DNA of 64,000 nucleotides, taken from contig NZ_JGVW01000093.1 in assembly GCF_000687455.2 (NCBI RefSeq), positions 1 to 64,000 on the forward strand, in the 5' to 3' direction. Source of the DNA: Burkholderia sp. lig30 (GTDB lineage Bacteria; Pseudomonadota; Gammaproteobacteria; Burkholderiales; Burkholderiaceae). Shown here one piece after another: positions 1 through 64,000 of this stretch (the stretch's first letter is position 1; every line of letters starts with the position of its first letter). Under the pieces are notes generated by a model that was not told the origin of the DNA, ran no database searches, and saw only the letters and a program-made list of their open reading frames with translations. The translations under genes and the position numbers were made by a program.

Positions 1-2
1 AG

Positions 3-2534
<2,532 letters not shown>

Positions 2535-2640
2535 TCCGCCGCTTCGCGCGGCTTCACGCACCCCCTTCCATCCTGCTCCGCCGCGCGCCCGGCCAACGGG
2601 CGTGCGGCCGACCGGCGCGCGCGTCGCACGACGCGCCGAG

Positions 2641-2665
2641 TCACGCCGGCCTGCTGCCGGCGTGA
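2641..2665. terminator. Perfect 10-bp hairpin between two convergent genes
   Basis: TCACGCCGGC, a five-base loop and the exact complement lie between the metH stop and the stop of the convergent small peptide gene. There is no T-run on either side, so this is a GC-rich stem placed like a bidirectional transcription end rather than a textbook intrinsic terminator. Confidence 0.5.
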
Positions 2666-2674
2666 ACGCTCACC

Positions 2675-2908
2675 TTACTTGAAGAACTTCGACAGCCACG
2701 ACGAGCCGTTGCCGGGGAGCTTCCCGCCGGCGCCCTTGATCACCACGCCGAAGCCGTTGCCGCCCTTGCCGCCGTTGCTGCTGTCGCCCGGCCTGCCGAA
2801 GTTGATCACGACGCCGCTGCCGCTTCCGGTGTTGCCGTTGAGGCCGCCGCCGATGATGAGCGCGCCGCCCGACACGGTTTGTCTTTCGATCATGTTCAGA
2901 TCACGCAT
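2675..2908 (-). CDS. Small Gly-rich peptide with double-glycine (bacteriocin-type) leader
   Basis: The 77-residue product begins MRDLNMIERQTVSGG. This matches the leader of class II bacteriocins and related peptides that are cut after Gly-Gly (residues 14-15) by a peptidase-containing ABC exporter. The predicted core of 62 residues is very rich in Gly, Asn and Ser, has two GVVI blocks, contains no Cys and ends in SWLSKFFK. The start at 2908 was chosen over a longer in-frame extension because AAGGAG lies about eight bases upstream and the leader motif begins exactly there. No exporter, immunity gene or modification enzyme is adjacent: the neighbours are metH (convergent) and a DUF1840 gene. 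The leader is seen directly; that the peptide is exported or antimicrobial is inference. Confidence 0.75.
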   Translation of the reverse strand: MRDLNMIERQTVSGGALIIGGGLNGNTGSGSGVVINFGRPGDSSNGGKGGNGFGVVIKGAGGKLPGNGSSWLSKFFK

Positions 2909-3315
2909 GTTTGATACTCCTTGTAGCCATTTGAAAAACGGACGCGGCACCTGGCCGGTCCGGGTACTTCGTGCCGGATGATCGTCCGGCCGAAGTTCGA
3001 CAGGCCGTCCGGGCGCGCCCGGCCGAGACCACGACACCTGATGCGGCTCGCGTGAGCGGCCGGCGCCAAAGGTGGGAAACGGCGGGGAGGCATCGCATGC
3101 GCGAGCACCGGAACGGCAAGCCGGACAACTTATCAACGGCGGGTGCTGGGCGATATCAGACAAGACCGAAAATTCCACCCGTCCGAACAAGACAAGACGG
3201 TGCGGGCATATTTCGGAGAATCGGAGAGGATGGCGGCCGGAACCCCGCCTTTCATCAGACAAAAAAGCCCGCTCAAAGGCGGGCTATCGCAGGCGGATTC
3301 GGCCGCGTATCGGGA
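2909..3315. other. Gene-free stretch with a minus-strand terminator
   Basis: About 400 bases separate the double-glycine peptide gene from the DUF1840 gene, both on the minus strand. It holds the DUF1840 terminator and presumably the promoter of the peptide gene. I could not pick a convincing -35/-10 pair. The open frames crossing it look like high-GC chance frames. Confidence 0.5.
3261..3285 (-). terminator. Intrinsic terminator of the DUF1840 gene
   Basis: On the minus strand AGCCCGC and GCGGGCT form a 7-bp stem with a six-base loop, followed directly by a run of six T. It lies about 30 bases after the stop of the DUF1840 gene, so that gene is terminated separately from the peptide gene downstream. 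Confidence 0.85.
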
Positions 3316-3639
3316 TCAGAAGCCCCAGTGGATGTCGGCGTTCTGCGCCTTCGCCTCACGCAGCATCAACAGGAACGGCGCAACACGCTGCGCGAGGCTC
3401 GCCGGCACTTCGTGGTGCGCGTGATCTTCCTCGTGCTCATGGAAGTGGCCGGCGTGCTCGGCACGCTCCTGCTTCGCCTGCGTGACGGCGCTTTCCAGGC
3501 GGGCGATCGCGCCCTCCAGTTCCTCCGACGTAATCACGCCGCGCTCGCCCAGCTGCTTGCCGACGAGGCCCAGCACATATACGGCGAAATCCTTCAGCAC
3601 GTCGAGATCCTGTGCCGCCTTGCTCTTGAACGTAATCAT
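3316..3639 (-). CDS. DUF1840 family protein, function unknown
   Basis: A 107-residue protein starting MITFKSKAAQDLDVL and ending NADIHWGF. Its full length matches the uncharacterised DUF1840 family of beta-proteobacteria. The middle holds a His/Glu-rich stretch (HAGHFHEHEEDHAHHE, about residues 65-80), which suggests metal binding, although no catalytic motif is recognisable. The start at 3639 was chosen because the conserved N-terminus begins there; a longer upstream frame reads into the argS promoter region and is not family-like. The gene is divergent from argS and has its own terminator. The family call is fairly secure; the role is unknown. Confidence 0.8.
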   Translation of the reverse strand: MITFKSKAAQDLDVLKDFAVYVLGLVGKQLGERGVITSEELEGAIARLESAVTQAKQERAEHAGHFHEHEEDHAHHEVPASLAQRVAPFLLMLREAKAQNADIHWGF

Positions 3640-3841
3640 GACAAATCCCTTTTCATCTTGTTGTGCTCGCCAGACGCCGTTGCGAGGACGCCGGCAGGCG
3701 GGCGTCCGGCCGCATGCGCGCGGGGCACCTGAGCGGCAGTTTAGCACCCTGTTAAAATTCTGCGATCCCTGAAACGCGCGCCCGAAAGCGCGCCGGCGCG
3801 CCGGCCTTCGCCGCGGGCCACCAACGAAGCCTTCTACCAGC

Positions 3842-5626
3842 ATGCTGCCAGCACACAAACTGACTCTCGAAACCCTGCTCGCCGATTGCGTCAAGCAGGT
3901 GGCACAAGCCCTGAAGGGCGATGCCGACGCGGCGTTCGTCGCACCCGCGATCACGCTGGAGCGTCCGAAGGTCGCCGCGCACGGCGACGTCGCGTGCAAC
4001 GTCGCGATGCAGCTCGCCAAGCCGCTCGGGTCGAATCCCCGTCAGCTCGCCGAAAAGATCGTCGCGGCGATTTCCGCGCATCCGGCCGCGCAGGGCCTCG
4101 TCGACGCCGCCGAGATCGCCGGCCCCGGCTTCATCAACCTGCGCCTGACGGCCGCCGCGAAGCAGGCGGTGATCGGCGCGGTGCTCGCACAGGGCAGCGC
4201 GTTCGGCGCGTCCACCCGCGAGCAAGGCAAGCGCGTGCTGGTCGAATTCGTGTCGGCGAACCCGACCGGCCCGCTGCACGTCGGCCACGGCCGCCAGGCG
4301 GCGCTCGGCGACGCGCTGTCGAACGTGCTCGGCAGCCAGGGCTACGCGGTGCACCGCGAGTTCTACTACAACGACGCCGGCGTGCAGATCGGCAATCTCG
4401 CGATCTCGACGCAGGCGCGCGCGCGCGGCCTGAAGCCGGGCGACGCGGGCTGGCCGGAAGCCGCGTACAACGGCGAATACATCGCCGACATCGCGCGCGA
4501 CTACCTGAACGGCGAGACGGTCGCCGCGAAGGACGGCGAGCCGGTCAAGGGCCGGGGCGACGTCGAGGATCTGGAGGCGATCCGCAAGTTCGCGGTCGCG
4601 TACCTGCGCCACGAGCAGGACATGGATCTGCAGGCGTTCGGCGTGAAGTTCGACCGCTACTACCTCGAATCGTCGCTGTACACGGAAGGCCGGGTCGAGA
4701 AGACGGTCGACGCGCTGGTCAAGGCCGGCATGACTTACGAGCAGGAAGGCGCGCTGTGGCTGCGCACGACCGACGAAGGCGACGACAAGGACCGCGTGAT
4801 GCGCAAGTCCGACGGCACCTACACGTACTTCGTGCCGGACGTCGCGTATCACGTGACCAAGTGGGAGCGCGGCTTCACGAAGGTCATCAACATCCAGGGC
4901 TCGGACCACCACGGCACGATCGCGCGGGTGCGCGCGGGCCTGCAGGGGCTGCACATCGGCATTCCGAAGGGCTACCCCGACTACGTGCTGCACAAGATGG
5001 TCACGGTGATGCGCGACGGCCAGGAAGTGAAGATCTCGAAGCGCGCGGGCAGCTACGTGACGGTGCGCGACCTGATCGAATGGTCGGGCGGCGCGGCGCC
5101 GGGCTCGGAAGTGTCGCCGGACCAGCTCGACGAAGCGATGATCACGCGCGGCCGCGACGCGGTGCGCTTCTTCCTGATCTCGCGTAAGGCGGACACCGAA
5201 TTCGTGTTCGACATCGACCTCGCGCTGAAACAGAACGACGAGAACCCGGTCTATTACGTGCAGTACGCGCATGCGCGGATCTGCTCGGTGCTCAACGAAT
5301 GGAAGTCGCGCCACGGCGGCGACGCCGCGCAACTGCCGGGCGCCGACCTGTCGCAGCTGTCGAGCAAGCAGGCCGAGTCGCTGATGCAGAAGCTCGCCGA
5401 GTATCCGGACATGCTCACGCACGCGGCGAACGAGCTGGCGCCGCACGCGGTTGCGTTCTACCTGCGCGACCTCGCTGGCGAGTTTCACTCGTTCTACAAT
5501 GCGGAGCGCGTGCTGGTCGACGACGAAGCGCCGCGCAATGCGCGCGTCGCGCTGCTTGCCGCAACCCGCCAGGTGCTCGAGAACGGCCTGGCGATGCTCG
5601 GCGTATCCGCGCCCGCCAAGATGTAA
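3842..5626 (+). CDS. argS: Arginyl-tRNA synthetase
   Basis: Class I aminoacyl-tRNA synthetase that charges tRNA-Arg in the cytoplasm. The 594-residue protein has the N-terminal additional domain, the HIGH-type signature as HVGH (residues 146-149), the KMSKS-type loop as KISKRAG (from Lys397) and the C-terminal DALR anticodon-binding domain ending at [10 protein letters not shown]. Length and order are normal for the beta-proteobacterial form. It is the first gene of a co-directional block with the SPOR protein and dsbA, spaced by about 100 and 66 bases. A TTAAAAT hexamer about 85 bases upstream could be its -10 element, but no good -35 accompanies it. Confidence 0.98.
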
Positions 5627-5724
5627 GACACCGCCCGAGCCGGGCATCGACAGGCCGCGGCCGCGCCCGCCGTCGGATGCCCGCCGCGACCTTTTCACGA
5701 TTCTTTTTGCAGGTGACTCAAGCA

Positions 5725-6597
5725 ATGGCACAACCACGCCGCACTTCGAAACAGTCGAAACAAGCCGGGGGAACGTTTCTCGGAATCGTGCTGGGCCTGA
5801 TCGTCGGCCTGGCGATCGCGGTGGTGGTGGCGCTCTACATCACGCACTCGCCGTCGCCGTTCGTGGCGAAGGTCGCGCCGCCGCCGGCGGAGAACGCGGC
5901 AAGCCAGCCGCAGCAGTTCGACCCGAACCGCGCACTGCAGGGCAAGACGCCCGGCGTGGCGGTGCCGCAGGCCGCGCAGCCAGAGCCGCAGAACACCGCG
6001 CCGGGCCAGTCCGCGAGCCCGAGCCAGCCGGGCCTGCTGCCCGAGCCGCAGATCGTCGAGGTGCCCGGCTCGCCGGCGAACAACGGCGTGACGGCCCCGC
6101 CGGCCCCGGCCGACATCGCGCCGACGCCCGCCCCGAAGCCCGCGCCGAAGCCCGCGCCGCAGAAGAAGGCGCAGCCGCAGCCGAGTGACGACGGCGAGGA
6201 AGCGCCGCGCACGGCCGCGCCGAAGCCCGTGCAAAAACCGGCGCCGGCCCAGACCGCACAGAAGCCTGAGCAGCAGCCGGCCCAGGCCGCCGCGCCGAAG
6301 GCCACGTCGTCGGCCAGCGCCGCCAACAACGCGGCGAAGCCGCCGGCAGCCGACGCGAACAGCGGCTACTTCCTGCAGGTCGGCGCGTACAAGACGGAAA
6401 CCGACGCGGAGCAGCAGCGCGCACGCCTCGGCTTCCAGGGTTTCGAGTCGAAGGTGTCGAAGCGCGACGTCAGCGGCGTGACCTACTACCGCGTGCGCGT
6501 GGGTCCGTTCTCGAAATTCGAGGATATGAACTCGGCGCGCCAGCGTCTGTCCGACGCTGGTGTCGACACGGCGGTGATCCGCTTCACCAAGCAGTAA
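5725..6597 (+). CDS. SPOR-domain membrane-anchored protein
   Basis: A 290-residue protein with a short basic N-terminus (MAQPRRTSKQSKQ), one membrane segment at about residues 15-36, a long Pro/Ala/Gln-rich periplasmic linker with PKPAPKPAP repeats, and a C-terminal SPOR domain (about residues 210-290, GYFLQVGAYKTETDAEQQRARL onward). SPOR domains bind peptidoglycan strands stripped of stem peptides at the division septum, so a FtsN- or DedD-like septal role is likely. The ATG at 5725 precedes the basic N-terminus; a longer frame overlapping argS is rejected. It sits between argS and dsbA. The domain is clear; the precise role is inferred. Confidence 0.85.
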   Translation: MAQPRRTSKQSKQAGGTFLGIVLGLIVGLAIAVVVALYITHSPSPFVAKVAPPPAENAASQPQQFDPNRALQGKTPGVAVPQAAQPEPQNTAPGQSASPSQPGLLPEPQIVEVPGSPANNGVTAPPAPADIAPTPAPKPAPKPAPQKKAQPQPSDDGEEAPRTAAPKPVQKPAPAQTAQKPEQQPAQAAAPKATSSASAANNAAKPPAADANSGYFLQVGAYKTETDAEQQRARLGFQGFESKVSKRDVSGVTYYRVRVGPFSKFEDMNSARQRLSDAGVDTAVIRFTKQ

Positions 6598-6663
6598 GAC
6601 CGGCCGCGCTCGCGCAGATCCCGTTACCTATTGCTCCACAAGCAACTGACCGACGTTCACAAT

Positions 6664-7293
6664 ATGAAAAAACTGTTTAGCACGCTCCTTTTGTCCCTGA
6701 GCCTCGTCGCCGGTTTCGCGCAGGCCGCGCCGGCCTCCGGCAAGGATTTCGAAGTGATGAAGTCGCCGCAGCCGGTGTCCGCGCCGGCCGGCAAGGTCGA
6801 GGTGATCGAGTTCTTCTGGTACGGCTGCCCGCACTGCTACGAGTTCGAGCCGACGATCGAGGCCTGGGTGAAGAAGCAGGGCGACAAGATCGACTTCAAG
6901 CGGGTCCCGGTCGCGTTCCGCGACGACTTCGTGCCGCACTCGAAGCTGTTCTATGCGCTGGCCGCGCTCGGCGTGTCGGAGAAGGTCACGCCGGCCGTGT
7001 TCGACGCGATCCACAAGCAGAAGAACTATCTGCTGACGCCGCAGGCGCAGGCCGACTTCCTCGCGACCCAGGGTGTCGACAAGAAGAAGTTCATGGACGC
7101 GTACAACTCGTTCAGCGTGCAGGGCCAGGTCAAGCAGTCGGCCGAGCTCCTGAAGAAATACAACATCGACGGCGTGCCGACGATCGTCGTGCAGGGCAAG
7201 TACAAGACCGGCCCGGCCTACACGAACAGCCTCGAGGGCACCGCGCAGACGCTCGACTATCTCGTGAAGCAGGTCCAGGACAAGAAGCTCTGA
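6664..7293 (+). CDS. dsbA: Thiol:disulfide interchange protein DsbA
   Basis: Periplasmic oxidase that introduces disulfides into exported proteins and is reoxidised by DsbB. The 209-residue precursor has a cleavable signal peptide (MKKLFSTLLLSLSLVAGFAQA), the thioredoxin-fold active site CPHC (Cys55-Cys58) and the cis-proline loop GVPT (Pro172). The start at 6664 was taken because it begins the signal peptide; an upstream in-frame ATG at 6631 would put a hydrophilic extension before it. It follows the SPOR protein by 66 bases and is followed by an SDR gene after 19 bases, probably as one transcript. Confidence 0.95.
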   Translation: MKKLFSTLLLSLSLVAGFAQAAPASGKDFEVMKSPQPVSAPAGKVEVIEFFWYGCPHCYEFEPTIEAWVKKQGDKIDFKRVPVAFRDDFVPHSKLFYALAALGVSEKVTPAVFDAIHKQKNYLLTPQAQADFLATQGVDKKKFMDAYNSFSVQGQVKQSAELLKKYNIDGVPTIVVQGKYKTGPAYTNSLEGTAQTLDYLVKQVQDKKL

Positions 7294-7312
7294 GTCCCGT
7301 CCAGGCGCCGGC

Positions 7313-8086
7313 ATGACATCCCCGCTCAAGGTCTTCATCACCGGCGCGTCGAGCGGTCTCGGCCTCGCGCTGGCCGAGGAATACGCCCGCCAGGGCGCGA
7401 CGCTCGGCCTCGTCGCGCGGCGCGGCGATTCGCTCGCCGCGTTCGCGCGGCGCTTTCCCGCCCTGTCCATCTCGGTCTATTCCGTCGACGTGCGCGACGC
7501 CGCCGCGCTCGCGGGCGCGGCCGAGTCGTTCATCGCGGCGCACGGCTGTCCGGACGTCGTGATCGCGAACGCCGGCATCAGCCAGGGCGCGGTCACCGGC
7601 CACGGCGACCTCGCCACGTTCCGCAACGTGATGGACATCAATTACTTCGGGATGGTCGCGACGTTCGAGCCGTTCGTCGGCCCGATGACGGCCGCCCGGC
7701 ACGGCACGCTCGTCGGCATCGCGAGCGTCGCCGGCGTGCGCGGCCTGCCCGGCTCCGGCGCGTACAGCGCGTCGAAATCGGCGGCGACCAAGTACCTCGA
7801 ATCGCTGCGCGTCGAATTGCGCCCGCAGCACGTCAGCGTCGTGACGATCGCGCCCGGCTACATCCGCACGCCGATGACGGAGCACAATCCGTATCCGATG
7901 CCGTTCCTGATGGACGCCAGCCGCTTCGCGGCCCGCGCCGCCCGTGCGATCGCGCAGCGCCGCGCATTCCGCGTGATTCCGTGGCAGATGGGCATCGTCG
8001 CGAGGCTGCTGCACGTGATGCCGCGCTGGCTCTACGACCGCCTGTTCGAAAAGGCGCCGCGCAAGCCGCGGGCGCCGTCCAGGTAA
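7313..8086 (+). CDS. Short-chain dehydrogenase/reductase
   Basis: A 257-residue classical SDR. The Rossmann loop TGASSGLG is near residues 10-17, the NAG motif appears as VIANAG, and the catalytic set includes Tyr151 and Lys155 (YSASK) with an upstream Ser in GIASVAG. All are intact, so it should be an active NAD(P)-dependent oxidoreductase. The substrate cannot be told. It resembles short-chain reductases encoded beside dsbA in other Burkholderia. It follows dsbA by 19 bases. The C-terminus is basic (KAPRKPRAPSR). Confidence 0.85.
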   Translation: MTSPLKVFITGASSGLGLALAEEYARQGATLGLVARRGDSLAAFARRFPALSISVYSVDVRDAAALAGAAESFIAAHGCPDVVIANAGISQGAVTGHGDLATFRNVMDINYFGMVATFEPFVGPMTAARHGTLVGIASVAGVRGLPGSGAYSASKSAATKYLESLRVELRPQHVSVVTIAPGYIRTPMTEHNPYPMPFLMDASRFAARAARAIAQRRAFRVIPWQMGIVARLLHVMPRWLYDRLFEKAPRKPRAPSR

Positions 8087-8287
8087 GCGACGGGCAGCCC
8101 GCCCCGCCGCCCGAACGGCGGTTCTTCCGTTATCGCATCCGTCTCCGCGTTCCGCGCCCCCGTTCCGGCGCCTTTTTCCGCGCGGCCCGCGCTTTGACGG
8201 TATGCTATTCGTCAGGTTCGCCGCCCTCGGGCGGGGTTCTCGCATTCCGTCATCCAGCAAAAAAACACACACCACGTGGGAGATCTC

Positions 8288-9877
8288 ATGCGCCTCAAGC
8301 TGTTCGCCACGGCCGCGCTGCTCGCCGCCGCGCCGGCCATCGCAGCCGCCAAGCCGCTCACCGTCTGCACCGAGTCGAGCCCGGACGGCTTCGACGTCGT
8401 GCAATACAACTCGCTCGTCACCACCAACGCATCGGCCGACGTCATCTTCAACACGCTCGTCTCGTACGACGAAGCCGCGAAGAAGGTCGTGCCGGCGCTC
8501 GCAGACAAGTGGGAAGCCAGCGCCGACGGCCTGATCTACACGTTCCATCTGCGCCCGAACGTCGCGTTCCAGACCACCGACGCGTTCAAGCCGACCCGCG
8601 CGCTGAACGCCGACGACGTCGTGTTCACCTTCAACCGGATGCTCGACGACGGCAACCCGTGGCACAAGGTCGCCGGCGCGAGCGGCTTCCCGCACGCGCA
8701 GTCGATGGGGCTGACGAAGCTCGTGAAGGCGATCGTGAAGGTCGACGACAGCACGGTGAAATTCGTGCTGAACGAGCCGAACGCGACCTTCGTGCCGATC
8801 CTGACGATGGGCTTCGCGTCGATCTATTCGGCCGAGTATGCGGACCAGCTGCTGAAGGCCGGCAGGCAGGCGGACCTGAACGCGAAACCGGTCGGCACCG
8901 GCCCGTTCGTGCTGAAGAGCTACACGAAGGACGCGGTGATCCGCTACGACGCGAACCCGTCCTATTGGGGGCCGAAGCCGAAGGTCGAGCGGCTGATCTA
9001 CGCGATCACGCCCGATCCGTCGGTGCGCGCGCAGAAGGTGAAGGCGGGCGAATGCCAGATCGCACTGTCGCCGAAGCCGCAGGACGTGCTCGCGGCGAAG
9101 GGCGACGGCGCGTTGAAGGTCGTGCAGACGCCCGCGTTCATGACCGCGTTCGTCGCGCTCAACACGCAGAAGAAGCCGCTCGACAACGACAAGGTGCGTC
9201 AGGCGCTGAACCTCGCGTTCGACCGCGCGACCTACCTGCGCGTGGTGTTCGACAACACCGCGACGGCGGCGAACAACCCGTATCCGCCGAATACGTGGAG
9301 CTATGCGAAGAACGTCGCGCCGTACGCGTACGATCCGGCGAAGGCGAAGCAGCTGCTCGCGGCGGCGGGTTTCCCGAACGGCTTCTCGACGACGATCTGG
9401 GTGCGCCCGACGGGCAGCGTGCTGAACCCGAACCCGAAGGCGGGCGCGGAACTGCTGCAGGCGGATCTCGCGAAGATCGGCGTGAAGGCCGACGTGAAGG
9501 TGATCGAATGGGGCGAGCTGATCAAGCAGGCGAAGCTCGGCCAGCACGACATCCTGTTCATGGGCTGGGCGGGCGACAACGGCGACCCGGACAACTATCT
9601 GACCCCGCAATTCAGCTGCAATGCGGTGAAATCGGGCATCAACTTCGCGCGCTACTGCGACCCGAAGCTGGACAAGCTGATTGCCGACGGCAAGGAAACC
9701 GCCGACCTGCAGAAGCGCACGAAGCTGTACGAGGCGGCGCAGAAGATCATCCACGATCAGGCGCTGTGGATTCCGCTCGGTCATCCGACCGCGGCAGCGC
9801 TCACGCGCACGAACGTCAGCGGCTATCGCGTGAGCCCGTTCGGACGGCAGAACTTCGCGGCGGTGTCGGTGCAGTGA
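8288..9877 (+). CDS. Peptide-type ABC transporter substrate-binding protein (family 5)
   Basis: A 529-residue periplasmic binding protein with a signal peptide (MRLKLFATAALLAAAPAIAAA). The mature protein begins KPLTVCTESSPDGFD and carries the family-5 signature region with GTGPFVLKSY. Such proteins (DppA-like) deliver dipeptides, haem or nickel to an ABC importer. The start at 8288 has GGGAG close upstream. No permease or ATPase gene is adjacent on this strand: the next gene is convergent. It therefore appears as a solitary receptor, which is common for DppA paralogues in Burkholderia. The ligand is not predictable from sequence alone. Confidence 0.88.
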   Translation: MRLKLFATAALLAAAPAIAAAKPLTVCTESSPDGFDVVQYNSLVTTNASADVIFNTLVSYDEAAKKVVPALADKWEASADGLIYTFHLRPNVAFQTTDAFKPTRALNADDVVFTFNRMLDDGNPWHKVAGASGFPHAQSMGLTKLVKAIVKVDDSTVKFVLNEPNATFVPILTMGFASIYSAEYADQLLKAGRQADLNAKPVGTGPFVLKSYTKDAVIRYDANPSYWGPKPKVERLIYAITPDPSVRAQKVKAGECQIALSPKPQDVLAAKGDGALKVVQTPAFMTAFVALNTQKKPLDNDKVRQALNLAFDRATYLRVVFDNTATAANNPYPPNTWSYAKNVAPYAYDPAKAKQLLAAAGFPNGFSTTIWVRPTGSVLNPNPKAGAELLQADLAKIGVKADVKVIEWGELIKQAKLGQHDILFMGWAGDNGDPDNYLTPQFSCNAVKSGINFARYCDPKLDKLIADGKETADLQKRTKLYEAAQKIIHDQALWIPLGHPTAAALTRTNVSGYRVSPFGRQNFAAVSVQ

Positions 9878-9992
9878 CGCGGCGGCACGCCGGGCGCCCT
9901 GCCCGGCGCCGCCTGCGCGGCACGCGCGCCACCGGATTGCCGCGCGCGTTGCCGGTCGCGCGCCGCTGCGCGCGGCGCGCCCGCCGCCCCGC

Positions 9993-11069
9993 TCAAGCCG
10001 GCGAGAAGCGGATCACGCCGTCCGCCGCCTCGGCGCGCTTCAATTCCCCCGCCAGCCACAGCAGGTTCAGGTGCGCGATCGCCTCGCCGAGCGCGAACGT
10101 CATCTGGTGAATGTCCAGTTCGCGGCGCCGGAACATGATCGGCACCACGTCGGCCGCGCTCATCGGCCGCTCCGCGCAGGCGGCGCGCACCTCGTCAAGC
10201 CGCGCGTCGTGATGCGCGCGCAGCTGCGCGACGCGGGTGCGCAGCCCGCGAAACGGCTTGCCGTGCGACGGCAACACCAGCGTGTCGTCCGCCATCGTCT
10301 CGTAGCGGCCGAGCGACTCCAGATACAGCGCGAGCGGATTCGCTTCCGGCTCCAGATCGAACACCGACACGTTCGTCGAGATGCGCGGCAGCACCATGTC
10401 GCCGGAGATCAGCACGCCGTCCGCGTCGCAGTGGAGCGCGCAATGCTCGGGCGAATGGCCATAGCCCGTCACGACCCGCCAGATGCGCGCGCCGATCGTC
10501 AGCGTGTCGCCCTCGCGCAGGCGGCGGTAGCGCGGCGGCACCGCGGGCACCAGATCCGAGTAGTAGCTGCGGCGATTGCGCAGCGTGTCGAGCGCGGCGG
10601 GATCGGTGAGGCCGTGCCGCGCGAAATGCGCGGCGGCGCCGGGGCCGCCGGCGTTCGAGCCGTTGCCGGCGGCCATCAGGCAGCCGAACATGTATTCGCC
10701 GAGCGTCATCCAGAGCCGCACCTTCCAGCGCGCATGGTCGCCGCCTTCGCAGATCCAGTTCGCGAGCCCGAAGTGATCCGGGTGGCAGTGCGTGACGATC
10801 ACGCGCAGCACCGGCAGACCGTCGAGATGCGTGTCGAAGATCTGCTCCCAGTGGGTGCGGATCACGTCCGTCGCGATCCCGCAATCGACGACCGTCCAGC
10901 CCGCCTGCCCGTCGATCTCGTCGCGCAGCAACCAGAGATTGATGTGATCGAGCGAGAACGGCAGCGGCATGCGCAGCCACCGCACGCCGGGCGCGACCTC
11001 GAACGTGTCGCCCGCGGCGGGCAGCGTGTCGGCGAAGGGATAGTCGAGCTGGTGTTCGAGTGCGTTCAT
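9993..11069 (-). CDS. Metallo-beta-lactamase-fold hydrolase
   Basis: A 358-residue MBL-fold protein. The metal-binding signature THCHPDH is seen at residues 93-99 (His94, His96, Asp98, His99), with a further His in SPEHCALH and an Asp in LISGDMVL, the usual dinuclear-zinc pattern. The C-terminal part (about 270-350) is helical and resembles the extra domain of MBL proteins of the thioesterase/lactonase type. It is divergent from aceK across 294 bases that hold a 20-bp near-palindrome. Substrate unknown. Confidence 0.82.
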   Translation of the reverse strand: MNALEHQLDYPFADTLPAAGDTFEVAPGVRWLRMPLPFSLDHINLWLLRDEIDGQAGWTVVDCGIATDVIRTHWEQIFDTHLDGLPVLRVIVTHCHPDHFGLANWICEGGDHARWKVRLWMTLGEYMFGCLMAAGNGSNAGGPGAAAHFARHGLTDPAALDTLRNRRSYYSDLVPAVPPRYRRLREGDTLTIGARIWRVVTGYGHSPEHCALHCDADGVLISGDMVLPRISTNVSVFDLEPEANPLALYLESLGRYETMADDTLVLPSHGKPFRGLRTRVAQLRAHHDARLDEVRAACAERPMSAADVVPIMFRRRELDIHQMTFALGEAIAHLNLLWLAGELKRAEAADGVIRFSPA

Positions 11070-11217
11070 CGGCGGGGTGTCTCGTCGTTATGGTGTGGTG
11101 TGCGGCCGGCCCACGCGGCCGCCAGCGTGCCGACGATTCTATCGCGCACGCGCGGCGCGCGTGATCCGGCCCGCCGGCGCCGCAAAAAAAGTTCATGTCA
11201 CAATCGTTTGCGTACGC

Positions 11218-11237
11218 GCATCTTTACGTGAAGATGC
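11218..11237. promoter_or_regulatory. 20-bp near-palindrome in the MBL-aceK divergent region
   Basis: GCATCTTTACGTGAAGATGC reads the same on both strands apart from one mismatched symmetric pair. It lies about 130 bases before aceK and 150 bases before the divergent MBL gene, which suits a dimeric repressor or activator. The binding protein is unknown. Confidence 0.4.
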
Positions 11238-11363
11238 ACCGAACATCATCGAACGCCGTCCAACGTGGCGCCTCGCGCCCCGTGCAGGCACCGCCGCGAA
11301 CGCCGCTGGCGGCGTCCCGGCGCTAAAATGTCGAGTGCCTCCCGCTCCTGAGCCTGCACGCCA

Positions 11364-13175
11364 ATGAATCACTTTCCCAAACTGCTGTCGTCGCAGATCG
11401 GCTTCGATGTCGCGCAGACCATGCTCGAGAACTTCGACCGCCACTACCGGATCTTCCGCGACGCGGCGGTCGCCGCGAAGACGCTGTTCGAGCGCGCCGA
11501 CTGGCACGGATTGCAGCGGCTCGCGCGCGAGCGCATCGCGTCGTACGACGATCGCGTGAAGGAGTGCGTCGAGCTGCTGGAGGACGAGTACGACGCGGAG
11601 AACATCGACGACGAGGTCTGGCAGCAGATCAAGCTGCACTACATCGGCCTGCTGACGTCGCACCGCCAGCCGGAGTGCGCGGAGACGTTCTTCAACTCGG
11701 TGTGCTGCAAGATCCTGCACCGGTCGTACTTCAACAACGACTTCCTGTTCGTGCGCCCGGCGATCTCGACCGAATACATCGAGAACGACGAGCCGGCCGG
11801 GAAGCCGACCTATCGCGCGTACTACCCCGGCACCGAAGGGCTCGCGGTGGCGCTCGAGCGCATCGTCACGAATTTCCAGCTGCACCCGCCGTTCGAGGAT
11901 CTCGAACGCGACATCGCGTGCATCATGCAGGCGATACGCGACGAATTCGGCACGTTCAGCGAAGCGGCGAATTTCCAGATCCACGTGCTGTCGTCGCTGT
12001 TCTACCGCAACAAGACCGCGTACATCATCGGCCGCATCATCAACGGCGACCGCGTGGCGCCGTTCGCGGTGCCGATCCGCCACACGCGCCCGGGCCTGCT
12101 CGCGCTCGACGCGGTGCTGCTGCGCCGCGAGCCGCTGCAGGTCATCTTCAGCTTCTCGCATTCGTACTTCCTCGTCGACATGAACGTGCCGTCGGCGTAC
12201 GTCGAATTCCTGTGCTCGATCCTGCCGGGCAAGCCGAAGGCGGAGATCTACACGTCGGTCGGGCTGCAGAAGCAGGGCAAGAACCTGTTCTACCGCGACC
12301 TGCTGCATCACCTGTCGCATTCGAGCGACCGCTTCATCATCGCGCCCGGCATCCGCGGCCTCGTGATGCTCGTGTTCACGCTGCCGTCGTTCCCGTACGT
12401 GTTCAAGATCATCAAGGACCAGTTCCCGCCGCCGAAGGACACCACGCGCGCGCAGATCATGGAGAAGTACCAGCTCGTGAAGCGCCACGACCGCCTCGGG
12501 CGGATGGCCGACACGCTCGAATACTCGAGCGTCGCGCTGCCGCTCGCGCGGCTCGACCACGCGCTCGTGCGCGAGCTGGAAAAGGAGGTGCCGTCGCTGC
12601 TCGAATACGAGGGCGACAACCTCGTCATCAAGCATCTGTACATCGAGCGCCGGATGACCCCGCTCAACCTGTACCTGCAGAACGGCACCGACGACGAGAT
12701 CGAGCACGGCGTGAAGGAGTACGGCAACGCGGTAAAGGAGCTGATGAAGGCGAACATCTTCCCCGGCGACATGCTGTACAAGAACTTCGGCGTCACGCGC
12801 CACGGCCGCGTCGTGTTCTACGACTATGATGAAATCGAGTACCTGACCGACTGCAACATCCGCCGCGTGCCGTCGCCGCGCAACGAAGAGGATGAACTGT
12901 CCGGCGAGCCGTGGTATACCGTCGGCCCGCACGACATCTTTCCCGAAACCTACGGCCCGTTCCTGCTCGGCGATCCGCGCGTGCGCGACGCATTTCTCCG
13001 GCATCACGCGGATTTCTTCGGGCCGGAGCTGTGGCAGTCCAGCAAGGACAAGCTGCTGCAGGGCGAACTGCCCGATTTCTTCGCGTACGACGCGTCGCTG
13101 CGTTTTTGCGTGCGCTATCCCGACCGCTTCGGCACGGAACTGGAGGCAGACGGCGACGCCCAGCGTGCCGCGTGA
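11364..13175 (+). CDS. aceK: Isocitrate dehydrogenase kinase/phosphatase
   Basis: Bifunctional enzyme that phosphorylates and dephosphorylates isocitrate dehydrogenase, steering carbon between the TCA cycle and the glyoxylate shunt. The 603-residue protein has the AceK-specific N-terminal regulatory half and the C-terminal kinase-like half: nucleotide-binding stretch [20 protein letters not shown] from Pro328 and metal/catalytic segment [10 protein letters not shown] around residue 487. Length is normal for the family. It stands apart from aceA/aceB, which are not in the window. A TAAAAT hexamer at 11324-11329 may be the -10 element, preceded by a 7-bp hairpin. Confidence 0.97.
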
Positions 13176-13230
13176 ATCCGGCGTGCCGCCGGCCTATTGA
13201 CCCGTTTTCCGCTCACGGAATCCCACACCG

Positions 13231-13998
13231 ATGAACACTCAAGACAACCCGCTCACTCACCTGTTCGACAACAACGACGCCTGGGTCAAGCGCAAGCTCG
13301 AAGACGACCCGCAGTACTTCTCGCGTCTCGCCGACCAGCAGGCGCCGGAATATCTGTGGATCGGCTGCTCGGATTCGCGCGTGCCCGCGAACCAGATCAT
13401 CGGCCTGCCGCCTGGCGAAGTGTTCGTTCACCGCAACATCGCGAACGTCGTCGTGCACACCGACCTGAACTGCCTGTCGGTGATCCAGTTCGCGGTCGAC
13501 CTGCTGCGCGTGAAGCACATCATGGTGGTCGGCCACTACGGCTGCTCGGGCGTGAACGCCGCGCTGCACAACCGCCGCGTCGGCCTCGCGGACAACTGGC
13601 TGCACCACGTGCAGGACGTGCGCGCGAAGCACGCAGCGCTGCTCGAGGAATGGCCGCTCGGCGAGGCGCGCTACCGCCGCCTGATCGAGCTCAACGCGAT
13701 CGAGCAGGTGGTCAACGTGTGCCGGACCACGATCGTCAACGACGCATGGGCGCGCGGCCAGGCGCTCACCGTGCACGGGCTCGTGTACGGCGTGCATGAC
13801 GGCCGGATCCGCAACCTCGGCATGTCGGTGTCATCCGCGGACGCGCTCGACGCGACCTACCGGCGCTGCGTCGCCGCGCTCACCGCGCACGGCACGCACG
13901 CGCCCAACGACATGGTCGCCGCCGATGCGAAGGAACTCAACGACGTCGCGCAATCCGTCACTCAGACGCTGAAGACGACGGGCCACGACGGCTGCTGA
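13231..13998 (+). CDS. can: Beta-class carbonic anhydrase
   Basis: Zinc enzyme that interconverts CO2 and bicarbonate in the cytoplasm. All ligands and the catalytic dyad are visible: Cys46, Asp48 and Arg50 in GCSDSRVPA, then His102 and Cys105 in GHYGCSG. At 255 residues it is slightly longer than E. coli Can, with a C-terminal tail rich in Ala, Asp and Thr. It follows aceK by 55 bases on the same strand and precedes an SDR gene by 35 bases. Confidence 0.95.
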   Translation: MNTQDNPLTHLFDNNDAWVKRKLEDDPQYFSRLADQQAPEYLWIGCSDSRVPANQIIGLPPGEVFVHRNIANVVVHTDLNCLSVIQFAVDLLRVKHIMVVGHYGCSGVNAALHNRRVGLADNWLHHVQDVRAKHAALLEEWPLGEARYRRLIELNAIEQVVNVCRTTIVNDAWARGQALTVHGLVYGVHDGRIRNLGMSVSSADALDATYRRCVAALTAHGTHAPNDMVAADAKELNDVAQSVTQTLKTTGHDGC

Positions 13999-14033
13999 GC
14001 GCCGGCAACGGCATCACCGCAAGGAGTGCGAAC

Positions 14034-14711
14034 ATGAAGACCGTACTGATCGTCGGCGCGTCGCGCGGCCTCGGCCGCGAATTCGTCCGACAATACCGGC
14101 GTGACGGCTGGAACGTGATCGCCACCGCGCGCGACGATGCGTCGCTCGCCGCACTGCGCGCCCTCGGCGCGCACGCGCACCCGCTCGACGTCGCGCAGCC
14201 CGGGCAGATCGCCGCGCTCGGCGCGGCGATCGACGGCGAGCGGCTCGATGCCGCCGTCGTCGTGTCGGGCGTCTACGGGCCGCACACCGAAGGGGTCGAA
14301 ACCGTCACCGCCGACGAGTTCGACGCGGTGATGCACACCAACGTGCGCGGGCCGATGCAACTGCTGCCGATCCTGCTGCCGCTCGTCGAGGACACCCGCG
14401 GCGTGCTCGCGGTCGTGTCGAGCCGCATGGGCAGCATCGCGGAGGCGAGCGGCACGACCGGCTGGCTGTATCGCGCGAGCAAGGCCGCGCTGAACGACGT
14501 GCTGCGCATCGCGTCGCTGCAGACCCGCCATGCCGCGTGCATCTCGCTGCATCCCGGCTGGGTGCGCACCGACATGGGCGGCGCGCAGGCGGCGATCGAC
14601 CCGGAGACGAGCGTGACCGGCATGCGGCACGTGATCGCCGAGGCCGCCGCGGACGTCGCGCTCGCGAACGGCCGCTTTTTCCAATACGACGGCGTCGAGC
14701 TGAGCTGGTAA
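14034..14711 (+). CDS. Short-chain dehydrogenase/reductase, short form
   Basis: A 225-residue SDR of the CsgA-like or carbonyl-reductase type. The N-terminal cofactor loop is GASRGLGREF, and the active-site YRASK has Tyr146 and Lys150, with Ser in VVSSRMGS upstream. The catalytic residues are intact. A good ribosome-binding site (AAGGAG) precedes the ATG. Substrate unknown. Confidence 0.85.
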   Translation: MKTVLIVGASRGLGREFVRQYRRDGWNVIATARDDASLAALRALGAHAHPLDVAQPGQIAALGAAIDGERLDAAVVVSGVYGPHTEGVETVTADEFDAVMHTNVRGPMQLLPILLPLVEDTRGVLAVVSSRMGSIAEASGTTGWLYRASKAALNDVLRIASLQTRHAACISLHPGWVRTDMGGAQAAIDPETSVTGMRHVIAEAAADVALANGRFFQYDGVELSW

Positions 14712-14740
14712 GAACGCGCCGTCGTTAATTCACATTTCGC

Positions 14741-15178
14741 ATGAATTCGACACGACCCGACACCTGCCCGTGCGGCGGCGCGTCGCCCGACGCGACCGGC
14801 CAGGCGCGTGCGCCCGCGTATGCGGCCTGCTGCGGCCGCTTCATCGACGGCGGCGAGGCCGCCCCGACCGCGCTCGAACTGATGCGTTCGCGGTACAGCG
14901 CGTACGTGCTCGGCGCGACCAGCTACCTGCGCGCGACGTGGGACGCGCGCACCTGTCCCGCCGATCTCGACGACGCGCCGGCCGCGCCCGGCGCGCCGCG
15001 CTGGCTCGGCCTGTCGATCAAGCGCCATACACCCCTCGACGAACGGCACGCAGAGGTCGAGTTCGTCGCCCGCTACAAGGTCGGCGGACGCGCGCACCGG
15101 CTGCACGAGGTCAGCCGCTTCGAGCGCGACGAGCAGGGTTTCTGGCGCTATATCGACGGCGATGTAAGCGAACGCTGA
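14741..15178 (+). CDS. YchJ-like UPF0225 protein with Cys-rich N-terminus
   Basis: A 145-residue protein with CPCG at residues 7-10 and a CC pair near residue 28, the SEC-C-like zinc-binding pattern of the YchJ/UPF0225 family. A compact alpha/beta fold of the NTF2-like type follows (ALELMRSRYSAYVLGATSYL). The function of the family is not established. It begins 29 bases after the SDR gene and may share its transcript. Confidence 0.85.
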   Translation: MNSTRPDTCPCGGASPDATGQARAPAYAACCGRFIDGGEAAPTALELMRSRYSAYVLGATSYLRATWDARTCPADLDDAPAAPGAPRWLGLSIKRHTPLDERHAEVEFVARYKVGGRAHRLHEVSRFERDEQGFWRYIDGDVSER

Positions 15179-15284
15179 CAAATACTTGCTGTGTCATACG
15201 CAGGGTTATTCCTGCATTGCACTACCCAAAATTGTCAGGCTACGATGAGCCTCAGTTCAGTCGTAAGCAAGACAGGTGCAACGT

Positions 15285-16541
15285 ATGGCGTTCAGCAAGG
15301 TATTGGTGGGATGGATGGCGGCGTGTGCGCTGTCGGCCGCTCTGGCCGATACGCTGCCGGGCGCCAATACCGCTGGCGGCCCGCTCGCCCGCGCCGAGCG
15401 CTTCGACTACGGCGACTCGGGCCTGCCGCAAGTCGCGGCAAACCTGAATGAGCAGATCATTCGCATTCCGACCGATGCGTCGGGTGCGGTCACGCTCGAG
15501 GCGACGCTGTTCAAGCCGGACGGCCCCGGCCCGTTCCCGCTCGTCGTGTTCAATCATGGCAAGAACCAGGGCGACCTGCATCTGCAGCCGCGCAGCCGGC
15601 CGCTCGCGTTCGCACGCGAATTCGTGCGCCGTGGCTATGCGGTGATCGCGCCGAACCGCCAGGGCTTCGCCGGCTCCGGCGGCGCGTATCGGCAGGAAGG
15701 CTGCAACGTCGCGAAGAACGGCATCGCGCAGGCAGACGACATCGGTGCGACGGTCCGCTACATGTCGCATCAGTCGTACGTCGACACATCGCGCATCGTC
15801 GTCGCGGGCACATCACACGGCGGGCTCGCGTCGCTCGCGTACGGCACCGAGGCGACGCGCGGCGTGCGCGGCATCATCAACATCTCCGGCGGCCTGCGTC
15901 AGGATCTGTGCGACGGCTGGCAGCACAACCTCGTCGACGCGTTCGGCCAGTACGGCGCGCACACCGCCGTGCCGTCGCTCTGGCTCTACGGCGACAACGA
16001 CTCCGTCTGGACGCCGTCGCTCGTCGCGCAAATGCACGACGCCTACGTGGCGCACGGCACGCGCGCCCAGTTCGTCGACTTCGGCAGCTACAAGGACGAC
16101 GCGCACCGGCTGATCGTCGACCGCGACGCCGTGTCGGTCTGGTGGCCGGCCGTCAACGCGTTCCTCGCCGAGCTGAACCTGCCGACCGCGGTGCGCTACG
16201 CAGTGGCGAATCCGCACGAGCCGAAGGCATCCGGCTACGCATCGATCGACGCGGTCAGCTCGGTGCCGTTCCTCGACGAAGCCGGCCGCGAAGGCTATCG
16301 CCGGTTCCTGAACCAGCACCCGAGCCGCGCGTTCGCGGTGTCGGCGGAAGGCGCGTGGTCGTGGGCCGAGGGCGGCGACGATCCGATGGCGCTCGCGCTC
16401 GACAACTGCGCGAAGCAAGGCACGGGACCGTGCCGGCTGTATGCGGTCAACGAGCGCGTGGTGTGGAACGCGCAGGATGCCCAAACGGCGAACAGCGACG
16501 CAGAGCAAAACGGCGACGCACGCGCGCTCGCGGCACGCTGA
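15285..16541 (+). CDS. Secreted alpha/beta hydrolase (dienelactone-hydrolase-like)
   Basis: A 418-residue exported hydrolase. The signal peptide is MAFSKVLVGWMAACALSAALA. The mature part has an oxyanion-hole segment (VVFNHGKNQGD), the nucleophile elbow GTSHGG, and an acidic/His end (GDNDSVWTP, then DDAHRL) that completes a Ser-Asp-His triad. The C-terminal third (about 300-415) is not recognised, and the last 20 residues look disordered. An in-frame GTG three codons upstream is an alternative start. Substrate unknown. Confidence 0.75.
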   Translation: MAFSKVLVGWMAACALSAALADTLPGANTAGGPLARAERFDYGDSGLPQVAANLNEQIIRIPTDASGAVTLEATLFKPDGPGPFPLVVFNHGKNQGDLHLQPRSRPLAFAREFVRRGYAVIAPNRQGFAGSGGAYRQEGCNVAKNGIAQADDIGATVRYMSHQSYVDTSRIVVAGTSHGGLASLAYGTEATRGVRGIINISGGLRQDLCDGWQHNLVDAFGQYGAHTAVPSLWLYGDNDSVWTPSLVAQMHDAYVAHGTRAQFVDFGSYKDDAHRLIVDRDAVSVWWPAVNAFLAELNLPTAVRYAVANPHEPKASGYASIDAVSSVPFLDEAGREGYRRFLNQHPSRAFAVSAEGAWSWAEGGDDPMALALDNCAKQGTGPCRLYAVNERVVWNAQDAQTANSDAEQNGDARALAAR

Positions 16542-17276
16542 GCGGGGCTTTCTCGCGTTCGCCGTTCACTGTCCACGGCTTTCTCCCGCTCACGCTCAAT
16601 GTTCGCTGTCCACTCTTCACCTTTCACCGTTTTCCCTTTCGCTCATAACCGATCGCGCGGCGGCAAGCCGCGCGGTTGTCCGTTCGTCCTGGCCTGACTC
16701 CCGCATCGCCCCCGTTCGCGCGCCGGCTCACGCTGCGCCCATGCGCCCTTGCGCACGCCCGTTCATCCACGTCGTCCGCCCGCCGAAAGACGGCATGCCA
16801 CCGCCGCGACATCGCGTCGCGCCCCCGCCGCTTTCCTGACCGTTGCGCGCGCGGCAAGCCACGCCGCATGTCTGCCGTCTGCCGTCTGCCGTCTGCCGTC
16901 TGCCGTCTGCCGTCTGCCGTCTGCCGTCTGCCGTCTGCCGCTCGTCGATCGTCGCTCGTCACCCCCGTTTTCATCGCCGGCCGCCCCGCACGCCGCACGA
17001 TTTTTTCTACTGGGGTGCATGACTCGGACGTCGTCATCTGCGGGCATTTCCGGGCATTCGAACCGAACCGTTCCGAGCCGCGCCGATCTGCGCCGAACTC
17101 CCGTCCGGCAAGGCTTTGCGGCGCTTGTAACCCCTAGTGCATCGGCGCGCGGAACACGCTAATCTCAGCGCGTTTTTGTGTTTCGCGTGTCCGCATGCCG
17201 GCGGACACGACCGCATTCCCCTCGCGCGAGCGCACCGCACACGATGCCGCGCCGCGCGTTACGTTCCGGAGCCGTT
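16542..17276. other. 735-bp gene-free stretch before the biotin operon
   Basis: No frame in this stretch looks like a protein gene: the translations are Arg/Ala/Pro-rich and change with the repeat. It holds ten tandem copies of a heptamer (16871-16940) and, in its last 150 bases, presumably the bioA promoter. A TTGTAACCC at 17127-17135 resembles half a BirA site, but no partner half-site follows. Confidence 0.6.
16871..16940. repeat. Heptamer tandem repeat, 10 copies
   Basis: TCTGCCG is repeated ten times without interruption and then decays into CTCGTCG. It is intergenic. A seven-base unit can change reading frame and spacing when copies are gained or lost, so it is a likely variable-number locus. 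Confidence 0.95.
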
Positions 17277-18623
17277 TTGAGTACGCAAGCAACCGACGCC
17301 TGGGTTGCGCGCAGCCTGCGCGCGGTCTGGCACCCCTGCACCCAGATGAAGCATCACGAGCGGCTGCCGCTGATCCCGGTCGCGCGCGGCAAAGGCCCGT
17401 GGCTGTACGACAGCGACGGCCGCCGCTACCTCGACGCGATCAGCTCGTGGTGGGTCAACCTGTTCGGCCATGCGAACCCGGACATCAACGCGGCGCTGAA
17501 GGACCAGCTCGACACGCTCGAGCACGCGATGCTCGCCGGCTGCACGCACGCGCCGGCGGTCGAGCTGGCCGAGCGGCTGTCCGCGCTCACCGCGCACACG
17601 CTCGGTCATGCGTTCTTCGCGTCGGACGGCGCATCCGCCGTCGAGATCGCGCTGAAGATGAGCTTTCACGCATGGCGCAATCGCGGCCACGCGGACAAGC
17701 GCGAATTCGTCTGCGTCGCGAACGGCTACCACGGCGAGACGATCGGCGCGCTCGGCGTCACCGACGTCGCGCTGTTCAAGGATGCCTACGATCCGCTGAT
17801 CCGCCACGCGCACGTGGTCGCGTCGCCCGATGCGCGCCAGGCGCTGCCCGGCGAGACGGCGGCCGACGTCGCGGGCCGCGCGCTTGCCGATGTGCGTCGC
17901 CTGTTCGCCGAGCGCGCCGCGCACATCGCCGCGCTGATCGTCGAGCCGCTCGTGCAGTGCGCGGCCGGCATGGCGATGCACGATCCGTCGTATGTGCGCG
18001 GCCTGCGCGCGCTGTGCGACGAATTCGGCGTGCACCTGATCGCCGACGAGATCGCGGTCGGCTGCGGCCGCACCGGCACGTTCTTCGCATGCGAGCAGGC
18101 CGGCGTGTGGCCGGACTTCCTGTGCCTGTCGAAGGGCATCAGCGGCGGCTACCTGCCGCTGTCGCTCGTGCTGTCGCGCGACGACATCTTCGCCGCGTTC
18201 TACGACGACGACACCGCGCGCGGCTTCCTGCATTCGCACTCGTACACCGGCAACCCGCTCGCGTGCCGCGCGGCGCTCGCGACGCTCGACCTGTTCGCGC
18301 GCGACGACGTGCTCGCGAGCAACGCGCGCAAGTCGGCGCGGATGCGCGACGCGCTCGCGCCGCTCGCCGGGCACCCCCAGGTGCGCCATCTGCGCGAGCG
18401 CGGCACGCTGTTCGCGTTCGACGTCGCGCTCGACGGCGACGCCGCGCGCGGCTTCTCGCGCCGCTTCTTCGAGCACGCGCTCGAACGCGAGCTGCTGCTG
18501 CGCCCGATCGGCACCACCGTCTACCTGATGCCACCCTACATCCTCGACGATACGGAGATTGCGTGGCTCGCGGCCCGCACGCGCGACACCCTCGACGCGA
18601 CGCTCGCGGAGGTTGGCCGATGA
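17277..18623 (+). CDS. bioA: Adenosylmethionine-8-amino-7-oxononanoate aminotransferase
   Basis: PLP enzyme that converts KAPA to DAPA with S-adenosylmethionine as amino donor, the third step from pimeloyl thioester to biotin. The protein of about 448 residues has the class III aminotransferase layout with WHPCTQMK near the N-terminus, the Asp of [14 protein letters not shown] and the PLP lysine in LSKGISGG (Lys286). The start is a TTG at 17277 that gives (M)[14 protein letters not shown], chosen because homologues begin there and CCGGAG lies just upstream; longer in-frame extensions are Arg-rich and unlike the family. Its stop overlaps the bioF start by 4 nt. Confidence 0.95.
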
Positions 18624-19813
18624 ACCTGCTCGACACCCTGCAGCGCGGCCTCGCAGAGCTCGACGCGCACGGCCTGCGCCGCGTGCGCCGCACCGCCGAC
18701 ACCGCGTGCGACGCGCACATGACGGTCGACGGCCGCGAGATCGTCGGCTTCGCGAGCAACGACTACCTTGGCCTGGCCGCGCATCCGGCGCTCGTCGCCG
18801 CGTTCGCCGACGGCGCGCAGCGCTACGGCTCCGGCAGCGGCGGCTCGCACTTGCTCGGCGGCCATTCGCGCGCGCACGCACGGCTCGAGGACGAACTCGC
18901 CGCGTTCGCGGGCGGCTTCTCCGACGCGCCGCGCGCGCTGTACTTCAGCACCGGCTACATGGCGAACCTCGCCGCGCTCACCGCGCTCACCGGCAAGGAC
19001 GCGACGATCTTCTCCGATGCGCTCAACCACGCGTCGCTGATCGACGGCGCGCGCCTGTCGCGCGCGAACGTGCAGGTCTATCCGCACGCGGACATCGCGG
19101 CGCTCGGCGCGCTGCTCGACGCCTCCGACGCGCGCACCAAGCTGATCGTCAGCGACACCGTGTTCAGCATGGACGGCGACCTCGCGCCGCTCGCCGAGCT
19201 GGTCGCGCTCGCGGAACGCCACGGCGCGTGGCTCGTCGTCGACGACGCGCACGGCTTCGGCGTGCTCGGCCCGCAAGGGCGCGGCGCGCTCGCGGCCGCC
19301 GCGCTGCGCTCGCCGCATCTCGTCTACGTCGGCACGCTCGGCAAGGCGGCGGGCGTCTCGGGCGCGTTCGTCGTCGCGCACGAGACCGTGATCGAATGGC
19401 TGATCCAGCGCGCGCGCAGCTACATCTTCACGACGGCGTCGCCGCCGGCGGTCGCGCATGCGGTGTCGGCGAGCCTCGCCGTCATCGGCGGCGACGAAGG
19501 CGACGCGCGCCGCGCGCATCTGGCCGCACTGATCGAGCGCACCCGCGCGCTGCTGCGCAAGACGCGCTGGCAGCCGGTCGATTCGCACACCGCCGTGCAG
19601 CCGCTCGTGATCGGCAGCAACGACGCGACGCTCGCCGCGATGCGCGCGCTCGACGCGCACGGCCTGTGGGTGCCCGCGATCCGGCCGCCGACGGTGCCGG
19701 CCGGCACGTCGCGGCTGCGGATCTCGCTGTCGGCCGCGCATTCGTTCGACGATCTCGCGCGGCTCGAAGCCGCGCTGATCGAGGCCAGCGAAACCAGCGA
19801 GGCCGCCCGATGA
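18620..19813 (+). CDS. bioF: 8-amino-7-oxononanoate synthase
   Basis: PLP enzyme that condenses pimeloyl thioester with L-alanine to form KAPA. The 397-residue protein has [13 protein letters not shown] near the N-terminus, the [14 protein letters not shown] loop, [10 protein letters not shown], and the PLP lysine Lys242 in [14 protein letters not shown] overlaps join it to bioA before and bioD after, so translation of the three is probably coupled. Confidence 0.97.
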
Positions 19814-20529
19814 GCGCGCCGCTTTCGCTGTTCGTCACCGGCACCGACACCGAGATCGGCAAGACCTTCGTGTCCGCCGCGCTGCTGCACGGCTTCGCAC
19901 ACGCCGGCCTGCGCGCCGCCGCGATGAAACCCATCGCTGCCGGCGCATTCCTGCGCGACGGCGTGTGGCACAACGAAGACGCCGACCAGCTCGACGCCGC
20001 CGCCAACGTCGCGCTGCCGCCCGAGGTGCGCACGCCGTTCCTGCTCAAGGCGCCGGCCGCACCGCACCTCGCCGCCGCGCAGGACGGCGTCGCGCTCGAC
20101 ATCGACACGATCGTCGCGTGCCACCGCGACGCGATGCGGCGCGCGGACGTCGTGGTCGTCGAAGGCGTCGGCGGCTTCCGCGTGCCGCTCGACGGCACCC
20201 GCGACACCGCCGATCTCGCGGTCGCGCTCGGCCTGCCCGTGGTGCTCGTGGTCGGCGTGCGGCTCGGCTGCATCAGCCACGCGCTGCTGACCGCCGACGC
20301 GATCGCCGCGCGCGGCCTGCCGCTCGCCGGCTGGATCGCGAACCACGTCGATCCGGCGATGTCGTTCGCCGACGAGAACGTCGACACCATCCGCGACTGG
20401 CTCGCGCGCGAGCACCGCGCGCCGCTCATCGGCCGCATCGCGCACATGACGCCGCCCGCGCCCGAATCCGCCGCGGCGATGCTCGACATCGCCGCCCTCG
20501 TCAACACGCTGCGCGCCGCGCGGCGTTGA
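19810..20529 (+). CDS. bioD: Dethiobiotin synthetase
   Basis: ATP-dependent enzyme that closes the ureido ring of dethiobiotin from DAPA and CO2. The 239-residue protein has the P-loop variant GTDTEIGKT with Lys18 and Thr19, MKPIAAG with the conserved Lys, and [10 protein letters not shown] in the substrate region. It overlaps bioF by 4 nt and is followed by bioB after 33 bases. Confidence 0.96.
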
Positions 20530-20562
20530 TTTCACCGCTTTCCCGTATCCAGGATGACCGCT

Positions 20563-21585
20563 ATGACCCAAGCCCAGAATGCCGCCACGACGACGCCCGA
20601 CGCCACGCCGGTCGCCGCGCCCACCGCGCCGCGCTGGCGCGTCGCCGACGTGGTGGCGCTCTTCGCCCTGCCGTTCAACGATCTGCTGTTCCGCGCGCAG
20701 CAAGTGCACCGCGAGCACTTCGACGCGAACGCCGTGCAGCTGTCGACGCTGCTGTCGATCAAGACGGGCGGCTGCGAGGAAGACTGCGGCTACTGCTCCC
20801 AATCGTCGCATCACGACACCGGCCTGAAGGCGGAGAAGCTGATGGACGTCGACGCGGTGCTCGACGCCGCGCGCGCCGCGAAGGCGAGCGGCGCGAGCCG
20901 ATTCTGCATGGGCGCCGCCTGGCGCAACCCAAAGGAACGGCACATGGAGCCGCTCGCCGCGATGGTTCGCGGCGTGAAGGAAATGGGTCTCGAGACCTGC
21001 ATGACGCTCGGCATGCTGGAAGACGCGCAAGCGCAGCAGCTCGCCGACGCCGGCCTCGACTACTACAACCACAACCTCGACACGTCGCCCGAGTTCTACG
21101 GCCAGATCATCTCGACGCGCAGCTACCAGGAACGCCTCGACACGCTCGACCGCGTGCGTGACGCGGGCATCAACGTGTGCTGCGGCGGCATCATCGGCAT
21201 GGGCGAATCGCGCCGCGAACGCGCCGGCCTGATCGCGCAGCTCGCGAACCTGAATCCGTATCCGGACTCGGTGCCGATCAACAACCTGGTTGCAATCGAA
21301 GGCACGCCGCTCGAGAACGTCGAGCCGCTCGATCCGTTCGAGTTCGTCCGCACGATCGCTGTCGCGCGGATCACGATGCCGAAGGCGATGGTGCGGCTGT
21401 CCGCCGGCCGCGAGCAGCTCGACGACGCGATGCAGGCGCTGTGCTTCCTCGCCGGCGCGAACTCGATGTTCTACGGCGACCAGCTGCTGACGACCAGCAA
21501 CCCGCAGACCGAGCGCGACCGCAACCTGTTCGCGCGGCTCGGCATCAACGCGAGCCAGTCGGAGCAGCCCGGCGCGGCGTCGTAA
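20563..21585 (+). CDS. bioB: Biotin synthase
   Basis: Radical-SAM enzyme that inserts sulfur into dethiobiotin. The 340-residue protein has the CxxxCxxC cluster motif (Cys71, Cys75, Cys78), [12 protein letters not shown] and the conserved Arg/Asn residues around [17 protein letters not shown]. The ATG at 20563 was preferred to one three codons earlier because AGGA sits at a good distance from it and the family N-terminus (MTQAQ) begins there. It is the last gene of the bioA-F-D-B set; bioC and bioH are not present. Confidence 0.97.
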
Positions 21586-21632
21586 TGCCCGCGCGGCGCG
21601 CGCATCCCCCTGCGCACGCCGCTTTCCCGCCA

Positions 21633-21653
21633 GGGCCGGGACGCACCCGGCCC
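21633..21653 (+). terminator. GC-rich hairpin after bioB
   Basis: GGGCCGGG and CCCGGCCC form an 8-bp stem with a five-base loop about 50 bases beyond the bioB stop, between convergent genes. No T-run follows, so it is a possible terminator only. Confidence 0.45.
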
Positions 21654-21735
21654 CGCGGGATGGCCAGCCCGATGCCTGCCCGGCGCCGTGCGCGTCGCCC
21701 GCATCGGCGGGCTCACCGTCGCTCGCGGTGGCCGG

Positions 21736-23031
21736 TCATGCGGCCGCGTTCGGCATCGCGTCGGTATCCGGCCAATCGATGTCGCCGCACAGCACGCGCA
21801 GCGAATCGCCGATCCGCAACGCGATCGACAGCGTCACGCACGGCTGCGCCTCGTTGATCGACAGATAGGGCCGGGTCACCTGCACGCGGCCCGGCTCGCT
21901 GATCGCCCCGCGGAAATACGGCCGCCGCAGCCAGTTCGCGCCCTGCGCGTCCGCGAGCGGCAGGAAGCGTGCCTCGCGCACTGCGCGATCGGCGCGCAGC
22001 ACGACGTTGCGGCCCGCCTGCCGCCCGTGCGCGTCGAGCAGGAAGCAGCGCGCCGCGTCGTCGAGCGCAAGGAAATTCCAGCACACCTCGTCGAGCGCCT
22101 CGCCGGCCGCGAGCCGCTCCGCCGCGCGCTGGAACGCGCGCAGATACGGCGCGAGACGTTGCGCGTCGCGCCGCTCGCGCGCTTCCGCCTGCACGCGGAA
22201 CCGCTCGGTCAGCTCGCCGATGCTGGTGCTCGCCGCCGCGCCATCCGGCAGGCCCGGCGCCGGACGGCCGAAGAAATAGCCCTGCACGAAATCGGCCTCG
22301 CACGACAGCGCGATCTGCGCCTCGTGCTCGGTCTCGATCCCTTCGAGCAGCACCAGCTTGCCCGCCTCGTGCAGCAGCGTGACCAGCCCGTGCAGGATCG
22401 CCGTCAGCCCGTCGCGGTGCGCGGCCTGCGACAGCATGATCCGGTCGAGCTTCACGATGTCCGGATTCAGGTGCCAGACCCGCTCGATGTTCGAGTGACC
22501 GGCGCCGAAATCGTCGAGCGCGATCAGAAAGCCCTGTGCGCGGAATTCGCGCACCGCGTCGGCCAGCCGCTCGATATCGTCGGCGCGCTGCTCCAGCACT
22601 TCGAGCACGATCCGTCGCGGCGGCATGCCGAGCCGCTTCAGGTTCGCCATCAGTGCCGCCGCCTGGAACGGATCGGTCAGCACGCCCGGATGCACGTTGA
22701 GGAACAGCCACTCGCGCTCCGCGCCGAGCAGCGCGAAATTCTCGAGATGCAGCGCCTGCGCGAGCCGGTCGAGCTGCAGCAGCTCGCCGTGGCGCGCGGC
22801 CTCGCCGAACACGTCGAGCGGCGACACCGGCCGGTCGAGCGTGTCGTGCGCGCGCAGCAGCGCTTCGTAGCCGACCGCACGCTGGTGCGACAAGCTGAAA
22901 ATCGGCTGGAACACGCTCGTGAGCGTCAGGTCGTGGTGCTGCGTCGCGAGGCGCTCGAACCCGGACGTCACCTCGCGCTCGAATCGATACGGCGACGCGG
23001 TGACGGGACGCTCGTGTTGCGCGGTCGTCAT
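21736..23031 (-). CDS. EAL-domain cyclic-di-GMP phosphodiesterase with C-terminal sensor-like domain
   Basis: A 431-residue protein predicted to hydrolyse c-di-GMP. The EAL domain (about 25-260) keeps the expected catalytic set: Glu56 in EALLR, Asn112, Glu144, Asp173-Asp174 in DDFGAGHSN, Lys194, Glu230 in LLEGIE and Gln250 in QGYFFGRP. The C-terminal part (about 270-431) looks like the PAS/PDC-like domain found after EAL in YkuI-type proteins, probably for ligand sensing. There is no membrane segment, so it is cytoplasmic. The start at 23031 has a strong AGGAGG upstream; a longer frame to 23226 lacks one. It is divergent from the antiporter gene. Confidence 0.88.
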   Translation of the reverse strand: MTTAQHERPVTASPYRFEREVTSGFERLATQHHDLTLTSVFQPIFSLSHQRAVGYEALLRAHDTLDRPVSPLDVFGEAARHGELLQLDRLAQALHLENFALLGAEREWLFLNVHPGVLTDPFQAAALMANLKRLGMPPRRIVLEVLEQRADDIERLADAVREFRAQGFLIALDDFGAGHSNIERVWHLNPDIVKLDRIMLSQAAHRDGLTAILHGLVTLLHEAGKLVLLEGIETEHEAQIALSCEADFVQGYFFGRPAPGLPDGAAASTSIGELTERFRVQAEARERRDAQRLAPYLRAFQRAAERLAAGEALDEVCWNFLALDDAARCFLLDAHGRQAGRNVVLRADRAVREARFLPLADAQGANWLRRPYFRGAISEPGRVQVTRPYLSINEAQPCVTLSIALRIGDSLRVLCGDIDWPDTDAMPNAAA

Positions 23032-23317
23032 AACGGCCCTCCTCCTGATACCGGCGGACGCGGCGGCTGACGAACAAGGCGTCTCGCAGTGTTTCATTGA
23101 TCTACCCTCGGTCTTTTCATCTTCGTTGCCGTCAGGGTTAAGCAAGCTCCGTGCGCGGTCGAGGCACGGCCGTGCGCGGCCCGCGCGTGGCCTGCGCACC
23201 GTCGTCGGGCACGCCGCGCGCACCACTTCGGTGCAGACGCACCGCGGCGCTTGGCGTCATGCATCGGCACAGCACGCTAAACTCGTCCGATCGTTTCATT
23301 TGCCGACCGCCGTATCG

Positions 23318-24985
23318 ATGGAAATCGTCTTCACTGTCCTGATCCTGCTGCTCACCGTCGCGCTGTCGGGAGCGCTGACCCGCGTGCTGCCGTGGCAGCC
23401 GCCGCTGCCGCTGATGCAGATCGCGTTCGGCGCGATCCTCGCGTGGCCGAAGTTCAACCTGCACGTGGCGTTCGACCCCGAGATCTTCATGCTGCTGTTC
23501 ATTCCGCCGCTGCTGTTCGCGGACGGCTGGCGGATTCCGAAGCGCGAGCTGTACCTGCAGCGCCGCGCGATCCTGATGCTCGCGTTCGGTCTCGTGTTCA
23601 TCACGGTACTCGCGGTCGGCTACTTCGCGCATTGGCTGATTCCCGAGTTGCCGCTGTCCGTCGCGTTCGCGCTGGCCGCGGTGCTGTCGCCGACCGACGC
23701 GGTCGCGCTGTCGGGCATCGCCGGAAAGGGGCGGATCCCGCCGCAGCTGATGCACATCCTCGAAGGCGAGGCGCTGATGAACGACGCGTCCGGCCTCGTC
23801 GCGCTGAAGTTCGCGGTCGCGGCCGCGCTCACCGGCATGTTCTCGATACGCGACGCATCGGTGACGTTCCTGATCGTCGCCGCGGGCGGGCTCGCGACGG
23901 GCGCGGCGGTCGCGTGGCTGTTCAGCGCGCTGTCGACGCGCTTCCTGAACGCCGAGCAGGAAGGCGACCCGGCGCCCGGTATCGTGATGACGCTGCTCGT
24001 GCCGTTCGCCGCGTACCTGTTCGCCGAGCATCTGGACCTGTCCGGCGTGCTGGCCGCGGTGTCGGCCGGGATGATGATGAATTACACCAGCTTCTCCCGC
24101 AAAAGCACCGTCGCCGCGCGGGTGCGCGCGGAGAGCACGTGGGCGATGATCGAGTTCGTGTTCAACGGCATGGTGTTCATCATGCTCGGGCTGCAGCTGC
24201 CGCACATCATCGGCCGCGCGCTCGTCGACGCGCATCACACGAGCGACGCGCTGGTCGGCATGATGATCGTCCACGTGCTCGCGATCATGAGCGCGCTCTA
24301 TGCGATCCGCTTCGTCTGGGTATGGCTGCTGCGCTGGTTCGCGAGCCGCCGCGCGGCGCGCCAGGGGCTGGCCGGCACGATGGCCGGGGTGCGCACGATC
24401 GCGGTGATGACGGTCGGCGGCGTGCGCGGCGCGGTGACGCTCGCCGGCGTGCTGTCAATCCCGGTCGCGCTGAGCGACGGCGCGCCGCTCGCCGGGCGCG
24501 ACACCGCGATCTTCGTCGCGTCGGGCGTGATCGTCGGCTCGCTGCTGGTGGCCGTCGTCGGCCTGCCGATGCTGCTGCGCGGCGTGCGCTCGACGCGCAA
24601 TCCGCTCGCCGAGGAAGAGCGCGCCGCGCGCGCGGCCGCCGCGCAGTCGGCGATCCGCGCGGTCGATTCGGCGCACGACGCGATCGCCACCGATCTCGAC
24701 GAAACGGGCGCCGCGCGCTGCGCGGACGTCGCCGCGCGCGTGATGGACCTGTACCGCCGCCGCCTCGCCGCGCTCGCCGACGGCGGCGCGACGCCGCGCA
24801 CGCAGGCGAAGCTGGCGGAGTCGATGGAGCTGCAGATGCGGATCGCCGCGCTGCGCGCGGAGCGCACGGTGCTGTACCGGATGCGCGGCGAGCACAAGAT
24901 CAGCGACGAGACCCTCACCAAGCTGATCCGCGAGATCGACCTGTCGGAAACGGCGCTGTCCACGCGCAAGAAAGGGCTGGTCTGA
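23318..24985 (+). CDS. CPA1-type Na+/H+ antiporter
   Basis: A 555-residue inner-membrane antiporter. The first 425 residues form about twelve hydrophobic segments with the family's ion-site stretches (LSPTDAVALSGI and NDASGLVALKFAVA) and GGVRGAVTLAG near segment 10. The last 130 residues are a hydrophilic cytoplasmic tail with predicted coiled-coil character (AQSAIRAVDSAHDAI, RIAALRAERTVLYRMRGEHKI). The start was set at 23318, where the first membrane helix begins (MEIVFTVLILLLTVAL); the longer frame upstream overlaps the EAL gene's leader. Expected role: pH and sodium homeostasis. Confidence 0.88.
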   Translation: MEIVFTVLILLLTVALSGALTRVLPWQPPLPLMQIAFGAILAWPKFNLHVAFDPEIFMLLFIPPLLFADGWRIPKRELYLQRRAILMLAFGLVFITVLAVGYFAHWLIPELPLSVAFALAAVLSPTDAVALSGIAGKGRIPPQLMHILEGEALMNDASGLVALKFAVAAALTGMFSIRDASVTFLIVAAGGLATGAAVAWLFSALSTRFLNAEQEGDPAPGIVMTLLVPFAAYLFAEHLDLSGVLAAVSAGMMMNYTSFSRKSTVAARVRAESTWAMIEFVFNGMVFIMLGLQLPHIIGRALVDAHHTSDALVGMMIVHVLAIMSALYAIRFVWVWLLRWFASRRAARQGLAGTMAGVRTIAVMTVGGVRGAVTLAGVLSIPVALSDGAPLAGRDTAIFVASGVIVGSLLVAVVGLPMLLRGVRSTRNPLAEEERAARAAAAQSAIRAVDSAHDAIATDLDETGAARCADVAARVMDLYRRRLAALADGGATPRTQAKLAESMELQMRIAALRAERTVLYRMRGEHKISDETLTKLIREIDLSETALSTRKKGLV

Positions 24986-25100
24986 CGCGCGGCGCGCGCG
25001 CATGTGAAAACGGCGACGCCCGCCGAAGCGAGCGCCGCCGTTTTCCATTCGGGTGCCAGTGCCCGTTCACGCCGGCAACGGGCTTGTGCTGGCCGCCGCG

Positions 25101-28100
25101 CTACTTCGCGACGACGACCGGGATGCCCTTCAGCGTCCCCGCGCCCTTCACCTCGTCGAGCGCATGCTGCACCGCCGCACTCGTCGCAGCGTCGATGCCG
25201 AGCTGCATCGCCAGCTCGCGCTCCGCGCGCTTCACGCCCGCGAGGTTGCGCAGCTTCACGTGGCCGAAGCCGCGCACGCGCGCATGCAGCTCGGCGAGCT
25301 GCGCGACGCGTGCCGCGTTGTCCGCCGTCAGCACCGCCAGCGCGCGGCCCAGGGTCGCCTCGTAGTCGTCGGCGAGCGCGCGCTCCATCTTGCGCTCGAC
25401 GGTACCGCCGAACGGATCGAGCCAGGTGCCGCGCAGGCCGCGCACGCGCGCCAGCACCCCGAACACCGGCCACATCCACTGGCCGAACACGCGCTTCTTC
25501 GGCGCGCCGCCGTCGCGGCCCGCCTTCGCGAGCGCGGGCGGCGCCAGATTGAACTTCACGCGGTAATCCTGGCCGGGCGTGCCCTCGAATTGCGCTTCGA
25601 GCGCGGTGCGGAACGCGCCGTCGCTGTACAGGCGCGCGACTTCGTATTCGTCCTTGACCGCGAGCAGCCGGTAGAACGTCGCCGCGACCGCGCGCGTGAG
25701 TGCATCGTCGCCCTTCGCGCGCGCCGCCGACACCAGCGCGCGGTAGCGCGCTGCGTAGCGCGCGCCGCCGTATTCGGCAAGACGCGCCTCGCGGTCGGCG
25801 ATCAGCTCGCCGAGCGTCTCGGCCGCCACCGCCGCAGGCGCCGCATGGCGCGCGTTCCAGAGCGCGTCGAGCGCCGCCGGGTCGCCCGCGGCCATCCGGC
25901 CGATCGAAAACGCGAGCTTGTTCATCGGCACCGCGACGTTGTTCAGCTCGATCGCGCGCATCATCGCCTCGAGCGACACCGGCACGAGGCCGAGCTGCCA
26001 TGCGAAACCGAGCATCAGGATGTTCGCGCCGATCGTGTCGCCGAGGTACTTCGCGGCGAGCGCCTGCGCGTCGCAACTCGACAGGAAGCGCTCGCCCGCC
26101 GCGTGTCGCATCTTCGCGAGCAGCGCATCCGCGTGCAGGTTCGCATCCGGGTTCTGCACGAACGACGCGTTCGGGATCGCGTGCGTGTTGACGACGATCC
26201 GCGTGCGTTCGTGGCGCACCGTCTGCAGCGCATCCGCGCTCGCGCCGACGACCATGTCGCACGCGAGCAGCACGTCCGCCTGCTGCGTGTCGATCCGCAC
26301 CTGATTGAGCCATTCGTCGCGCGCGGCGACCCGCACGAACGACAGCACCGAGCCGCCCTTCTGCGCGAAGCCCATGAAGTCGAGCACCGACGCGCTCTTG
26401 CCTTCGAGGTGCGCGGCCATGCTGATCAGCGCGCCGACCGTCACGACGCCCGTGCCGCCGACGCCCGTCACCAGCATGTCGAACGGCGCCGCGTCGAGAT
26501 GCGTGGCCGGCAGCGGCAGCGCGCCGACGCGCGCGGCGAGCGCCGCCTCGTCGAACGCCGCGCCCGCGGCCTTCTTCAGCGCCGCGCCTTCCACCGTCAC
26601 GAAGCTCGGGCAGAAGCCGTTCACGCACGAGAAATCCTTGTTGCACGACGACTGGTCGATCCGGCGCTTGCGCCCGAGCGGCGTCTCGAGCGGCTCGACC
26701 GACAGGCAGTTCGACTGCACGCCGCAGTCGCCGCAGCCCTCGCACACCGCGTCGTTGATGAACAGGCGCTTGTCCGGGTCGGGGAACTCGCCCTTCTTGC
26801 GGCGGCGGCGCTTCTCCGCCGCGCAGGTCTGGTCGTAGATCAGCACGGTGACACCCGGCGTTTCGCGCAACTCGCGCTGCACAGCATCGAGCTCGCTGCG
26901 GTGGTGGAACGTCGTGCCCTTCGGAAACAGGTCGTGATGGCCGTCGTACTTCTGCGGCTCGTCGGACACCACGACGAAGCGCGACACGCCTTCCGCCTCG
27001 ACCTGCCGCGCGATCTGCGGCACCGAGATGCTGCCGTCGACCGGCTGGCCGCCCGTCATCGCGACCGCGTCGTTGTACAGGATCTTGTAGGTGATGTTCG
27101 CCTTCGCGGCCACCGCCTGGCGGATCGCGAGGATGCCCGAGTGGAAATAGGTGCCGTCGCCGAGGTTCTGGAACACGTGGCGCATGTTCGTGAACATCGA
27201 ATGCGCGGCCCAGTCGACGCCTTCGCCACCCATCTGGATCAGGCCGGTGGTGTCGCGCTCCATCCACGACGCCATGAAGTGGCAGCCGATGCCGGCCTGC
27301 GCGATCGAGCCTTCCGGCACCTTCGTCGACGTGTTGTGCGGGCAGCCCGAGCAGAAATACGGCGTGCGGCGCACCGCGTCCGCCTCGTTCGACAGGATCT
27401 GCGGCGCGACCAGATCGACGACGCGCGCGCGGCGGTCGAGCGCCGGCTTGTGGCGCGCGAGCCACGCGGCGAACACCGGCAGGATCCGCGACGGCCGCAG
27501 CTCGCCGAGATCGGACAGCAGGCACGCGCCGTCGGCGTCGTGCTTGCCGAGCACGCGTGGGCGTGCGCCGTCGGCGCGGTTGTACAGGTAGTCCTTGATC
27601 TGCTGCTCGATCACCGGGCCTTTCTCTTCGATCACGAGCACTTCGGAGAGACCGTCGACGAAGGTTTCGATGCGCGTCATCTCGAGCGGATACGACAGGC
27701 CGACCTTGTAGATCCGCACGCCGGCCGCTTCGAGATCGGCGACGGTGAGATCGAGGCGGCGCAGCGCTTCCATCAGGTCGAGGTGCGCCTTGCCGCAGGT
27801 GACGATGCCGACGTTCGCGTGCGCGGCGGGCGCGATCCACTTGTCGATGCTGTGGGTGCGCGCGAAGTGGCGCACCGCGTCGAGCTTCGCCGCGAGGCGC
27901 GCTTCGATCGACAGGCTCGGCAGATCGGGCCAGCGGTTGTGCAGGCCGCCCGCAGGCGGCGTATAGCCGGCCGGCGCGGGCCACTGCGTCTGCAACGCGT
28001 CGAGATCGACGGTCGAGCCGGATTCGACCGTCTCGGAGATCGCCTTGAAGCCGACCCACGCGCCCGAGAAGCGCGACAGCGCCCAGCCGTACAGGCCGAA

Positions 28101-28673
28101 TTCGAGCATGTCGGCGATGTTCGACGGATTCACGACCGGCATGTGCCACGCCATCATCGCGAAGTCGCTCTGATGCGGCATCGACGACGACACGCAGCCG
28201 TGATCGTCGCCCGCGACGACCAGCACGCCGCCGTGCTGCGACGAGCCGTAGGCGTTGCCGTGCTTCAGCGCGTCGGCCGCGCGATCGACGCCCGGCCCCT
28301 TGCCGTACCACATCGCGTACACGCCATCGACGGTGCGCTCCGGATCGGCCTCGACACGCTGCGTGCCGAGCACCGCGGTGCCGCCCAGTTCCTCGTTGAT
28401 CGCCGGCATGAAGCGCACGCCGCCGGCATCGAGCAGCTTCTTCGCCTTCCACAGCTGCTGGTCGACCATGCCGAGCGGCGAGCCGCGATAGCCGCTGACG
28501 AAGCCGGCCGTGTTCAGGCCCTGCGCGGCATCGGCCGCGCGCTGCATCAGCAGCAGGCGCACCAGCGCTTGCGTGCCGGTGAGGAAGATCCGGCCGCGCG
28601 TCGCGGTGAGGTTGTCGGTCAGACGATAGGCGGATAGAGCGGGCGTGCCGTCGACGGGCAGGCGGGCGGTCAT
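25101..28673 (-). CDS. Indolepyruvate ferredoxin oxidoreductase, one-chain form
   Basis: A 1190-residue fusion of the IorA- and IorB-type subunits that oxidatively decarboxylates aryl pyruvates from aromatic amino acid breakdown to acyl-CoA, passing electrons to ferredoxin. The N-terminal half has thiamine-diphosphate enzyme features, with CSGCPHNTST near residue 440 and GGEGVDWAAHS. A cysteine-rich cluster domain follows (CEGCGDCGVQSNC, about 640-680), then the gamma-type domain starting VTGVGGTGVVTVG and a helical C-terminus. A long antisense frame lies across the whole gene and is a codon-bias shadow. It is divergent from the GST gene. Confidence 0.92.
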   Translation of the reverse strand: MTARLPVDGTPALSAYRLTDNLTATRGRIFLTGTQALVRLLLMQRAADAAQGLNTAGFVSGYRGSPLGMVDQQLWKAKKLLDAGGVRFMPAINEELGGTAVLGTQRVEADPERTVDGVYAMWYGKGPGVDRAADALKHGNAYGSSQHGGVLVVAGDDHGCVSSSMPHQSDFAMMAWHMPVVNPSNIADMLEFGLYGWALSRFSGAWVGFKAISETVESGSTVDLDALQTQWPAPAGYTPPAGGLHNRWPDLPSLSIEARLAAKLDAVRHFARTHSIDKWIAPAAHANVGIVTCGKAHLDLMEALRRLDLTVADLEAAGVRIYKVGLSYPLEMTRIETFVDGLSEVLVIEEKGPVIEQQIKDYLYNRADGARPRVLGKHDADGACLLSDLGELRPSRILPVFAAWLARHKPALDRRARVVDLVAPQILSNEADAVRRTPYFCSGCPHNTSTKVPEGSIAQAGIGCHFMASWMERDTTGLIQMGGEGVDWAAHSMFTNMRHVFQNLGDGTYFHSGILAIRQAVAAKANITYKILYNDAVAMTGGQPVDGSISVPQIARQVEAEGVSRFVVVSDEPQKYDGHHDLFPKGTTFHHRSELDAVQRELRETPGVTVLIYDQTCAAEKRRRRKKGEFPDPDKRLFINDAVCEGCGDCGVQSNCLSVEPLETPLGRKRRIDQSSCNKDFSCVNGFCPSFVTVEGAALKKAAGAAFDEAALAARVGALPLPATHLDAAPFDMLVTGVGGTGVVTVGALISMAAHLEGKSASVLDFMGFAQKGGSVLSFVRVAARDEWLNQVRIDTQQADVLLACDMVVGASADALQTVRHERTRIVVNTHAIPNASFVQNPDANLHADALLAKMRHAAGERFLSSCDAQALAAKYLGDTIGANILMLGFAWQLGLVPVSLEAMMRAIELNNVAVPMNKLAFSIGRMAAGDPAALDALWNARHAAPAAVAAETLGELIADREARLAEYGGARYAARYRALVSAARAKGDDALTRAVAATFYRLLAVKDEYEVARLYSDGAFRTALEAQFEGTPGQDYRVKFNLAPPALAKAGRDGGAPKKRVFGQWMWPVFGVLARVRGLRGTWLDPFGGTVERKMERALADDYEATLGRALAVLTADNAARVAQLAELHARVRGFGHVKLRNLAGVKRAERELAMQLGIDAATSAAVQHALDEVKGAGTLKGIPVVVAK

Positions 28674-29023
28674 GGGGAAGTCTCCTGATTATGCTGTTCT
28701 GGGGCTGCCGTGGCGGGCGGCGCGGTGCGCCGCTGCGCGCCCTTTGCGGGGGCAGCCGGATGGTCTCTATTTTTTAGCGCCGCGCGGAGAATGTTTTTTT
28801 CTTATCTTGCTCGAATGCGCGGCCAGCGAGAAGAACCATGCAGCGTTTACGGCCGGATTGAGGAGAATTTCGCGCACCCCGGCGGCGCATCGTCGATCGG
28901 GCGCACGACGCCCTGGCCGCCGCGCGACGAATCGGCGCACGTCATCGCACGAGGGTCGGCGCCCCTGTCCGCGCGGCGGCGCATCGAGTACGCTGGAAGA
29001 TCACTCGACCGTGCGGAGGCGTG
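28674..29023. other. Divergent gene-free stretch
   Basis: These 350 bases separate two divergent starts. Around 28768-28805 it has AT-rich tracts (a run of T, then a second of seven T) that probably belong to the oxidoreductase promoter. I see no gene, clear operator or repeat. Confidence 0.5.
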
Positions 29024-29641
29024 ATGAAACTCTATTACTGGCCGAAGACCCGGGCGTTCCGGGCGCTCTGGATGCTGGAGGAGATCGGCACGCAGTACGA
29101 ACTGGTGCCGATCGACCTGCGTGCGAACGAACAAGGCAGCGACGCGTTCACGCGCGTCAATCCGATGGCGAAGCTGCCCGCGCTCGACGACGGCGGCGTG
29201 CCGTTCGCCGAATCCGGCGCGGTGCTGCTGTATCTCGCCGACCGCTTTCCCGGCACACGCCTCGGCATTGCGCCCGGCGATCCGCTGCGCGGCCGGTTCC
29301 TGCAATGGCTGTTCTTCACACCGTCGTGCGTCGAGCCGGCGATGGCGGAGAAATTCACCGGCGCGTCAGGCAACCCGGTCGCGTTCGGCTGGGGCGACAT
29401 CGCGCGCGTGCAGCGCGCGCTCGTTCAGACCCTCGCCGATACGCCGTGGCTCGTCGGCGGCCATTTCACCGCCGCCGACCTGCTGCTCGCGAGCACGCTG
29501 AAGGTCGCGTTCGACGCGCACCTGCTGCCGCACGAGGGCGTGCTTGGCGAGTACGTCGCGCGCGCGGAGGACCGCGACGGCTACCGCCGCGCGATGGAGA
29601 TCGAGCGGCGCGAAGCGGAGCGGTTGCTGCATCACGCGTGA
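29024..29641 (+). CDS. Glutathione S-transferase family protein
   Basis: A 205-residue cytosolic GST. The thioredoxin-like N-domain (MKLYYWPKTRAFRALWMLEE) has the expected VNPMAKLPALDDGG loop with the cis-Pro and ESGAVLLYLADRF, and the helical C-domain has FTAADLLLAS. The usual catalytic Ser/Cys position cannot be fixed from motif alone. The ATG at 29024 was taken over the adjacent GTG; GGAGG precedes it. The stop lies in a 10-bp palindrome that recurs at the end of the convergent channel gene. Confidence 0.88.
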   Translation: MKLYYWPKTRAFRALWMLEEIGTQYELVPIDLRANEQGSDAFTRVNPMAKLPALDDGGVPFAESGAVLLYLADRFPGTRLGIAPGDPLRGRFLQWLFFTPSCVEPAMAEKFTGASGNPVAFGWGDIARVQRALVQTLADTPWLVGGHFTAADLLLASTLKVAFDAHLLPHEGVLGEYVARAEDRDGYRRAMEIERREAERLLHHA

Positions 29642-29654
29642 GGAGGCGGCTGCG

Positions 29655-30797
29655 TCACGCGTGAGGGCCGCTTTCGTGGTGCGTGCCGGGTGCGGTGGCC
29701 GCACCGGCTGCGGTGGCCGCACCGGCTGCGGTGGCCGCACCGGCTGCGGTGGCCGCACCGGCTGCGGTGGCTGCGGTGGCTGCGGTGGCTGCGGTGGCTG
29801 CGGTGGCTGCGGTGGCTGCGGTGGCTGCGGTCGCGACCGGAGCCGGCGTGTCGCACGAGGGCGCGGTGTCGGGCGCGGTCGCGCCCGGCACGCCGGTATC
29901 TGCATCGTCCCCGACCGGCTCGATGTCGTGAAAGCGCGTGTAGTCGATGTGCGCGACGCCGTCTTCTTCGTGCATCAGATCGACGTAGCGGTGAGACCAG
30001 CGAATGTCGCCGTGCGCCCATGTGTAGCGCGCCTGCATCACCTGCGACGTCGTCTCGTCCGAGCCTTCGATCGTGATCAGCAACTGCGCGTCGCACGCGG
30101 CGAGCGATTCGGCGGTGTCGCCGGCCAGCGGGCTCGTTTCGTCGATCACGTGCATCAGGTTCCAGCCGAGCAGGAAGACCGGATGCTCGCTGCGTACGAG
30201 CGCAAGGTCATGGATCTTGCGCAGCGTATAGCCTTCCCGCGTGCCCTCGACGCGCATCAGCCGCAGCTTCGCGCGCGCCTCGGCGATCACGTTCTGGCGC
30301 GCGTTCGCGACCCGCACCATCAGCGTCATCCGGCCGTTCAGCGGCCGAACGATCGCACTGCGCGCGAACAGGAACTTCGCGCGCGGCCGCGAGAAGCGCG
30401 CGAACACGAGCCCCGTGGCCAGCGCGATCCCCGACATCCCGATGAAGATCTCGAACGTCGCGACCAGGTGCGCGTACACCGTCTGCGGGTGCATGTCGCC
30501 GTAGCCGACGGTGGCGAGCGTCTCGACGCTGAAGAAGAACGCGCCGCCGAACCCGCCCGGCGCCAGGTTCGCGATCGGCGCGGTGCCGAGCATGTACAGG
30601 CTCGCGAAGAGTCCGTTGATGACGAGGAACATCACCGCGAGCGACAGGAAGAACGCCGGCCAGCTGACCGTCAGCGCATGGTGGTACAGGTCGCGCCAGC
30701 CGAGCGGCGGCATGCCGTACGCGACCACGTGGCGGGTGCCCGACCAGATCGTGCGGCCTCGGCCTCGGGGTGGAAGGGGGGAAGGATCGACGTTCAT
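29655..30797 (-). CDS. Inward-rectifier potassium channel, KirBac1.1-like
   Basis: A 380-residue channel closely resembling KirBac1.1 of Burkholderia pseudomallei, with the same N-terminal slide helix region (RTIWSGTRHVVAYGMP). Two membrane helices flank the selectivity filter TVGYGD (residues 96-101), and the cytoplasmic Ig-like domain runs to about residue 295. The start at 30797 (MNVDPSPLPP) matches the known protein. The odd part is the tail: residues 321-366 are Thr/Ala/Gly repeats encoded by 9-bp and 18-bp tandem repeats and are absent from the roughly 333-residue KirBac1.1 I recall. The tail is likely disordered. Confidence 0.93.
   Translation of the reverse strand: MNVDPSPLPPRGRGRTIWSGTRHVVAYGMPPLGWRDLYHHALTVSWPAFFLSLAVMFLVINGLFASLYMLGTAPIANLAPGGFGGAFFFSVETLATVGYGDMHPQTVYAHLVATFEIFIGMSGIALATGLVFARFSRPRAKFLFARSAIVRPLNGRMTLMVRVANARQNVIAEARAKLRLMRVEGTREGYTLRKIHDLALVRSEHPVFLLGWNLMHVIDETSPLAGDTAESLAACDAQLLITIEGSDETTSQVMQARYTWAHGDIRWSHRYVDLMHEEDGVAHIDYTRFHDIEPVGDDADTGVPGATAPDTAPSCDTPAPVATAATAATAATAATAATAATAATAAGAATAAGAATAAGAATAAGAATAPGTHHESGPHA
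29701..29770. repeat. 18-bp tandem repeat, about 4 copies, inside the channel gene
   Basis: GCACCGGCTGCGGTGGCC is repeated at 29701, 29719, 29737 and 29755, the last copy running into the 9-bp array. Each unit encodes six residues of the Ala/Thr/Gly tail on the minus strand, so copy changes keep the frame. Confidence 0.95.
29762..29833. repeat. 9-bp tandem repeat, 7 perfect copies plus 1 imperfect
   Basis: CTGCGGTGG recurs head to tail and encodes Thr-Ala-Ala units of the potassium channel's C-terminal tail on the minus strand. Expansion or contraction would change tail length without a frameshift. Confidence 0.95.
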
Positions 30798-30909
30798 CGC
30801 GCATCGCTGCAGACGGGAAGCGACGAGCGTAGCACGGGGGATGCGGGGCGGGAATGCGCCGAGGCGCGCGATGAAAGGCCGACGGCGCGCGCCGCCGGCC
30901 TTCGGCGTG

Positions 30910-31929
30910 TCACTTCCGGTCGACGACCACCCGGTCGAACGTCCCGCCATCCGCGAAGTGCGTCTTCTGCGCGTTCGCCCAGCTGCCGAACACCTGTTCG
31001 ACGCTGAACGTCTTCAGCGGCTTGAACTCCGCCGCATGCTTCTTCAGCACGTTCGGATCGCGCGGACGCAGATGGTGCTGCGCGATGATCTCCTGCGCGG
31101 CCGGCGTGTACAGATACTCGAGGTACGCCTGCGCGACCTTCCGCGTGCCCTTCTTGTCGACCACCTTGTCGACGACCGCCACCGGCGGCTCGGCGAGAAT
31201 GCTCGCCGACGGATACACCGCGTCGAACTGCGCGCCCGACGCGCCGGTGTCCATCAGCGCGACCTCGTTTTCGAACGTGACGAGCACGTCGCCGATGCCG
31301 CGCTGCGTGAACGTCGTCGTCGCGCCGCGGCCGCCGGAGTCGAGCACCGGCACGTTGCGCAGGATCGCCTTCTCGAAATCGAGCGCCTGCTGGTCGGTCG
31401 CGCCCTTCAGCTTCTGGTAGCCCCACGCGGCCAGGTACGCGTAGCGGCCATTGCCCGACGTCTTCGGGTTGGCGATGATCACCTGCACGCCCGGCTTCGC
31501 GAGATCGCTCCAGTCCCTGATCTGCTTCGGGTTGCCCTTTCGGACGAGGAACACCATCGTCGTCGAGTACGGCGAGCTGTTGTCCGGCAGCCGCGCGCGC
31601 CAGTCCTTCGGCAGCAGCTGGCCGCGCTCGGCGAGCAGGTCGATGTCGTTCGGCTGGTTCATCGTCACGACGTCGGCCTGCAGCCCCTGCAGCACCGACA
31701 GCGCCTGCGCGCTCGACGCGCCGTGCGACTGCCTGACCGTCACGGTCTCGCTCGTCTTCTGCTTGTACGCGGCGACGAAGCTCGCGTTGATGTCCTTGTA
31801 CAGCTCGCGCGTCACGTCGTACGAGACGTTCAGCAGCGACGTGTCGGCCCGCGCGGCCCCGGCCGCGACCAGCAGCGCGGCCGCCGCGCCCGTCAGCAGA
31901 CGGCGGCCGATCCCCTTCGTATGTTTCAT
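30910..31929 (-). CDS. Periplasmic sulfate-binding protein
   Basis: A 339-residue ABC-importer receptor of the Sbp/CysP family. The signal peptide is MKHTKGIGRRLLTGAAAALLVAAGAARA. The mature sequence shows the family blocks SYDVTRELYKDIN, QSHGASSAQA, NPKTSGNGRYAYLAAWG and GRGATTTFTQRGIGDVLVTFENE. The start at 31929 begins the signal peptide, with AGGA upstream. The permease and ATPase genes (cysT, cysW, cysA) are not adjacent, so this is either a second receptor feeding a pathway encoded elsewhere or a separated gene. It borders the AT-rich patch. Confidence 0.9.
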   Translation of the reverse strand: MKHTKGIGRRLLTGAAAALLVAAGAARADTSLLNVSYDVTRELYKDINASFVAAYKQKTSETVTVRQSHGASSAQALSVLQGLQADVVTMNQPNDIDLLAERGQLLPKDWRARLPDNSSPYSTTMVFLVRKGNPKQIRDWSDLAKPGVQVIIANPKTSGNGRYAYLAAWGYQKLKGATDQQALDFEKAILRNVPVLDSGGRGATTTFTQRGIGDVLVTFENEVALMDTGASGAQFDAVYPSASILAEPPVAVVDKVVDKKGTRKVAQAYLEYLYTPAAQEIIAQHHLRPRDPNVLKKHAAEFKPLKTFSVEQVFGSWANAQKTHFADGGTFDRVVVDRK

Positions 31930-32066
31930 CTGATATGTCCTGCCTAGAGTGATGGATTCGTGACGGCGGTGCGCCGTGTCATGCAAACGTAAGCGGAAAT
32001 TCTAGCGGCCGATCGGGCCGGGCCTTCCAATCTGTCGTGGAAAGCAAAGGAGGAAATCTGCTTAGG

Positions 32067-32292
32067 GCCCGTTTGAAAATTCAAGGATGAGCGGTTCTGC
32101 GTAGCAACCTACCCATCACGACATGGGTCGTGGCCTCGGACACATCGGCGCGTTGCTCATAGTCGCGCACCAGACGACGCCAGCGAACCATCCAGCCGAA
32201 GGCACGCTCGATGCACCCAGTGCGTCGATATTTTCCACCAAAGCCCAATAACTCATCCAATGGGATGGCACCTTCCTGGAATTCCAACGGGC
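32067..32292 (-). mobile_element. IS5-type remnant bounded by imperfect inverted repeats
   Basis: The left end reads GCCCGTTTGAAAATTCAAGG at 32067. The right end, read on the minus strand from 32292, is GCCCGTTGGAATTCC and matches it at 10 of the first 11 positions. Between them is only the 3' end of an IS5-family transposase. The 226-bp unit looks like an internally deleted, non-autonomous copy. No convincing target duplication is visible beyond a TA outside the right end and near the left end. The boundaries are inferred. Confidence 0.55.
32081..32222 (-). pseudogene. C-terminal fragment of an IS5-family transposase
   Basis: The minus-strand reading GCIERAFGWMVRWRRLVRDY followed by EQRADVSEATTHVVMGRLLRR is the typical C-terminus of IS5-group transposases (Glu of the DDE triad in the IERAF segment). 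Nothing upstream encodes the rest of the enzyme. The same frame stays open back to 32338, but those residues are not transposase-like and overlap the next gene in another frame. A dead fragment. Confidence 0.8.
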
Positions 32293-32300
32293 TAGCTTCC

Positions 32301-32684
32301 CTAGCCCAATGGAATATCATCATAACAAAGCGATGCAATCTGCCACCGCCCCTCTGAAATAAGCCACAGCTCGAAGAATCGATACTTTCCTACGACCTCT
32401 CCCTTTCTGGAAAACGTAGCCGACCCAAACACGGTTGACCAACCCGAAAAATCACGAATTTCCTCTATAGACTCATTAAAATCAAGGTCACCAGCCAATC
32501 CAAATAATGAGGCCGATCGACTTCTCTCCATGACCGCCAATTGCTCACGCCTCGACATTACCTTATCCCCTCTTCTCACAAAAAAGAAAGGAGACTCAAG
32601 ATACGAGAGCCAGTCAAGCAACCCCTTCCGATAAGAATCGATCCAGACCGCCCTTACATCCAGCAGCGAATACTCATTATTCAT
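32301..32684 (-). CDS. DUF4440/NTF2-like small protein in AT-rich patch
   Basis: A 127-residue protein (MNNEYSLLDVRAVWIDSYRKGL onward) with the cone-shaped alpha+beta pattern of SnoaL/DUF4440 proteins: an N-terminal helix, then a SREQ segment, IRDFSGWSTVFGSATFSRKG and a final strand with ELWLISEGRWQIASLCYDDI. Such domains occur in enzymes, stress proteins and some immunity proteins; no catalytic residues can be assigned. Base composition is clearly lower in GC than the flanks, suggesting acquired DNA. It overlaps the upstream small gene by 8 nt, and its stop lies only eight bases from the IS remnant, so its 3' end may have been altered by that element. Confidence 0.65.
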   Translation of the reverse strand: MNNEYSLLDVRAVWIDSYRKGLLDWLSYLESPFFFVRRGDKVMSRREQLAVMERSRSASLFGLAGDLDFNESIEEIRDFSGWSTVFGSATFSRKGEVVGKYRFFELWLISEGRWQIASLCYDDIPLG

Positions 32685-32964
32685 ATTGCGCCAGAACATC
32701 CAACTCGTCAGACAAGTTAAGCATCTTTTGCTCGATGACCGCCTTTGCTGCTGCCAGTCCTTCGTTGTACGCTTGAGCCCGAACCAATTTATATAACTTC
32801 TCGGCGAGAGGTATGACCTCCATATTTCCAACAACAACGTCTATCTCACTCGAAAGAAGATCGCGAACCTTCGACGAGAACTTAACCATGTCAAATTTTT
32901 CAGAAGCCACATAACCCCCGATGTTTAGAAAATAAAATTTTTGCATCCTCCGATGAAGACTCAC
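32677..32964 (-). CDS. Hypothetical 95-residue protein in AT-rich patch
   Basis: I do not recognise this protein. It is mostly helical by composition (FSSKVRDLLSSEIDVVVGNM, then LAEKLYKLVRAQAYNEGLAAAKAVIEQKMLNLSDELDVL) and acidic, without signal peptide or membrane segment. The start is uncertain: a GTG at 32964 and an ATG at 32946 are both in frame, and the CGGAGG just before the ATG is too close to serve it well. It overlaps the start of the next gene by 8 nt, so the two form a pair. Base use is AT-rich compared with the window. Confidence 0.55.
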   Translation of the reverse strand: MSLHRRMQKFYFLNIGGYVASEKFDMVKFSSKVRDLLSSEIDVVVGNMEVIPLAEKLYKLVRAQAYNEGLAAAKAVIEQKMLNLSDELDVLAQYE

Positions 32965-33434
32965 CCATACGCAACACAGCCCCCACCCACTTCTTAAATA
33001 AGGTCTTTTATGACATAAAAGAAAAGCTCACATTGATCGATTACGACTGCGCAACCACGCAGCATCGCCCGGCAAATAATTTCAGGAATAACCCACCCTT
33101 GCCACCCCCCTCTTCTGCCGACTCAGGAGTTGCGGATCGCCTCCAAAAATTGGCGACAAAGTCATTCATTATTCAATACAAATCAATGGTGTAATGACAA
33201 TACTGGTGCGTCTATAAGAAAAGTACGAAAATTGCGGCGCTGCGGAATTAGCATAGAGCGTTCACGTGAAACGTCATGAGGATTCAACGCTTGTGAGCTA
33301 GGCGGTTGGCATACACGTGGTGAGTCGAATTCGTTCGGCTCGAACGGTTCGCCCGCGCCTCACGTGCTGCTCACGCCATGCGCCGCCGGTCGCGTGCCAT
33401 CCCGTCATCTCATCTCACACACTGCCGCCGGGAA

Positions 33435-33443
33435 TGCTAAGAT
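33435..33443 (+). promoter_or_regulatory. Extended -10 promoter element
   Basis: TGCTAAGAT has the TG-N-TAnnaT form of an extended -10 element, about 265 bases before the DapA-like gene and 30 bases before a 31-codon frame. No good -35 is visible, as is usual for extended -10 promoters. Confidence 0.45.
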
Positions 33444-33581
33444 CCCCGTTCAGCCCCTTTCCCGGTTCATCCATGTCCGCTCACCTGCGCTCGCTCCCGC
33501 TCATTGCCGCCGTCGCGGCAGGCGCGCGCGCGGCCGGGCTGAAACTCAAAAAACGGCTCCTCGACTGACGGGGATGTCGCG

Positions 33582-33607
33582 TCCCGTCAGGCGATCGCCG
33601 GACGGGA
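33582..33607. other. Hairpin between a short frame and the DapA-like gene
   Basis: TCCCGTC and GACGGGA enclose the self-complementary GGCGATCGCC, giving a two-part stem. A T-rich run (GTTTTTTCTT) starts only 12 bases later, so it is not a classical terminator but could act as an attenuator in the leader of the downstream gene. Confidence 0.4.
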
Positions 33608-33707
33608 TGCACGCAGGTTCGTTTTTTCTTCCTCGCTCGCACGCCTCGCTCCGGCAATCCGCCGGCGGAACGGTTTCCCACCATCCGTATCCACCATGAG
33701 GCTCAAC

Positions 33708-34601
33708 ATGCATACACGTTTCGAAGGAATCTGGCTGCCGATCGTCACGCCGTTCCATCACGGCGAAGTCGACCACGCGGCGCTCGCCCGGCTCGCGCGC
33801 CACTACGCGCAGGTCGGCATCGCCGGCTTCATCGCCGGCGCGACGACGGGCGAAGGCGCGCTGCTCGATCCGCACGAACAGGACGCGGTCTTCGCGACGC
33901 TGCGCGACGCGGTGCCGGATCACCCGATCGTGCTCGGGCTGACGGCCAGCGCGACGCACATGGCCGCCGCGCGTGCGCGCGAGCTCGCCGCGCTGCGCCC
34001 CGACGGCCTGCTCGCGACTCCGCCGGTCTACGTGCGTCCGACGCAGGACGGCATCCGGCGGCACATCGAAGCGATCGTCGAAGCGTCGGACCTGCCGCTC
34101 ATCGTCTACAACATCCCGTACCGCACCGGCGTGAACGTCGAACTGGACACGCTCGGCGCGCTCGCGCGCGACCCGCGCGTCGCGGGCGTCAAGGAGTGCG
34201 GCGGGAGCATCGACCGGATGATGCGGCTCGTCCACGACACGCCGCTGCGGGTGTTCTCCGGCGACGACAACCAGAACTTCGCCGCCCTGTGCGCGGGCGC
34301 GCACGGCACGATCGCGAGCAGCGCGCACGTGCTGCCGGAGTGGCACGTGCGCATCTACGCGTTGCTGCGCGATGGCGAGTTTGCAGCCGCGCGGCGTCTC
34401 GCCGCGGCGTTGCAGCCGCTCGTCGCGGATCTGTTCGCGGAGCCGAACCCCGCGCCCGTCAAGGCGCTGCTCGCCGCGCAAGGCTGGTTCGACGATGGCC
34501 TGCGCCTGCCGTTCGTGCCGGCGAGCGATGCGCTGCGCGCGCGGCTCGTCGCGCACGTTGCCGCGCTGCGGCGTGAGGAAGACAGCGGCACGCCGGCCTG
34601 A
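33708..34601 (+). CDS. Dihydrodipicolinate synthase/N-acetylneuraminate lyase family aldolase
   Basis: A 297-residue class I aldolase of the DapA/NanA superfamily. The TIM-barrel signatures are present: GATTGEGALL in the pyruvate-binding region, YNIPYRTG with Tyr134, and the Schiff-base Lys162 in GVKECGGS. The family spans dihydrodipicolinate synthase, sialic acid lyase and several sugar-acid aldolases; this looks like a DapA paralogue, and the substrate is open. The ATG at 33708 was chosen over one four codons earlier because GAGG lies at better spacing before it. It is preceded by a leader with a short frame and a hairpin. Confidence 0.85.
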   Translation: MHTRFEGIWLPIVTPFHHGEVDHAALARLARHYAQVGIAGFIAGATTGEGALLDPHEQDAVFATLRDAVPDHPIVLGLTASATHMAAARARELAALRPDGLLATPPVYVRPTQDGIRRHIEAIVEASDLPLIVYNIPYRTGVNVELDTLGALARDPRVAGVKECGGSIDRMMRLVHDTPLRVFSGDDNQNFAALCAGAHGTIASSAHVLPEWHVRIYALLRDGEFAAARRLAAALQPLVADLFAEPNPAPVKALLAAQGWFDDGLRLPFVPASDALRARLVAHVAALRREEDSGTPA

Positions 34602-34814
34602 GCGGCGCGGCGGACGGGTTGCGCGAACCGGACGATTCGATCGGTTCGTTCGGCCCGCTGCAACGCCTGCCTCACACGCAGGACGCTGCCGCGGCCTCAT
34701 GCGCGTAACGCTGACGCGGCATCCCGCGAGCACGCTGGAGGCGCGAATCCGGCAAGGGACAAGCGCGGCCACGCGGCTGCCCGATGGGGCACCGCGGCGA
34801 CCCACTCCCCGCGT

Positions 34815-35441
34815 TCAGATCACCGCCGTGAGCGCCTGAAGAGGCCCCGACACGCCGCCCCATTCCTCCGCGTCGTCGCGAAACCGCAGCGGCGCCGCGC
34901 AATGGACGAGCGTATCGACGAAATACTTCGCACGCGGCCACGGCCCGAAGCCGGCCGCGGTGTTGATGTGTCCCGCGTCGCCGAGGTTGACGAACGCGCT
35001 GCCGAGCCGCTGCGCGAGCGTGCGCGCGTCGGCGAGCGGCATCCACGGATCGCTTTCACTGCCGATCAGGATCGACGGCACGCCCAGACGCCGCGCGTCG
35101 AACGGCCCGGCGAACGTGAACTTGGCCGGACTGGCCGGCGCGACGAACAGCACGCCGACGATGTCGCCCGCGTGCGGCCACTGCGCGAGCGCGTGCGCGG
35201 CAGCGAGGCAGCCGAAGCTGTGCGCGGCGAGCACGAACGGCCCGCGCTCGCGTTCGACGAGCGCGCGCACCGACTGCGCCCAGCGCGCCAGGTGCGGTGC
35301 ATCCCAATCGTCCTGCTCGACACGCAGCGAGCGCGAATACTGCCGCTCGAGCCAGCTTTGCCAGTGCGCCCCCTCGCTGCCGTGCAGGCCGGGGACGGTC
35401 ACAAGCCGCGGCGGCCAGGCCGATTTGCTGCATGCGCGCAT
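34815..35441 (-). CDS. RBBP9/YdeN-type alpha/beta hydrolase
   Basis: A 208-residue serine hydrolase. VTVPGLHGSEGAHWQSWLE is the family N-terminus, AAHSFGCLAA holds the nucleophile Ser, GSESDPWMP the Asp and GDAGHINTAAGFGPW the His. This is the pattern of the small RBBP9/YdeN hydrolases. Substrate unknown. It is convergent with the DapA-like gene across 213 bases that contain no recognisable feature. Confidence 0.85.
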   Translation of the reverse strand: MRACSKSAWPPRLVTVPGLHGSEGAHWQSWLERQYSRSLRVEQDDWDAPHLARWAQSVRALVERERGPFVLAAHSFGCLAAAHALAQWPHAGDIVGVLFVAPASPAKFTFAGPFDARRLGVPSILIGSESDPWMPLADARTLAQRLGSAFVNLGDAGHINTAAGFGPWPRAKYFVDTLVHCAAPLRFRDDAEEWGGVSGPLQALTAVI

Positions 35442-35597
35442 GATTGCCCTCGCTACCAGGATGACTGGGAACGATTGTGACGCGCGGCGCGCGGCGGCCG
35501 AACCAATTTATTGTGCTTTGCATTTCGGCGGGCGACGGGGCAATCCGCCACGGCACCGTAAACCCGTAGAATGAGGTCTTCATTCAGGAGACGCCCG

Positions 35598-36035
35598 ATG
35601 CCCGCTATGCCCACCGGCGCGCTGCGCCCGTTCCATCTCGCCTTCCCCGTGTCGAGCCTCGCCGACGCGCGCGCGTTCTACGGCGAGCTGCTCGGGTGCC
35701 CCGAAGGGCGCAGTTCCTCTCACTGGGTCGATTTCGACTTCTTCGGGCACCAGCTCGTCGCGCACCTCGCGCCGGACGAAACCGGCAGGAGCGCGGTCAA
35801 CCCGGTCGACGGCGACGACGTGCCGGTGCGCCATTTCGGCGTCGTGCTGTCGATGGACGAATGGCACGCGCTCGCCGACAAGCTGAAGGCCGCGCAGATC
35901 CGCTTCGTGATCGAGCCGCACCTCCGCTTCAAGGGCGAAGTCGGCGAGCAGGCGACGATGTTCTTCCTCGATCCGTGCGGCAACGCACTCGAATTCAAGG
36001 CCTTCGCCGATATCGGCCAGCTGTTCGCGAAGTGA
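35598..36035 (+). CDS. VOC-fold (glyoxalase/dioxygenase-like) protein
   Basis: A 145-residue vicinal-oxygen-chelate protein with two beta-alpha-beta-beta-beta modules. Potential metal ligands are His18 (FHLAFPV), a His in VRHFGVVLS and the Glu of NALEFKAF. The start at 35598 follows a clear AGGAG. It ends five bases before the hydroxyacid reductase gene, so the two are very likely co-transcribed. Substrate unknown. Confidence 0.85.
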
Positions 36036-36040
36036 CCGGC

Positions 36041-36982
36041 ATGAAGGTCCTGTTCTACTCGCCTTACCAGGAAGCCGACGCATGGCGCGCCGAGCTCGCG
36101 CAGGCGCTGCCCGACGCCGAGCTGCGCGCCTGGCAGCCGGGCGACGCGGCCGCCGCCGATTACGCGCTCGTGTGGCGCGCGCCGCGTGAACTGTTCGCGC
36201 CGCGCGACGGCCTGCGCGCGATATTCAATCTCGGCGCGGGCGTCGACGCGCTGCTCGCGCTCGAACGCGCGCATCCCGGCACGCTGCCGCCGCGCGTGCC
36301 GCTGGTGCGCCTCGAAGATTCCGGCATGGCGCAGCAAATGGTCGAATATGTGACGCACGCAGTGCTGCGCTACCTGCGCCGCTTCGACGAATACGAAGCG
36401 CTGCAGCGCGCGCGCCGCTGGCAGGTGCTGGAGCCGCATCCGCGCGCGACCTTCACCGTCGGCGTACTCGGTCTCGGCGTGCTCGGCGCGCAGGTCGCGC
36501 GCGCGCTCGCCGCACTCGGCCTGCCGGTGCGCGGCTACAGCCGCAGCCCGAAACGGATCGACGGCATCGCGACCTATGCGGGCGACGCGGAATTCGACGC
36601 ATTCGTCGACGGCGTGAAGGTGCTCGTCAACCTGCTGCCGAGCACGCCCGACACCGACGGCCTGCTCGACGCGCGCACCTTCGCGCGTCTCGCACCGGGC
36701 GCGTACCTGATCAACGTCGCGCGCGGCGCACATCTCGTCGACGCCGACCTGCTCGACGCGCTCGCGAGCGGCCGCATCGCCGCCGCGACGCTCGACGTGT
36801 TCCGGCACGAGCCGCTGCCGGACGATCATCCGTTCTGGCGCACGCCGCGCATCACGATCACGCCGCACTGCTCGGCGGAAACGCTGCGCGCCGAGGCGAT
36901 CGAGCAGATCGCGGGCAAGATTCGCGCGCTCGAGCGCGGCGAGCCGGTCAGCGGCGTCGTCGACATCGCGCGCGGCTACTGA
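36041..36982 (+). CDS. ghrA: Glyoxylate/hydroxypyruvate reductase A-type dehydrogenase
   Basis: A 313-residue D-2-hydroxyacid dehydrogenase that would reduce glyoxylate or hydroxypyruvate with NAD(P)H. The nucleotide-binding segment is VGVLGLGVLGAQVARAL, and the catalytic Arg, Glu and His are in NVARGAHLVD, DVFRHEPLP and TPHCSAET. The sequence SGMAQQMVEYV is characteristic of the GhrA subgroup. It follows the VOC gene by five bases. Confidence 0.88.
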   Translation: MKVLFYSPYQEADAWRAELAQALPDAELRAWQPGDAAAADYALVWRAPRELFAPRDGLRAIFNLGAGVDALLALERAHPGTLPPRVPLVRLEDSGMAQQMVEYVTHAVLRYLRRFDEYEALQRARRWQVLEPHPRATFTVGVLGLGVLGAQVARALAALGLPVRGYSRSPKRIDGIATYAGDAEFDAFVDGVKVLVNLLPSTPDTDGLLDARTFARLAPGAYLINVARGAHLVDADLLDALASGRIAAATLDVFRHEPLPDDHPFWRTPRITITPHCSAETLRAEAIEQIAGKIRALERGEPVSGVVDIARGY

Positions 36983-37013
36983 ATTCCATGCATTCCAAAA
37001 ACAGGAGACAACC

Positions 37014-37946
37014 ATGACGTTCCCCTCAGCCGTGAAGATTGTCGAAGTCGGCCCGCGCGACGGCCTGCAGAACGAGAAGACCTTCGTGCCGACCGACGTG
37101 AAGATCGCGCTGGTCGACCGCCTGTCGCGCGCCGGCTTCCGCAACATCGAGGCGGCATCGTTCGTGTCGCCGAAATGGGTGCCGCAGATGGCCGACGGCG
37201 CCGACGTGATGGCCGGCATCGAACGGCGCGAGGGGACGATCTACTCGGTGCTCACGCCGAACCTGAAAGGCTTCGAGAATGCGCTCGCCGCGCGCGCGGA
37301 CGAAGTCGTGATCTTCGGCGCGGCGAGCGAAGCGTTCTCGCAGCGCAACATCAACTGCGGCATCGCCGAGAGCATCGCGCGCTTCGAGCCGGTCGCGAAG
37401 GCCGCGAAGGACGCGGGCCTGCGGCTGCGCGGCAGCGTGTCGTGCGCGCTCGGCTGCCCGTACCAGGGCGAAGTGCCGGTCGCGTCGGTGGTCGACGTCG
37501 TCGAGCGCTTCGCGGCGCTCGGCTGCGACGAGATCGACATCGCCGACACGATCGGCGTCGGCACGCCGCGCCGCACGCGCGAAGTGCTCGCCGCCGTCAC
37601 GCGCGTGTTTCCGCGCGAGCGGCTGTCCGGGCACTTCCACGACACCTACGGGCAGGCGCTCGCGAACATCTACGCGGCGCTGTTCGAAGGCATCGAGATC
37701 TTCCACGCGTCGGTCGCGGGCCTCGGCGGCTGCCCGTACGCGAAGGGCGCGACCGGCAACGTCGCGACCGAGGACGTGCTGTACCTGCTGCAGGGGCTCG
37801 GCATCGACACCGGCGTCGATCTCGCGCAGGTCGTCGCGGCCGGCGAGTTCATCTCGAACGCGATCGGCCGCGCGAACGCGTCGCGTGCGGGCCGCGCGCT
37901 GATCGCGAAAGCGCAAAGCGCGGCCGACGCACAGCCTTGCGTCTGA
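37014..37946 (+). CDS. mvaB: Hydroxymethylglutaryl-CoA lyase
   Basis: Cleaves HMG-CoA to acetoacetate and acetyl-CoA at the end of leucine degradation. The 310-residue TIM-barrel protein has VEVGPRDGLQNEK near the N-terminus (Arg and Asp of the active site), SGHFHDTYGQAL with the metal-binding His pair and GLGGCPYAKGATGNVATED, which carries the catalytic Cys signature. AGGAG precedes the start. The other leucine/isovalerate genes are not in the window. It is followed after 35 bases by a YbaK gene. Confidence 0.95.
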   Translation: MTFPSAVKIVEVGPRDGLQNEKTFVPTDVKIALVDRLSRAGFRNIEAASFVSPKWVPQMADGADVMAGIERREGTIYSVLTPNLKGFENALAARADEVVIFGAASEAFSQRNINCGIAESIARFEPVAKAAKDAGLRLRGSVSCALGCPYQGEVPVASVVDVVERFAALGCDEIDIADTIGVGTPRRTREVLAAVTRVFPRERLSGHFHDTYGQALANIYAALFEGIEIFHASVAGLGGCPYAKGATGNVATEDVLYLLQGLGIDTGVDLAQVVAAGEFISNAIGRANASRAGRALIAKAQSAADAQPCV

Positions 37947-37981
37947 CGCTCGCGCATCGCACTTTCAACGGATACCAGAAC

Positions 37982-38488
37982 ATGGCAACACCCGCTCCAT
38001 TCGATTCCCTCCCCGATTCCGCGCGCCGCGTCGCGCTGCTGCTGCGCGAGCGCGGCCATGCGAAAGGCATCGTGATGCTTGCCGAAACGGGCAAGACGTC
38101 CGCCGAGGCGGCGGCCGGCCTCGGCTGCTCGGTCGCGCAGATCGCGAAGTCGATCCTGTTCCGGCGCCGCGCCGACGACGCGCCGGTGCTGGTGGTCGCG
38201 AGCGGCGCGAACCGTGTCGACGAGAAGAAGGTCGCCGCGCAGGTCGGCGAGATCGGCCGAGCGGACGCGAAATTCGTGCGCGACAACACCGGCTACGCGA
38301 TCGGCGGCGTGTGCCCGATCGGGCACGCGGTCGAACCGGTCACGCTGATCGATGCCGACCTGCTCGAACTCGACAGCCTGTGGGCCGCCGCCGGCCATCC
38401 GCATGCGGTGTTCAACCTGTCGCCGCAGGAGCTCGTCGCGTTGACCGGCGCGCCGGTCGCCGACGTCGCGCTGCGGGAAACCGCATGA
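37982..38488 (+). CDS. YbaK/EbsC-type aminoacyl-tRNA editing protein
   Basis: A 168-residue single-domain deacylase of the YbaK/ProX group, which removes wrongly attached amino acids from tRNA. The conserved Lys is in AQIAKSILFR, and GYAIGGVCPIGH forms the binding-site loop. Whether it acts on Cys-tRNA-Pro or another substrate cannot be told. It overlaps the DUF1289 gene by 4 nt. Confidence 0.88.
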   Translation: MATPAPFDSLPDSARRVALLLRERGHAKGIVMLAETGKTSAEAAAGLGCSVAQIAKSILFRRRADDAPVLVVASGANRVDEKKVAAQVGEIGRADAKFVRDNTGYAIGGVCPIGHAVEPVTLIDADLLELDSLWAAAGHPHAVFNLSPQELVALTGAPVADVALRETA

Positions 38489-38688
38489 GCGACGCGTCGG
38501 TCGTCACGGTCGCGTCGCCGTGCACCGGCGTGTGCCGGATCGATCCGGGCACCGGCTGGTGCGCGGGCTGCCTGCGCACGCGCGAGGAAATCAAGGGATG
38601 GCGCGCGTCGGACGACGACGCGAAGCGCGCGGTGCTGGCGGTGCTCGCCGGCCGGCGCACAGGCGCGGCCAGCAGCAGCGACGCATAA
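38485..38688 (+). CDS. DUF1289 small Cys-rich protein
   Basis: A 67-residue protein with the family pattern SPCTGVCRIDPGTGWCAGC (four Cys, residues 12-29) and TREEIKGWR. The Cys arrangement suggests metal or iron-sulfur binding; the function of the family is unknown. ATGA overlap with the YbaK gene implies translational coupling. Confidence 0.85.
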   Translation: MSDASVVTVASPCTGVCRIDPGTGWCAGCLRTREEIKGWRASDDDAKRAVLAVLAGRRTGAASSSDA

Positions 38689-38721
38689 AAAAATGCCGTT
38701 CAGCCTGACGGTCGAACGGCA
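38687..38721 (-). terminator. Intrinsic terminator of the dehalogenase-like gene
   Basis: On the minus strand GCCGTTC and GAACGGC form a 7-bp stem followed by a T-run. It lies about 125 bases beyond the stop of the minus-strand hydrolase gene and directly at the stop of the convergent DUF1289 gene, so it may serve both directions. Confidence 0.75.
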
Positions 38722-38846
38722 ATCTGGATTTCGGAATCCCGTGAACGTGATCAACGTCACAGGACGAATCATACGGTCGGCGCGTGCGGCATCGCATCAG
38801 GTCTTTCCCTACGGATTCCTGCGGCACGCTGACACGCCGCCGCGCG

Positions 38847-39743
38847 TCAGCGCGACGGGTCGCGCGCCTCGAAGAACGCGAGCACTTCCTCGATCAACGG
38901 CACCGGCGCTTCCTCGGGAATGTAGTGCCCGCATTCGATGGCGCGGCCGCTGACGTCGCGGGCGACCTGCCGCCACTCGTCGAGCGGATCGAAACAGCGC
39001 GCGACGATGCCGTTCTCGCCCCACAGCACGCGCAGCGGGCACGCAACCTTGTTGCCGCGTTCGAGATCCGCACGGTCGTGCTCGAGGTCGATCGTCGCCG
39101 ATGCGCGGTAGTCCTCGCACATCGCATGCACCGCCCCCGGCTGCGCGAGCGCATCGCGATACGCGCGCAGCGCCTCGGGCTCGAACGGCGCGAGGCCGGC
39201 CGAGCGGTTTCCCATCACGCGCTCGATGTACGCATCGGTGTTGCCGCCGATCAGCGTCTCCGGCAACGGCTCGGGCTGGATCAGGAAAAACCAGTGGAAA
39301 TACGCGGTCGCGAACGCGCGATCGGTTTTCTCGTACATCGCGAGCGTCGGCGCGATGTCGAGCAGCAGCATGCGCTCGACGGCGTCCGGATGATCGAGCG
39401 CCATCCGGTGCGCGACGCGCGCGCCGCGATCGTGCGCGCACACGTAAAAGCGCGTGAAGCCGAAATGCCGCATCACCGCGACCTGATCGGTGGCCATCGC
39501 GCGCTTCGAGTAAGGTGTGTGCTGAGGATCGCTCGTCGGCTTGCCCGACGCGCCGTAGCCGCGCAGGTCGGTCGCGATCACCGTGAAGTGGCGCGCGAGG
39601 GTCGCCGCAACGCGATGCCAGATCATGTGGGTCTGCGGATGGCCGTGCAGCAGCAGCAGCGGCGGCCCCGCGCCTCCTTTGACGCCGAAGATGTCGGTGT
39701 CCTGCACCGCTACGCGAAACGGTGCGAATGCCTCGAACGACAT
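38847..39743 (-). CDS. Alpha/beta hydrolase of the haloacetate/fluoroacetate dehalogenase family
   Basis: A 298-residue hydrolase that matches the fluoroacetate dehalogenase of Burkholderia sp. FA1 in every active-site residue I can place: nucleophile Asp105 with Arg106 and Arg109 (HDRGAR), Asp129 (LDIAPT), the halide-binding trio His150, Trp151 and Tyr212, and His273. DLRGYGASGKP and ALDHPD are family blocks. It should attack haloacetates, perhaps fluoroacetate, releasing glycolate; some relatives are epoxide hydrolases, so the substrate needs testing. It is divergent from the nitronate monooxygenase gene. Confidence 0.85.
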   Translation of the reverse strand: MSFEAFAPFRVAVQDTDIFGVKGGAGPPLLLLHGHPQTHMIWHRVAATLARHFTVIATDLRGYGASGKPTSDPQHTPYSKRAMATDQVAVMRHFGFTRFYVCAHDRGARVAHRMALDHPDAVERMLLLDIAPTLAMYEKTDRAFATAYFHWFFLIQPEPLPETLIGGNTDAYIERVMGNRSAGLAPFEPEALRAYRDALAQPGAVHAMCEDYRASATIDLEHDRADLERGNKVACPLRVLWGENGIVARCFDPLDEWRQVARDVSGRAIECGHYIPEEAPVPLIEEVLAFFEARDPSR

Positions 39744-40099
39744 GGTGTGGTTTCTCGTTGGTTTGTCGTGCGGCCATTGTAGGCGCGTGCGCGCCGCCGC
39801 ACAGCGTGCCCGCGGCCGGAATCAGGGAAACCGAGGACTCGCTCGATTGCCCGCGCGCCACGCGCGCCGCGAAGCTCGCCTATAATCGAACGGTCGTTCG
39901 CAACACCATGCTTCACCGGCTGTCCGGCCGCCGCGCATCGGCTGCATTCACGGCGCCGTTCGCGCGGCCGCGGCCGGCACGATCCGCTTTGCATGAGGCC
40001 AGTGTGCGAAGCACGGACCCGCGACAAGTGCCGATGCACTTTGGGCCGGGCCGACACAAGCGCCAAAGCGCCAACCCTGGTCGACAATGGAGACACAAC
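39744..40099. other. Divergent region between dehalogenase-like and nitronate monooxygenase genes
   Basis: The 356 bases hold a TATAAT and an adjacent perfect inverted repeat (39882-39901), with a leader of about 200 bases before the monooxygenase. An in-frame extension from an ATG at 39908 would add 64 Arg/Pro-rich residues to that protein and is not family-like. Confidence 0.55.
39882..39901 (+). promoter_or_regulatory. -10 element with overlapping TetR-type operator
   Basis: TATAAT at 39882 is followed directly by CGAACGGTCGTTCG, a perfect 6-bp inverted repeat with a 2-bp spacer. The shape is that of operators bound by TetR-family repressors, placed where bound protein would block transcription start. 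No clear -35 and no TetR gene are near. Confidence 0.5.
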
Positions 40100-41059
40100 A
40101 TGGCACTGCCCGCCGTCCTGCAGCATCTGACGCTGCCCGTCATCGCGTCGCCGATGTTCATCGTCAGCTATCCGGAACTCGTCCTCGCGCAATGCAAGGC
40201 CGGCATCGTCGGCTCGTTTCCGGCGCTCAACGCACGCCCCGCCGAGCTGCTCGACGAGTGGCTCACGCAGATCCAGGCGGAACTCGCCGACCACCGGGCG
40301 AAGCATCCGGATGCGGTGATCGGCCCGATCGCGGTCAACCAGATCGTCCACCAGTCGAACGCGCGGCTCGAGCACGACGTCCGCGTGTGCGTCGACCACA
40401 AGGTGCCGATCTTCATCACGAGCCTGCGCGCGCCCGCGCGCGAGATCGTCGACGCGGTGCACAGCTACGGCGGCATCGTGCTGCACGACGTGATCAACCT
40501 GCGCCACGCGCAAAAGGCGCTCGACGCGGGCGTCGACGGGCTGATCCTCGTCGCGGCCGGCGCGGGCGGCCACGCAGGCACCACGTCGCCGTTCGCGCTG
40601 GTCGGTGAAGTGCGCAGGATCTTCGACGGTCCGATCGTGCTGTCCGGCGCGATCGCGAACGGCGGCTCGATCCTCGCCGCGCAGGCGATGGGCGCCGATC
40701 TCGCCTACATGGGCACGCGCTTCATCGCGACGCAGGAAGCGCACGCGATCGACGACTACAAGCGCGCGATCCTCGGCGCGACGGCCGCCGACATCGTCTA
40801 CACGAATCTGTTCACCGGCGTGCACGGCAACTACATCCGCGAGAGCATCGAGAAGGCGGGGCTCGATCCGGACGCGCTGCCGGAATCCGACAAGTCGAAG
40901 ATGAACTTCGGCAGCGACAAGGCGAAGGCGTGGAAGGATATCTGGGGCGCGGGCCAGGGCGTCGGCCTGATGGACGACCTGCCCAGCGTCGCGACGCTCG
41001 TCGCGCGCCTGAAGCGCGAATACGACGAGACGCGCGCGCGGCTCGGGATCGCGCGCTAA
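40100..41059 (+). CDS. Nitronate monooxygenase (2-nitropropane dioxygenase family)
   Basis: A 319-residue FMN-dependent TIM-barrel enzyme that oxidises toxic nitronates to carbonyls and nitrite. MALPAVLQHLTLPVIASPMF is the family N-terminus; GAGGHAGTTSPFAL includes the catalytic His (AGGHAG), and SGAIANGGSILAAQAMGADLA is the FMN phosphate-binding region. The start at 40100 has GGAG upstream. An extended AT-box and operator lie about 200 bases before it. It is convergent with a LysR gene across an octamer array. Confidence 0.9.
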   Translation: MALPAVLQHLTLPVIASPMFIVSYPELVLAQCKAGIVGSFPALNARPAELLDEWLTQIQAELADHRAKHPDAVIGPIAVNQIVHQSNARLEHDVRVCVDHKVPIFITSLRAPAREIVDAVHSYGGIVLHDVINLRHAQKALDAGVDGLILVAAGAGGHAGTTSPFALVGEVRRIFDGPIVLSGAIANGGSILAAQAMGADLAYMGTRFIATQEAHAIDDYKRAILGATAADIVYTNLFTGVHGNYIRESIEKAGLDPDALPESDKSKMNFGSDKAKAWKDIWGAGQGVGLMDDLPSVATLVARLKREYDETRARLGIAR

Positions 41060-41066
41060 TACGCGC

Positions 41067-41135
41067 GCGGTGGTGCGGTGGTGCGGTGGTGCGGTGGTGC
41101 GGTGGTGCGGTGGTGCGGTGGTGCGGTGGTGCGGT
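41067..41135. repeat. Octamer tandem repeat, 8 copies
   Basis: GCGGTGGT is repeated eight times from 41067 to 41130, with a partial ninth copy. It occupies the space between two convergent stops. On the minus strand the array would read Pro-His-His-Arg-Thr-Thr-Ala-Pro in a chance frame. A likely variable-number locus. Confidence 0.95.
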
Positions 41136-41154
41136 GCGGTGGGCGACGCGGCGA

Positions 41155-42117
41155 TCAACCGGCGCGCTTGATCCGCGTGATCGGCCGCACGCGCAGCCGC
41201 GCCTCGATCGACGGGCACAGCGACTGCCCTTCGAAGCGCGCGACGAGGAAATCGACGAACGAGCGCACCTTCGCCGACACGTGACGGCGGCTCGCATACA
41301 CCGCGTAGATCGGCAGCTCGCGCGGCGGCACCGCGTCGAGCAGCACCGGCACGAGGCGGCCCGCCTCGATGTCGTCGCCGGCGACTTCGGTGCCGAGCAG
41401 CGCGATGCCCGCACCGCCGAGCACGGCCTCGCGCAAGCCTTCGAGGTGGTTGACGATCAGGTTGCCGGCGAGGCTCACGCGCGACGCGGCGGCCGCGTCG
41501 AGCACCATCGAATCGAGCGACGACGCGTTCGGCTCGCGGCGCAAATAGTTGTGCCGGGCCAGATCGGCGATCGTCTCCGGCGTGCCGCGCTTCGCGAGGT
41601 AGTCGGGCGACGCGACAAGCAGGATGTGCGCGGTGGCGATCTGCCGTGCGACCAGCGACGACGACTTGAGGCCGCCCGGCGCGGCCCGCACCGCGACGTC
41701 ATAGCCTTCGTCGATCAATTCGACGACACGGTCGGACAGCGTGATCTCGACCGTGACCTCGGGATAGTGCGCGGCGTAGTCGGTCACGGCCTGCATCACG
41801 TGCCGCAGCCCGAACGCGGACAGCGACGTCACGCGCAGCCGACCTTGCGGCACGACGCTCGCGGCGCTGACCGCCTGGCCCGCTTCGTCCAGCTCGGACA
41901 GCGCCTGCACGAGGCGCTCGTAATATTCGCGCCCCGCCTCGGTCGGCGCGACGCGGCGCGTCGTGCGGTGAAGCAGCCGCGCGCCGAGCTGCTGCTCGAG
42001 ATGCATCACGTGCTTGCTCGCCATCGCCGCCGACATCTGCATGCGCTCCGCCGCGCCGACGAAGCTGCCCACTTCGACGACGTAGCGAAACACATTCATG
42101 CTGACGAGGGTATCCAT
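41155..42117 (-). CDS. LysR-family transcriptional regulator
   Basis: A 320-residue regulator with an N-terminal winged helix-turn-helix (residues 1-65, VVEVGSFVGAAERMQMSAAM, then HLEQQLGARLLHRTTRR) and the periplasmic-binding-protein-like effector domain from about residue 95. It resembles the subgroup of LysR proteins with MNVFRYVVEVGSF starts; an ATG six codons downstream (42099) is also possible. It lies 139 bases downstream of the porin gene on the same strand. The target is unknown. Confidence 0.9.
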   Translation of the reverse strand: MDTLVSMNVFRYVVEVGSFVGAAERMQMSAAMASKHVMHLEQQLGARLLHRTTRRVAPTEAGREYYERLVQALSELDEAGQAVSAASVVPQGRLRVTSLSAFGLRHVMQAVTDYAAHYPEVTVEITLSDRVVELIDEGYDVAVRAAPGGLKSSSLVARQIATAHILLVASPDYLAKRGTPETIADLARHNYLRREPNASSLDSMVLDAAAASRVSLAGNLIVNHLEGLREAVLGGAGIALLGTEVAGDDIEAGRLVPVLLDAVPPRELPIYAVYASRRHVSAKVRSFVDFLVARFEGQSLCPSIEARLRVRPITRIKRAG

Positions 42118-42256
42118 CGATCCAGGCTCGCAATCCCAACGGATGATTCAATTCCGGACAACTTTAGCAAAAGCTGTGTGATCGAAAGGTCAACAAAAGC
42201 AAAACAGCACGGCGCGGACGACGCGCGTTCACCACGAAAATGCGCGGCGCCGCACG

Positions 42257-43330
42257 TCAGAATTTCGCCCGCAGGCCACCGCCGAAGCTATTGCCGTTCG
42301 ACAGGCCGCTCAGGTGATCGTTCATGTACGCGGCATAGACGTCGGTGCGTTTCGACAGCGGATAGTCGTAGCCGACGGCCCAGGTCTGGCGGGTCTGGTT
42401 CAGGCCGCCCGCATCGCGCGAGTACGCATACGACGCCATCGCGCACCCCGCGCCGAGCGGCACCGTCATGCCGCCTTGCGCGGTGTTGACGTGCCAGCCG
42501 CCGCTGGCCTGGTCGTTCTTCGTGTACATGTACTGGCCGAACAGCTTCGCGTATTTCAGATCGTAAGTCATCCCGACTTGTGCGATGCCCTGCCCCTTCA
42601 TCCCCGCGACCAGCGCGCCGAGATCCTGCGCGTTGTTGTTGAAGTTCACGTACTGGTAGACGGCAGTCGCGGCGAACGGCCCGCTCGCGTAGTTGAACTG
42701 TGCGCTCCACTTCTTCGCGCCGTTTCCGCCGGCCTGGTTGCCGAACGCGTACATCGCGCCCGCGGTGAAGCCCGCGAGGTTCGGCGACGTGTACGACACC
42801 GCGTTGTTCCAGCCCGAGTCGCCGACCGCGCCCTGATCGCTCGGATAGGCCGGATACGTGCCGAGCCCGAGGAACGCGTGATAGACCATCGGCGAGAATT
42901 CGTACGAGTCGAAGAACGGATTGAACAGGATCGTCGACAGGAACAGGTGCGTCGTCAGGCGGCCGGCGGTCACGGTGCCGTATGGCGAATTGATGCCGAC
43001 GTACGCGTTGCGCGCGAAATACGTGTCGCCGTCGAAGCGGCCGTAATGGCCGTTCTCCGCGCGAAAGAAGCTCTCGATCGTGAAGATCGCCTGATAGCCG
43101 CCGCCGAGATCCTCGGAGCCGTGTACGCCCCAGTAGGACGTCGACATGCCGCCGCCCTGGATGCCCCATGCGCGCTCGCTGCCCGGAAACTTCTGCGCGC
43201 CGATCCATTCGTCCACCTGACCATAGAGCGACACGCTCGATTGCGCGCGGGCGGGAACGGCGACGGCGCACGCGGCGGCCGCGATCAGCATGACGGCCGC
43301 GCCCTGCGCACGGCCAGCGAATGAATGCAT
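42257..43330 (-). CDS. Outer-membrane porin (Gram-negative general porin family)
   Basis: A 357-residue trimeric-type porin precursor. The signal peptide runs to about residue 30 (AVAVPARAQ), the mature protein begins SSVSLYGQVDEWIG, and the chain ends in the C-terminal Phe motif (GGGLRAKF) used for outer-membrane assembly. Alternating aromatic strands run throughout. The start at 43330 has TGGAG upstream. Substrate range unknown. It is flanked by a LysR gene downstream and a small secreted protein upstream. Confidence 0.92.
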   Translation of the reverse strand: MHSFAGRAQGAAVMLIAAAACAVAVPARAQSSVSLYGQVDEWIGAQKFPGSERAWGIQGGGMSTSYWGVHGSEDLGGGYQAIFTIESFFRAENGHYGRFDGDTYFARNAYVGINSPYGTVTAGRLTTHLFLSTILFNPFFDSYEFSPMVYHAFLGLGTYPAYPSDQGAVGDSGWNNAVSYTSPNLAGFTAGAMYAFGNQAGGNGAKKWSAQFNYASGPFAATAVYQYVNFNNNAQDLGALVAGMKGQGIAQVGMTYDLKYAKLFGQYMYTKNDQASGGWHVNTAQGGMTVPLGAGCAMASYAYSRDAGGLNQTRQTWAVGYDYPLSKRTDVYAAYMNDHLSGLSNGNSFGGGLRAKF

Positions 43331-43709
43331 GGGATCTCCAGGTATTGTCGAAATCGAAGCGAGCGGCGCACGCGTCGTTGTTATGAGGTCAGTGCGTGCG
43401 TCGGGCCGGGGCGCGGCCATCTTTTCGGATCACGAAGCCAGTCGGAAACGACGGCTTTTATTGCGGGTAGAGCGGCGGCATCGACTTCGCGGTGGTGATA
43501 CGGGGACAGGCAGGCGCGCAGGCGGCGGCCGCGCACGGCGCGTCATGCGCGGCGGCGGCGCGCCGGCATCGACGGCACTTCGGCTCGCACGACGCAAGCC
43601 GCGCGAGCCGGGCGCGAAAGATAGCGCAATGTGACGGGGAAACGGCGAAAATCTGCGCGCGACTGTGGCGAAATCGCATCAACCGGCGGGCACGGGGCCC
43701 GCGTCGCGC
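43331..43709. other. Gene-free stretch upstream of the porin
   Basis: These 379 bases should contain the porin promoter. A 74-codon minus-strand frame (43458-43682) is Cys/Ala/Arg-rich, lacks a ribosome-binding site and looks like a chance frame. I see no operator or repeat. Confidence 0.5.
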
Positions 43710-44186
43710 TCAGTTTCGGTAGAACGGCGAAAAGAATGGCGAGCGCGCGGGCTCTTCCTGCGAGCGGGGCGGCGGCATCGGTCGGCCGCCGCGCTCCTCG
43801 TTGTAGCGCGCGACGTCCGCGCGGATCGAACCGTTGCGTACCGGTACGTTCGCGCTGCCCGGCGGATGCGGCATCTGGCGCGCATCGGCGCTGATCGGAC
43901 GGTACGGGCTCCGCGTGGCGTAATGGCCGTACGATGGCGTCGGCCGCAGCCCCCAGCGCGAGCCGTAGCCGTTCATGCCGAGCCGCGCGCCGCCGCGCTC
44001 GCGGCCGCCGCCCGCGAAAGGATCGCGGCGCCAGCCCGCATGGCCGCCGGGCTCGGAACCGTACGCATGCGCGCCACCGCCGCCGTGCCCGCCGTGCGGG
44101 GGCTGCGCGAGCGCGAGCGGCATCAGCAGCACGCCCAGCGCGCCCGCCACCCATCGTCCGATCTTCCGCTTCACCCGTTCCGTCAT
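43710..44186 (-). CDS. Hypothetical secreted Gly/His/Pro-rich protein
   Basis: I do not recognise the family. The 158-residue product has a basic start and hydrophobic stretch (MTERVKRKIGRWVAGALGVL then LMPLALA, about 27 residues) that looks like a signal peptide. A low-complexity Gly/His region follows (PPHGGHGGGGAHAYG), then an Arg/Pro-rich part ending FFSPFYRN. It is probably periplasmic and largely disordered. A 15-bp inverted repeat lies about 125 bases upstream of its start. Confidence 0.65.
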   Translation of the reverse strand: MTERVKRKIGRWVAGALGVLLMPLALAQPPHGGHGGGGAHAYGSEPGGHAGWRRDPFAGGGRERGGARLGMNGYGSRWGLRPTPSYGHYATRSPYRPISADARQMPHPPGSANVPVRNGSIRADVARYNEERGGRPMPPPRSQEEPARSPFFSPFYRN

Positions 44187-44537
44187 CGTTCCATGCCTGA
44201 TTGCACGCCTCGGCGCGCGCCCCCCGAGAGGGGCGCAAGCCGTCCAGCAGTAATGTATGAGCGGGGCGAAAGTGTGTCGAGCCGAAAAGTGTTAGGCCGC
44301 GGGCACCGGTGTAACACCGTGTTACCGCTGACTTTTTCCATGACGGAGACCGATCGCGGACGTCCGTTCCGGGGCCTTTTTTCGCCGCCGCGCAGCCGGG
44401 AATTCCGGGCCGGAACATGCAACAAACTCATCAATCGATTCATACAATGAATTTGCCTATTGAATGAGCAACCGGGACAATACGCCCATTCGTCGCGTGC
44501 CCGGCACGCGTTCCCTGTCGTATCGAACGAGATTCCG
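44187..44537. other. Divergent region between the secreted protein and symporter genes
   Basis: The 351 bases hold a perfect 7-bp inverted repeat at 44311-44325. Toward the symporter gene the DNA becomes AT-richer (about 44420-44470), where its promoter probably lies. No gene is seen. Confidence 0.5.
44311..44325. promoter_or_regulatory. Perfect inverted repeat GTAACAC-C-GTGTTAC
   Basis: A 7-1-7 palindrome, about 125 bases upstream of the minus-strand secreted-protein gene and 210 bases before the symporter gene. The GTAACA core resembles sites of OmpR/RstA-type response regulators, but the true binder is unknown. Confidence 0.45.
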
Positions 44538-45572
44538 ATGGCCCGTCCCCGTTTCCTCCCCGACAACTTCACGCTCGCCCTCGTCGGCACCGTCGTGCTC
44601 GCGAGCCTGCTGCCGTGCCACGGCGCCGCCGCGCACGCGTTCAACTGGGCGACCAACATCGCGGTCGGCCTGCTGTTCTTCCTGCACGGCGCGAAGCTGT
44701 CGCGCGAAGCGGTCGTCGCCGGCGCGACGCACTGGCGCCTGCACGCGGTCGTGCTGGCGAGCACCTTTGCGCTGTTCCCGCTGCTCGGCCTCGCGCTGAA
44801 GCCGGTGCTGCAGCCGCTCGTCACGCCGGCGCTGTACGCGGGCGTGCTGTTCCTCTGCACGCTGCCGTCCACCGTGCAGTCGTCGATCGCGTTCACGTCG
44901 ATCGCGAAGGGCAACGTGCCCGCCGCCGTCTGCTCGGCATCGGCGTCGAGCCTGCTCGGGATCTTCATCACGCCGGCGCTGGTCGGGCTGATGATCACGT
45001 CGCAATCCGCCGCGTCCGCGTCGCCGTGGAGCACGGTCGGCAGCATCGTGATGCAGCTGCTCGTGCCGTTCATCGCCGGGCAGCTGCTGCGGCCCGTGAT
45101 CGGCGCGTGGATCGACCGCAATCGAGGCGTGCTGCGCTTCGTCGACCAGGGATCGATCCTGCTCGTCGTCTACGTCGCGTTCAGCGAGGCGGTCAACCAG
45201 GGGCTCTGGCACCAGATTCCGCCGCGCGCGCTCGGCGGGCTGCTGGTCGTCAACGTGACGCTGCTGGCGATCGCGCTCGTGCTCACCGCGTTCGTCAGCA
45301 AGCGGCTCGGCTTCAGTCGCGCCGACCAGATCACGATCGTCTTCTGCGGCTCGAAGAAGAGCCTGGCCTCCGGCGTGCCGATGGCGAAGGTGATTTTCTC
45401 CGCACATGCGGTCGGCGCGATCGTGCTGCCGCTGATGCTGTTCCACCAGATCCAGCTGATGACCTGCGCGGCGCTCGCGCAGCGCTGGGGCTCGCGCGCC
45501 CCGGGCCGCGAGCGCGACGCGAACGGCGCCACCGCCGGCCCGCGCGCGGCGCTCAACGCAGGCAAGCACTGA
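44538..45572 (+). CDS. Bile acid:sodium symporter family transporter (YfeH-like)
   Basis: A 344-residue inner-membrane protein with about ten hydrophobic segments, starting MARPRFLPDNFTLALVGTVVL. TLPSTVQSSIAFTSIAKGNV and FCGSKKSLASGVPMAKVIF are the conserved blocks of the SBF-like/YfeH branch. The substrate is unknown; members move organic anions or drugs with sodium. The hydrophilic C-tail (from about 320) is probably cytoplasmic. A longer frame upstream is hydrophilic and unlike the family. Confidence 0.85.
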   Translation: MARPRFLPDNFTLALVGTVVLASLLPCHGAAAHAFNWATNIAVGLLFFLHGAKLSREAVVAGATHWRLHAVVLASTFALFPLLGLALKPVLQPLVTPALYAGVLFLCTLPSTVQSSIAFTSIAKGNVPAAVCSASASSLLGIFITPALVGLMITSQSAASASPWSTVGSIVMQLLVPFIAGQLLRPVIGAWIDRNRGVLRFVDQGSILLVVYVAFSEAVNQGLWHQIPPRALGGLLVVNVTLLAIALVLTAFVSKRLGFSRADQITIVFCGSKKSLASGVPMAKVIFSAHAVGAIVLPLMLFHQIQLMTCAALAQRWGSRAPGRERDANGATAGPRAALNAGKH

Positions 45573-45631
45573 CCCGCCTGCAGCGCTCGGCACAGGCCAA
45601 GCGCTGCCCCCATGCGGCGCCGCCGCGCGAC

Positions 45632-45677
45632 GCATCGCGGCGGTGCATCGCGGCGGTGCATCGCGGCGGTGCATCGC
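45632..45677. repeat. 13-bp tandem repeat, 3.5 copies
   Basis: GCATCGCGGCGGT is repeated three times and followed by GCATCGC. It is intergenic, about 75 bases before the EAL-GGDDF gene, so copy changes could alter promoter spacing. Confidence 0.9.
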
Positions 45678-45753
45678 TTCACGAAAAGTTCATTCAAGTC
45701 CCGCTCGGCGCGGCCGTTAAGCTAGACGATTCGTCGTTTCAGCCGCTCCGCCC

Positions 45754-47601
45754 ATGTCCTCGACCGCCGCCCCCGAACCCGCGACCATCGCCCGATTGAT
45801 CGCGGATCGCGCGCTCGCCGCCGTCTTTCAGCCGATCGTCGATCTTGGCGCGGGCGCCATCTTCGGCTACGAAGGGCTGATCCGCGGCCCGCGCGGCAGC
45901 ACGCTCGAGACGCCCGCCGCGCTGTTCGCGCAGGCCGCGCGCGAAGGCGCAACTGTCGCGCTCGAACATGCGGCCGCCGCGACCTGCATCGACGCGTTCG
46001 CGGCGCTCGGCTGCGACGGCAAGCTGTTCCTGAACTTCAGCGCGGCCGCAATCCTCGCGCTCACGCGCGAACGCGGGCGCGCCCGCGCGCTGCTCGCTCG
46101 CGCGCAGTTCGCCGTCGAGCGCATCGTGATCGAGCTGACCGAACAGAACGCGATTCACGACATCGAGGATTTCGTGCCGGCGATCGCGTCGGTGCGCGAA
46201 GCGGGCGTCCAGTTCGCGCTCGACGACTACGGCACCGCGAACGCCAGCATGAACCTGTGGCTGCGACTGCATCCCGACGTCGTGAAGATCGACCGCTTCT
46301 TCATCCACGACATCGCGCGCGATCCGCTGAAATTCGAGGCGGTCAAGGCGATGCAGCACTTCGCACACGCGAGCGGCGCGCGGCTGATCGCCGAGGGCAT
46401 CGAGAACGAGGCCGACCTGATCGTCGTGCGCGACATGGGCATCAGCTGCGTGCAGGGATTCCTGATCGGGCGCCCGGCCGCGCAGCCGGCGCGCGACGTC
46501 GAGCACGCGGCGCGCGACGCGCTCCGCACGCCGCACATCGCGGTGTTTCCGGGCACGCCGCGCGCGGCCCGCACATCGCACTCGAGCGGCACGGTCGCCG
46601 CGCGGATGCTGGTCGCGGCGCCCGCGCTGCCGCGCGACGCGACCAATAACGACGTTCTCGACCTGTTCAACCGGATGCCGGAGCTGCACGCGGTCGCGCT
46701 CGTCGACGACGACGCGCGGCCGATCGCGCTCGTCAACCGGCGCCACTTCATGGATCGCCACGCGCTGCCGTACCACAGCGAAGTGTTCGGCAGGAAGCCG
46801 TGCCTGCAGTTCGCGAACGACGCGCCGCTGCTGATCGAGAACGCGACGCCGGTCGAGCAGCTCGTGCGGCTGCTCGCGAACCACGATCAGCGCTATCTCG
46901 CCGACGGCTTCGTGATCACCGAGCATGGCCGCTATCTCGGGCTCGGCACCGGCGAGAACCTGGTGCGCGCGGTCACGGAAGCGCGCATCGAGGCGGCGCG
47001 CTACGCGAATCCGCTGACGTCGCTGCCCGGCAACATCCCGATCAGCGCGCACATCGACCGGCTGCTCGAACGCGACGCGGGGTTCCACGCGTGCTATGTC
47101 GATCTCAACCAGTTCAAGCCGTTCAACGACCAGTACGGCTACTGGCAGGGCGACGAGGTGCTGAAGTTCGCGGCGAGCGTGCTCGCCGACGCCTGCGACC
47201 CGAAGCGGGATTTCCTCGGGCACGTCGGCGGCGACGATTTCCTGGTGCTGTTCCAGAGCGACGACTGGGAAACCCGCGCCGCCACCGCGATCCGCCGCTT
47301 CAACCAGGGCGCGCTGCGCTTCTACACGCAGGCGGACCAGGACGCGGGCGGCCTGCACGGCGAGGACCGCCACGGCAACCCGGCGTTCTTCGGCTTCGTC
47401 ACGATGGCGATCGGCGCGGTCGGCGTGCCGCCCGGCCTGCGCGACACGATCCGCTACGGCAGCGACGAGATCGCATCGGTCGCGGCGCTCGCGAAACGAC
47501 GCGCGAAGCGGCAGCCGGGCGGGCTCGCGGTCGTCGATCTCGACGCCGGCGGCGCGTCGCTGCGCGCACGCGGCGTGCCGTCACCGTCCACGGGACGCTG
47601 A
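45754..47601 (+). CDS. EAL-CBS-GGDDF cyclic-di-GMP protein
   Basis: A 615-residue cytoplasmic protein with reversed order: an EAL domain first (about 15-245), a middle region with two CBS-like motifs (about 285-405), then a GGDEF-type domain (about 410-585). The EAL part keeps the catalytic residues: Glu40 (as EGL), Asn94, Glu127, Asp157-Asp158, Lys178, Glu214 and Gln234. The cyclase part has DLNQFKPFNDQYGYWQGDEV and GGDDF at 492-496, which could still be active, but the RxxD inhibitory site is absent. The CBS pair suggests control by an adenine nucleotide. The net activity cannot be predicted. Confidence 0.88.
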   Translation: MSSTAAPEPATIARLIADRALAAVFQPIVDLGAGAIFGYEGLIRGPRGSTLETPAALFAQAAREGATVALEHAAAATCIDAFAALGCDGKLFLNFSAAAILALTRERGRARALLARAQFAVERIVIELTEQNAIHDIEDFVPAIASVREAGVQFALDDYGTANASMNLWLRLHPDVVKIDRFFIHDIARDPLKFEAVKAMQHFAHASGARLIAEGIENEADLIVVRDMGISCVQGFLIGRPAAQPARDVEHAARDALRTPHIAVFPGTPRAARTSHSSGTVAARMLVAAPALPRDATNNDVLDLFNRMPELHAVALVDDDARPIALVNRRHFMDRHALPYHSEVFGRKPCLQFANDAPLLIENATPVEQLVRLLANHDQRYLADGFVITEHGRYLGLGTGENLVRAVTEARIEAARYANPLTSLPGNIPISAHIDRLLERDAGFHACYVDLNQFKPFNDQYGYWQGDEVLKFAASVLADACDPKRDFLGHVGGDDFLVLFQSDDWETRAATAIRRFNQGALRFYTQADQDAGGLHGEDRHGNPAFFGFVTMAIGAVGVPPGLRDTIRYGSDEIASVAALAKRRAKRQPGGLAVVDLDAGGASLRARGVPSPSTGR

Positions 47602-47682
47602 TGCTATACAATTGACCGAGCCGGAAACGGTCGACGCGCGCGCCGCCACACCGGCGCCCGACACCACTGCCGTCACCGAATC

Positions 47683-48960
47683 ATGAACACTCCGGTTCCC
47701 CCCGCCTCCGCGACGCCGGCCACGGCCGCCCATCCGGCGCCGGCCGTCGAGAACTTCCGCGATCCGTCGTTCCTGCTGTCGCACGTCGAGGCCACGCTGC
47801 GCTTCTACGCGCCGAACGCGCTCGATCCGACGGGCGGCTTCTACCATTACTTCCGCGACGACGGCACGGTGTACAACCGCACGACGCGGCATCTGGTGAG
47901 CAGCTGCCGGTTCGTCTTCAACCATGCGATGGCGTACCGGCATTTCGGCGATCCGCGCCACCAGGACTACACGCGCCACGGGCTGCGCTTCCTGCGCGAC
48001 GCGCACTGGGACGACGCGCTGCACGGCTACGACTGGGAAATCGACTGGCGCGACGGCGCGAAGCACGCGACGCTCGACGGCACGCGGCACTGCTACGGCC
48101 TCGCGTTCGTGCTGCTCGCGGCCGCGCACGCGACGATGGCGGGCGTCGACGAGGCCAGGCCGCTCGTCGCCGCGACCTTCGAGCTGGCCGAGCACCGCTT
48201 CTGGGACCCTGCCGCCGGCCTCTACGCGGACGACGCGACGCCGAACTGGATCGTGTCGAGCTACCGCGGCCAGAACGCGAACATGCACATGACCGAGGCG
48301 CTCCTCGCCGCGTACGAGGCGACGGGCCACCTCACCTATCTCGACCGCGCCGAGAAGATCGCGACCCACATCGCGCAGCGGCAGGCGGCGCTGACGAACG
48401 GGCTCGTGTGGGAGCACTATCACGCGGACTGGTCGGTCGACTGGGCATACAACCGCGACGACAGCACGAACATGTTCCGGCCGTGGGGCTTCCAGCCGGG
48501 CCATCAGGCCGAATGGGCGAAGCTGCTGCTGCTGCTCGAGCGGCACCGGCCGCTCGGCTGGCTGGCGCCGCGCGCGGCCGAGCTGTTCGACGCGGCGCTC
48601 GCGCACGCGTGGGACGCCGACCACGGCGGCCTCTGCTACGGTTTCGGCCCCGACTACACGGTCTGCGATCACGACAAGCATTTCTGGGTACAGGCGGAAA
48701 CCTTCGCGGCCGCCGCGATGCTCGGCGCGCGCACCGGCAGCGAGCGCTTCTGGGACTGGTACGACGAAATCTGGCGCTACAGCTGGAAGCATTTCGTCGA
48801 TCACCGTTACGGCGCGTGGTACCGGATCCTCACCTGCGACAACCGCAAGTACAGCAACGAGAAAAGCCCCGCCGGCAAGACCGACTATCACACGATGGGC
48901 GCGTGCTACGACGTGCTCGCGACGCTGGCGCGCGCGGCCGCGGACGGAGGCGCGCAATGA
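47683..48960 (+). CDS. AGE-family sugar epimerase/isomerase
   Basis: A 425-residue (alpha/alpha)6-barrel protein of the N-acylglucosamine 2-epimerase family, which includes mannose isomerase, glucose-mannose epimerase and cellobiose epimerase. Conserved blocks include TRHLVSSCRFVFNHAMAYRH, DGTRHCYGLAFVLLAAAHA, NANMHMTEALLAAYEATG, GFQPGHQAEWAKLL and KHFWVQAETFAAAAM, with the paired catalytic His residues expected in the latter two. It overlaps the sugar-kinase gene by 4 nt. Together they suggest mannose to fructose to fructose phosphate, but the substrate is inferred. Confidence 0.87.
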   Translation: MNTPVPPASATPATAAHPAPAVENFRDPSFLLSHVEATLRFYAPNALDPTGGFYHYFRDDGTVYNRTTRHLVSSCRFVFNHAMAYRHFGDPRHQDYTRHGLRFLRDAHWDDALHGYDWEIDWRDGAKHATLDGTRHCYGLAFVLLAAAHATMAGVDEARPLVAATFELAEHRFWDPAAGLYADDATPNWIVSSYRGQNANMHMTEALLAAYEATGHLTYLDRAEKIATHIAQRQAALTNGLVWEHYHADWSVDWAYNRDDSTNMFRPWGFQPGHQAEWAKLLLLLERHRPLGWLAPRAAELFDAALAHAWDADHGGLCYGFGPDYTVCDHDKHFWVQAETFAAAAMLGARTGSERFWDWYDEIWRYSWKHFVDHRYGAWYRILTCDNRKYSNEKSPAGKTDYHTMGACYDVLATLARAAADGGAQ

Positions 48961-49895
48961 ACGCCGCGTTCCCGTGGTTCGTGTCCGCCGGCGACATCCT
49001 GACCGACATGGTCCGCACCGCCGGCACGCAGTGGACCTCGGTGCCGGGCGGCGCGGGCTGGAACGTCGCGCGCGCGGTCGCGAGGCTCGGCGTCGCGAGC
49101 GCGCACGCGGGCGCGATCGGCGAGGACTGCTTCTCGGACGCGCTGTGGCAGGCGAGCGACGCGGCGGGGCTCGACCTGCGGTTCCTGCAGCGCGTCGCGC
49201 GGCCGCCGCTGCTCGCGATCGTCCACGAAACCCACCCGCCCGCATATTTCTTCATCGGCGAGCACAGCGCCGATCTCGCGTTCGATCCGGCCCGGCTGCC
49301 GGCCGACTGGATCGGGCACGTGCGCTGGGCGCACTTCGGCTGCATCAGCCTCGTGCGCGAGCCGCTCGCCGGCACGCTGGTCGGCCTCGCCGCCGCGCTG
49401 CGCGCGCACGGCGTGAAGATCAGCTTCGACCCGAACTGCCGCAACCTGATGACGGCCGCGTACCGGCCGACGCTGGAGAAGATGGCGGGCCTCGCCGATC
49501 TCGTCAAGGTATCCGACGAGGACCTGCGGCACCTGTTCGACGGCAGCGAGGCGGACGCGATCGCGACGCTGCGCGGCTTCAATCCGCGCGCGGCGCTGCT
49601 CGTCACGCGCGGCGCGCAGGCGGCGACGCTGTACGCCGACGGCGAGATCCACGACGCGCTTCCGCCGCGCGTGGACGTCGCCGATACGGTCGGCGCGGGC
49701 GACGCATCGATCGGCGGGCTGCTGTTCAGCCTGATGTCGTCGCCGCAGCGCGGCTGGCGCGTGCATCTGGCGTTCGCGCTCGCGGCGGGCGCCGCCGCGT
49801 GCCGCCGCACCGGCGCGCACGCGCCGGCGCTCGACGAGGTGCTCGCGCTGCTGCCGGCCGACGCACGAACCGCTGTACATGCTGCGGCGCAGTGA
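48957..49895 (+). CDS. PfkB-family carbohydrate kinase (fructokinase-like)
   Basis: A 312-residue ribokinase-fold enzyme. PGGAGWNVARAVARLG is the substrate-binding signature, and DTVGAGDASIGG is the second PfkB signature with catalytic base Asp249. DLVKVSDEDLRHLF lies in the linker before the ATP site. Overlap with the epimerase gene (ATGA) implies coupled translation and a shared pathway. The substrate is probably a hexose such as fructose. Confidence 0.88.
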   Translation: MNAAFPWFVSAGDILTDMVRTAGTQWTSVPGGAGWNVARAVARLGVASAHAGAIGEDCFSDALWQASDAAGLDLRFLQRVARPPLLAIVHETHPPAYFFIGEHSADLAFDPARLPADWIGHVRWAHFGCISLVREPLAGTLVGLAAALRAHGVKISFDPNCRNLMTAAYRPTLEKMAGLADLVKVSDEDLRHLFDGSEADAIATLRGFNPRAALLVTRGAQAATLYADGEIHDALPPRVDVADTVGAGDASIGGLLFSLMSSPQRGWRVHLAFALAAGAAACRRTGAHAPALDEVLALLPADARTAVHAAAQ

Positions 49896-49928
49896 TACGA
49901 TGGGGTGTCCTATTGCGGGAGAAGCATC

Positions 49929-50150
49929 GTGGACACGAACATCTTCACCAAAGGCATCTACACGGCCAAGGCGCACACCCGTCAAACCGCGAACGGGCAG
50001 TTCGAGGGCTACGTGATCCTGACGCGCGACGAAGGGGAAGCCCCCGACAACACCGTGTACGACGTCGGCTCGACCAGCCCGAACGAAGAGGAAGCGTTCA
50101 ACGAGGCGAAAGCGCTCGCGCACCGCATCCTCGGCGAAATCGAGCTGTAA
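49929..50150 (+). CDS. Conserved hypothetical small protein
   Basis: A 73-residue protein, (M)DTNIFTKGIYTAKAHTRQTA onward, with an acidic second half (RDEGEAPDNTVYDVGSTSP, then NEEEAFNEAKALAHRIL). I know no function. The GTG at 49929 was chosen because GGGAGAAG sits just upstream; an in-frame GTG at 49905 has no ribosome-binding site. It lies 33 bases after the kinase gene and may share its transcript. Confidence 0.7.
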   Translation: MDTNIFTKGIYTAKAHTRQTANGQFEGYVILTRDEGEAPDNTVYDVGSTSPNEEEAFNEAKALAHRILGEIEL

Positions 50151-50250
50151 CCGCGCGCCGCCGCGCTTTTCCCCGCTTTCCCCGCCCCGCTGCCCCACGG
50201 CTTCGTTCCGCGCGCTTCGCGCGCGCGGTGCGCCGTGGCGCGGCGCCGCG

Positions 50251-50445
50251 TCAGGCGAGCCGCGCGAGCATCGACACCAGCAGCGTGATCACGAGCGTCG
50301 ACATGAACGGAAACGGGTAGCGCCGCGCGCCGAGCCTGAGCGTCACGTCGCCCGGCAGCCGGCCAACGCCGAGCTTGCCGAGCCACGGCCAGCAGCGCGT
50401 CAGGATCATCGCCGCGACGAACGACGCCATCAGCCAGCGCAGCAT
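50251..50445 (-). CDS. DUF2905 small membrane protein
   Basis: A 64-residue protein with two hydrophobic segments (about 3-19 and 48-62) flanking the conserved block LGKLGVGRLPGDVTLRLG and a basic RRYPFPF loop, the DUF2905 pattern. Function unknown. It begins 14 bases after the stop of the methyltransferase gene on the same strand and is likely co-transcribed with it. Confidence 0.85.
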   Translation of the reverse strand: MLRWLMASFVAAMILTRCWPWLGKLGVGRLPGDVTLRLGARRYPFPFMSTLVITLLVSMLARLA

Positions 50446-50459
50446 CGGCGGCGCGCCCG

Positions 50460-51650
50460 TCAGAGGGTATGCGAGCGGTCGCCGCGCGCGAACGCGTCGA
50501 GCGTGCCGTCGATGCCCCGCGAGAACGCGATCACCTTGAACAGCTCGCCCATCTCCGCCTCCGAGATCAGCTTCTGCACCGCGTTCGCGGCGGGCAGGAA
50601 CTGCGTGACGTCGGACGGATCGATCGCGGCGAGCGCGTCGGTGATGCCCGCGTTCAGCAGGAAGCGCGCCTGCGACGTGTAGCCGAGCAGGTCCGCGCCG
50701 GTCTCGACGCCCGCCTCGTAGATGCCGGTGAACTCGACGTGCGCGGTGATGTCCTGCAGGCCCGGATAAAGGAACGGATCGTCATGCGCGCGATGGCGGT
50801 AGTGGCACATCAGCGTGCCGCGCTCGCGCTGCGGGTGGTAATACTCGTGCTCGGGGAACCCGTAGTCGATCAGGAATACCGCGCCGCGCGCGAGCATCGC
50901 GCAGACGGTGCGGGTGAAGGCGAGCGCCGCCTCGTGCGTCTCGGTCACGTAGCCGTCGCCGGCGTCGATCTCCGTCAGCAGGGCCGGCGTATCGCCCGGC
51001 GCGGCCGGCCGGTCGGCGAACACGAACGCCTGCTGCGCGTCGAGCGCGACGCCGCGCTCGCGCCACGCGCCGTCCGCCTTCGCGAACAGCCGCACCGGCA
51101 TCGCGTCGAGCACCTCGTTGCCGACCACCACGCCCTCGAACCGCTCGGGCAGCGCGTCGAGCCAGCGCACGCGGGCCGCGAGGCCGGGCGCTGCCGCCTC
51201 GATCGTCGCGCGCTGCCGCTCGCGCAATTCGCCGGACAGGTCGACGATCGCATACTCGTCGAGCTCGACCTGCAGCGCGTCGAGCGCCTCGAGCAGCCCC
51301 GCCGCGAGCTTGCCCGTGCCCGCGCCGAACTCCATCACGCGGCGCGTGCCGCTCGCCGCGAGCGCCTCGGCCACCGGCCGCGCGAGCGTGTGCGCGAACA
51401 GCGGCGACAGCTCGGGCGCGGTGACGAAATCGCTGCCGTCCTCGGCGCGGCGGCCGAACTTGCGCGCGCCGCCGCTGTAATAGCCGAGGCCCGGCGCGTA
51501 CAGCGACTGTTCCATGAAACGGGAAAACGGCAGCCAGCCGCCAGCCGCCGCGATCTCGTCACGCAGGCGCGCCGCGAGGGTTTCGGACTGCGCGAGCGCG
51601 TCGGGGCCGGGAGCAGGTAAACTAGCGGGTTCGTGAGATTTCGGGTTCAT
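50460..51650 (-). CDS. SAM-dependent methyltransferase of the MidA/NDUFAF7 family
   Basis: A 396-residue protein. WLPFSRFMEQSLYAPGLGYYSGG is the family N-terminal block, and SDFVTAPELSPLFAHTLARP and VMEFGAGTGKLAAGLLEAL (SAM-binding motif I) follow, with VVVGNEVLDAMPVRLF and LIDYGFPEHEYYHPQR downstream. Mitochondrial relatives methylate a complex I subunit; the bacterial role is unproven. The start at 51650 is only 13 bases from the start of the divergent SDR-like gene, and neither has a clear ribosome-binding site. Confidence 0.87.
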   Translation of the reverse strand: MNPKSHEPASLPAPGPDALAQSETLAARLRDEIAAAGGWLPFSRFMEQSLYAPGLGYYSGGARKFGRRAEDGSDFVTAPELSPLFAHTLARPVAEALAASGTRRVMEFGAGTGKLAAGLLEALDALQVELDEYAIVDLSGELRERQRATIEAAAPGLAARVRWLDALPERFEGVVVGNEVLDAMPVRLFAKADGAWRERGVALDAQQAFVFADRPAAPGDTPALLTEIDAGDGYVTETHEAALAFTRTVCAMLARGAVFLIDYGFPEHEYYHPQRERGTLMCHYRHRAHDDPFLYPGLQDITAHVEFTGIYEAGVETGADLLGYTSQARFLLNAGITDALAAIDPSDVTQFLPAANAVQKLISEAEMGELFKVIAFSRGIDGTLDAFARGDRSHTL

Positions 51651-51663
51651 CCCGGCATTGTAA

Positions 51664-52413
51664 ATGACCGCATCCGCCGATACGTCGAGCAGCCGCGCCG
51701 CACGCGTGGTGCTGATCGCGGGCGCACTGGGCTGCGCCGGCGACGCCGCGTCCCTCGGGCGCGCGCTCGCCACCGGCTTCGCCCGGCGCGGCTGGGACGT
51801 CGCGCTGCAGTGCGGCCCCGGCGCGCCGCGCGAGGCCGCCGACGCGCTCGTGGCCGAGGTCGACGCGCACGGGCGCCGCGCGGTCCTGCTCGATGCCGAT
51901 CTGACCCTCGAAGTACAGGCGGCCGGGCTCGTCGCCGCATGCGGCGCGGCGCTCGGCCGCCCGGCGTGCGTCGTGTTCCAGAGCGCGCCGGCAGGCAGCG
52001 ACGACGCGCGCACCGTGTGCCACGCGACGCTCGCCGGCGCGCTCGCGCGCAACGTCGCCGCGCCGCTCGCGATCGCGCGCGCGCTCGCCGATGCGACGCC
52101 CGACGCCGCATGCGCGGACGAGACGCTGCGCGCGTGCCTGATTCACATGCTGGACCAGGCGCTGTTTCATCCGGCGCCCGAGCAGCTGTCGCATGCGCTG
52201 ATGCAGGCGGCGCTGAACCGCGCGACCTCGGCGCTCGCGCTCGCGCTCGCACCGAAGGTGCGCGTCGCGGGCCTGGTGCGCGGACGCGCGCCGCACGCCG
52301 ACGATCTCGCGGCGGCGGCCTGTTACCTGGCGGATGCGCCCGGCATCACCGGCGCGACGCTGACCGTCGACGGCGGCGAGCATCTGGCGCGGCCGTCCGC
52401 CGGCCCGAATTAA
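51664..52413 (+). CDS. SDR-fold protein lacking catalytic YxxxK, beside folB
   Basis: A 249-residue protein that keeps the SDR scaffold (LIAGALGCAGDAASLGRALATG, and a C-terminal GATLTVDGGEHL) and best resembles FolM-type pteridine reductases. At the active-site helix it reads LSHALMQAALNRATSALA: His177 replaces Tyr and Gln181 replaces Lys of the YxxxK motif. The glycine-rich loop is also altered. It therefore looks non-catalytic, or able to work only by another mechanism. Position next to folB suggests a link to folate or pterin metabolism. It diverges from the methyltransferase gene by 13 bases. Confidence 0.75.
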   Translation: MTASADTSSSRAARVVLIAGALGCAGDAASLGRALATGFARRGWDVALQCGPGAPREAADALVAEVDAHGRRAVLLDADLTLEVQAAGLVAACGAALGRPACVVFQSAPAGSDDARTVCHATLAGALARNVAAPLAIARALADATPDAACADETLRACLIHMLDQALFHPAPEQLSHALMQAALNRATSALALALAPKVRVAGLVRGRAPHADDLAAAACYLADAPGITGATLTVDGGEHLARPSAGPN

Positions 52414-52489
52414 CCGCGCGGGCGCGCGCGTTTACCGCCGCCGCCCGCGCCGCTTTGCGTGCGAGCACGCCAATTTGACTGGAACGACC

Positions 52490-52894
52490 ATGTTTTCCGC
52501 CCTCCTGCACCCCCGCCTCGCGGACTGCCGCAGGCTCTACCTGCGCGACTACGAGGTGCACATCAACATCGGGGCCTTCGAACACGAGAAGCGTGGCGAG
52601 CAGCGCGTCGTCATCAACGTCGACCTGTTCGTGCCGCTCGCGCAAAGCACCCCCGTCGACGACCGGCTGCACGAGGTCGTCGACTACGATCTGATGAAGC
52701 AGAGCGTCGCGCTATGCGTGGCGCGCGGCCACATCCACCTGCAGGAAACGCTGTGCGACGCGATCGCCGCGCACCTGCTGGCGCACGACAGCGTGCGCGC
52801 GGTGCGCGTTTCCACCGAAAAACCGGACGCCTATCCGGACTGCGACGCCGTCGGCGTCGAGGTCTTTCGCATCAAGGACGAGGAGCGAGCATGA
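52490..52894 (+). CDS. folB: Dihydroneopterin aldolase
   Basis: A 134-residue folate-pathway enzyme that converts dihydroneopterin to hydroxymethyl-dihydropterin and glycolaldehyde. The family pattern is visible: [19 protein letters not shown] with the substrate Glu, the central [21 protein letters not shown], and [20 protein letters not shown] with the catalytic Lys. The start at 52490 ([13 protein letters not shown]) has GGAA before it. It overlaps ttcA by 4 nt. Confidence 0.92.
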
Positions 52895-53886
52895 ATGCGC
52901 CCCATACCCCCAATCTCAATGACGCCGCGGCCGATGCCGCCGCGCCCGGCGCAGGCGAAGCCGACACCGGCCGCCCCGCGCTGACGCGCCGCGAGCAGAA
53001 GGAAGCCTACGAGAACAACAAGCTGTACAAGCGCATCGTGCGCCAGGTCGGCCAGGCGATCGGCGACTACAACATGATCGAGCACGGCGACAAGGTGATG
53101 GTCTGCCTGTCCGGCGGCAAGGACAGCTATGCGCTGCTCGAGATCCTGATGCGGCTGCGCGAGCGCGCGCCGATCGACTTCGACATCGTCGCCGTGAACC
53201 TCGACCAGAAGCAGCCGGGCTTCCCCGAGCACGTGCTGCCCGAGTACCTGACGAAAATCGGCGTGCCGTTCCACATCGAGAACCAGGACACCTACAGCAT
53301 CGTCAAGCGCCTCGTGCCCGAGGGCAAGACCACCTGCTCGCTGTGCTCGCGGCTGCGCCGCGGCATCCTGTACCGCGTCGCGGGCGAGCTGGGCGCGACC
53401 AAGATCGCGCTCGGCCACCATCGCGACGACATCGTGCAGACGCTGCTGCTGAACATGTTCTACGGCGGCAAGCTGAAGGGCATGCCGCCGAAGCTGCAGT
53501 CGGACGACGGCAGGAACGTCGTGATCCGCCCGCTCGCGTACGTGAAGGAAACCGATCTGGAGAAGTACGCGGAGCTGCGCGAATTCCCGATCATCCCGTG
53601 CAACCTGTGCGGCAGCCAGCCGAACCTGAAGCGCGCGGAGATGAAGGCGCTGATCCGCGACTGGGACAAGCGCTTCCCGGGCCGCGTCGACAACATGTTC
53701 AACGCGCTCGCGAAGGTCGTGCCGTCGCACCTGATGGACACGACCCTGTTCCCGTTCGCCGGGCTGCGCGCGACCGGCCAGGCCGATCCAAACGGCGACA
53801 TCGCGTTCGACGAGGAGCCGTGCGCGACGGGCGACGGCGATGCCGGCGCCAAGCCCATCTCGATCGTCCAGTTCGACGATCTGTGA
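52891..53886 (+). CDS. ttcA: tRNA 2-thiocytidine biosynthesis protein TtcA
   Basis: A 331-residue iron-sulfur PP-loop enzyme that thiolates cytidine 32 of certain tRNAs. [15 protein letters not shown] is the ATP-pyrophosphatase loop. The CxxC pairs [10 protein letters not shown] and IPCNLCGSQ supply cluster ligands, and [22 protein letters not shown] is diagnostic. The N-terminal 35 residues are Ala-rich and probably disordered. ATGA overlap with folB; a strong hairpin follows. Confidence 0.95.
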
Positions 53887-53892
53887 CCCGCG

Positions 53893-53925
53893 CCGTGGGG
53901 CCGGCGCAACGCCGGCCCCACGGTT
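53893..53925 (+). terminator. 13-bp perfect hairpin after ttcA
   Basis: CCGTGGGGCCGGC and GCCGGCCCCACGG form a perfect 13-bp stem around GCAAC, starting seven bases after the ttcA stop. The following bases are TTCCTCC rather than a T-run, but stem strength and position fit a terminator of the folB-ttcA unit. Confidence 0.7.
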
Positions 53926-53967
53926 CCTCCGACCTCTCGGGCCGGCCTCCGGGGCGCAACAAGCGCG

Positions 53968-53976
53968 TGCTAGAAT
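53968..53976 (+). promoter_or_regulatory. Extended -10 promoter of glmU
   Basis: TGCTAGAAT is a TG-N-TAGAAT extended -10 element, 35 bases before the glmU start and beyond the ttcA hairpin. No strong -35 is seen. Confidence 0.55.
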
Positions 53977-54010
53977 GGCCAGCTTCGAACTCTTCTGACA
54001 CGCTGGCGCC

Positions 54011-55372
54011 ATGAATATCGTGATTTTGGCGGCAGGCACCGGCAAGCGCATGCGTTCCGCGCTGCCCAAGGTGCTTCATCCTCTGGCCGGCAGGCCGCTT
54101 CTCTCCCACGTCATCGCCACCGCACGCGCGCTGCAGCCGTCGCGGCTCGTGGTCGTCGTCGGCCACGGGGCCGAACGGGTCCAGGCGGACGTGGCCGCGC
54201 CCGACGTACAGTTCGCGGTGCAGGCCGAGCAGCTCGGCACCGGCCATGCCGTGCGCCAGGCGCTGCCGCTCCTCGATCCCGCGCAGCCGACGCTCGTGCT
54301 GTACGGCGACGTGCCGCTCACCCGCGTGAGCACGCTCGAGCGCCTCGCCGACGCCGCGCGCGAAGGCCGCTACGGCATCCTGACCGTGACACTCGACGAT
54401 CCGACCGGCTACGGGCGCATCGTGCGCGACCCGGCCGGCTTCGTCACGCGCATCGTCGAGCAGAAGGACGCGACGCCCGACGAGCTGAAGATCGCCGAGG
54501 TCAACACCGGCATCGTCGTCGCCCCCACCGCGCAGCTCGCGATGTGGCTCGGCGCGCTGACCAACGACAACGCGCAGGGCGAGTACTACCTGACCGACGT
54601 CGTCGAGCTCGCGATCGAGGCTGGCTTCGAGGTCGTCACCGCGCAGCCCGACGCCGACTGGGAAACCCTCGGCGTCAACAGCAAGGCGCAGCTCGCCGAG
54701 CTGGAGCGCATCCACCAGCGCAACGTCGCCGACGCACTGCTCGCCGACGGCGTGACGCTCGCCGATCCGGCCCGGCTCGACGTGCGCGGCACGCTCGCGT
54801 GCGGCCGCGACGTGACGATCGACGTCAATTGCGTGTTCGAGGGCAACGTGATGCTCGCCGACAACGTGTCGATCGGCCCGAACTGCGTGATCCGCAACGC
54901 GTCGATCGGCGCAGGCACGCGCATCGACGCGTTCACCCACATCGACGGCGCCGAGCTCGGCGCGCAGACGGTGATCGGCCCGTACGCGCGGCTGCGCCCC
55001 GGCGCGCAGCTCGCCGACGAGGCGCACGTCGGCAACTTCGTCGAAGTGAAGAACGCGGTGATCGGCCACGGCTCGAAGGCGAACCACCTCAGCTATATCG
55101 GCGACGCCGACATCGGCGCGCGCGTCAACATCGGCGCCGGCACGATCACCTGCAACTACGACGGCGCGAACAAGTTCCGCACCGTGATCGAGGACGACGT
55201 GTTCGTCGGCTCCGACACGCAGCTCGTCGCGCCGGTGCGCATCGGCCGCGGCGTGACGATCGCGGCGGGCACGACGATCTGGAAGGACGTGCCCGACGGT
55301 CTCCTCGCGCTGAACGAGAAGACCCAGACCGCGAAGAGCGGCTACGTGCGGCCGGTCAAGAAGAAAAGCTGA
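54011..55372 (+). CDS. glmU: Bifunctional GlcNAc-1-phosphate uridylyltransferase/GlcN-1-phosphate acetyltransferase
   Basis: Makes UDP-GlcNAc for peptidoglycan and LPS. The 453-residue protein has the nucleotidyltransferase domain ([20 protein letters not shown] at the start, YGDVPLT for the metal-binding Asp) to about residue 230, then the left-handed beta-helix acetyltransferase (hexapeptide repeats, [20 protein letters not shown] with the catalytic His). It precedes glmS, so two steps of UDP-GlcNAc synthesis lie in one unit. Confidence 0.97.
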
Positions 55373-55380
55373 AGATTTCC

Positions 55381-55405
55381 GCGGGCGCCCGGCAACGGCG
55401 CCCGC
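55381..55405 (+). other. 9-bp hairpin between glmU and glmS
   Basis: GCGGGCGCC and GGCGCCCGC pair around a seven-base loop in the 55-bp gap, ending about 22 bases before the glmS ATG. There is no T-run. It could be an RNA-processing or stability element that sets the ratio of the two products. The gap is far too short for a glmS ribozyme. Confidence 0.6.
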
Positions 55406-55427
55406 CAAACCATTGAGGATTGACTCC

Positions 55428-57245
55428 ATGTGCGGCATTGTCGGCGCAGTTGCTCAACGTAATATCGTTCCGGTGCTGATCGAGGGGCTGCGCCGCCTTG
55501 AATACCGTGGCTACGATTCGTGCGGCGTCGCCGTGCTCGAAGCCGGCGCGCCGAAGCGCGCGCGCAGCGTCGAACGCGTTGCCGACCTCGACGCGCAGGT
55601 GCGCGAGTCGAACCTCGAAGGCGTCACCGGCATCGCGCACACGCGCTGGGCCACGCACGGCGCGCCCGTCACGCACAACGCGCACCCGATCTTCTCGTCG
55701 AACGCGCTCGCGCTCGTCCACAACGGCATCATCGAAAATTACGAGCCGCTGCGCGAAGCGCTGCGCGCGAAGGGCTACGAGTTCGTGTCGCAGACCGACA
55801 CCGAAGTGATCGCCCACCTCGTGCACAGCCTGTATCGCGGCGACCTGTTCGCCGCGGTGCGCGAGGCGGTGCAGCAGCTGCACGGCGCGTATGCGATCGC
55901 CGTGATCCACAAGGACCAGCCGCACACGGTCGTCGGCGCGCGCCAGGGCTCGCCGCTCGTCGTCGGCTACGGCAACGGCGAGAACTTCCTCGCGTCCGAT
56001 GCGCTCGCGCTCGCGGGCAGCACCGACCACTTCACGTTCCTCGAGGAAGGCGACGTCTGCGAGCTGTCGCTCGACGGCGTGACGATCGTCGACCGCCAGG
56101 GCCAGAAGGTCGAGCGCGAAAGGCGCGTCGTCAGCGCGTACGGCGGCGCGGTCGAGCTGGGCCCGTACCGTCACTTCATGCAGAAGGAAATTTTCGAGCA
56201 GCCGCGCGCGATCAGCGACACGATCCCGAACGCGGACGCGTTCGACGCGTCGCTGTTCGGCGAGCATGCCGCCGCGACCTTCGCGAAGATCGACAGCCTG
56301 CTGATCCTCGCGTGCGGCACCAGCTACTACTCGGGCGTCACCGCGAAATACTGGCTCGAATCGATCGCGAAGATCCCGACCCAGGTCGAGATCGCCAGCG
56401 AGTACCGCTACCGCGAATCGGTGCCGAACCCGCGCCAGCTGGTGGTCGTGATCTCGCAATCCGGCGAGACGGCCGACACGCTCGCGGCGCTCAAGCACGC
56501 GCAGGCGCTCGGCCACACGCACACGCTCGCGGTCTGCAACGTCGCGACGAGCGCGATGGTGCGCCTCACGGAGCTGTCGTTCCTGACGCACGCGGGCACC
56601 GAGATCGGCGTCGCGTCGACCAAGGCGTTCACGACGCAGCTCGTCGCGCTGTTCGTGCTGGCGGCGACGCTCGGCAAGCTGCGCGGGCACGTCGACGCCG
56701 CGCAGGAAGCCCATTACCTGAAGCAGCTGCGCCACCTGCCGGCCGCGCTCAACAGCGTGCTCGCGCTCGAGCCGCAGATCATCGCGTGGGCGGAGGAATT
56801 CGCGCGCAAGGAAAACGCGCTGTTCCTCGGCCGCGGGCTGCACTACCCGATCGCGCTCGAAGGCGCGCTGAAGCTGAAGGAAATCTCGTACATCCACGCC
56901 GAGGCGTATCCGGCGGGCGAGCTGAAGCACGGGCCGCTCGCGCTGGTGACGGAGGCGATGCCGGTCGTCACGATCGCGCCGAACGACGTGCTGCTCGAAA
57001 AGCTGAAGTCGAACATGCAGGAAGTGCGCGCGCGCGGCGGCCAGCTTTACGTGTTCGCGGACGCCGATACGCACATCGTCAACGACGAAGGCCTGCACGT
57101 GATCCGGATGCCCGAACACTACGGCCAGCTGTCGCCAATCCTGCACGTCGTGCCGCTGCAGCTGCTGGCGTACCACACCGCATGCGCACGCGGCACCGAC
57201 GTCGACAAGCCGCGCAACCTGGCGAAATCGGTAACGGTGGAATAA
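55428..57245 (+). CDS. glmS: Glutamine-fructose-6-phosphate aminotransferase
   Basis: Forms glucosamine-6-phosphate from fructose-6-phosphate and glutamine, the first step to UDP-GlcNAc. The 605-residue protein begins [10 protein letters not shown] with the catalytic N-terminal Cys. It has the class II glutaminase domain ([19 protein letters not shown]) and two SIS sugar-isomerase domains ([22 protein letters not shown]), and ends [15 protein letters not shown] with the conserved C-terminal Lys. The ATG at 55428 is fixed by the need for Cys at position 2. Confidence 0.98.
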
Positions 57246-57297
57246 GCGGCGCGGCGGCCGGTCGGGCGCTGCCGTCGACTTGGACGGAGAACAGATA

Positions 57298-57765
57298 GTG
57301 AGACTGATTGGATGCGGATTGCTGGCGCTGACGTTCGCATCGTCCGGCGGCGCCGCCGAGCGTTACGTCGAGGTATGGAACCCGCCCGAGGCGCGCCCGT
57401 CCGGCGGCCAGGCGGCGGGCACCCAGGCAGCCGACACGCATGCCGGCGCGACGCGCCACGCGGCCACGGCGAAGCCCGCACCGCCCCCCTCGACAAAGCA
57501 CAAGCATCACGCCGCGCACGCGATGAAGACACGCACGCAGCACCGTCCGGCGGTCGCGACCGTGCTGCCGGCGGCGCCCGCCACGCCGCCGGCCGCCGCC
57601 CCCGCCGCGCAGCCCGCGCCGGGCAAGCTGACGGTGATGCAGCCGCCCGCGGCCGACGCACCGCGTCGCGCGCTGGATTACACGGATATTCCGCGGCAGT
57701 TCACACCGGACGGCAACGTGCTGCGCGTCGGCACGCGCAATGGTCCTGCGGAGGTCACGCGATAA
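57298..57765 (+). CDS. Hypothetical secreted Pro/Ala-rich protein
   Basis: I do not recognise it. From the GTG at 57298 it encodes 155 residues with a signal peptide, (M)RLIGCGLLALTFASSGGAA. A short motif follows (ERYVEVWNPPEARP), then a long Ala/Pro/Thr/His-rich linker, and it ends RALDYTDIPRQFTPDGNVLR plus a short tail. GGAGA sits eight bases before the GTG; an upstream TTG at 57280 would disturb the signal peptide. Stop and next start overlap (TAATG). Probably periplasmic. Confidence 0.7.
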   Translation: MRLIGCGLLALTFASSGGAAERYVEVWNPPEARPSGGQAAGTQAADTHAGATRHAATAKPAPPPSTKHKHHAAHAMKTRTQHRPAVATVLPAAPATPPAAAPAAQPAPGKLTVMQPPAADAPRRALDYTDIPRQFTPDGNVLRVGTRNGPAEVTR

Positions 57766-57983
57766 TGGAAGCAGAAACCTATAACGGCTACCAGATCTGG
57801 GGCCATGCGATTCTCCAGCAGGACGAGATCCTGCAGCCCGAGCGCTACGCGGCGAGCGGGACGATCACGCAGCACAACAAGCTGGTCGAGGCGTCGGGCG
57901 TGCTCGGCGTGTTCGACACCGAGGACGAGGCGCGGCTCGCGGGGCTCGCATGGGCGCGGGCCTGGATCGACAGCCACCGCTGA
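57765..57983 (+). CDS. Conserved hypothetical small protein
   Basis: A 72-residue soluble protein (METETY-like start MEAETYNGYQIWGHAILQQ) ending ARLAGLAWARAWIDSHR. It reads as a single compact alpha/beta domain with no recognisable motif. GGAGG precedes the start, which shares one base with the upstream stop. A strong terminator follows after about 95 bases. Confidence 0.72.
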   Translation: MEAETYNGYQIWGHAILQQDEILQPERYAASGTITQHNKLVEASGVLGVFDTEDEARLAGLAWARAWIDSHR

Positions 57984-58076
57984 GCGGGCGGCCGGCGCCC
58001 GCGCAACCGGGCGGGCGGTCAATAACTTGGCCGCTCTGTAAAAAGTGGTTAAGCAGGGCCTGATTTTGCCACTCTG

Positions 58077-58109
58077 ACGCCTCAGTCGACGACTGAGGCG
58101 TTTTTCTTT
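58077..58109 (+). terminator. Strong intrinsic terminator closing the glmS unit
   Basis: ACGCCTCAGTC and GACTGAGGCGT form a perfect 11-bp stem around GAC, running into TTTTTCTTT. It isolates the following two-gene unit from read-through. Confidence 0.93.
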
Positions 58110-58223
58110 GTCCCGTCGACAGAGCCGGGCGAATGGAAAGGAGCCACATTGCGACGGATGTGCCATTCCGATTACGTGACGACAACGTCCCGGTATCCGA
58201 CCACCAAGTGACGGCCCCGCTCA

Positions 58224-58240
58224 ATCCCCAAAGCAGGGAT
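58224..58240. promoter_or_regulatory. Operator 1 of the nucleotidyltransferase/HEPN unit
   Basis: ATCCCCAAAGCAGGGAT: outer arms ATCCC and GGGAT are perfectly complementary. It is the outermost of four related 17-bp sites and lies upstream of the -35. Confidence 0.6.
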
Positions 58241-58244
58241 AGAC

Positions 58245-58261
58245 GTCCCTCTATTGAGGAT
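58245..58261. promoter_or_regulatory. Operator 2, overlapping the -35 element
   Basis: GTCCCTCTATTGAGGAT is a weaker copy of the same 17-bp palindrome, 21 bases from operator 1. It contains the -35 TTGAGG (58254-58259). Confidence 0.55.
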
Positions 58262-58282
58262 TAACCAACTGATCCCTATAAT
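58254..58282 (+). promoter_or_regulatory. Promoter of the nucleotidyltransferase/HEPN unit
   Basis: TTGAGG (58254-58259) and a perfect TATAAT (58277-58282) are separated by 17 bp, a good sigma-70 promoter, 33 bases before the start codon. Both hexamers lie inside palindromes, so repression by bound protein is expected. Confidence 0.8.
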
Positions 58283-58288
58283 GGGGAC
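58272..58288. promoter_or_regulatory. Operator 3, overlapping the -10 element
   Basis: ATCCCTATAATGGGGAC contains the TATAAT box and has the same arms (TCCC/GGGGA) and 17-bp length as the neighbouring sites. Confidence 0.65.
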
Positions 58289-58292
58289 ATTC

Positions 58293-58309
58293 ATCCCTAT
58301 ATAGGGGAT
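58293..58309. promoter_or_regulatory. Operator 4, overlapping the ribosome-binding site
   Basis: ATCCCTATATAGGGGAT is the most symmetrical copy, 21 bases from operator 3. It includes the AGGGGA Shine-Dalgarno sequence of the first gene, so it lies downstream of the expected transcription start. Confidence 0.7.
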
Positions 58310-58314
58310 TCGCT

Positions 58315-58872
58315 ATGAGTCTTGCCGACTTTCTCTTCACACCGAGCCTGCAACGCGTGCTTGGCGCCACGCTGCTCCAGCCTGACCGCAGCTTTACGCT
58401 ACAGGAACTGCTGCGTCTGGCGAACAGTGGGCGCGGGAGCGCTCAAAAGCAGGTGGACCGCCTGGTCGAGGCGGGCGTACTTCGGGAAGACTCCCGACGA
58501 GGCCGGCAACGAAGCATCCGGGCGAATACCGAGTTCATTCTCTATCCCGAATTGTTGAGTATCGCACGCAAGTCATTTGCCGTTGCGGAACCACTGAAAG
58601 AAGCCCTCGAGCCTTTTGCCGACCACATCACCTCAGCGTTCGTGTTTGGCTCCGTGGCCAAGGGCACTGACAGTGGCCGGAGCGACATCGACCTGATTGT
58701 CGTCGGGAACGCCCCTCTCCTCGCTCTATCCGAGGCCCTCCACAAGGCCGAAGAAGGTCTGCTGCGCCCCGTTAACTTCTCTTTGTACGAGCCTGCCGAA
58801 TGGGCTGCCCTGGTTCAGTCCGACCCTGTCATTGCCCAGATTGCCCAAGGGCCCACGCTGAGGATACTGTGA
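58315..58872 (+). CDS. HTH-nucleotidyltransferase protein (MNT-type, likely antitoxin/regulator)
   Basis: A 185-residue two-domain protein. Residues 1-75 form a winged helix (FTPSLQRVLGATLLQPDRSF, LQELLRLANSGRGSAQKQVD, RLVEAGVLRE). Residues 95-185 are a minimal nucleotidyltransferase with the signature GSVAKGTDSGRSDIDL: Gly112-Ser113, Asp124 and Asp126. The position where a third acidic residue is expected reads RPVNFSLYEP, apparently Asn154. In MNT/HEPN systems the nucleotidyltransferase protein AMPylates and silences the HEPN partner; here the added HTH and four palindromes suggest it also represses its own promoter. It overlaps the next gene by one base. GC content is lower than in the neighbours. 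Confidence 0.82.
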   Translation: MSLADFLFTPSLQRVLGATLLQPDRSFTLQELLRLANSGRGSAQKQVDRLVEAGVLREDSRRGRQRSIRANTEFILYPELLSIARKSFAVAEPLKEALEPFADHITSAFVFGSVAKGTDSGRSDIDLIVVGNAPLLALSEALHKAEEGLLRPVNFSLYEPAEWAALVQSDPVIAQIAQGPTLRIL

Positions 58873-59309
58873 TGCCACGCCCAGCTGAATACGAAAACCT
58901 CATCAAGACGAAAGCCTTTGAGGCGGTCGCCCCGACGCCCGGCGCCATCGCGGGCTTCCTGCGTAACGCGGCGGACTATCAGGCCACCGCCGAGGAGTTG
59001 GACCCCAGCCGGCATATGCAGATATTTACCTTGGCCTACGAAGGCTATTTTCAGATAGTCCAGGCCGTCCTGGAGCGCTACGAGGTACGCACCAAAGATG
59101 CGGGCCGTAACCTGGCCATCCAGCGCGTTTCCACCTCGCTGGGTGTCAACACCCAGGAATTTGCCTTCATCACGAAGGCCCACGAGCGTCGCAACGGCAC
59201 CTCTTACGTTTCACCGTTTCCGCCCGTGTCGAAGGCTGAGGCCGCCACCATGCTCGCCATCCTGGCGAAGTACCTGCCCGTTGCGCAGACGCTGACCGGT
59301 ACGCCGTGA
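58872..59309 (+). CDS. HEPN-like partner of the nucleotidyltransferase
   Basis: A 145-residue all-helical protein without signal or membrane segment, in the size range and position of HEPN toxins. MQIFTLAYEGYFQIVQAVLE (from Met49) and FAFITKAHERRNGTSYVSPF carry the likely core. The classical RNase motif R-x4-6-H is not present. The RRN-x3-Y block (Arg106 to Tyr112) is more like the SAV_6107-type HEPN branch. The stop of the first gene overlaps its ATG (TGATG). The toxin role is inferred from the pairing; the altered motif leaves open a non-nuclease function. Confidence 0.65.
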   Translation: MPRPAEYENLIKTKAFEAVAPTPGAIAGFLRNAADYQATAEELDPSRHMQIFTLAYEGYFQIVQAVLERYEVRTKDAGRNLAIQRVSTSLGVNTQEFAFITKAHERRNGTSYVSPFPPVSKAEAATMLAILAKYLPVAQTLTGTP

Positions 59310-59365
59310 GGGCCCTGTCTTGCAGAACAGTTCGATATGAACGGGCGGACGGCAGCCACAACGAT

Positions 59366-59397
59366 AAAAAAAGCCCCAGCAGGATCACGCTGGGGCT
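59366..59397 (-). terminator. Intrinsic terminator of the iron permease operon
   Basis: On the minus strand AGCCCCAGC and GCTGGGGCT form a 9-bp stem followed by a run of seven T. It lies about 70 bases beyond the permease stop and between convergent units. Confidence 0.88.
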
Positions 59398-59468
59398 TGC
59401 GCTTCCGTCAGAGCTGACCAGCCACTCTGTTACAAAACGGTCAGGGCCGATAACGCCCCTTCGCGCAT

Positions 59469-60296
59469 TCAGGCGGCCTGCCGGGCCGCCGGCTGCGGGC
59501 GGCCGATGAGCCGCGCGAGCCCGACGATCACGACCAGCGTCGCCAGATAGGCGGCGATCTGGATCCCCGCCGGGCGCGCGGTGTAGCCGACCAGCGTATG
59601 CAGCATCTTGCCCGCCACGCTGCTTTCCTTCAGCAGCCACGACGTGTCCCACACCGCGTCGCCCCATGACGGCACGAGGCCGGCGGCCAGCAGAAAGCCG
59701 GCGCACTGGCTCGCCATGCCCGCGGCGAGCAGCACCAGCAGGCCGTTGGTCACGGAAAAAAGACGCTTGAGCGGAATCTGCAGCAGGCCGGCGTACATCG
59801 CCGCGCCGAGCCCGGCACCGCCGAGCACGCCAAGCAGGCCGCCGATCGCCATCTGCGGCGCCTGCCCCGGATCGCCCGCCGCGATCCCGTAAAGGAACAG
59901 CACGGCTTCCGAGCCTTCGCGCAGCACCGCGACGCCGACGACGATCGCCAGCCCCGTGAGCGGCTTGCTGCCTGCCGCCACGGCCCGGCCGACCGCCGAC
60001 ATGTGCTGCGCCATCTCGCGGCCGTGCTTGCTCATCCAGATGCTGTGCCACGCGAGCATCACGACCGCGACGAACATCACGCCCGCATTGAAGACCTCCT
60101 GGCCCATCCCCGACGCCCAGTTCGAGATCACGTCCGCGAACCCGGCGATCAGGCCCGCGCCGATCACGCCGCCGGCGAGCCCGCCGCCAACCCACCAGCC
60201 GCGCCGGGGCACGCCCTTGGTGGCGGCCATCACGATCGAGACGACGAGCGCGGCCTCGAGGACTTCACGAAACACGATCAGGGCGGTGGACAGCAT
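59469..60296 (-). CDS. FTR1-family iron permease (FtrC-like)
   Basis: A 275-residue inner-membrane permease with seven hydrophobic segments and both REXXE iron-binding motifs: Arg10-Glu14 (REVLE) in the first helix and Arg126-Glu130 (REGSE) in the fourth. It would move ferric iron produced by oxidation of Fe2+. It follows the cupredoxin gene by 12 bases, as in FtrBC of the Bordetella/Burkholderia FtrABCD ferrous-iron system. FtrA and FtrD are not next to it. Confidence 0.9.
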   Translation of the reverse strand: MLSTALIVFREVLEAALVVSIVMAATKGVPRRGWWVGGGLAGGVIGAGLIAGFADVISNWASGMGQEVFNAGVMFVAVVMLAWHSIWMSKHGREMAQHMSAVGRAVAAGSKPLTGLAIVVGVAVLREGSEAVLFLYGIAAGDPGQAPQMAIGGLLGVLGGAGLGAAMYAGLLQIPLKRLFSVTNGLLVLLAAGMASQCAGFLLAAGLVPSWGDAVWDTSWLLKESSVAGKMLHTLVGYTARPAGIQIAAYLATLVVIVGLARLIGRPQPAARQAA

Positions 60297-60308
60297 GGCG
60301 GTATCGGA

Positions 60309-60641
60309 TTACTTGACGGTCAGGTGAGTCTTCGACTGCGCTTCGTGGTACTCGTCGTGGAACTCGTAGCTGCCGGGCTTCAGCGGGCCGACGTACAGTT
60401 CCACTTCCTTGCCGGCCGGGATCACCTTCTCGGCCTTGAAATCGTCGCTCTCGAACTCGGCGGGCGTCGCGTCGAGGTTCTTCACCGCGAACTTGACCTT
60501 CTTGCCGGCCGGAATGGTCACGCCTTCCGGCGAGAATTTGTGGTCCTTCAGGGTCAGGCGATAGACGTCGTCGGCGGCGAATGCGGACGAGGCCGATGCG
60601 GCCACCAGGGCCAGCGTGAAGCCGAGGGCGATACGGTTCAT
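60309..60641 (-). CDS. Periplasmic cupredoxin-domain protein (FtrB-like)
   Basis: A 110-residue precursor with signal peptide MNRIALGFTLALVAASASSAFA and a single cupredoxin fold (VYRLTLKDHKFSPEGVTIPA, then GKKVKFAVKNLD, ending GSYEFHDEYHEAQSKTHLTVK). It has no Cys, so a blue-copper centre is unlikely; His, Asp and Glu residues could bind iron or copper. In the FtrABCD model the cupredoxin oxidises Fe2+ for the permease. The start at 60641 begins the signal peptide. A weak Fur-box-like sequence lies at 60678-60696. Confidence 0.85.
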   Translation of the reverse strand: MNRIALGFTLALVAASASSAFAADDVYRLTLKDHKFSPEGVTIPAGKKVKFAVKNLDATPAEFESDDFKAEKVIPAGKEVELYVGPLKPGSYEFHDEYHEAQSKTHLTVK

Positions 60642-60933
60642 GTTCGTGACGGGAATCAATATTGAGACGGAGATGATACTAAGATCGATTCGCATTTTCA
60701 CATCAAATGTCCTTGCTGACGGAATGGGAATCTGACTTCACACGCTTTCGCAACCCATTGCTTCGAAACGATTTTTTTGATCGGAGTCGGGCCGATACCG
60801 CGTCAATCAGGCTAAATACCGACTGACCGCTCGGCGGCGCCCTTGATTCGTCGGATCACATCATGACGATCGCCTGCGTGGCGAACAACCCGACACGCGC
60901 GCCGCGCACCGCTCCCGTCCCGCGTTCGCGCAC

Positions 60934-60964
60934 TTGACCTTGCCATCGTGGCAAGCTTCATCCT
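60934..60964 (+). promoter_or_regulatory. MerR/CueR-type promoter-operator
   Basis: A -35 TTGACC (60934-60939) and a -10 CATCCT (60959-60964) are 19 bp apart, the stretched spacing typical of MerR-family promoters. The spacer carries the inverted repeat ACCTTGCCA-TCG-TGGCAAGCT (8 of 9 pairs). The pattern fits CueR, activated by copper(I). The copper chaperone starts 35 bases downstream. Confidence 0.75.
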
Positions 60965-60998
60965 GTGTACGTTCATCAACACCGGACTGGAGGCAAAC

Positions 60999-61199
60999 AT
61001 GGAATTCGAAGTGCAGGACATGACCTGCGGCGGTTGCGCCAACGCGATCACCCGCGCGGTAACGGCAGCCGATCCGGCCGCGAAGCTCGACATCGACGTG
61101 GCAGCGAAGATCGTCAAGGTCGAATCGGCGCAACCCGCGGCGAGCGTGCAGGCGGTCATCGAGGCCGCCGGCTTCCACCCCGCGCTGCGCGCCGCGTAA
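60999..61199 (+). CDS. Heavy-metal-associated domain copper chaperone (CopZ-like)
   Basis: A 66-residue ferredoxin-fold protein with the metal-binding loop MTCGGC (Cys10 and Cys13), which would carry Cu(I) in the cytoplasm to an exporting ATPase. The start at 60999 follows GGAGG; a longer in-frame ATG at 60948 lies inside the promoter. The promoter looks CueR-controlled. No copper ATPase or cueR gene is in the window. Confidence 0.92.
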   Translation: MEFEVQDMTCGGCANAITRAVTAADPAAKLDIDVAAKIVKVESAQPAASVQAVIEAAGFHPALRAA

Positions 61200-61211
61200 C
61201 GCACTGCGCGC

Positions 61212-61242
61212 GTTCCCGGCTCGCGCGGCGCGGGCCGGGAAC
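61212..61242 (+). terminator. Hairpin after the copper chaperone gene
   Basis: GTTCCCGGC and GCCGGGAAC form a 9-bp stem around a GC-rich loop, twelve bases after the stop and followed by GGTTTTCC. A likely terminator with a short T-tract. Confidence 0.6.
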
Positions 61243-61247
61243 GGTTT

Positions 61248-61299
61248 TCCGCTTGCGGCTTCCGCTCGCGGCGTCCGCTTGCGGCTTCCGCTTGCGGCT
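61248..61299. repeat. 13-bp tandem repeat, 4 copies
   Basis: TCCGCTTGCGGCT occurs four times head to tail; the second copy has two changes. It lies between the convergent chaperone and puuC genes. Confidence 0.9.
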
Positions 61300-61373
61300 T
61301 CACCCGCCTGCGCGTGTAACGTGCGCGGGTGCCGCGCCGCCGGCCGGCGGCGCACCTGCCTCCGCGCGCCGCG

Positions 61374-62864
61374 TTACCGCAGCCGCACGAGCGTCGACTT
61401 CAGCTCCGTATATTTCTCGAGCGCGTGCAGCGACTTGTCGCGGCCGTTGCCCGACTGCTTGTAGCCGCCGAACGGGAAGTTCATGTCGCCGCCCTCGTCA
61501 TAGCAGTTCACCCACACCGTGCCCGCGCGCAGCCGCCGCGACACCTCGTGCGCGGTCGTGAGATCCGCCGTCCACACCGCCGCCGCGAGACCGTACTCGC
61601 TGTCGTTGGCGATCCGCACCGCCTCGTCGACGTCGTCGAACACGATCACCGACAGCACCGGCCCGAAGATCTCCTCGCGCGCGATCCGCGCGTCCGGCTT
61701 CACCTCGAACACGGTCGGCTCCACATAGAAGCCGCCGGACGCCTCGTCGACGCGCGCGCCGCCTGTCAGCAGCCGGCCTTCGCTGCGCCCCGCGTCGATG
61801 TAGCCGAGCACCCGCTGCAGCTGGATGCCGTCGACGATCGCCCCCATCGACACGGACGGATCGAGCGGATTGCCCGGCACGTATGCGCGCGCGGCGGCGA
61901 TGAGTTTCTCGATGAACGCGTCCTTGATGTCGCGATGCACGAGCAGGCGCGAGCCCGCGGTGCACATCTCGCCCATGTTGTAGAAGATCGCGCCCGCCGC
62001 CGCCTTCGCCGCGCGGTCGAGATCGGGACAGTCGGCCAGCACGATGTTCGGCGACTTGCCGCCGAGTTCGAGCCACACGCGCTTCAGGTTCGATTGCGCG
62101 GCGTACTGCATGATCAGCTTGCCGACGTTCGTCGAGCCGGTGAACGCGACGCAATCGACGTCGCGGTGCAGCGCGAGCAGCTTGCCCGGCTCGCCCGCGC
62201 CCGGCACGACGTTGAACACGCCCGCCGGAATGCCGGCCTCACAGGCGAGCTGCGCGACGCGGATCGCGGTCAGCGGCGACTTCTCGGACGGCTTGAGCAC
62301 GACGCTGTTGCCCGCCGCGAGCGCGGGCGCGAATTTCCACGCGGCCATCAGGATCGGGAAATTCCACGGCACGACCGCCGCGACGACGCCGATCGGCTCG
62401 CGCGTGACGAGGCCGACCAGATGATGATCGGCCGGCACGACTTCGCCGCCGACCTTGTCGATCGCCTCCGCGAACCACTCGACGCAATACGCCGCGCCCG
62501 GCACGTCGACCGTCGTGGTGTCGCCGATCGGCTTGCCCGCGTCGAGCGTTTCGAGCAGCGCGAGCTCGTCGAGATGCGCGCGCATCAGCGACGCCCAGCG
62601 CAGCAGCACCGCTTTGCGCTCGCGCGGATTCAGCCCCGCCCACACCTGCGCGTCGAACGCGCGACGCGCGGCGGCCACCGCCGCATCGACGTCCGCTTCC
62701 CCGCAATCGGCGACCTTCGCGAGCACGCGGCCGTCGATCGGGCTCACGCAGTCGAACGTGTTGCCGGCATGCGCGTCGCGATACGCGCCGTCGATGAATG
62801 CGCGCCCTTCGATCGCGAGCGACGCCGCCTTGTCCTGCCAGTCAGCCAAAGTCAACTTGTTCAT
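61374..62864 (-). CDS. puuC: Gamma-glutamyl-gamma-aminobutyraldehyde dehydrogenase
   Basis: NAD(P)-dependent aldehyde dehydrogenase of the putrescine utilisation (Puu) pathway, oxidising gamma-glutamyl-aminobutyraldehyde to gamma-glutamyl-GABA. The 496-residue protein closely follows E. coli PuuC, from the start (LADWQDKAASLAIEGRAFI) to the end (GGYKQSGNGRDKSLHALEKY). LELGGKSPNIV carries the catalytic Glu and YNMGEMCTAGSRL the catalytic Cys. It lies 82 bases downstream of puuR on the same strand. Confidence 0.93.
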   Translation of the reverse strand: MNKLTLADWQDKAASLAIEGRAFIDGAYRDAHAGNTFDCVSPIDGRVLAKVADCGEADVDAAVAAARRAFDAQVWAGLNPRERKAVLLRWASLMRAHLDELALLETLDAGKPIGDTTTVDVPGAAYCVEWFAEAIDKVGGEVVPADHHLVGLVTREPIGVVAAVVPWNFPILMAAWKFAPALAAGNSVVLKPSEKSPLTAIRVAQLACEAGIPAGVFNVVPGAGEPGKLLALHRDVDCVAFTGSTNVGKLIMQYAAQSNLKRVWLELGGKSPNIVLADCPDLDRAAKAAAGAIFYNMGEMCTAGSRLLVHRDIKDAFIEKLIAAARAYVPGNPLDPSVSMGAIVDGIQLQRVLGYIDAGRSEGRLLTGGARVDEASGGFYVEPTVFEVKPDARIAREEIFGPVLSVIVFDDVDEAVRIANDSEYGLAAAVWTADLTTAHEVSRRLRAGTVWVNCYDEGGDMNFPFGGYKQSGNGRDKSLHALEKYTELKSTLVRLR

Positions 62865-62946
62865 CAGGATGCCTCAATGTTGTGACACTCGCCGCGCGAC
62901 GCGGTGCGCCCGTGGCACTGCTGGCGGCGAATGCGGTGACGCGCGG

Positions 62947-63498
62947 TCAGAAGGTCGGCGGCGAATTGGCCGACACGACCTCGCAGACTTGCTCCGCGCT
63001 GGGATTGCGAAAACGGTGCGGCAAACGGCTCTCGAAGTAGTAGCCGTCTCCGGGATCGAGCAACCACGTCGTGCTGCCGACGGTCAGTTCGAGCCGGCCC
63101 GCGACGACCACGCCGCCCTCGTGCCCCGCATGCGACAGCATCTCGGGGCCGGTGTCGGCATGTGGCTGGTAGACCTCGCGCATGATGCACATGTTGCGAT
63201 CCTTCACGCCGGCGCCGACGAGATGGAACGCGAGCGATTCGTTGCCGAGATTCGGCATCTCGTCGCGTCGCGACACGACCGTGCGCGACGCGACCAGCTC
63301 GAACGTGAAGAACTCGGCGAGGCTCATCGGGATGCATTCGAGCAGCTTCTTCAACGACCCGACCGACGGGCTCACGCGGCCCTGTTCGATCAGCGAGATC
63401 GTGCCGTTGGTCACGCCGGCGCGCTTGGCGAGTTCGCGTTGCGACAGGCCGTGCTTGTTGCGCACGAAACGCAGGCGTTCGGCGACTTCGGTGGACAT
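62947..63498 (-). CDS. puuR: HTH-cupin transcriptional repressor PuuR
   Basis: A 183-residue regulator with an XRE-type helix-turn-helix (LRFVRNKHGLSQRELAKRAG, VTNGTISLIEQGRVSPSVGS) and a C-terminal cupin domain (about 110-180, GGVVVAGRLELTVGSTTWLL, PHRFRNPSAEQVCEVVSANS). E. coli PuuR represses the putrescine utilisation genes and is released by putrescine. The start at 63498 gives the family length; the longer frame to 63555 adds an unrelated extension. Adjacent puuC supports the assignment. Confidence 0.9.
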   Translation of the reverse strand: MSTEVAERLRFVRNKHGLSQRELAKRAGVTNGTISLIEQGRVSPSVGSLKKLLECIPMSLAEFFTFELVASRTVVSRRDEMPNLGNESLAFHLVGAGVKDRNMCIMREVYQPHADTGPEMLSHAGHEGGVVVAGRLELTVGSTTWLLDPGDGYYFESRLPHRFRNPSAEQVCEVVSANSPPTF

Positions 63499-64000
63499 CG
63501 ATTCGGTTTCTGCCACGATGGGGTGCGATGAGGTGCGGTGAAAAAGTGAAACCATGCATTGAACAGCCGTTAATTATTCTAATCACTTTATCGCGCGCAT
63601 TGGCGGGGAAAACCCCGAAAGGCGTTCGAAATAATCAACACCCCATTTGCCATTCCAAAGACGAATGATTTATTCGCAGTGCATCGGGTAAGCCCTGACG
63701 AATGGCCTTAAAAAAACATTTGACGCCGTTTTTGGCTCGTATATGCTGGCTCTCAGGTCAGCGTCATCTGTCCGTCATCCACCGCAAAACGCCATGTTGC
63801 AGCGCGAAATGCGGCGCCGATGGCAGCGATGCCGCCCGGCCGATGCCTCGATTATTTAAACGCCCGGTGCGTTTGAGCAATCAGGTGTTCAATACTTTCA
63901 ACAAACCAGCCGAGTGTAATCGTGAGAGTCCGTAGCCATCTGGCGAGGTGGAATCAAGGCGATGTGCGAAGTTCGCGCATCCCTTCGCCCATCCCCGACG
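63499..64000. other. Gene-free end of the window upstream of puuR
   Basis: AT-rich DNA (about 63555-63720) carries the inverted repeat CGAAT-GATTT-ATTCG at 63662-63676, then a forward promoter at 63720-63747. A frame opening with an ATG at 63962 (MCEVRASLRPSPT, cut by the edge) might be a gene start, but I cannot identify it. The other frames look random. Confidence 0.45.
63720..63747 (+). promoter_or_regulatory. Forward sigma-70-type promoter
   Basis: TTGACG (63720-63725) and TATGCT (63742-63747) are 16 bp apart. It points out of the window, presumably toward a gene divergent from puuR, leaving a leader of at least 200 bases. Confidence 0.6.

What the first reader, a model, noticed from the sequence alone, without database searches (positions are those of the whole stretch)
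58315..59309. HTH-fused MNT with HEPN-like partner and non-classical active sites
The gene pair has the order, overlap and sizes of MNT/HEPN toxin-antitoxin modules, but the first protein carries a winged helix and has Asn where a third acidic residue is expected. The second lacks R-x4-6-H and has an RRN-x3-Y block instead. GC content is lower than the flanks and strong terminators bracket the unit. It may be an MNT/HEPN-derived system with a different target or mechanism.
Basis: partly seen in the sequence, partly recalled or inferred. Interest (0 to 1): 0.72.

Follow-up and report, generated by a model that had tools for sequence, protein, structure and literature searches.

The report
Self-repressing toxin-antitoxin pair (PDC-M05)
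Two overlapping bacterial genes look like a toxin and its antidote, and the antidote carries its own DNA-binding domain that appears to switch the pair off through a row of four matching sites in their promoter.

Summary
The pair is real: A (58315-58872) is a winged-helix-MNT fusion, B (58872-59309) a HEPN protein. Both match PADLOC's uncharacterised candidate PDC-M05 (6e-54, 3.5e-8). By profile the B family is HEPN (E 2e-7), nearest PF05168 'class II'. The 'non-classical' residues are family rules: RN-x3-Y in B and Asn/His (92%, weighted) at A's third acidic position, where 28 of 30 class II MNTs keep Asp.
In 65 Burkholderia genomes the 21-bp pair marks exactly the 7 with this clade's A plus one apparent scar. 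Other clades keep the geometry, mostly with other half-sites.
Best reading: a mobile, self-repressed, type VII-like toxin-antitoxin module (empty site in 29 of 29 examined). An MNT antitoxin repressing its own operon is known in Shewanella (PMC4621449); the dedicated domain and operator code are what is new. AMPylation, RNase activity and phage defence are inferred.

The parts
58225..58239 (.). Operator site 1, TCCCCAAAGCAGGGA
   Evidence: exact TCCYY-N5-RRGGA
58246..58260 (.). Operator site 2, TCCCTCTATTGAGGA; its right half holds the -35
58254..58259 (+). -35 element TTGAGG
   Evidence: same element, 16 or 17 nt before a -10-like hexamer, is the best promoter in 13 of 20 clade loci, window included
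58273..58287 (.). Operator site 3, TCCCTATAATGGGGA; holds the -10
58277..58282 (+). -10 element TATAAT
58294..58308 (.). Operator site 4, TCCCTATATAGGGGA, 6 nt before the start codon
58315..58872 (+). Gene A: winged helix-minimal nucleotidyltransferase, 185 aa, PDC-M05A
58315..58539 (+). Winged-helix part of A (about residues 1-75; the boundary is my estimate)
   Evidence: MarR_2 at residues 14-64, below cut-off; MarR_2/HTH_20 in some relatives; weak matches to ArsR/MarR structures
58648..58692 (+). GSx10DxD nucleotidyltransferase motif, G112 to D126
   Evidence: invariant in 71 relatives; G and S were part of the search pattern, D124 and D126 were not
58774..58776 (+). Asn154 at the third acidic position
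   Evidence: N 61%, H 31%, D 4% (weighted) in 71 relatives; aligned with Asp of 2rff
58872..59309 (+). Gene B: HEPN protein, 145 aa, PDC-M05B, predicted toxin
59181..59207 (+). H104-x2-R107-N108-x3-Y112 of B (Y112 = predicted AMPylation site)
   Evidence: weighted in 70 relatives: Y112 1.00, R107 0.97, N108 0.97, H104 0.73; check on 40 profile-found rows: R 40, N 39, Y 39, but H104 only 9
58223..59310 (+). Module core shared with most other insertions of the same clade
   Evidence: blastn against 15 clade loci; matches start at 58208-58313 and end at 58876-59332
58010..59480 (.). Approximate inserted segment, absent at this position in 29 of 29 relatives examined
58076..58102 (+). Terminator hairpin upstream of the module, outside the core
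59371..59398 (-). Terminator hairpin whose T-run lies on the minus strand, outside the core

Best explanation
This is a mobile, self-repressing toxin-antitoxin module. B, a HEPN protein, is the toxin, probably an RNase working as a dimer. A is both antitoxin and repressor. Its nucleotidyltransferase half most likely neutralises B by adding AMP to Tyr112, as MntA does to HepT. Its winged helix binds four palindromes that cover the -35 and -10 and shuts off the A-B operon. When A is lost or titrated, for example during phage infection, the promoter opens and unmodified B acts. Shown by sequence here: domain make-up, the operator array and its near-restriction to this operon, the pairing, and mobility. 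Inferred: binding and repression, toxicity, AMPylation, RNase activity, and any phage role.
For: Family: PDC-M05A/B. HEPN profile: 9xbd_A 2.2e-7, 2hsb 3e-6. DxD of A invariant in 71 relatives. B motif: R 40, N 39, Y 39 of 40 rows found by profile and not by motif. Repression: four exact sites in 64 kb, all here; 20 of 20 clade loci (window included, 18 non-redundant) carry 2-4 at one mismatch or less, against 0.025 per 150 nt elsewhere in those loci. -35 and -10 lie inside sites 2 and 3. The exact paired operator is in 8 of 65 genomes: all 7 with this clade's A, plus one site without A or B in the 3 kb fetched; reversed-pattern control 0 of 65. In the other clades 53 of 99 non-redundant loci hold two near-palindromes 21 nt apart, against 316 of 5430 control windows. 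Pairing: 63 of 69 A places have a B match alongside; A-B distances correlate, r = 0.84 over 59 pairs, 0 of 2000 permutations, as co-inheritance alone would also give. B is found broken more often: 11 places with A intact and B broken or not found, 4 with A damaged and B open; one of those 4 B genes has itself lost Asn108 and Tyr112. Papers (passages): the MNT antitoxin of Shewanella binds and represses its own promoter (PMC4621449); a M. confluentis HEPN, called a distant MNT-HEPN variant, is toxic and neutralised by its nucleotidyltransferase neighbour (PMC13284704); PDC-M05A is up-regulated in phage-infected B. cenocepacia K56-2 (PMC12584637).
Against: Nothing biochemical is known for this pair. 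The M. confluentis pair was not shown to be PDC-M05. B lacks the classical R-x4-6-H and no alternative catalytic set is established; His104 is not general (9 of 40 rows). Loss of the third acidic residue could weaken metal binding in A. The window's B alone matches no Pfam or NCBIfam model. The 11-to-4 count is only suggestive (about p = 0.06, one-sided sign test, hand arithmetic), and the places scored intact were mostly not read by sequence. In Shewanella the HEPN Tyr mutant was at first still neutralised (PMC4621449), later neutralised less well (PMC7641770). One copy is carried by a phage contig, which does not fit pure phage defence.
Confidence: 0.62

Rival explanations
1. The pair is a toxin-antitoxin module as above, but neutralisation is by tight binding (type II-like), the nucleotidyltransferase fold serving only as scaffold.
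For: Third acidic residue is N/H instead of D; a DNA-binding domain with operators over its promoter is the usual type II antitoxin plan; in Shewanella the Tyr-to-Ala HEPN was still neutralised in the first study (PMC4621449, passages).
Against: D124 and D126 are invariant in 71 of 71 relatives; an inactive scaffold should lose them, as one orphan A on a Legionella plasmid without a detected B seems to have done (its DxD reads ExD).
Confidence: 0.2
2. A is the toxin (a nucleotidyltransferase acting on tRNA or another target, as MenT does) and B is its antitoxin or substrate-binding subunit.
For: Makarova 2009 first proposed this polarity for MNT-HEPN (PMC2701414, passages); nucleotidyltransferase toxins exist: MenT (PMC10435456, search listing only) and an MNT toxin with an Xre antitoxin in Streptococcus suis (PMC8406773, search listing only).
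Against: Intact A stands beside a broken or undetected B in 11 places, so A alone is tolerated; A is first in the operon and carries the DNA-binding domain; in the Shewanella and M. confluentis pairs the HEPN gene was the toxic one (PMC4621449; PMC13284704).
Confidence: 0.07
3. The pair is not a toxin-antitoxin system but an autoregulated enzyme (A catalytic, B substrate-binding, as in kanamycin nucleotidyltransferase), modifying a small molecule.
For: Weak similarity of A to aminoglycoside nucleotidyltransferases; fused HEPN-like domains are thought to bind substrate there (PMC3710099, passages).
Against: Similarity is limited to the stretch round GSx10DxD and far below family cut-offs; mobility, B decay and PDC-M05 membership fit toxin-antitoxin better; deleting the Shewanella pair changed no antibiotic survival tested (PMC4621449, passages).
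Confidence: 0.07

Closest known systems
PDC-M05 (PADLOC-DB candidate, proteins M05A and M05B)
   Same: Both proteins match (6.3e-54 and 3.5e-8); same order; PMC12988326 describes it as a nucleotidyltransferase plus a HEPN protein with antiviral role unconfirmed (passages).
   Different: No operator, winged-helix role or active-site variation is described in the passages read; function untested there.
HepT/MntA = SO_3166/SO_3165 of Shewanella oneidensis (type VII, class I HEPN/MNT)
   Same: Gene order, GSx10DxD antitoxin, HEPN with a Tyr near the motif (PMC7641770, passages); the MNT antitoxin binds its promoter and represses it, 1.6-fold, with two palindromes near -10 and -35 (PMC4621449, passages).
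   Different: HepT has RX4HXY and MntA a third Asp (D71) binding metal; MntA has no predicted DNA-binding domain and its two palindromes are dissimilar. Here there is a winged helix and four copies of one site.
Class II HEPN/MNT (PF05168/PF01909) of PMC7641770
   Same: HEPN without RX4HXY but with a conserved Tyr; MNT with GSX10DXD; the B profile hits 2hsb, listed as PF05168 in PMC3710099.
   Different: In 30 PF05168 loci sampled (some near-identical) 28 MNTs had Asp at the third position, and in 27 of 29 with a Met the first one lay 49 residues or less before GS, against 111 in A (ATG only, no HTH search made).
9xbc/9xbd (solved HEPN and nucleotidyltransferase pair)
   Same: HEPN motif RNRSDY, with a Tyr-to-Phe version in 9xbc; best structural sequence match to the B family; its MNT shows Ser at the aligned third position, in a low-confidence alignment.
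   Different: MNT chain of 120 aa with GS near residue 45; no paper on this entry was found.
HEPN-M SAV_6107 family
   Same: Listed in PMC3710099 Table 1 as lacking Rx4-6H (passages).
   Different: Listed only for actinobacteria with no operon noted; no family of that name among the hits.

Membership tests
PDC-M05 | A matches an M05A model and B an M05B model | tested here: met
   67 of 70 B relatives hit one M05B model
PDC-M05 | Adjacent two-gene system | tested here: met
   63 of 69 A places have a B match alongside
PDC-M05 | Anti-phage activity | not testable with these tools
   PMC12988326: unconfirmed (passages)
HEPN superfamily | HEPN fold | tested here: met
HEPN superfamily | R-x4-6-H RNase motif | tested here: not met
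   RN-x3-Y instead; families without the motif are accepted members (PMC3710099, passages)
Class II HEPN/MNT | PF05168 HEPN over Pfam's cut-off | tested here: not met
   no Pfam hit for the window's B; family-level similarity only
Class II HEPN/MNT | MNT with GSX10DXD and HEPN with conserved Tyr but no RX4HXY | tested here: met
HepT/MntA (class I, type VII) | RX4HXY in the HEPN | tested here: not met
HepT/MntA (class I, type VII) | MntA_antitoxin model NF047752 over its cut-off | tested here: not met
   23.1 bits against a cut-off of 60
HepT/MntA (class I, type VII) | AMPylation of the HEPN Tyr neutralises toxicity | not testable with these tools
   needs protein
Autoregulated toxin-antitoxin operon | DNA-binding domain in the antitoxin and operators over its own promoter | tested here: met
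   by sequence only; binding itself untested

The most novel reading that the evidence does not exclude
Repressor and toxin-modifying enzyme are one molecule sitting on a 21-bp-paired operator array, so toxin modification and promoter occupancy are coupled: unmodified B pulls A off the array, modified B lets it return. The Asn/His third ligand marks a separate PDC-M05 chemistry (one-metal or another nucleotide), paired with a HEPN that uses RN-x3-Y instead of R-x4-6-H.
Probability: 0.22. Interest if true: 0.7.

Novelty: new variant of a known kind. Interest (0 to 1): 0.5.

Why it matters
MNT-HEPN pairs are very widespread two-gene modules (PMC2701414, passages). Autorepression by the MNT antitoxin has one precedent: Shewanella SO_3165 binds its promoter without any predicted DNA-binding domain and represses it 1.6-fold (PMC4621449, passages). 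Class II had no biochemistry as far as its authors knew in 2020 (PMC7641770, passages). The PDC-M05 branch appears to have gained a dedicated winged helix and a readable operator code: a 15-bp, 21-bp-spaced geometry whose half-site changes with the recognition helix. That makes repression, induction by phage and operator specificity directly testable, gives a DNA signature that finds live and apparently deleted copies, and explains two odd residues as family features. Searches that listed no paper on PDC-M05 operators: (open-licence library only; most listed papers were not opened).

Tried and rejected
NCBIfam with B relatives gave only scattered weak hits. A first crude operator test did not single out the window (most repeated 6-mer p = 0.23, palindrome count p = 0.32), because the sites are imperfect and vary; it was replaced by a degenerate 15-mer. 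The half-sites were chosen after seeing the same sequences, so that table is partly by construction, and it is not purely diagonal: the window's half-site TCCYY also occurs in 5 of 6 GNxQR, 3 of 3 GRGALQREL, 2 of 3 RSxGS, 4 of 15 RGT-type and 2 of 15 TGAV loci, and TACCC in several clades. Two groups gave little or no fit: GSASVQREL 0 of 2 for every half-site, 'other' at most 1 of 8. B genes were picked by an RN-x3-Y-like pattern, which inflates the motif counts; L002 and L113, which failed the pattern, were put into the 70 by similarity, and one search is the check without the pattern. GS was part of the search pattern. Viral scan with A alone found nothing; known phages none; plasmids 34 records with an A match, of which four were opened and two have a detectable B. 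No clean terminal repeats or target duplication were seen. One search called several B genes broken that one search showed open (terminal stop counted) and missed one frameshift (L023); the 11-to-4 count uses the corrected reading. G302 was left out (A at a contig end), as were G016, G099 and G118 (A damaged, no intact B). G053 (L004, B broken) is outside the 398-genome sample. Whether the toxic M. confluentis pair is PDC-M05 could not be settled: the one mycobacterial plasmid locus opened has an A (wHTH, Asn third residue) but no detectable B.

Full report
What is there. The window holds two overlapping + strand genes. To the left lie genes with GlmU- and GlmS-type domains and two small ORFs without Pfam hits; to the right is a convergent FTR1 iron permease. 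A (58315-58872, 185 aa) and B (58872-59309, 145 aa) share one nucleotide. GC falls to 58-62% from 66-74% in the adjoining kilobase on each side, though another low patch lies at about 60250-61000. No tool names the species.

Identity. A carries a nucleotidyltransferase domain (PF01909 3.9e-9, PF18765 2.3e-7) and a weak winged helix (MarR_2 9.5e-4, under the cut-off). B matches nothing in Pfam or NCBIfam. PADLOC names both: PDC-M05A 6.3e-54 and PDC-M05B 3.5e-8. In 71 chosen A relatives G112, S113, S123, D124 and D126 never vary; G and S were in the search pattern, the other three were not. All 71 match Polbeta and 68 NTP_transf_2; winged-helix models are hit by a minority (MarR_2 in 16), and ArsR/MarR structures are matched weakly. 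In 70 chosen B relatives Tyr112 never varies and Arg107, Asn108, Tyr56, Ala55, Leu10 and Arg73 are 90% or more. Most of those B genes were picked with a motif pattern, so I checked rows found by profile only: of 40 that cover the motif (a few are the same locus twice), R 40, N 39, Y 39. The exception, in G161, has His and Asp for Asn108 and Tyr112, and the A beside it has an internal stop.

B is a HEPN. A profile of the 70 B sequences finds HEPN structures 9xbd_A (2.2e-7), 2hsb (3e-6) and 9xbc_A (4.3e-6). Five of 70 members hit PF05168 (best 9.7e-5), and 67 of 70 hit one PDC-M05B model. 9xbd_A has RNRSDY where B has RNGTSY, and the same PDB entry holds a nucleotidyltransferase. PMC7641770 (passages) defines class II HEPN/MNT as PF05168 HEPNs that lack RX4HXY but keep a Tyr that could be adenylylated. 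B fits by motif, although the window's own B is below Pfam's threshold. So 'lacks R-x4-6-H' is right but not peculiar to this locus. Position 104 is His in 73% of the weighted 70 but only 9 of 40 in the second sample, where Arg dominates, so it is a weak catalytic candidate.

The third acidic residue. In MntA, D39, D41 and D71 bind the metals (PMC7641770). In PDC-M05A the third position is Asn 61%, His 31%, Asp 4% (weighted, 71 sequences). As a control I took 30 loci with PF05168 HEPNs from a 249-genome phylum sample; some are near-identical. By my reading of the printed sequences 28 of 30 neighbouring MNTs have Asp there (exceptions L200, L210). In 27 of the 29 for which a Met was found, the first lies 49 residues or less before GS (L214 81, L193 96), compared with 111 in A. 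The change is therefore a family mark. The MNT of 9xbd has Ser, in a low-confidence alignment.

The control region. Upstream of A lie four 15-bp palindromes, TCCYY-N5-RRGGA, starting at 58225, 58246, 58273 and 58294 (spacing 21, 27, 21). They are the only four exact matches in 64 kb. All 20 loci of the clade, window included, have sites at one mismatch or less (15 with four, 2 with three, 3 with two; 18 loci are non-redundant), against 0.025 per 150 nt elsewhere in those loci; 19 of 102 loci of other clades have one or more. The -35 (TTGAGG) lies in site 2 and the -10 (TATAAT) in site 3; the same arrangement is the best promoter in 13 of 20. Searching 65 Burkholderia genomes for two exact sites 21 bp apart gives 8 genomes: the 7 that hold this clade's A over most of its length, and G049; the reversed pattern gives none. 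The G049 site has no A or B in the 3 kb fetched and stops at what looks like the start of a third site, as a deletion scar would (inference). G016, with only a decayed A fragment, has no such pair.

The operator code. Other PDC-M05 clades have palindromes of the same 5-N5-5 form, mostly with different half-sites: TAGCC for GTLHKEL proteins (12 of 14 loci), TACCG for RSSTQ (6 of 6), GTCCC for KGSLxREL (17 of 18), TTGCT for GTLKREM (3 of 3), TTCCC for TGxxHRxL (4 of 4), TTCCT for RSxGS (3 of 3), TGCCC for TGAVxREL (8 of 15), TACCC for RGT-type (6 of 15). Control windows give 0.1-2% (5430 windows). Half-sites were picked on the same data, and TCCYY and TACCC recur in several clades. The spacing was not picked: 21 nt is the commonest distance between near-palindromes upstream (76 of 514 pairs against 494 of 19,559). 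Outside the window's clade, 53 of 99 non-redundant loci have such a pair against 316 of 5430 control windows; related loci are not independent. This suggests that the winged helix binds these sites and that two dimers sit two helical turns apart. Binding is untested.

Polarity and pairing. In the family survey 63 of 69 A places have a B match alongside, and A and B distances correlate (r = 0.84 over 59 non-redundant pairs, 0 of 2000 permutations), which shared descent would also give. After reading the doubtful places, 11 have an intact A with B broken (9) or not found (2), and 4 have a damaged A with an open B. In three of those four the nucleotidyltransferase half is found and the winged-helix half is not; in the fourth (G161) a stop separates them and B has lost its Asn and Tyr. 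This fits B as the harmful partner and the MNT half as protective, but the numbers are small. In PMC13284704 (passages) a M. confluentis HEPN was toxic and its nucleotidyltransferase neighbour neutralised it; the authors call it a distant MNT-HEPN variant, and I could not show it is PDC-M05.

Precedent. In Shewanella oneidensis the MNT antitoxin SO_3165, with no predicted DNA-binding domain, binds its own promoter, which is 1.6-fold more active without the pair; two dissimilar palindromes lie near -10 and -35 (PMC4621449, passages). So self-repression by an MNT antitoxin is known. In that paper the Tyr104 mutant toxin was still neutralised; the 2020 paper found neutralisation reduced (PMC7641770). 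Makarova 2009 judged the putative antitoxin, there HEPN, unlikely to be a transcription regulator (PMC2701414, passages).

Mobility. In 29 of 29 relatives examined (of 52 others with the right flank) the flanking genes adjoin with 86-159 nt between the matched stretches; the 8 printed show a hairpin GGGGCGTC...GACGCCCC there. DNA shared with other copies runs in most of 15 loci from 58223 to about 59310, operators to the stop of B. Copies over 80% identical sit in Burkholderia, Paraburkholderia, Dechloromonas and a Rhodocyclaceae assembly. One viral contig, the one of three that I examined, carries the pair between primase/RuvC-like genes and a terminase small subunit; 34 plasmid records have an A match, and two of four opened have B.

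Phage link. PDC-M05 is a candidate defence system. PMC12988326 (passages) says its antiviral role is unconfirmed, and PMC12584637 (passages) reports up-regulation of PDC-M05A in phage-infected B. cenocepacia K56-2. That agrees with derepression, but the clade of that copy is unknown to me.

Verdict. The pair is a member of PDC-M05 and works most likely as a type VII-like toxin-antitoxin module with a class II-like HEPN. The new point is the dedicated winged helix with a largely clade-specific operator code; self-repression as such has a precedent. My odds by step: HEPN fold 0.95, autorepression 0.9, B as toxin 0.8, AMPylation of Tyr112 0.6, RNase 0.55, phage defence 0.35.

Noticed in passing
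G000:C64:30512-31484 (L002, L154): A second, distant PDC-M05 pair in the same genome (M05A 1.4e-87, M05B 2.3e-70), with His at the third acidic position and possible CATC/GATG repeats upstream.
   Followed up: partly
L123:4971-6009: The pair sits inside a phage contig, between primase and RuvC-like genes and a terminase small subunit.
   Followed up: partly
L247, around base 1500 (G049:C23:163584-163619): An orphan operator pair with no A or B in 3 kb, apparently the scar of a deleted module.
   Followed up: yes
L021 (G016:C45:82705-82833): A decayed fragment of A (43 residues, 84% identical, with an internal stop).
   Followed up: no
L228:2479-3093 (4.6-kb Legionella adelaidensis plasmid): An A gene without detectable B whose first catalytic Asp reads Glu, as if the enzyme decays once the toxin is gone.
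   Followed up: partly
L235, L239, L240: Open B preceded by a match to only the nucleotidyltransferase half of A; no winged-helix match.
   Followed up: partly
L145 and L234 (G161:C1): A has an internal stop before its nucleotidyltransferase half, and the open B beside it has His and Asp in place of Asn108 and Tyr112.
   Followed up: partly
window 60250-61000: A second low-GC patch (57-58%) over the cupredoxin-like gene, unrelated to the module as far as seen.
   Followed up: no
window 61374-63555: Aldehyde dehydrogenase gene with an adjacent HTH-cupin regulator, minus strand, ordinary.
   Followed up: no
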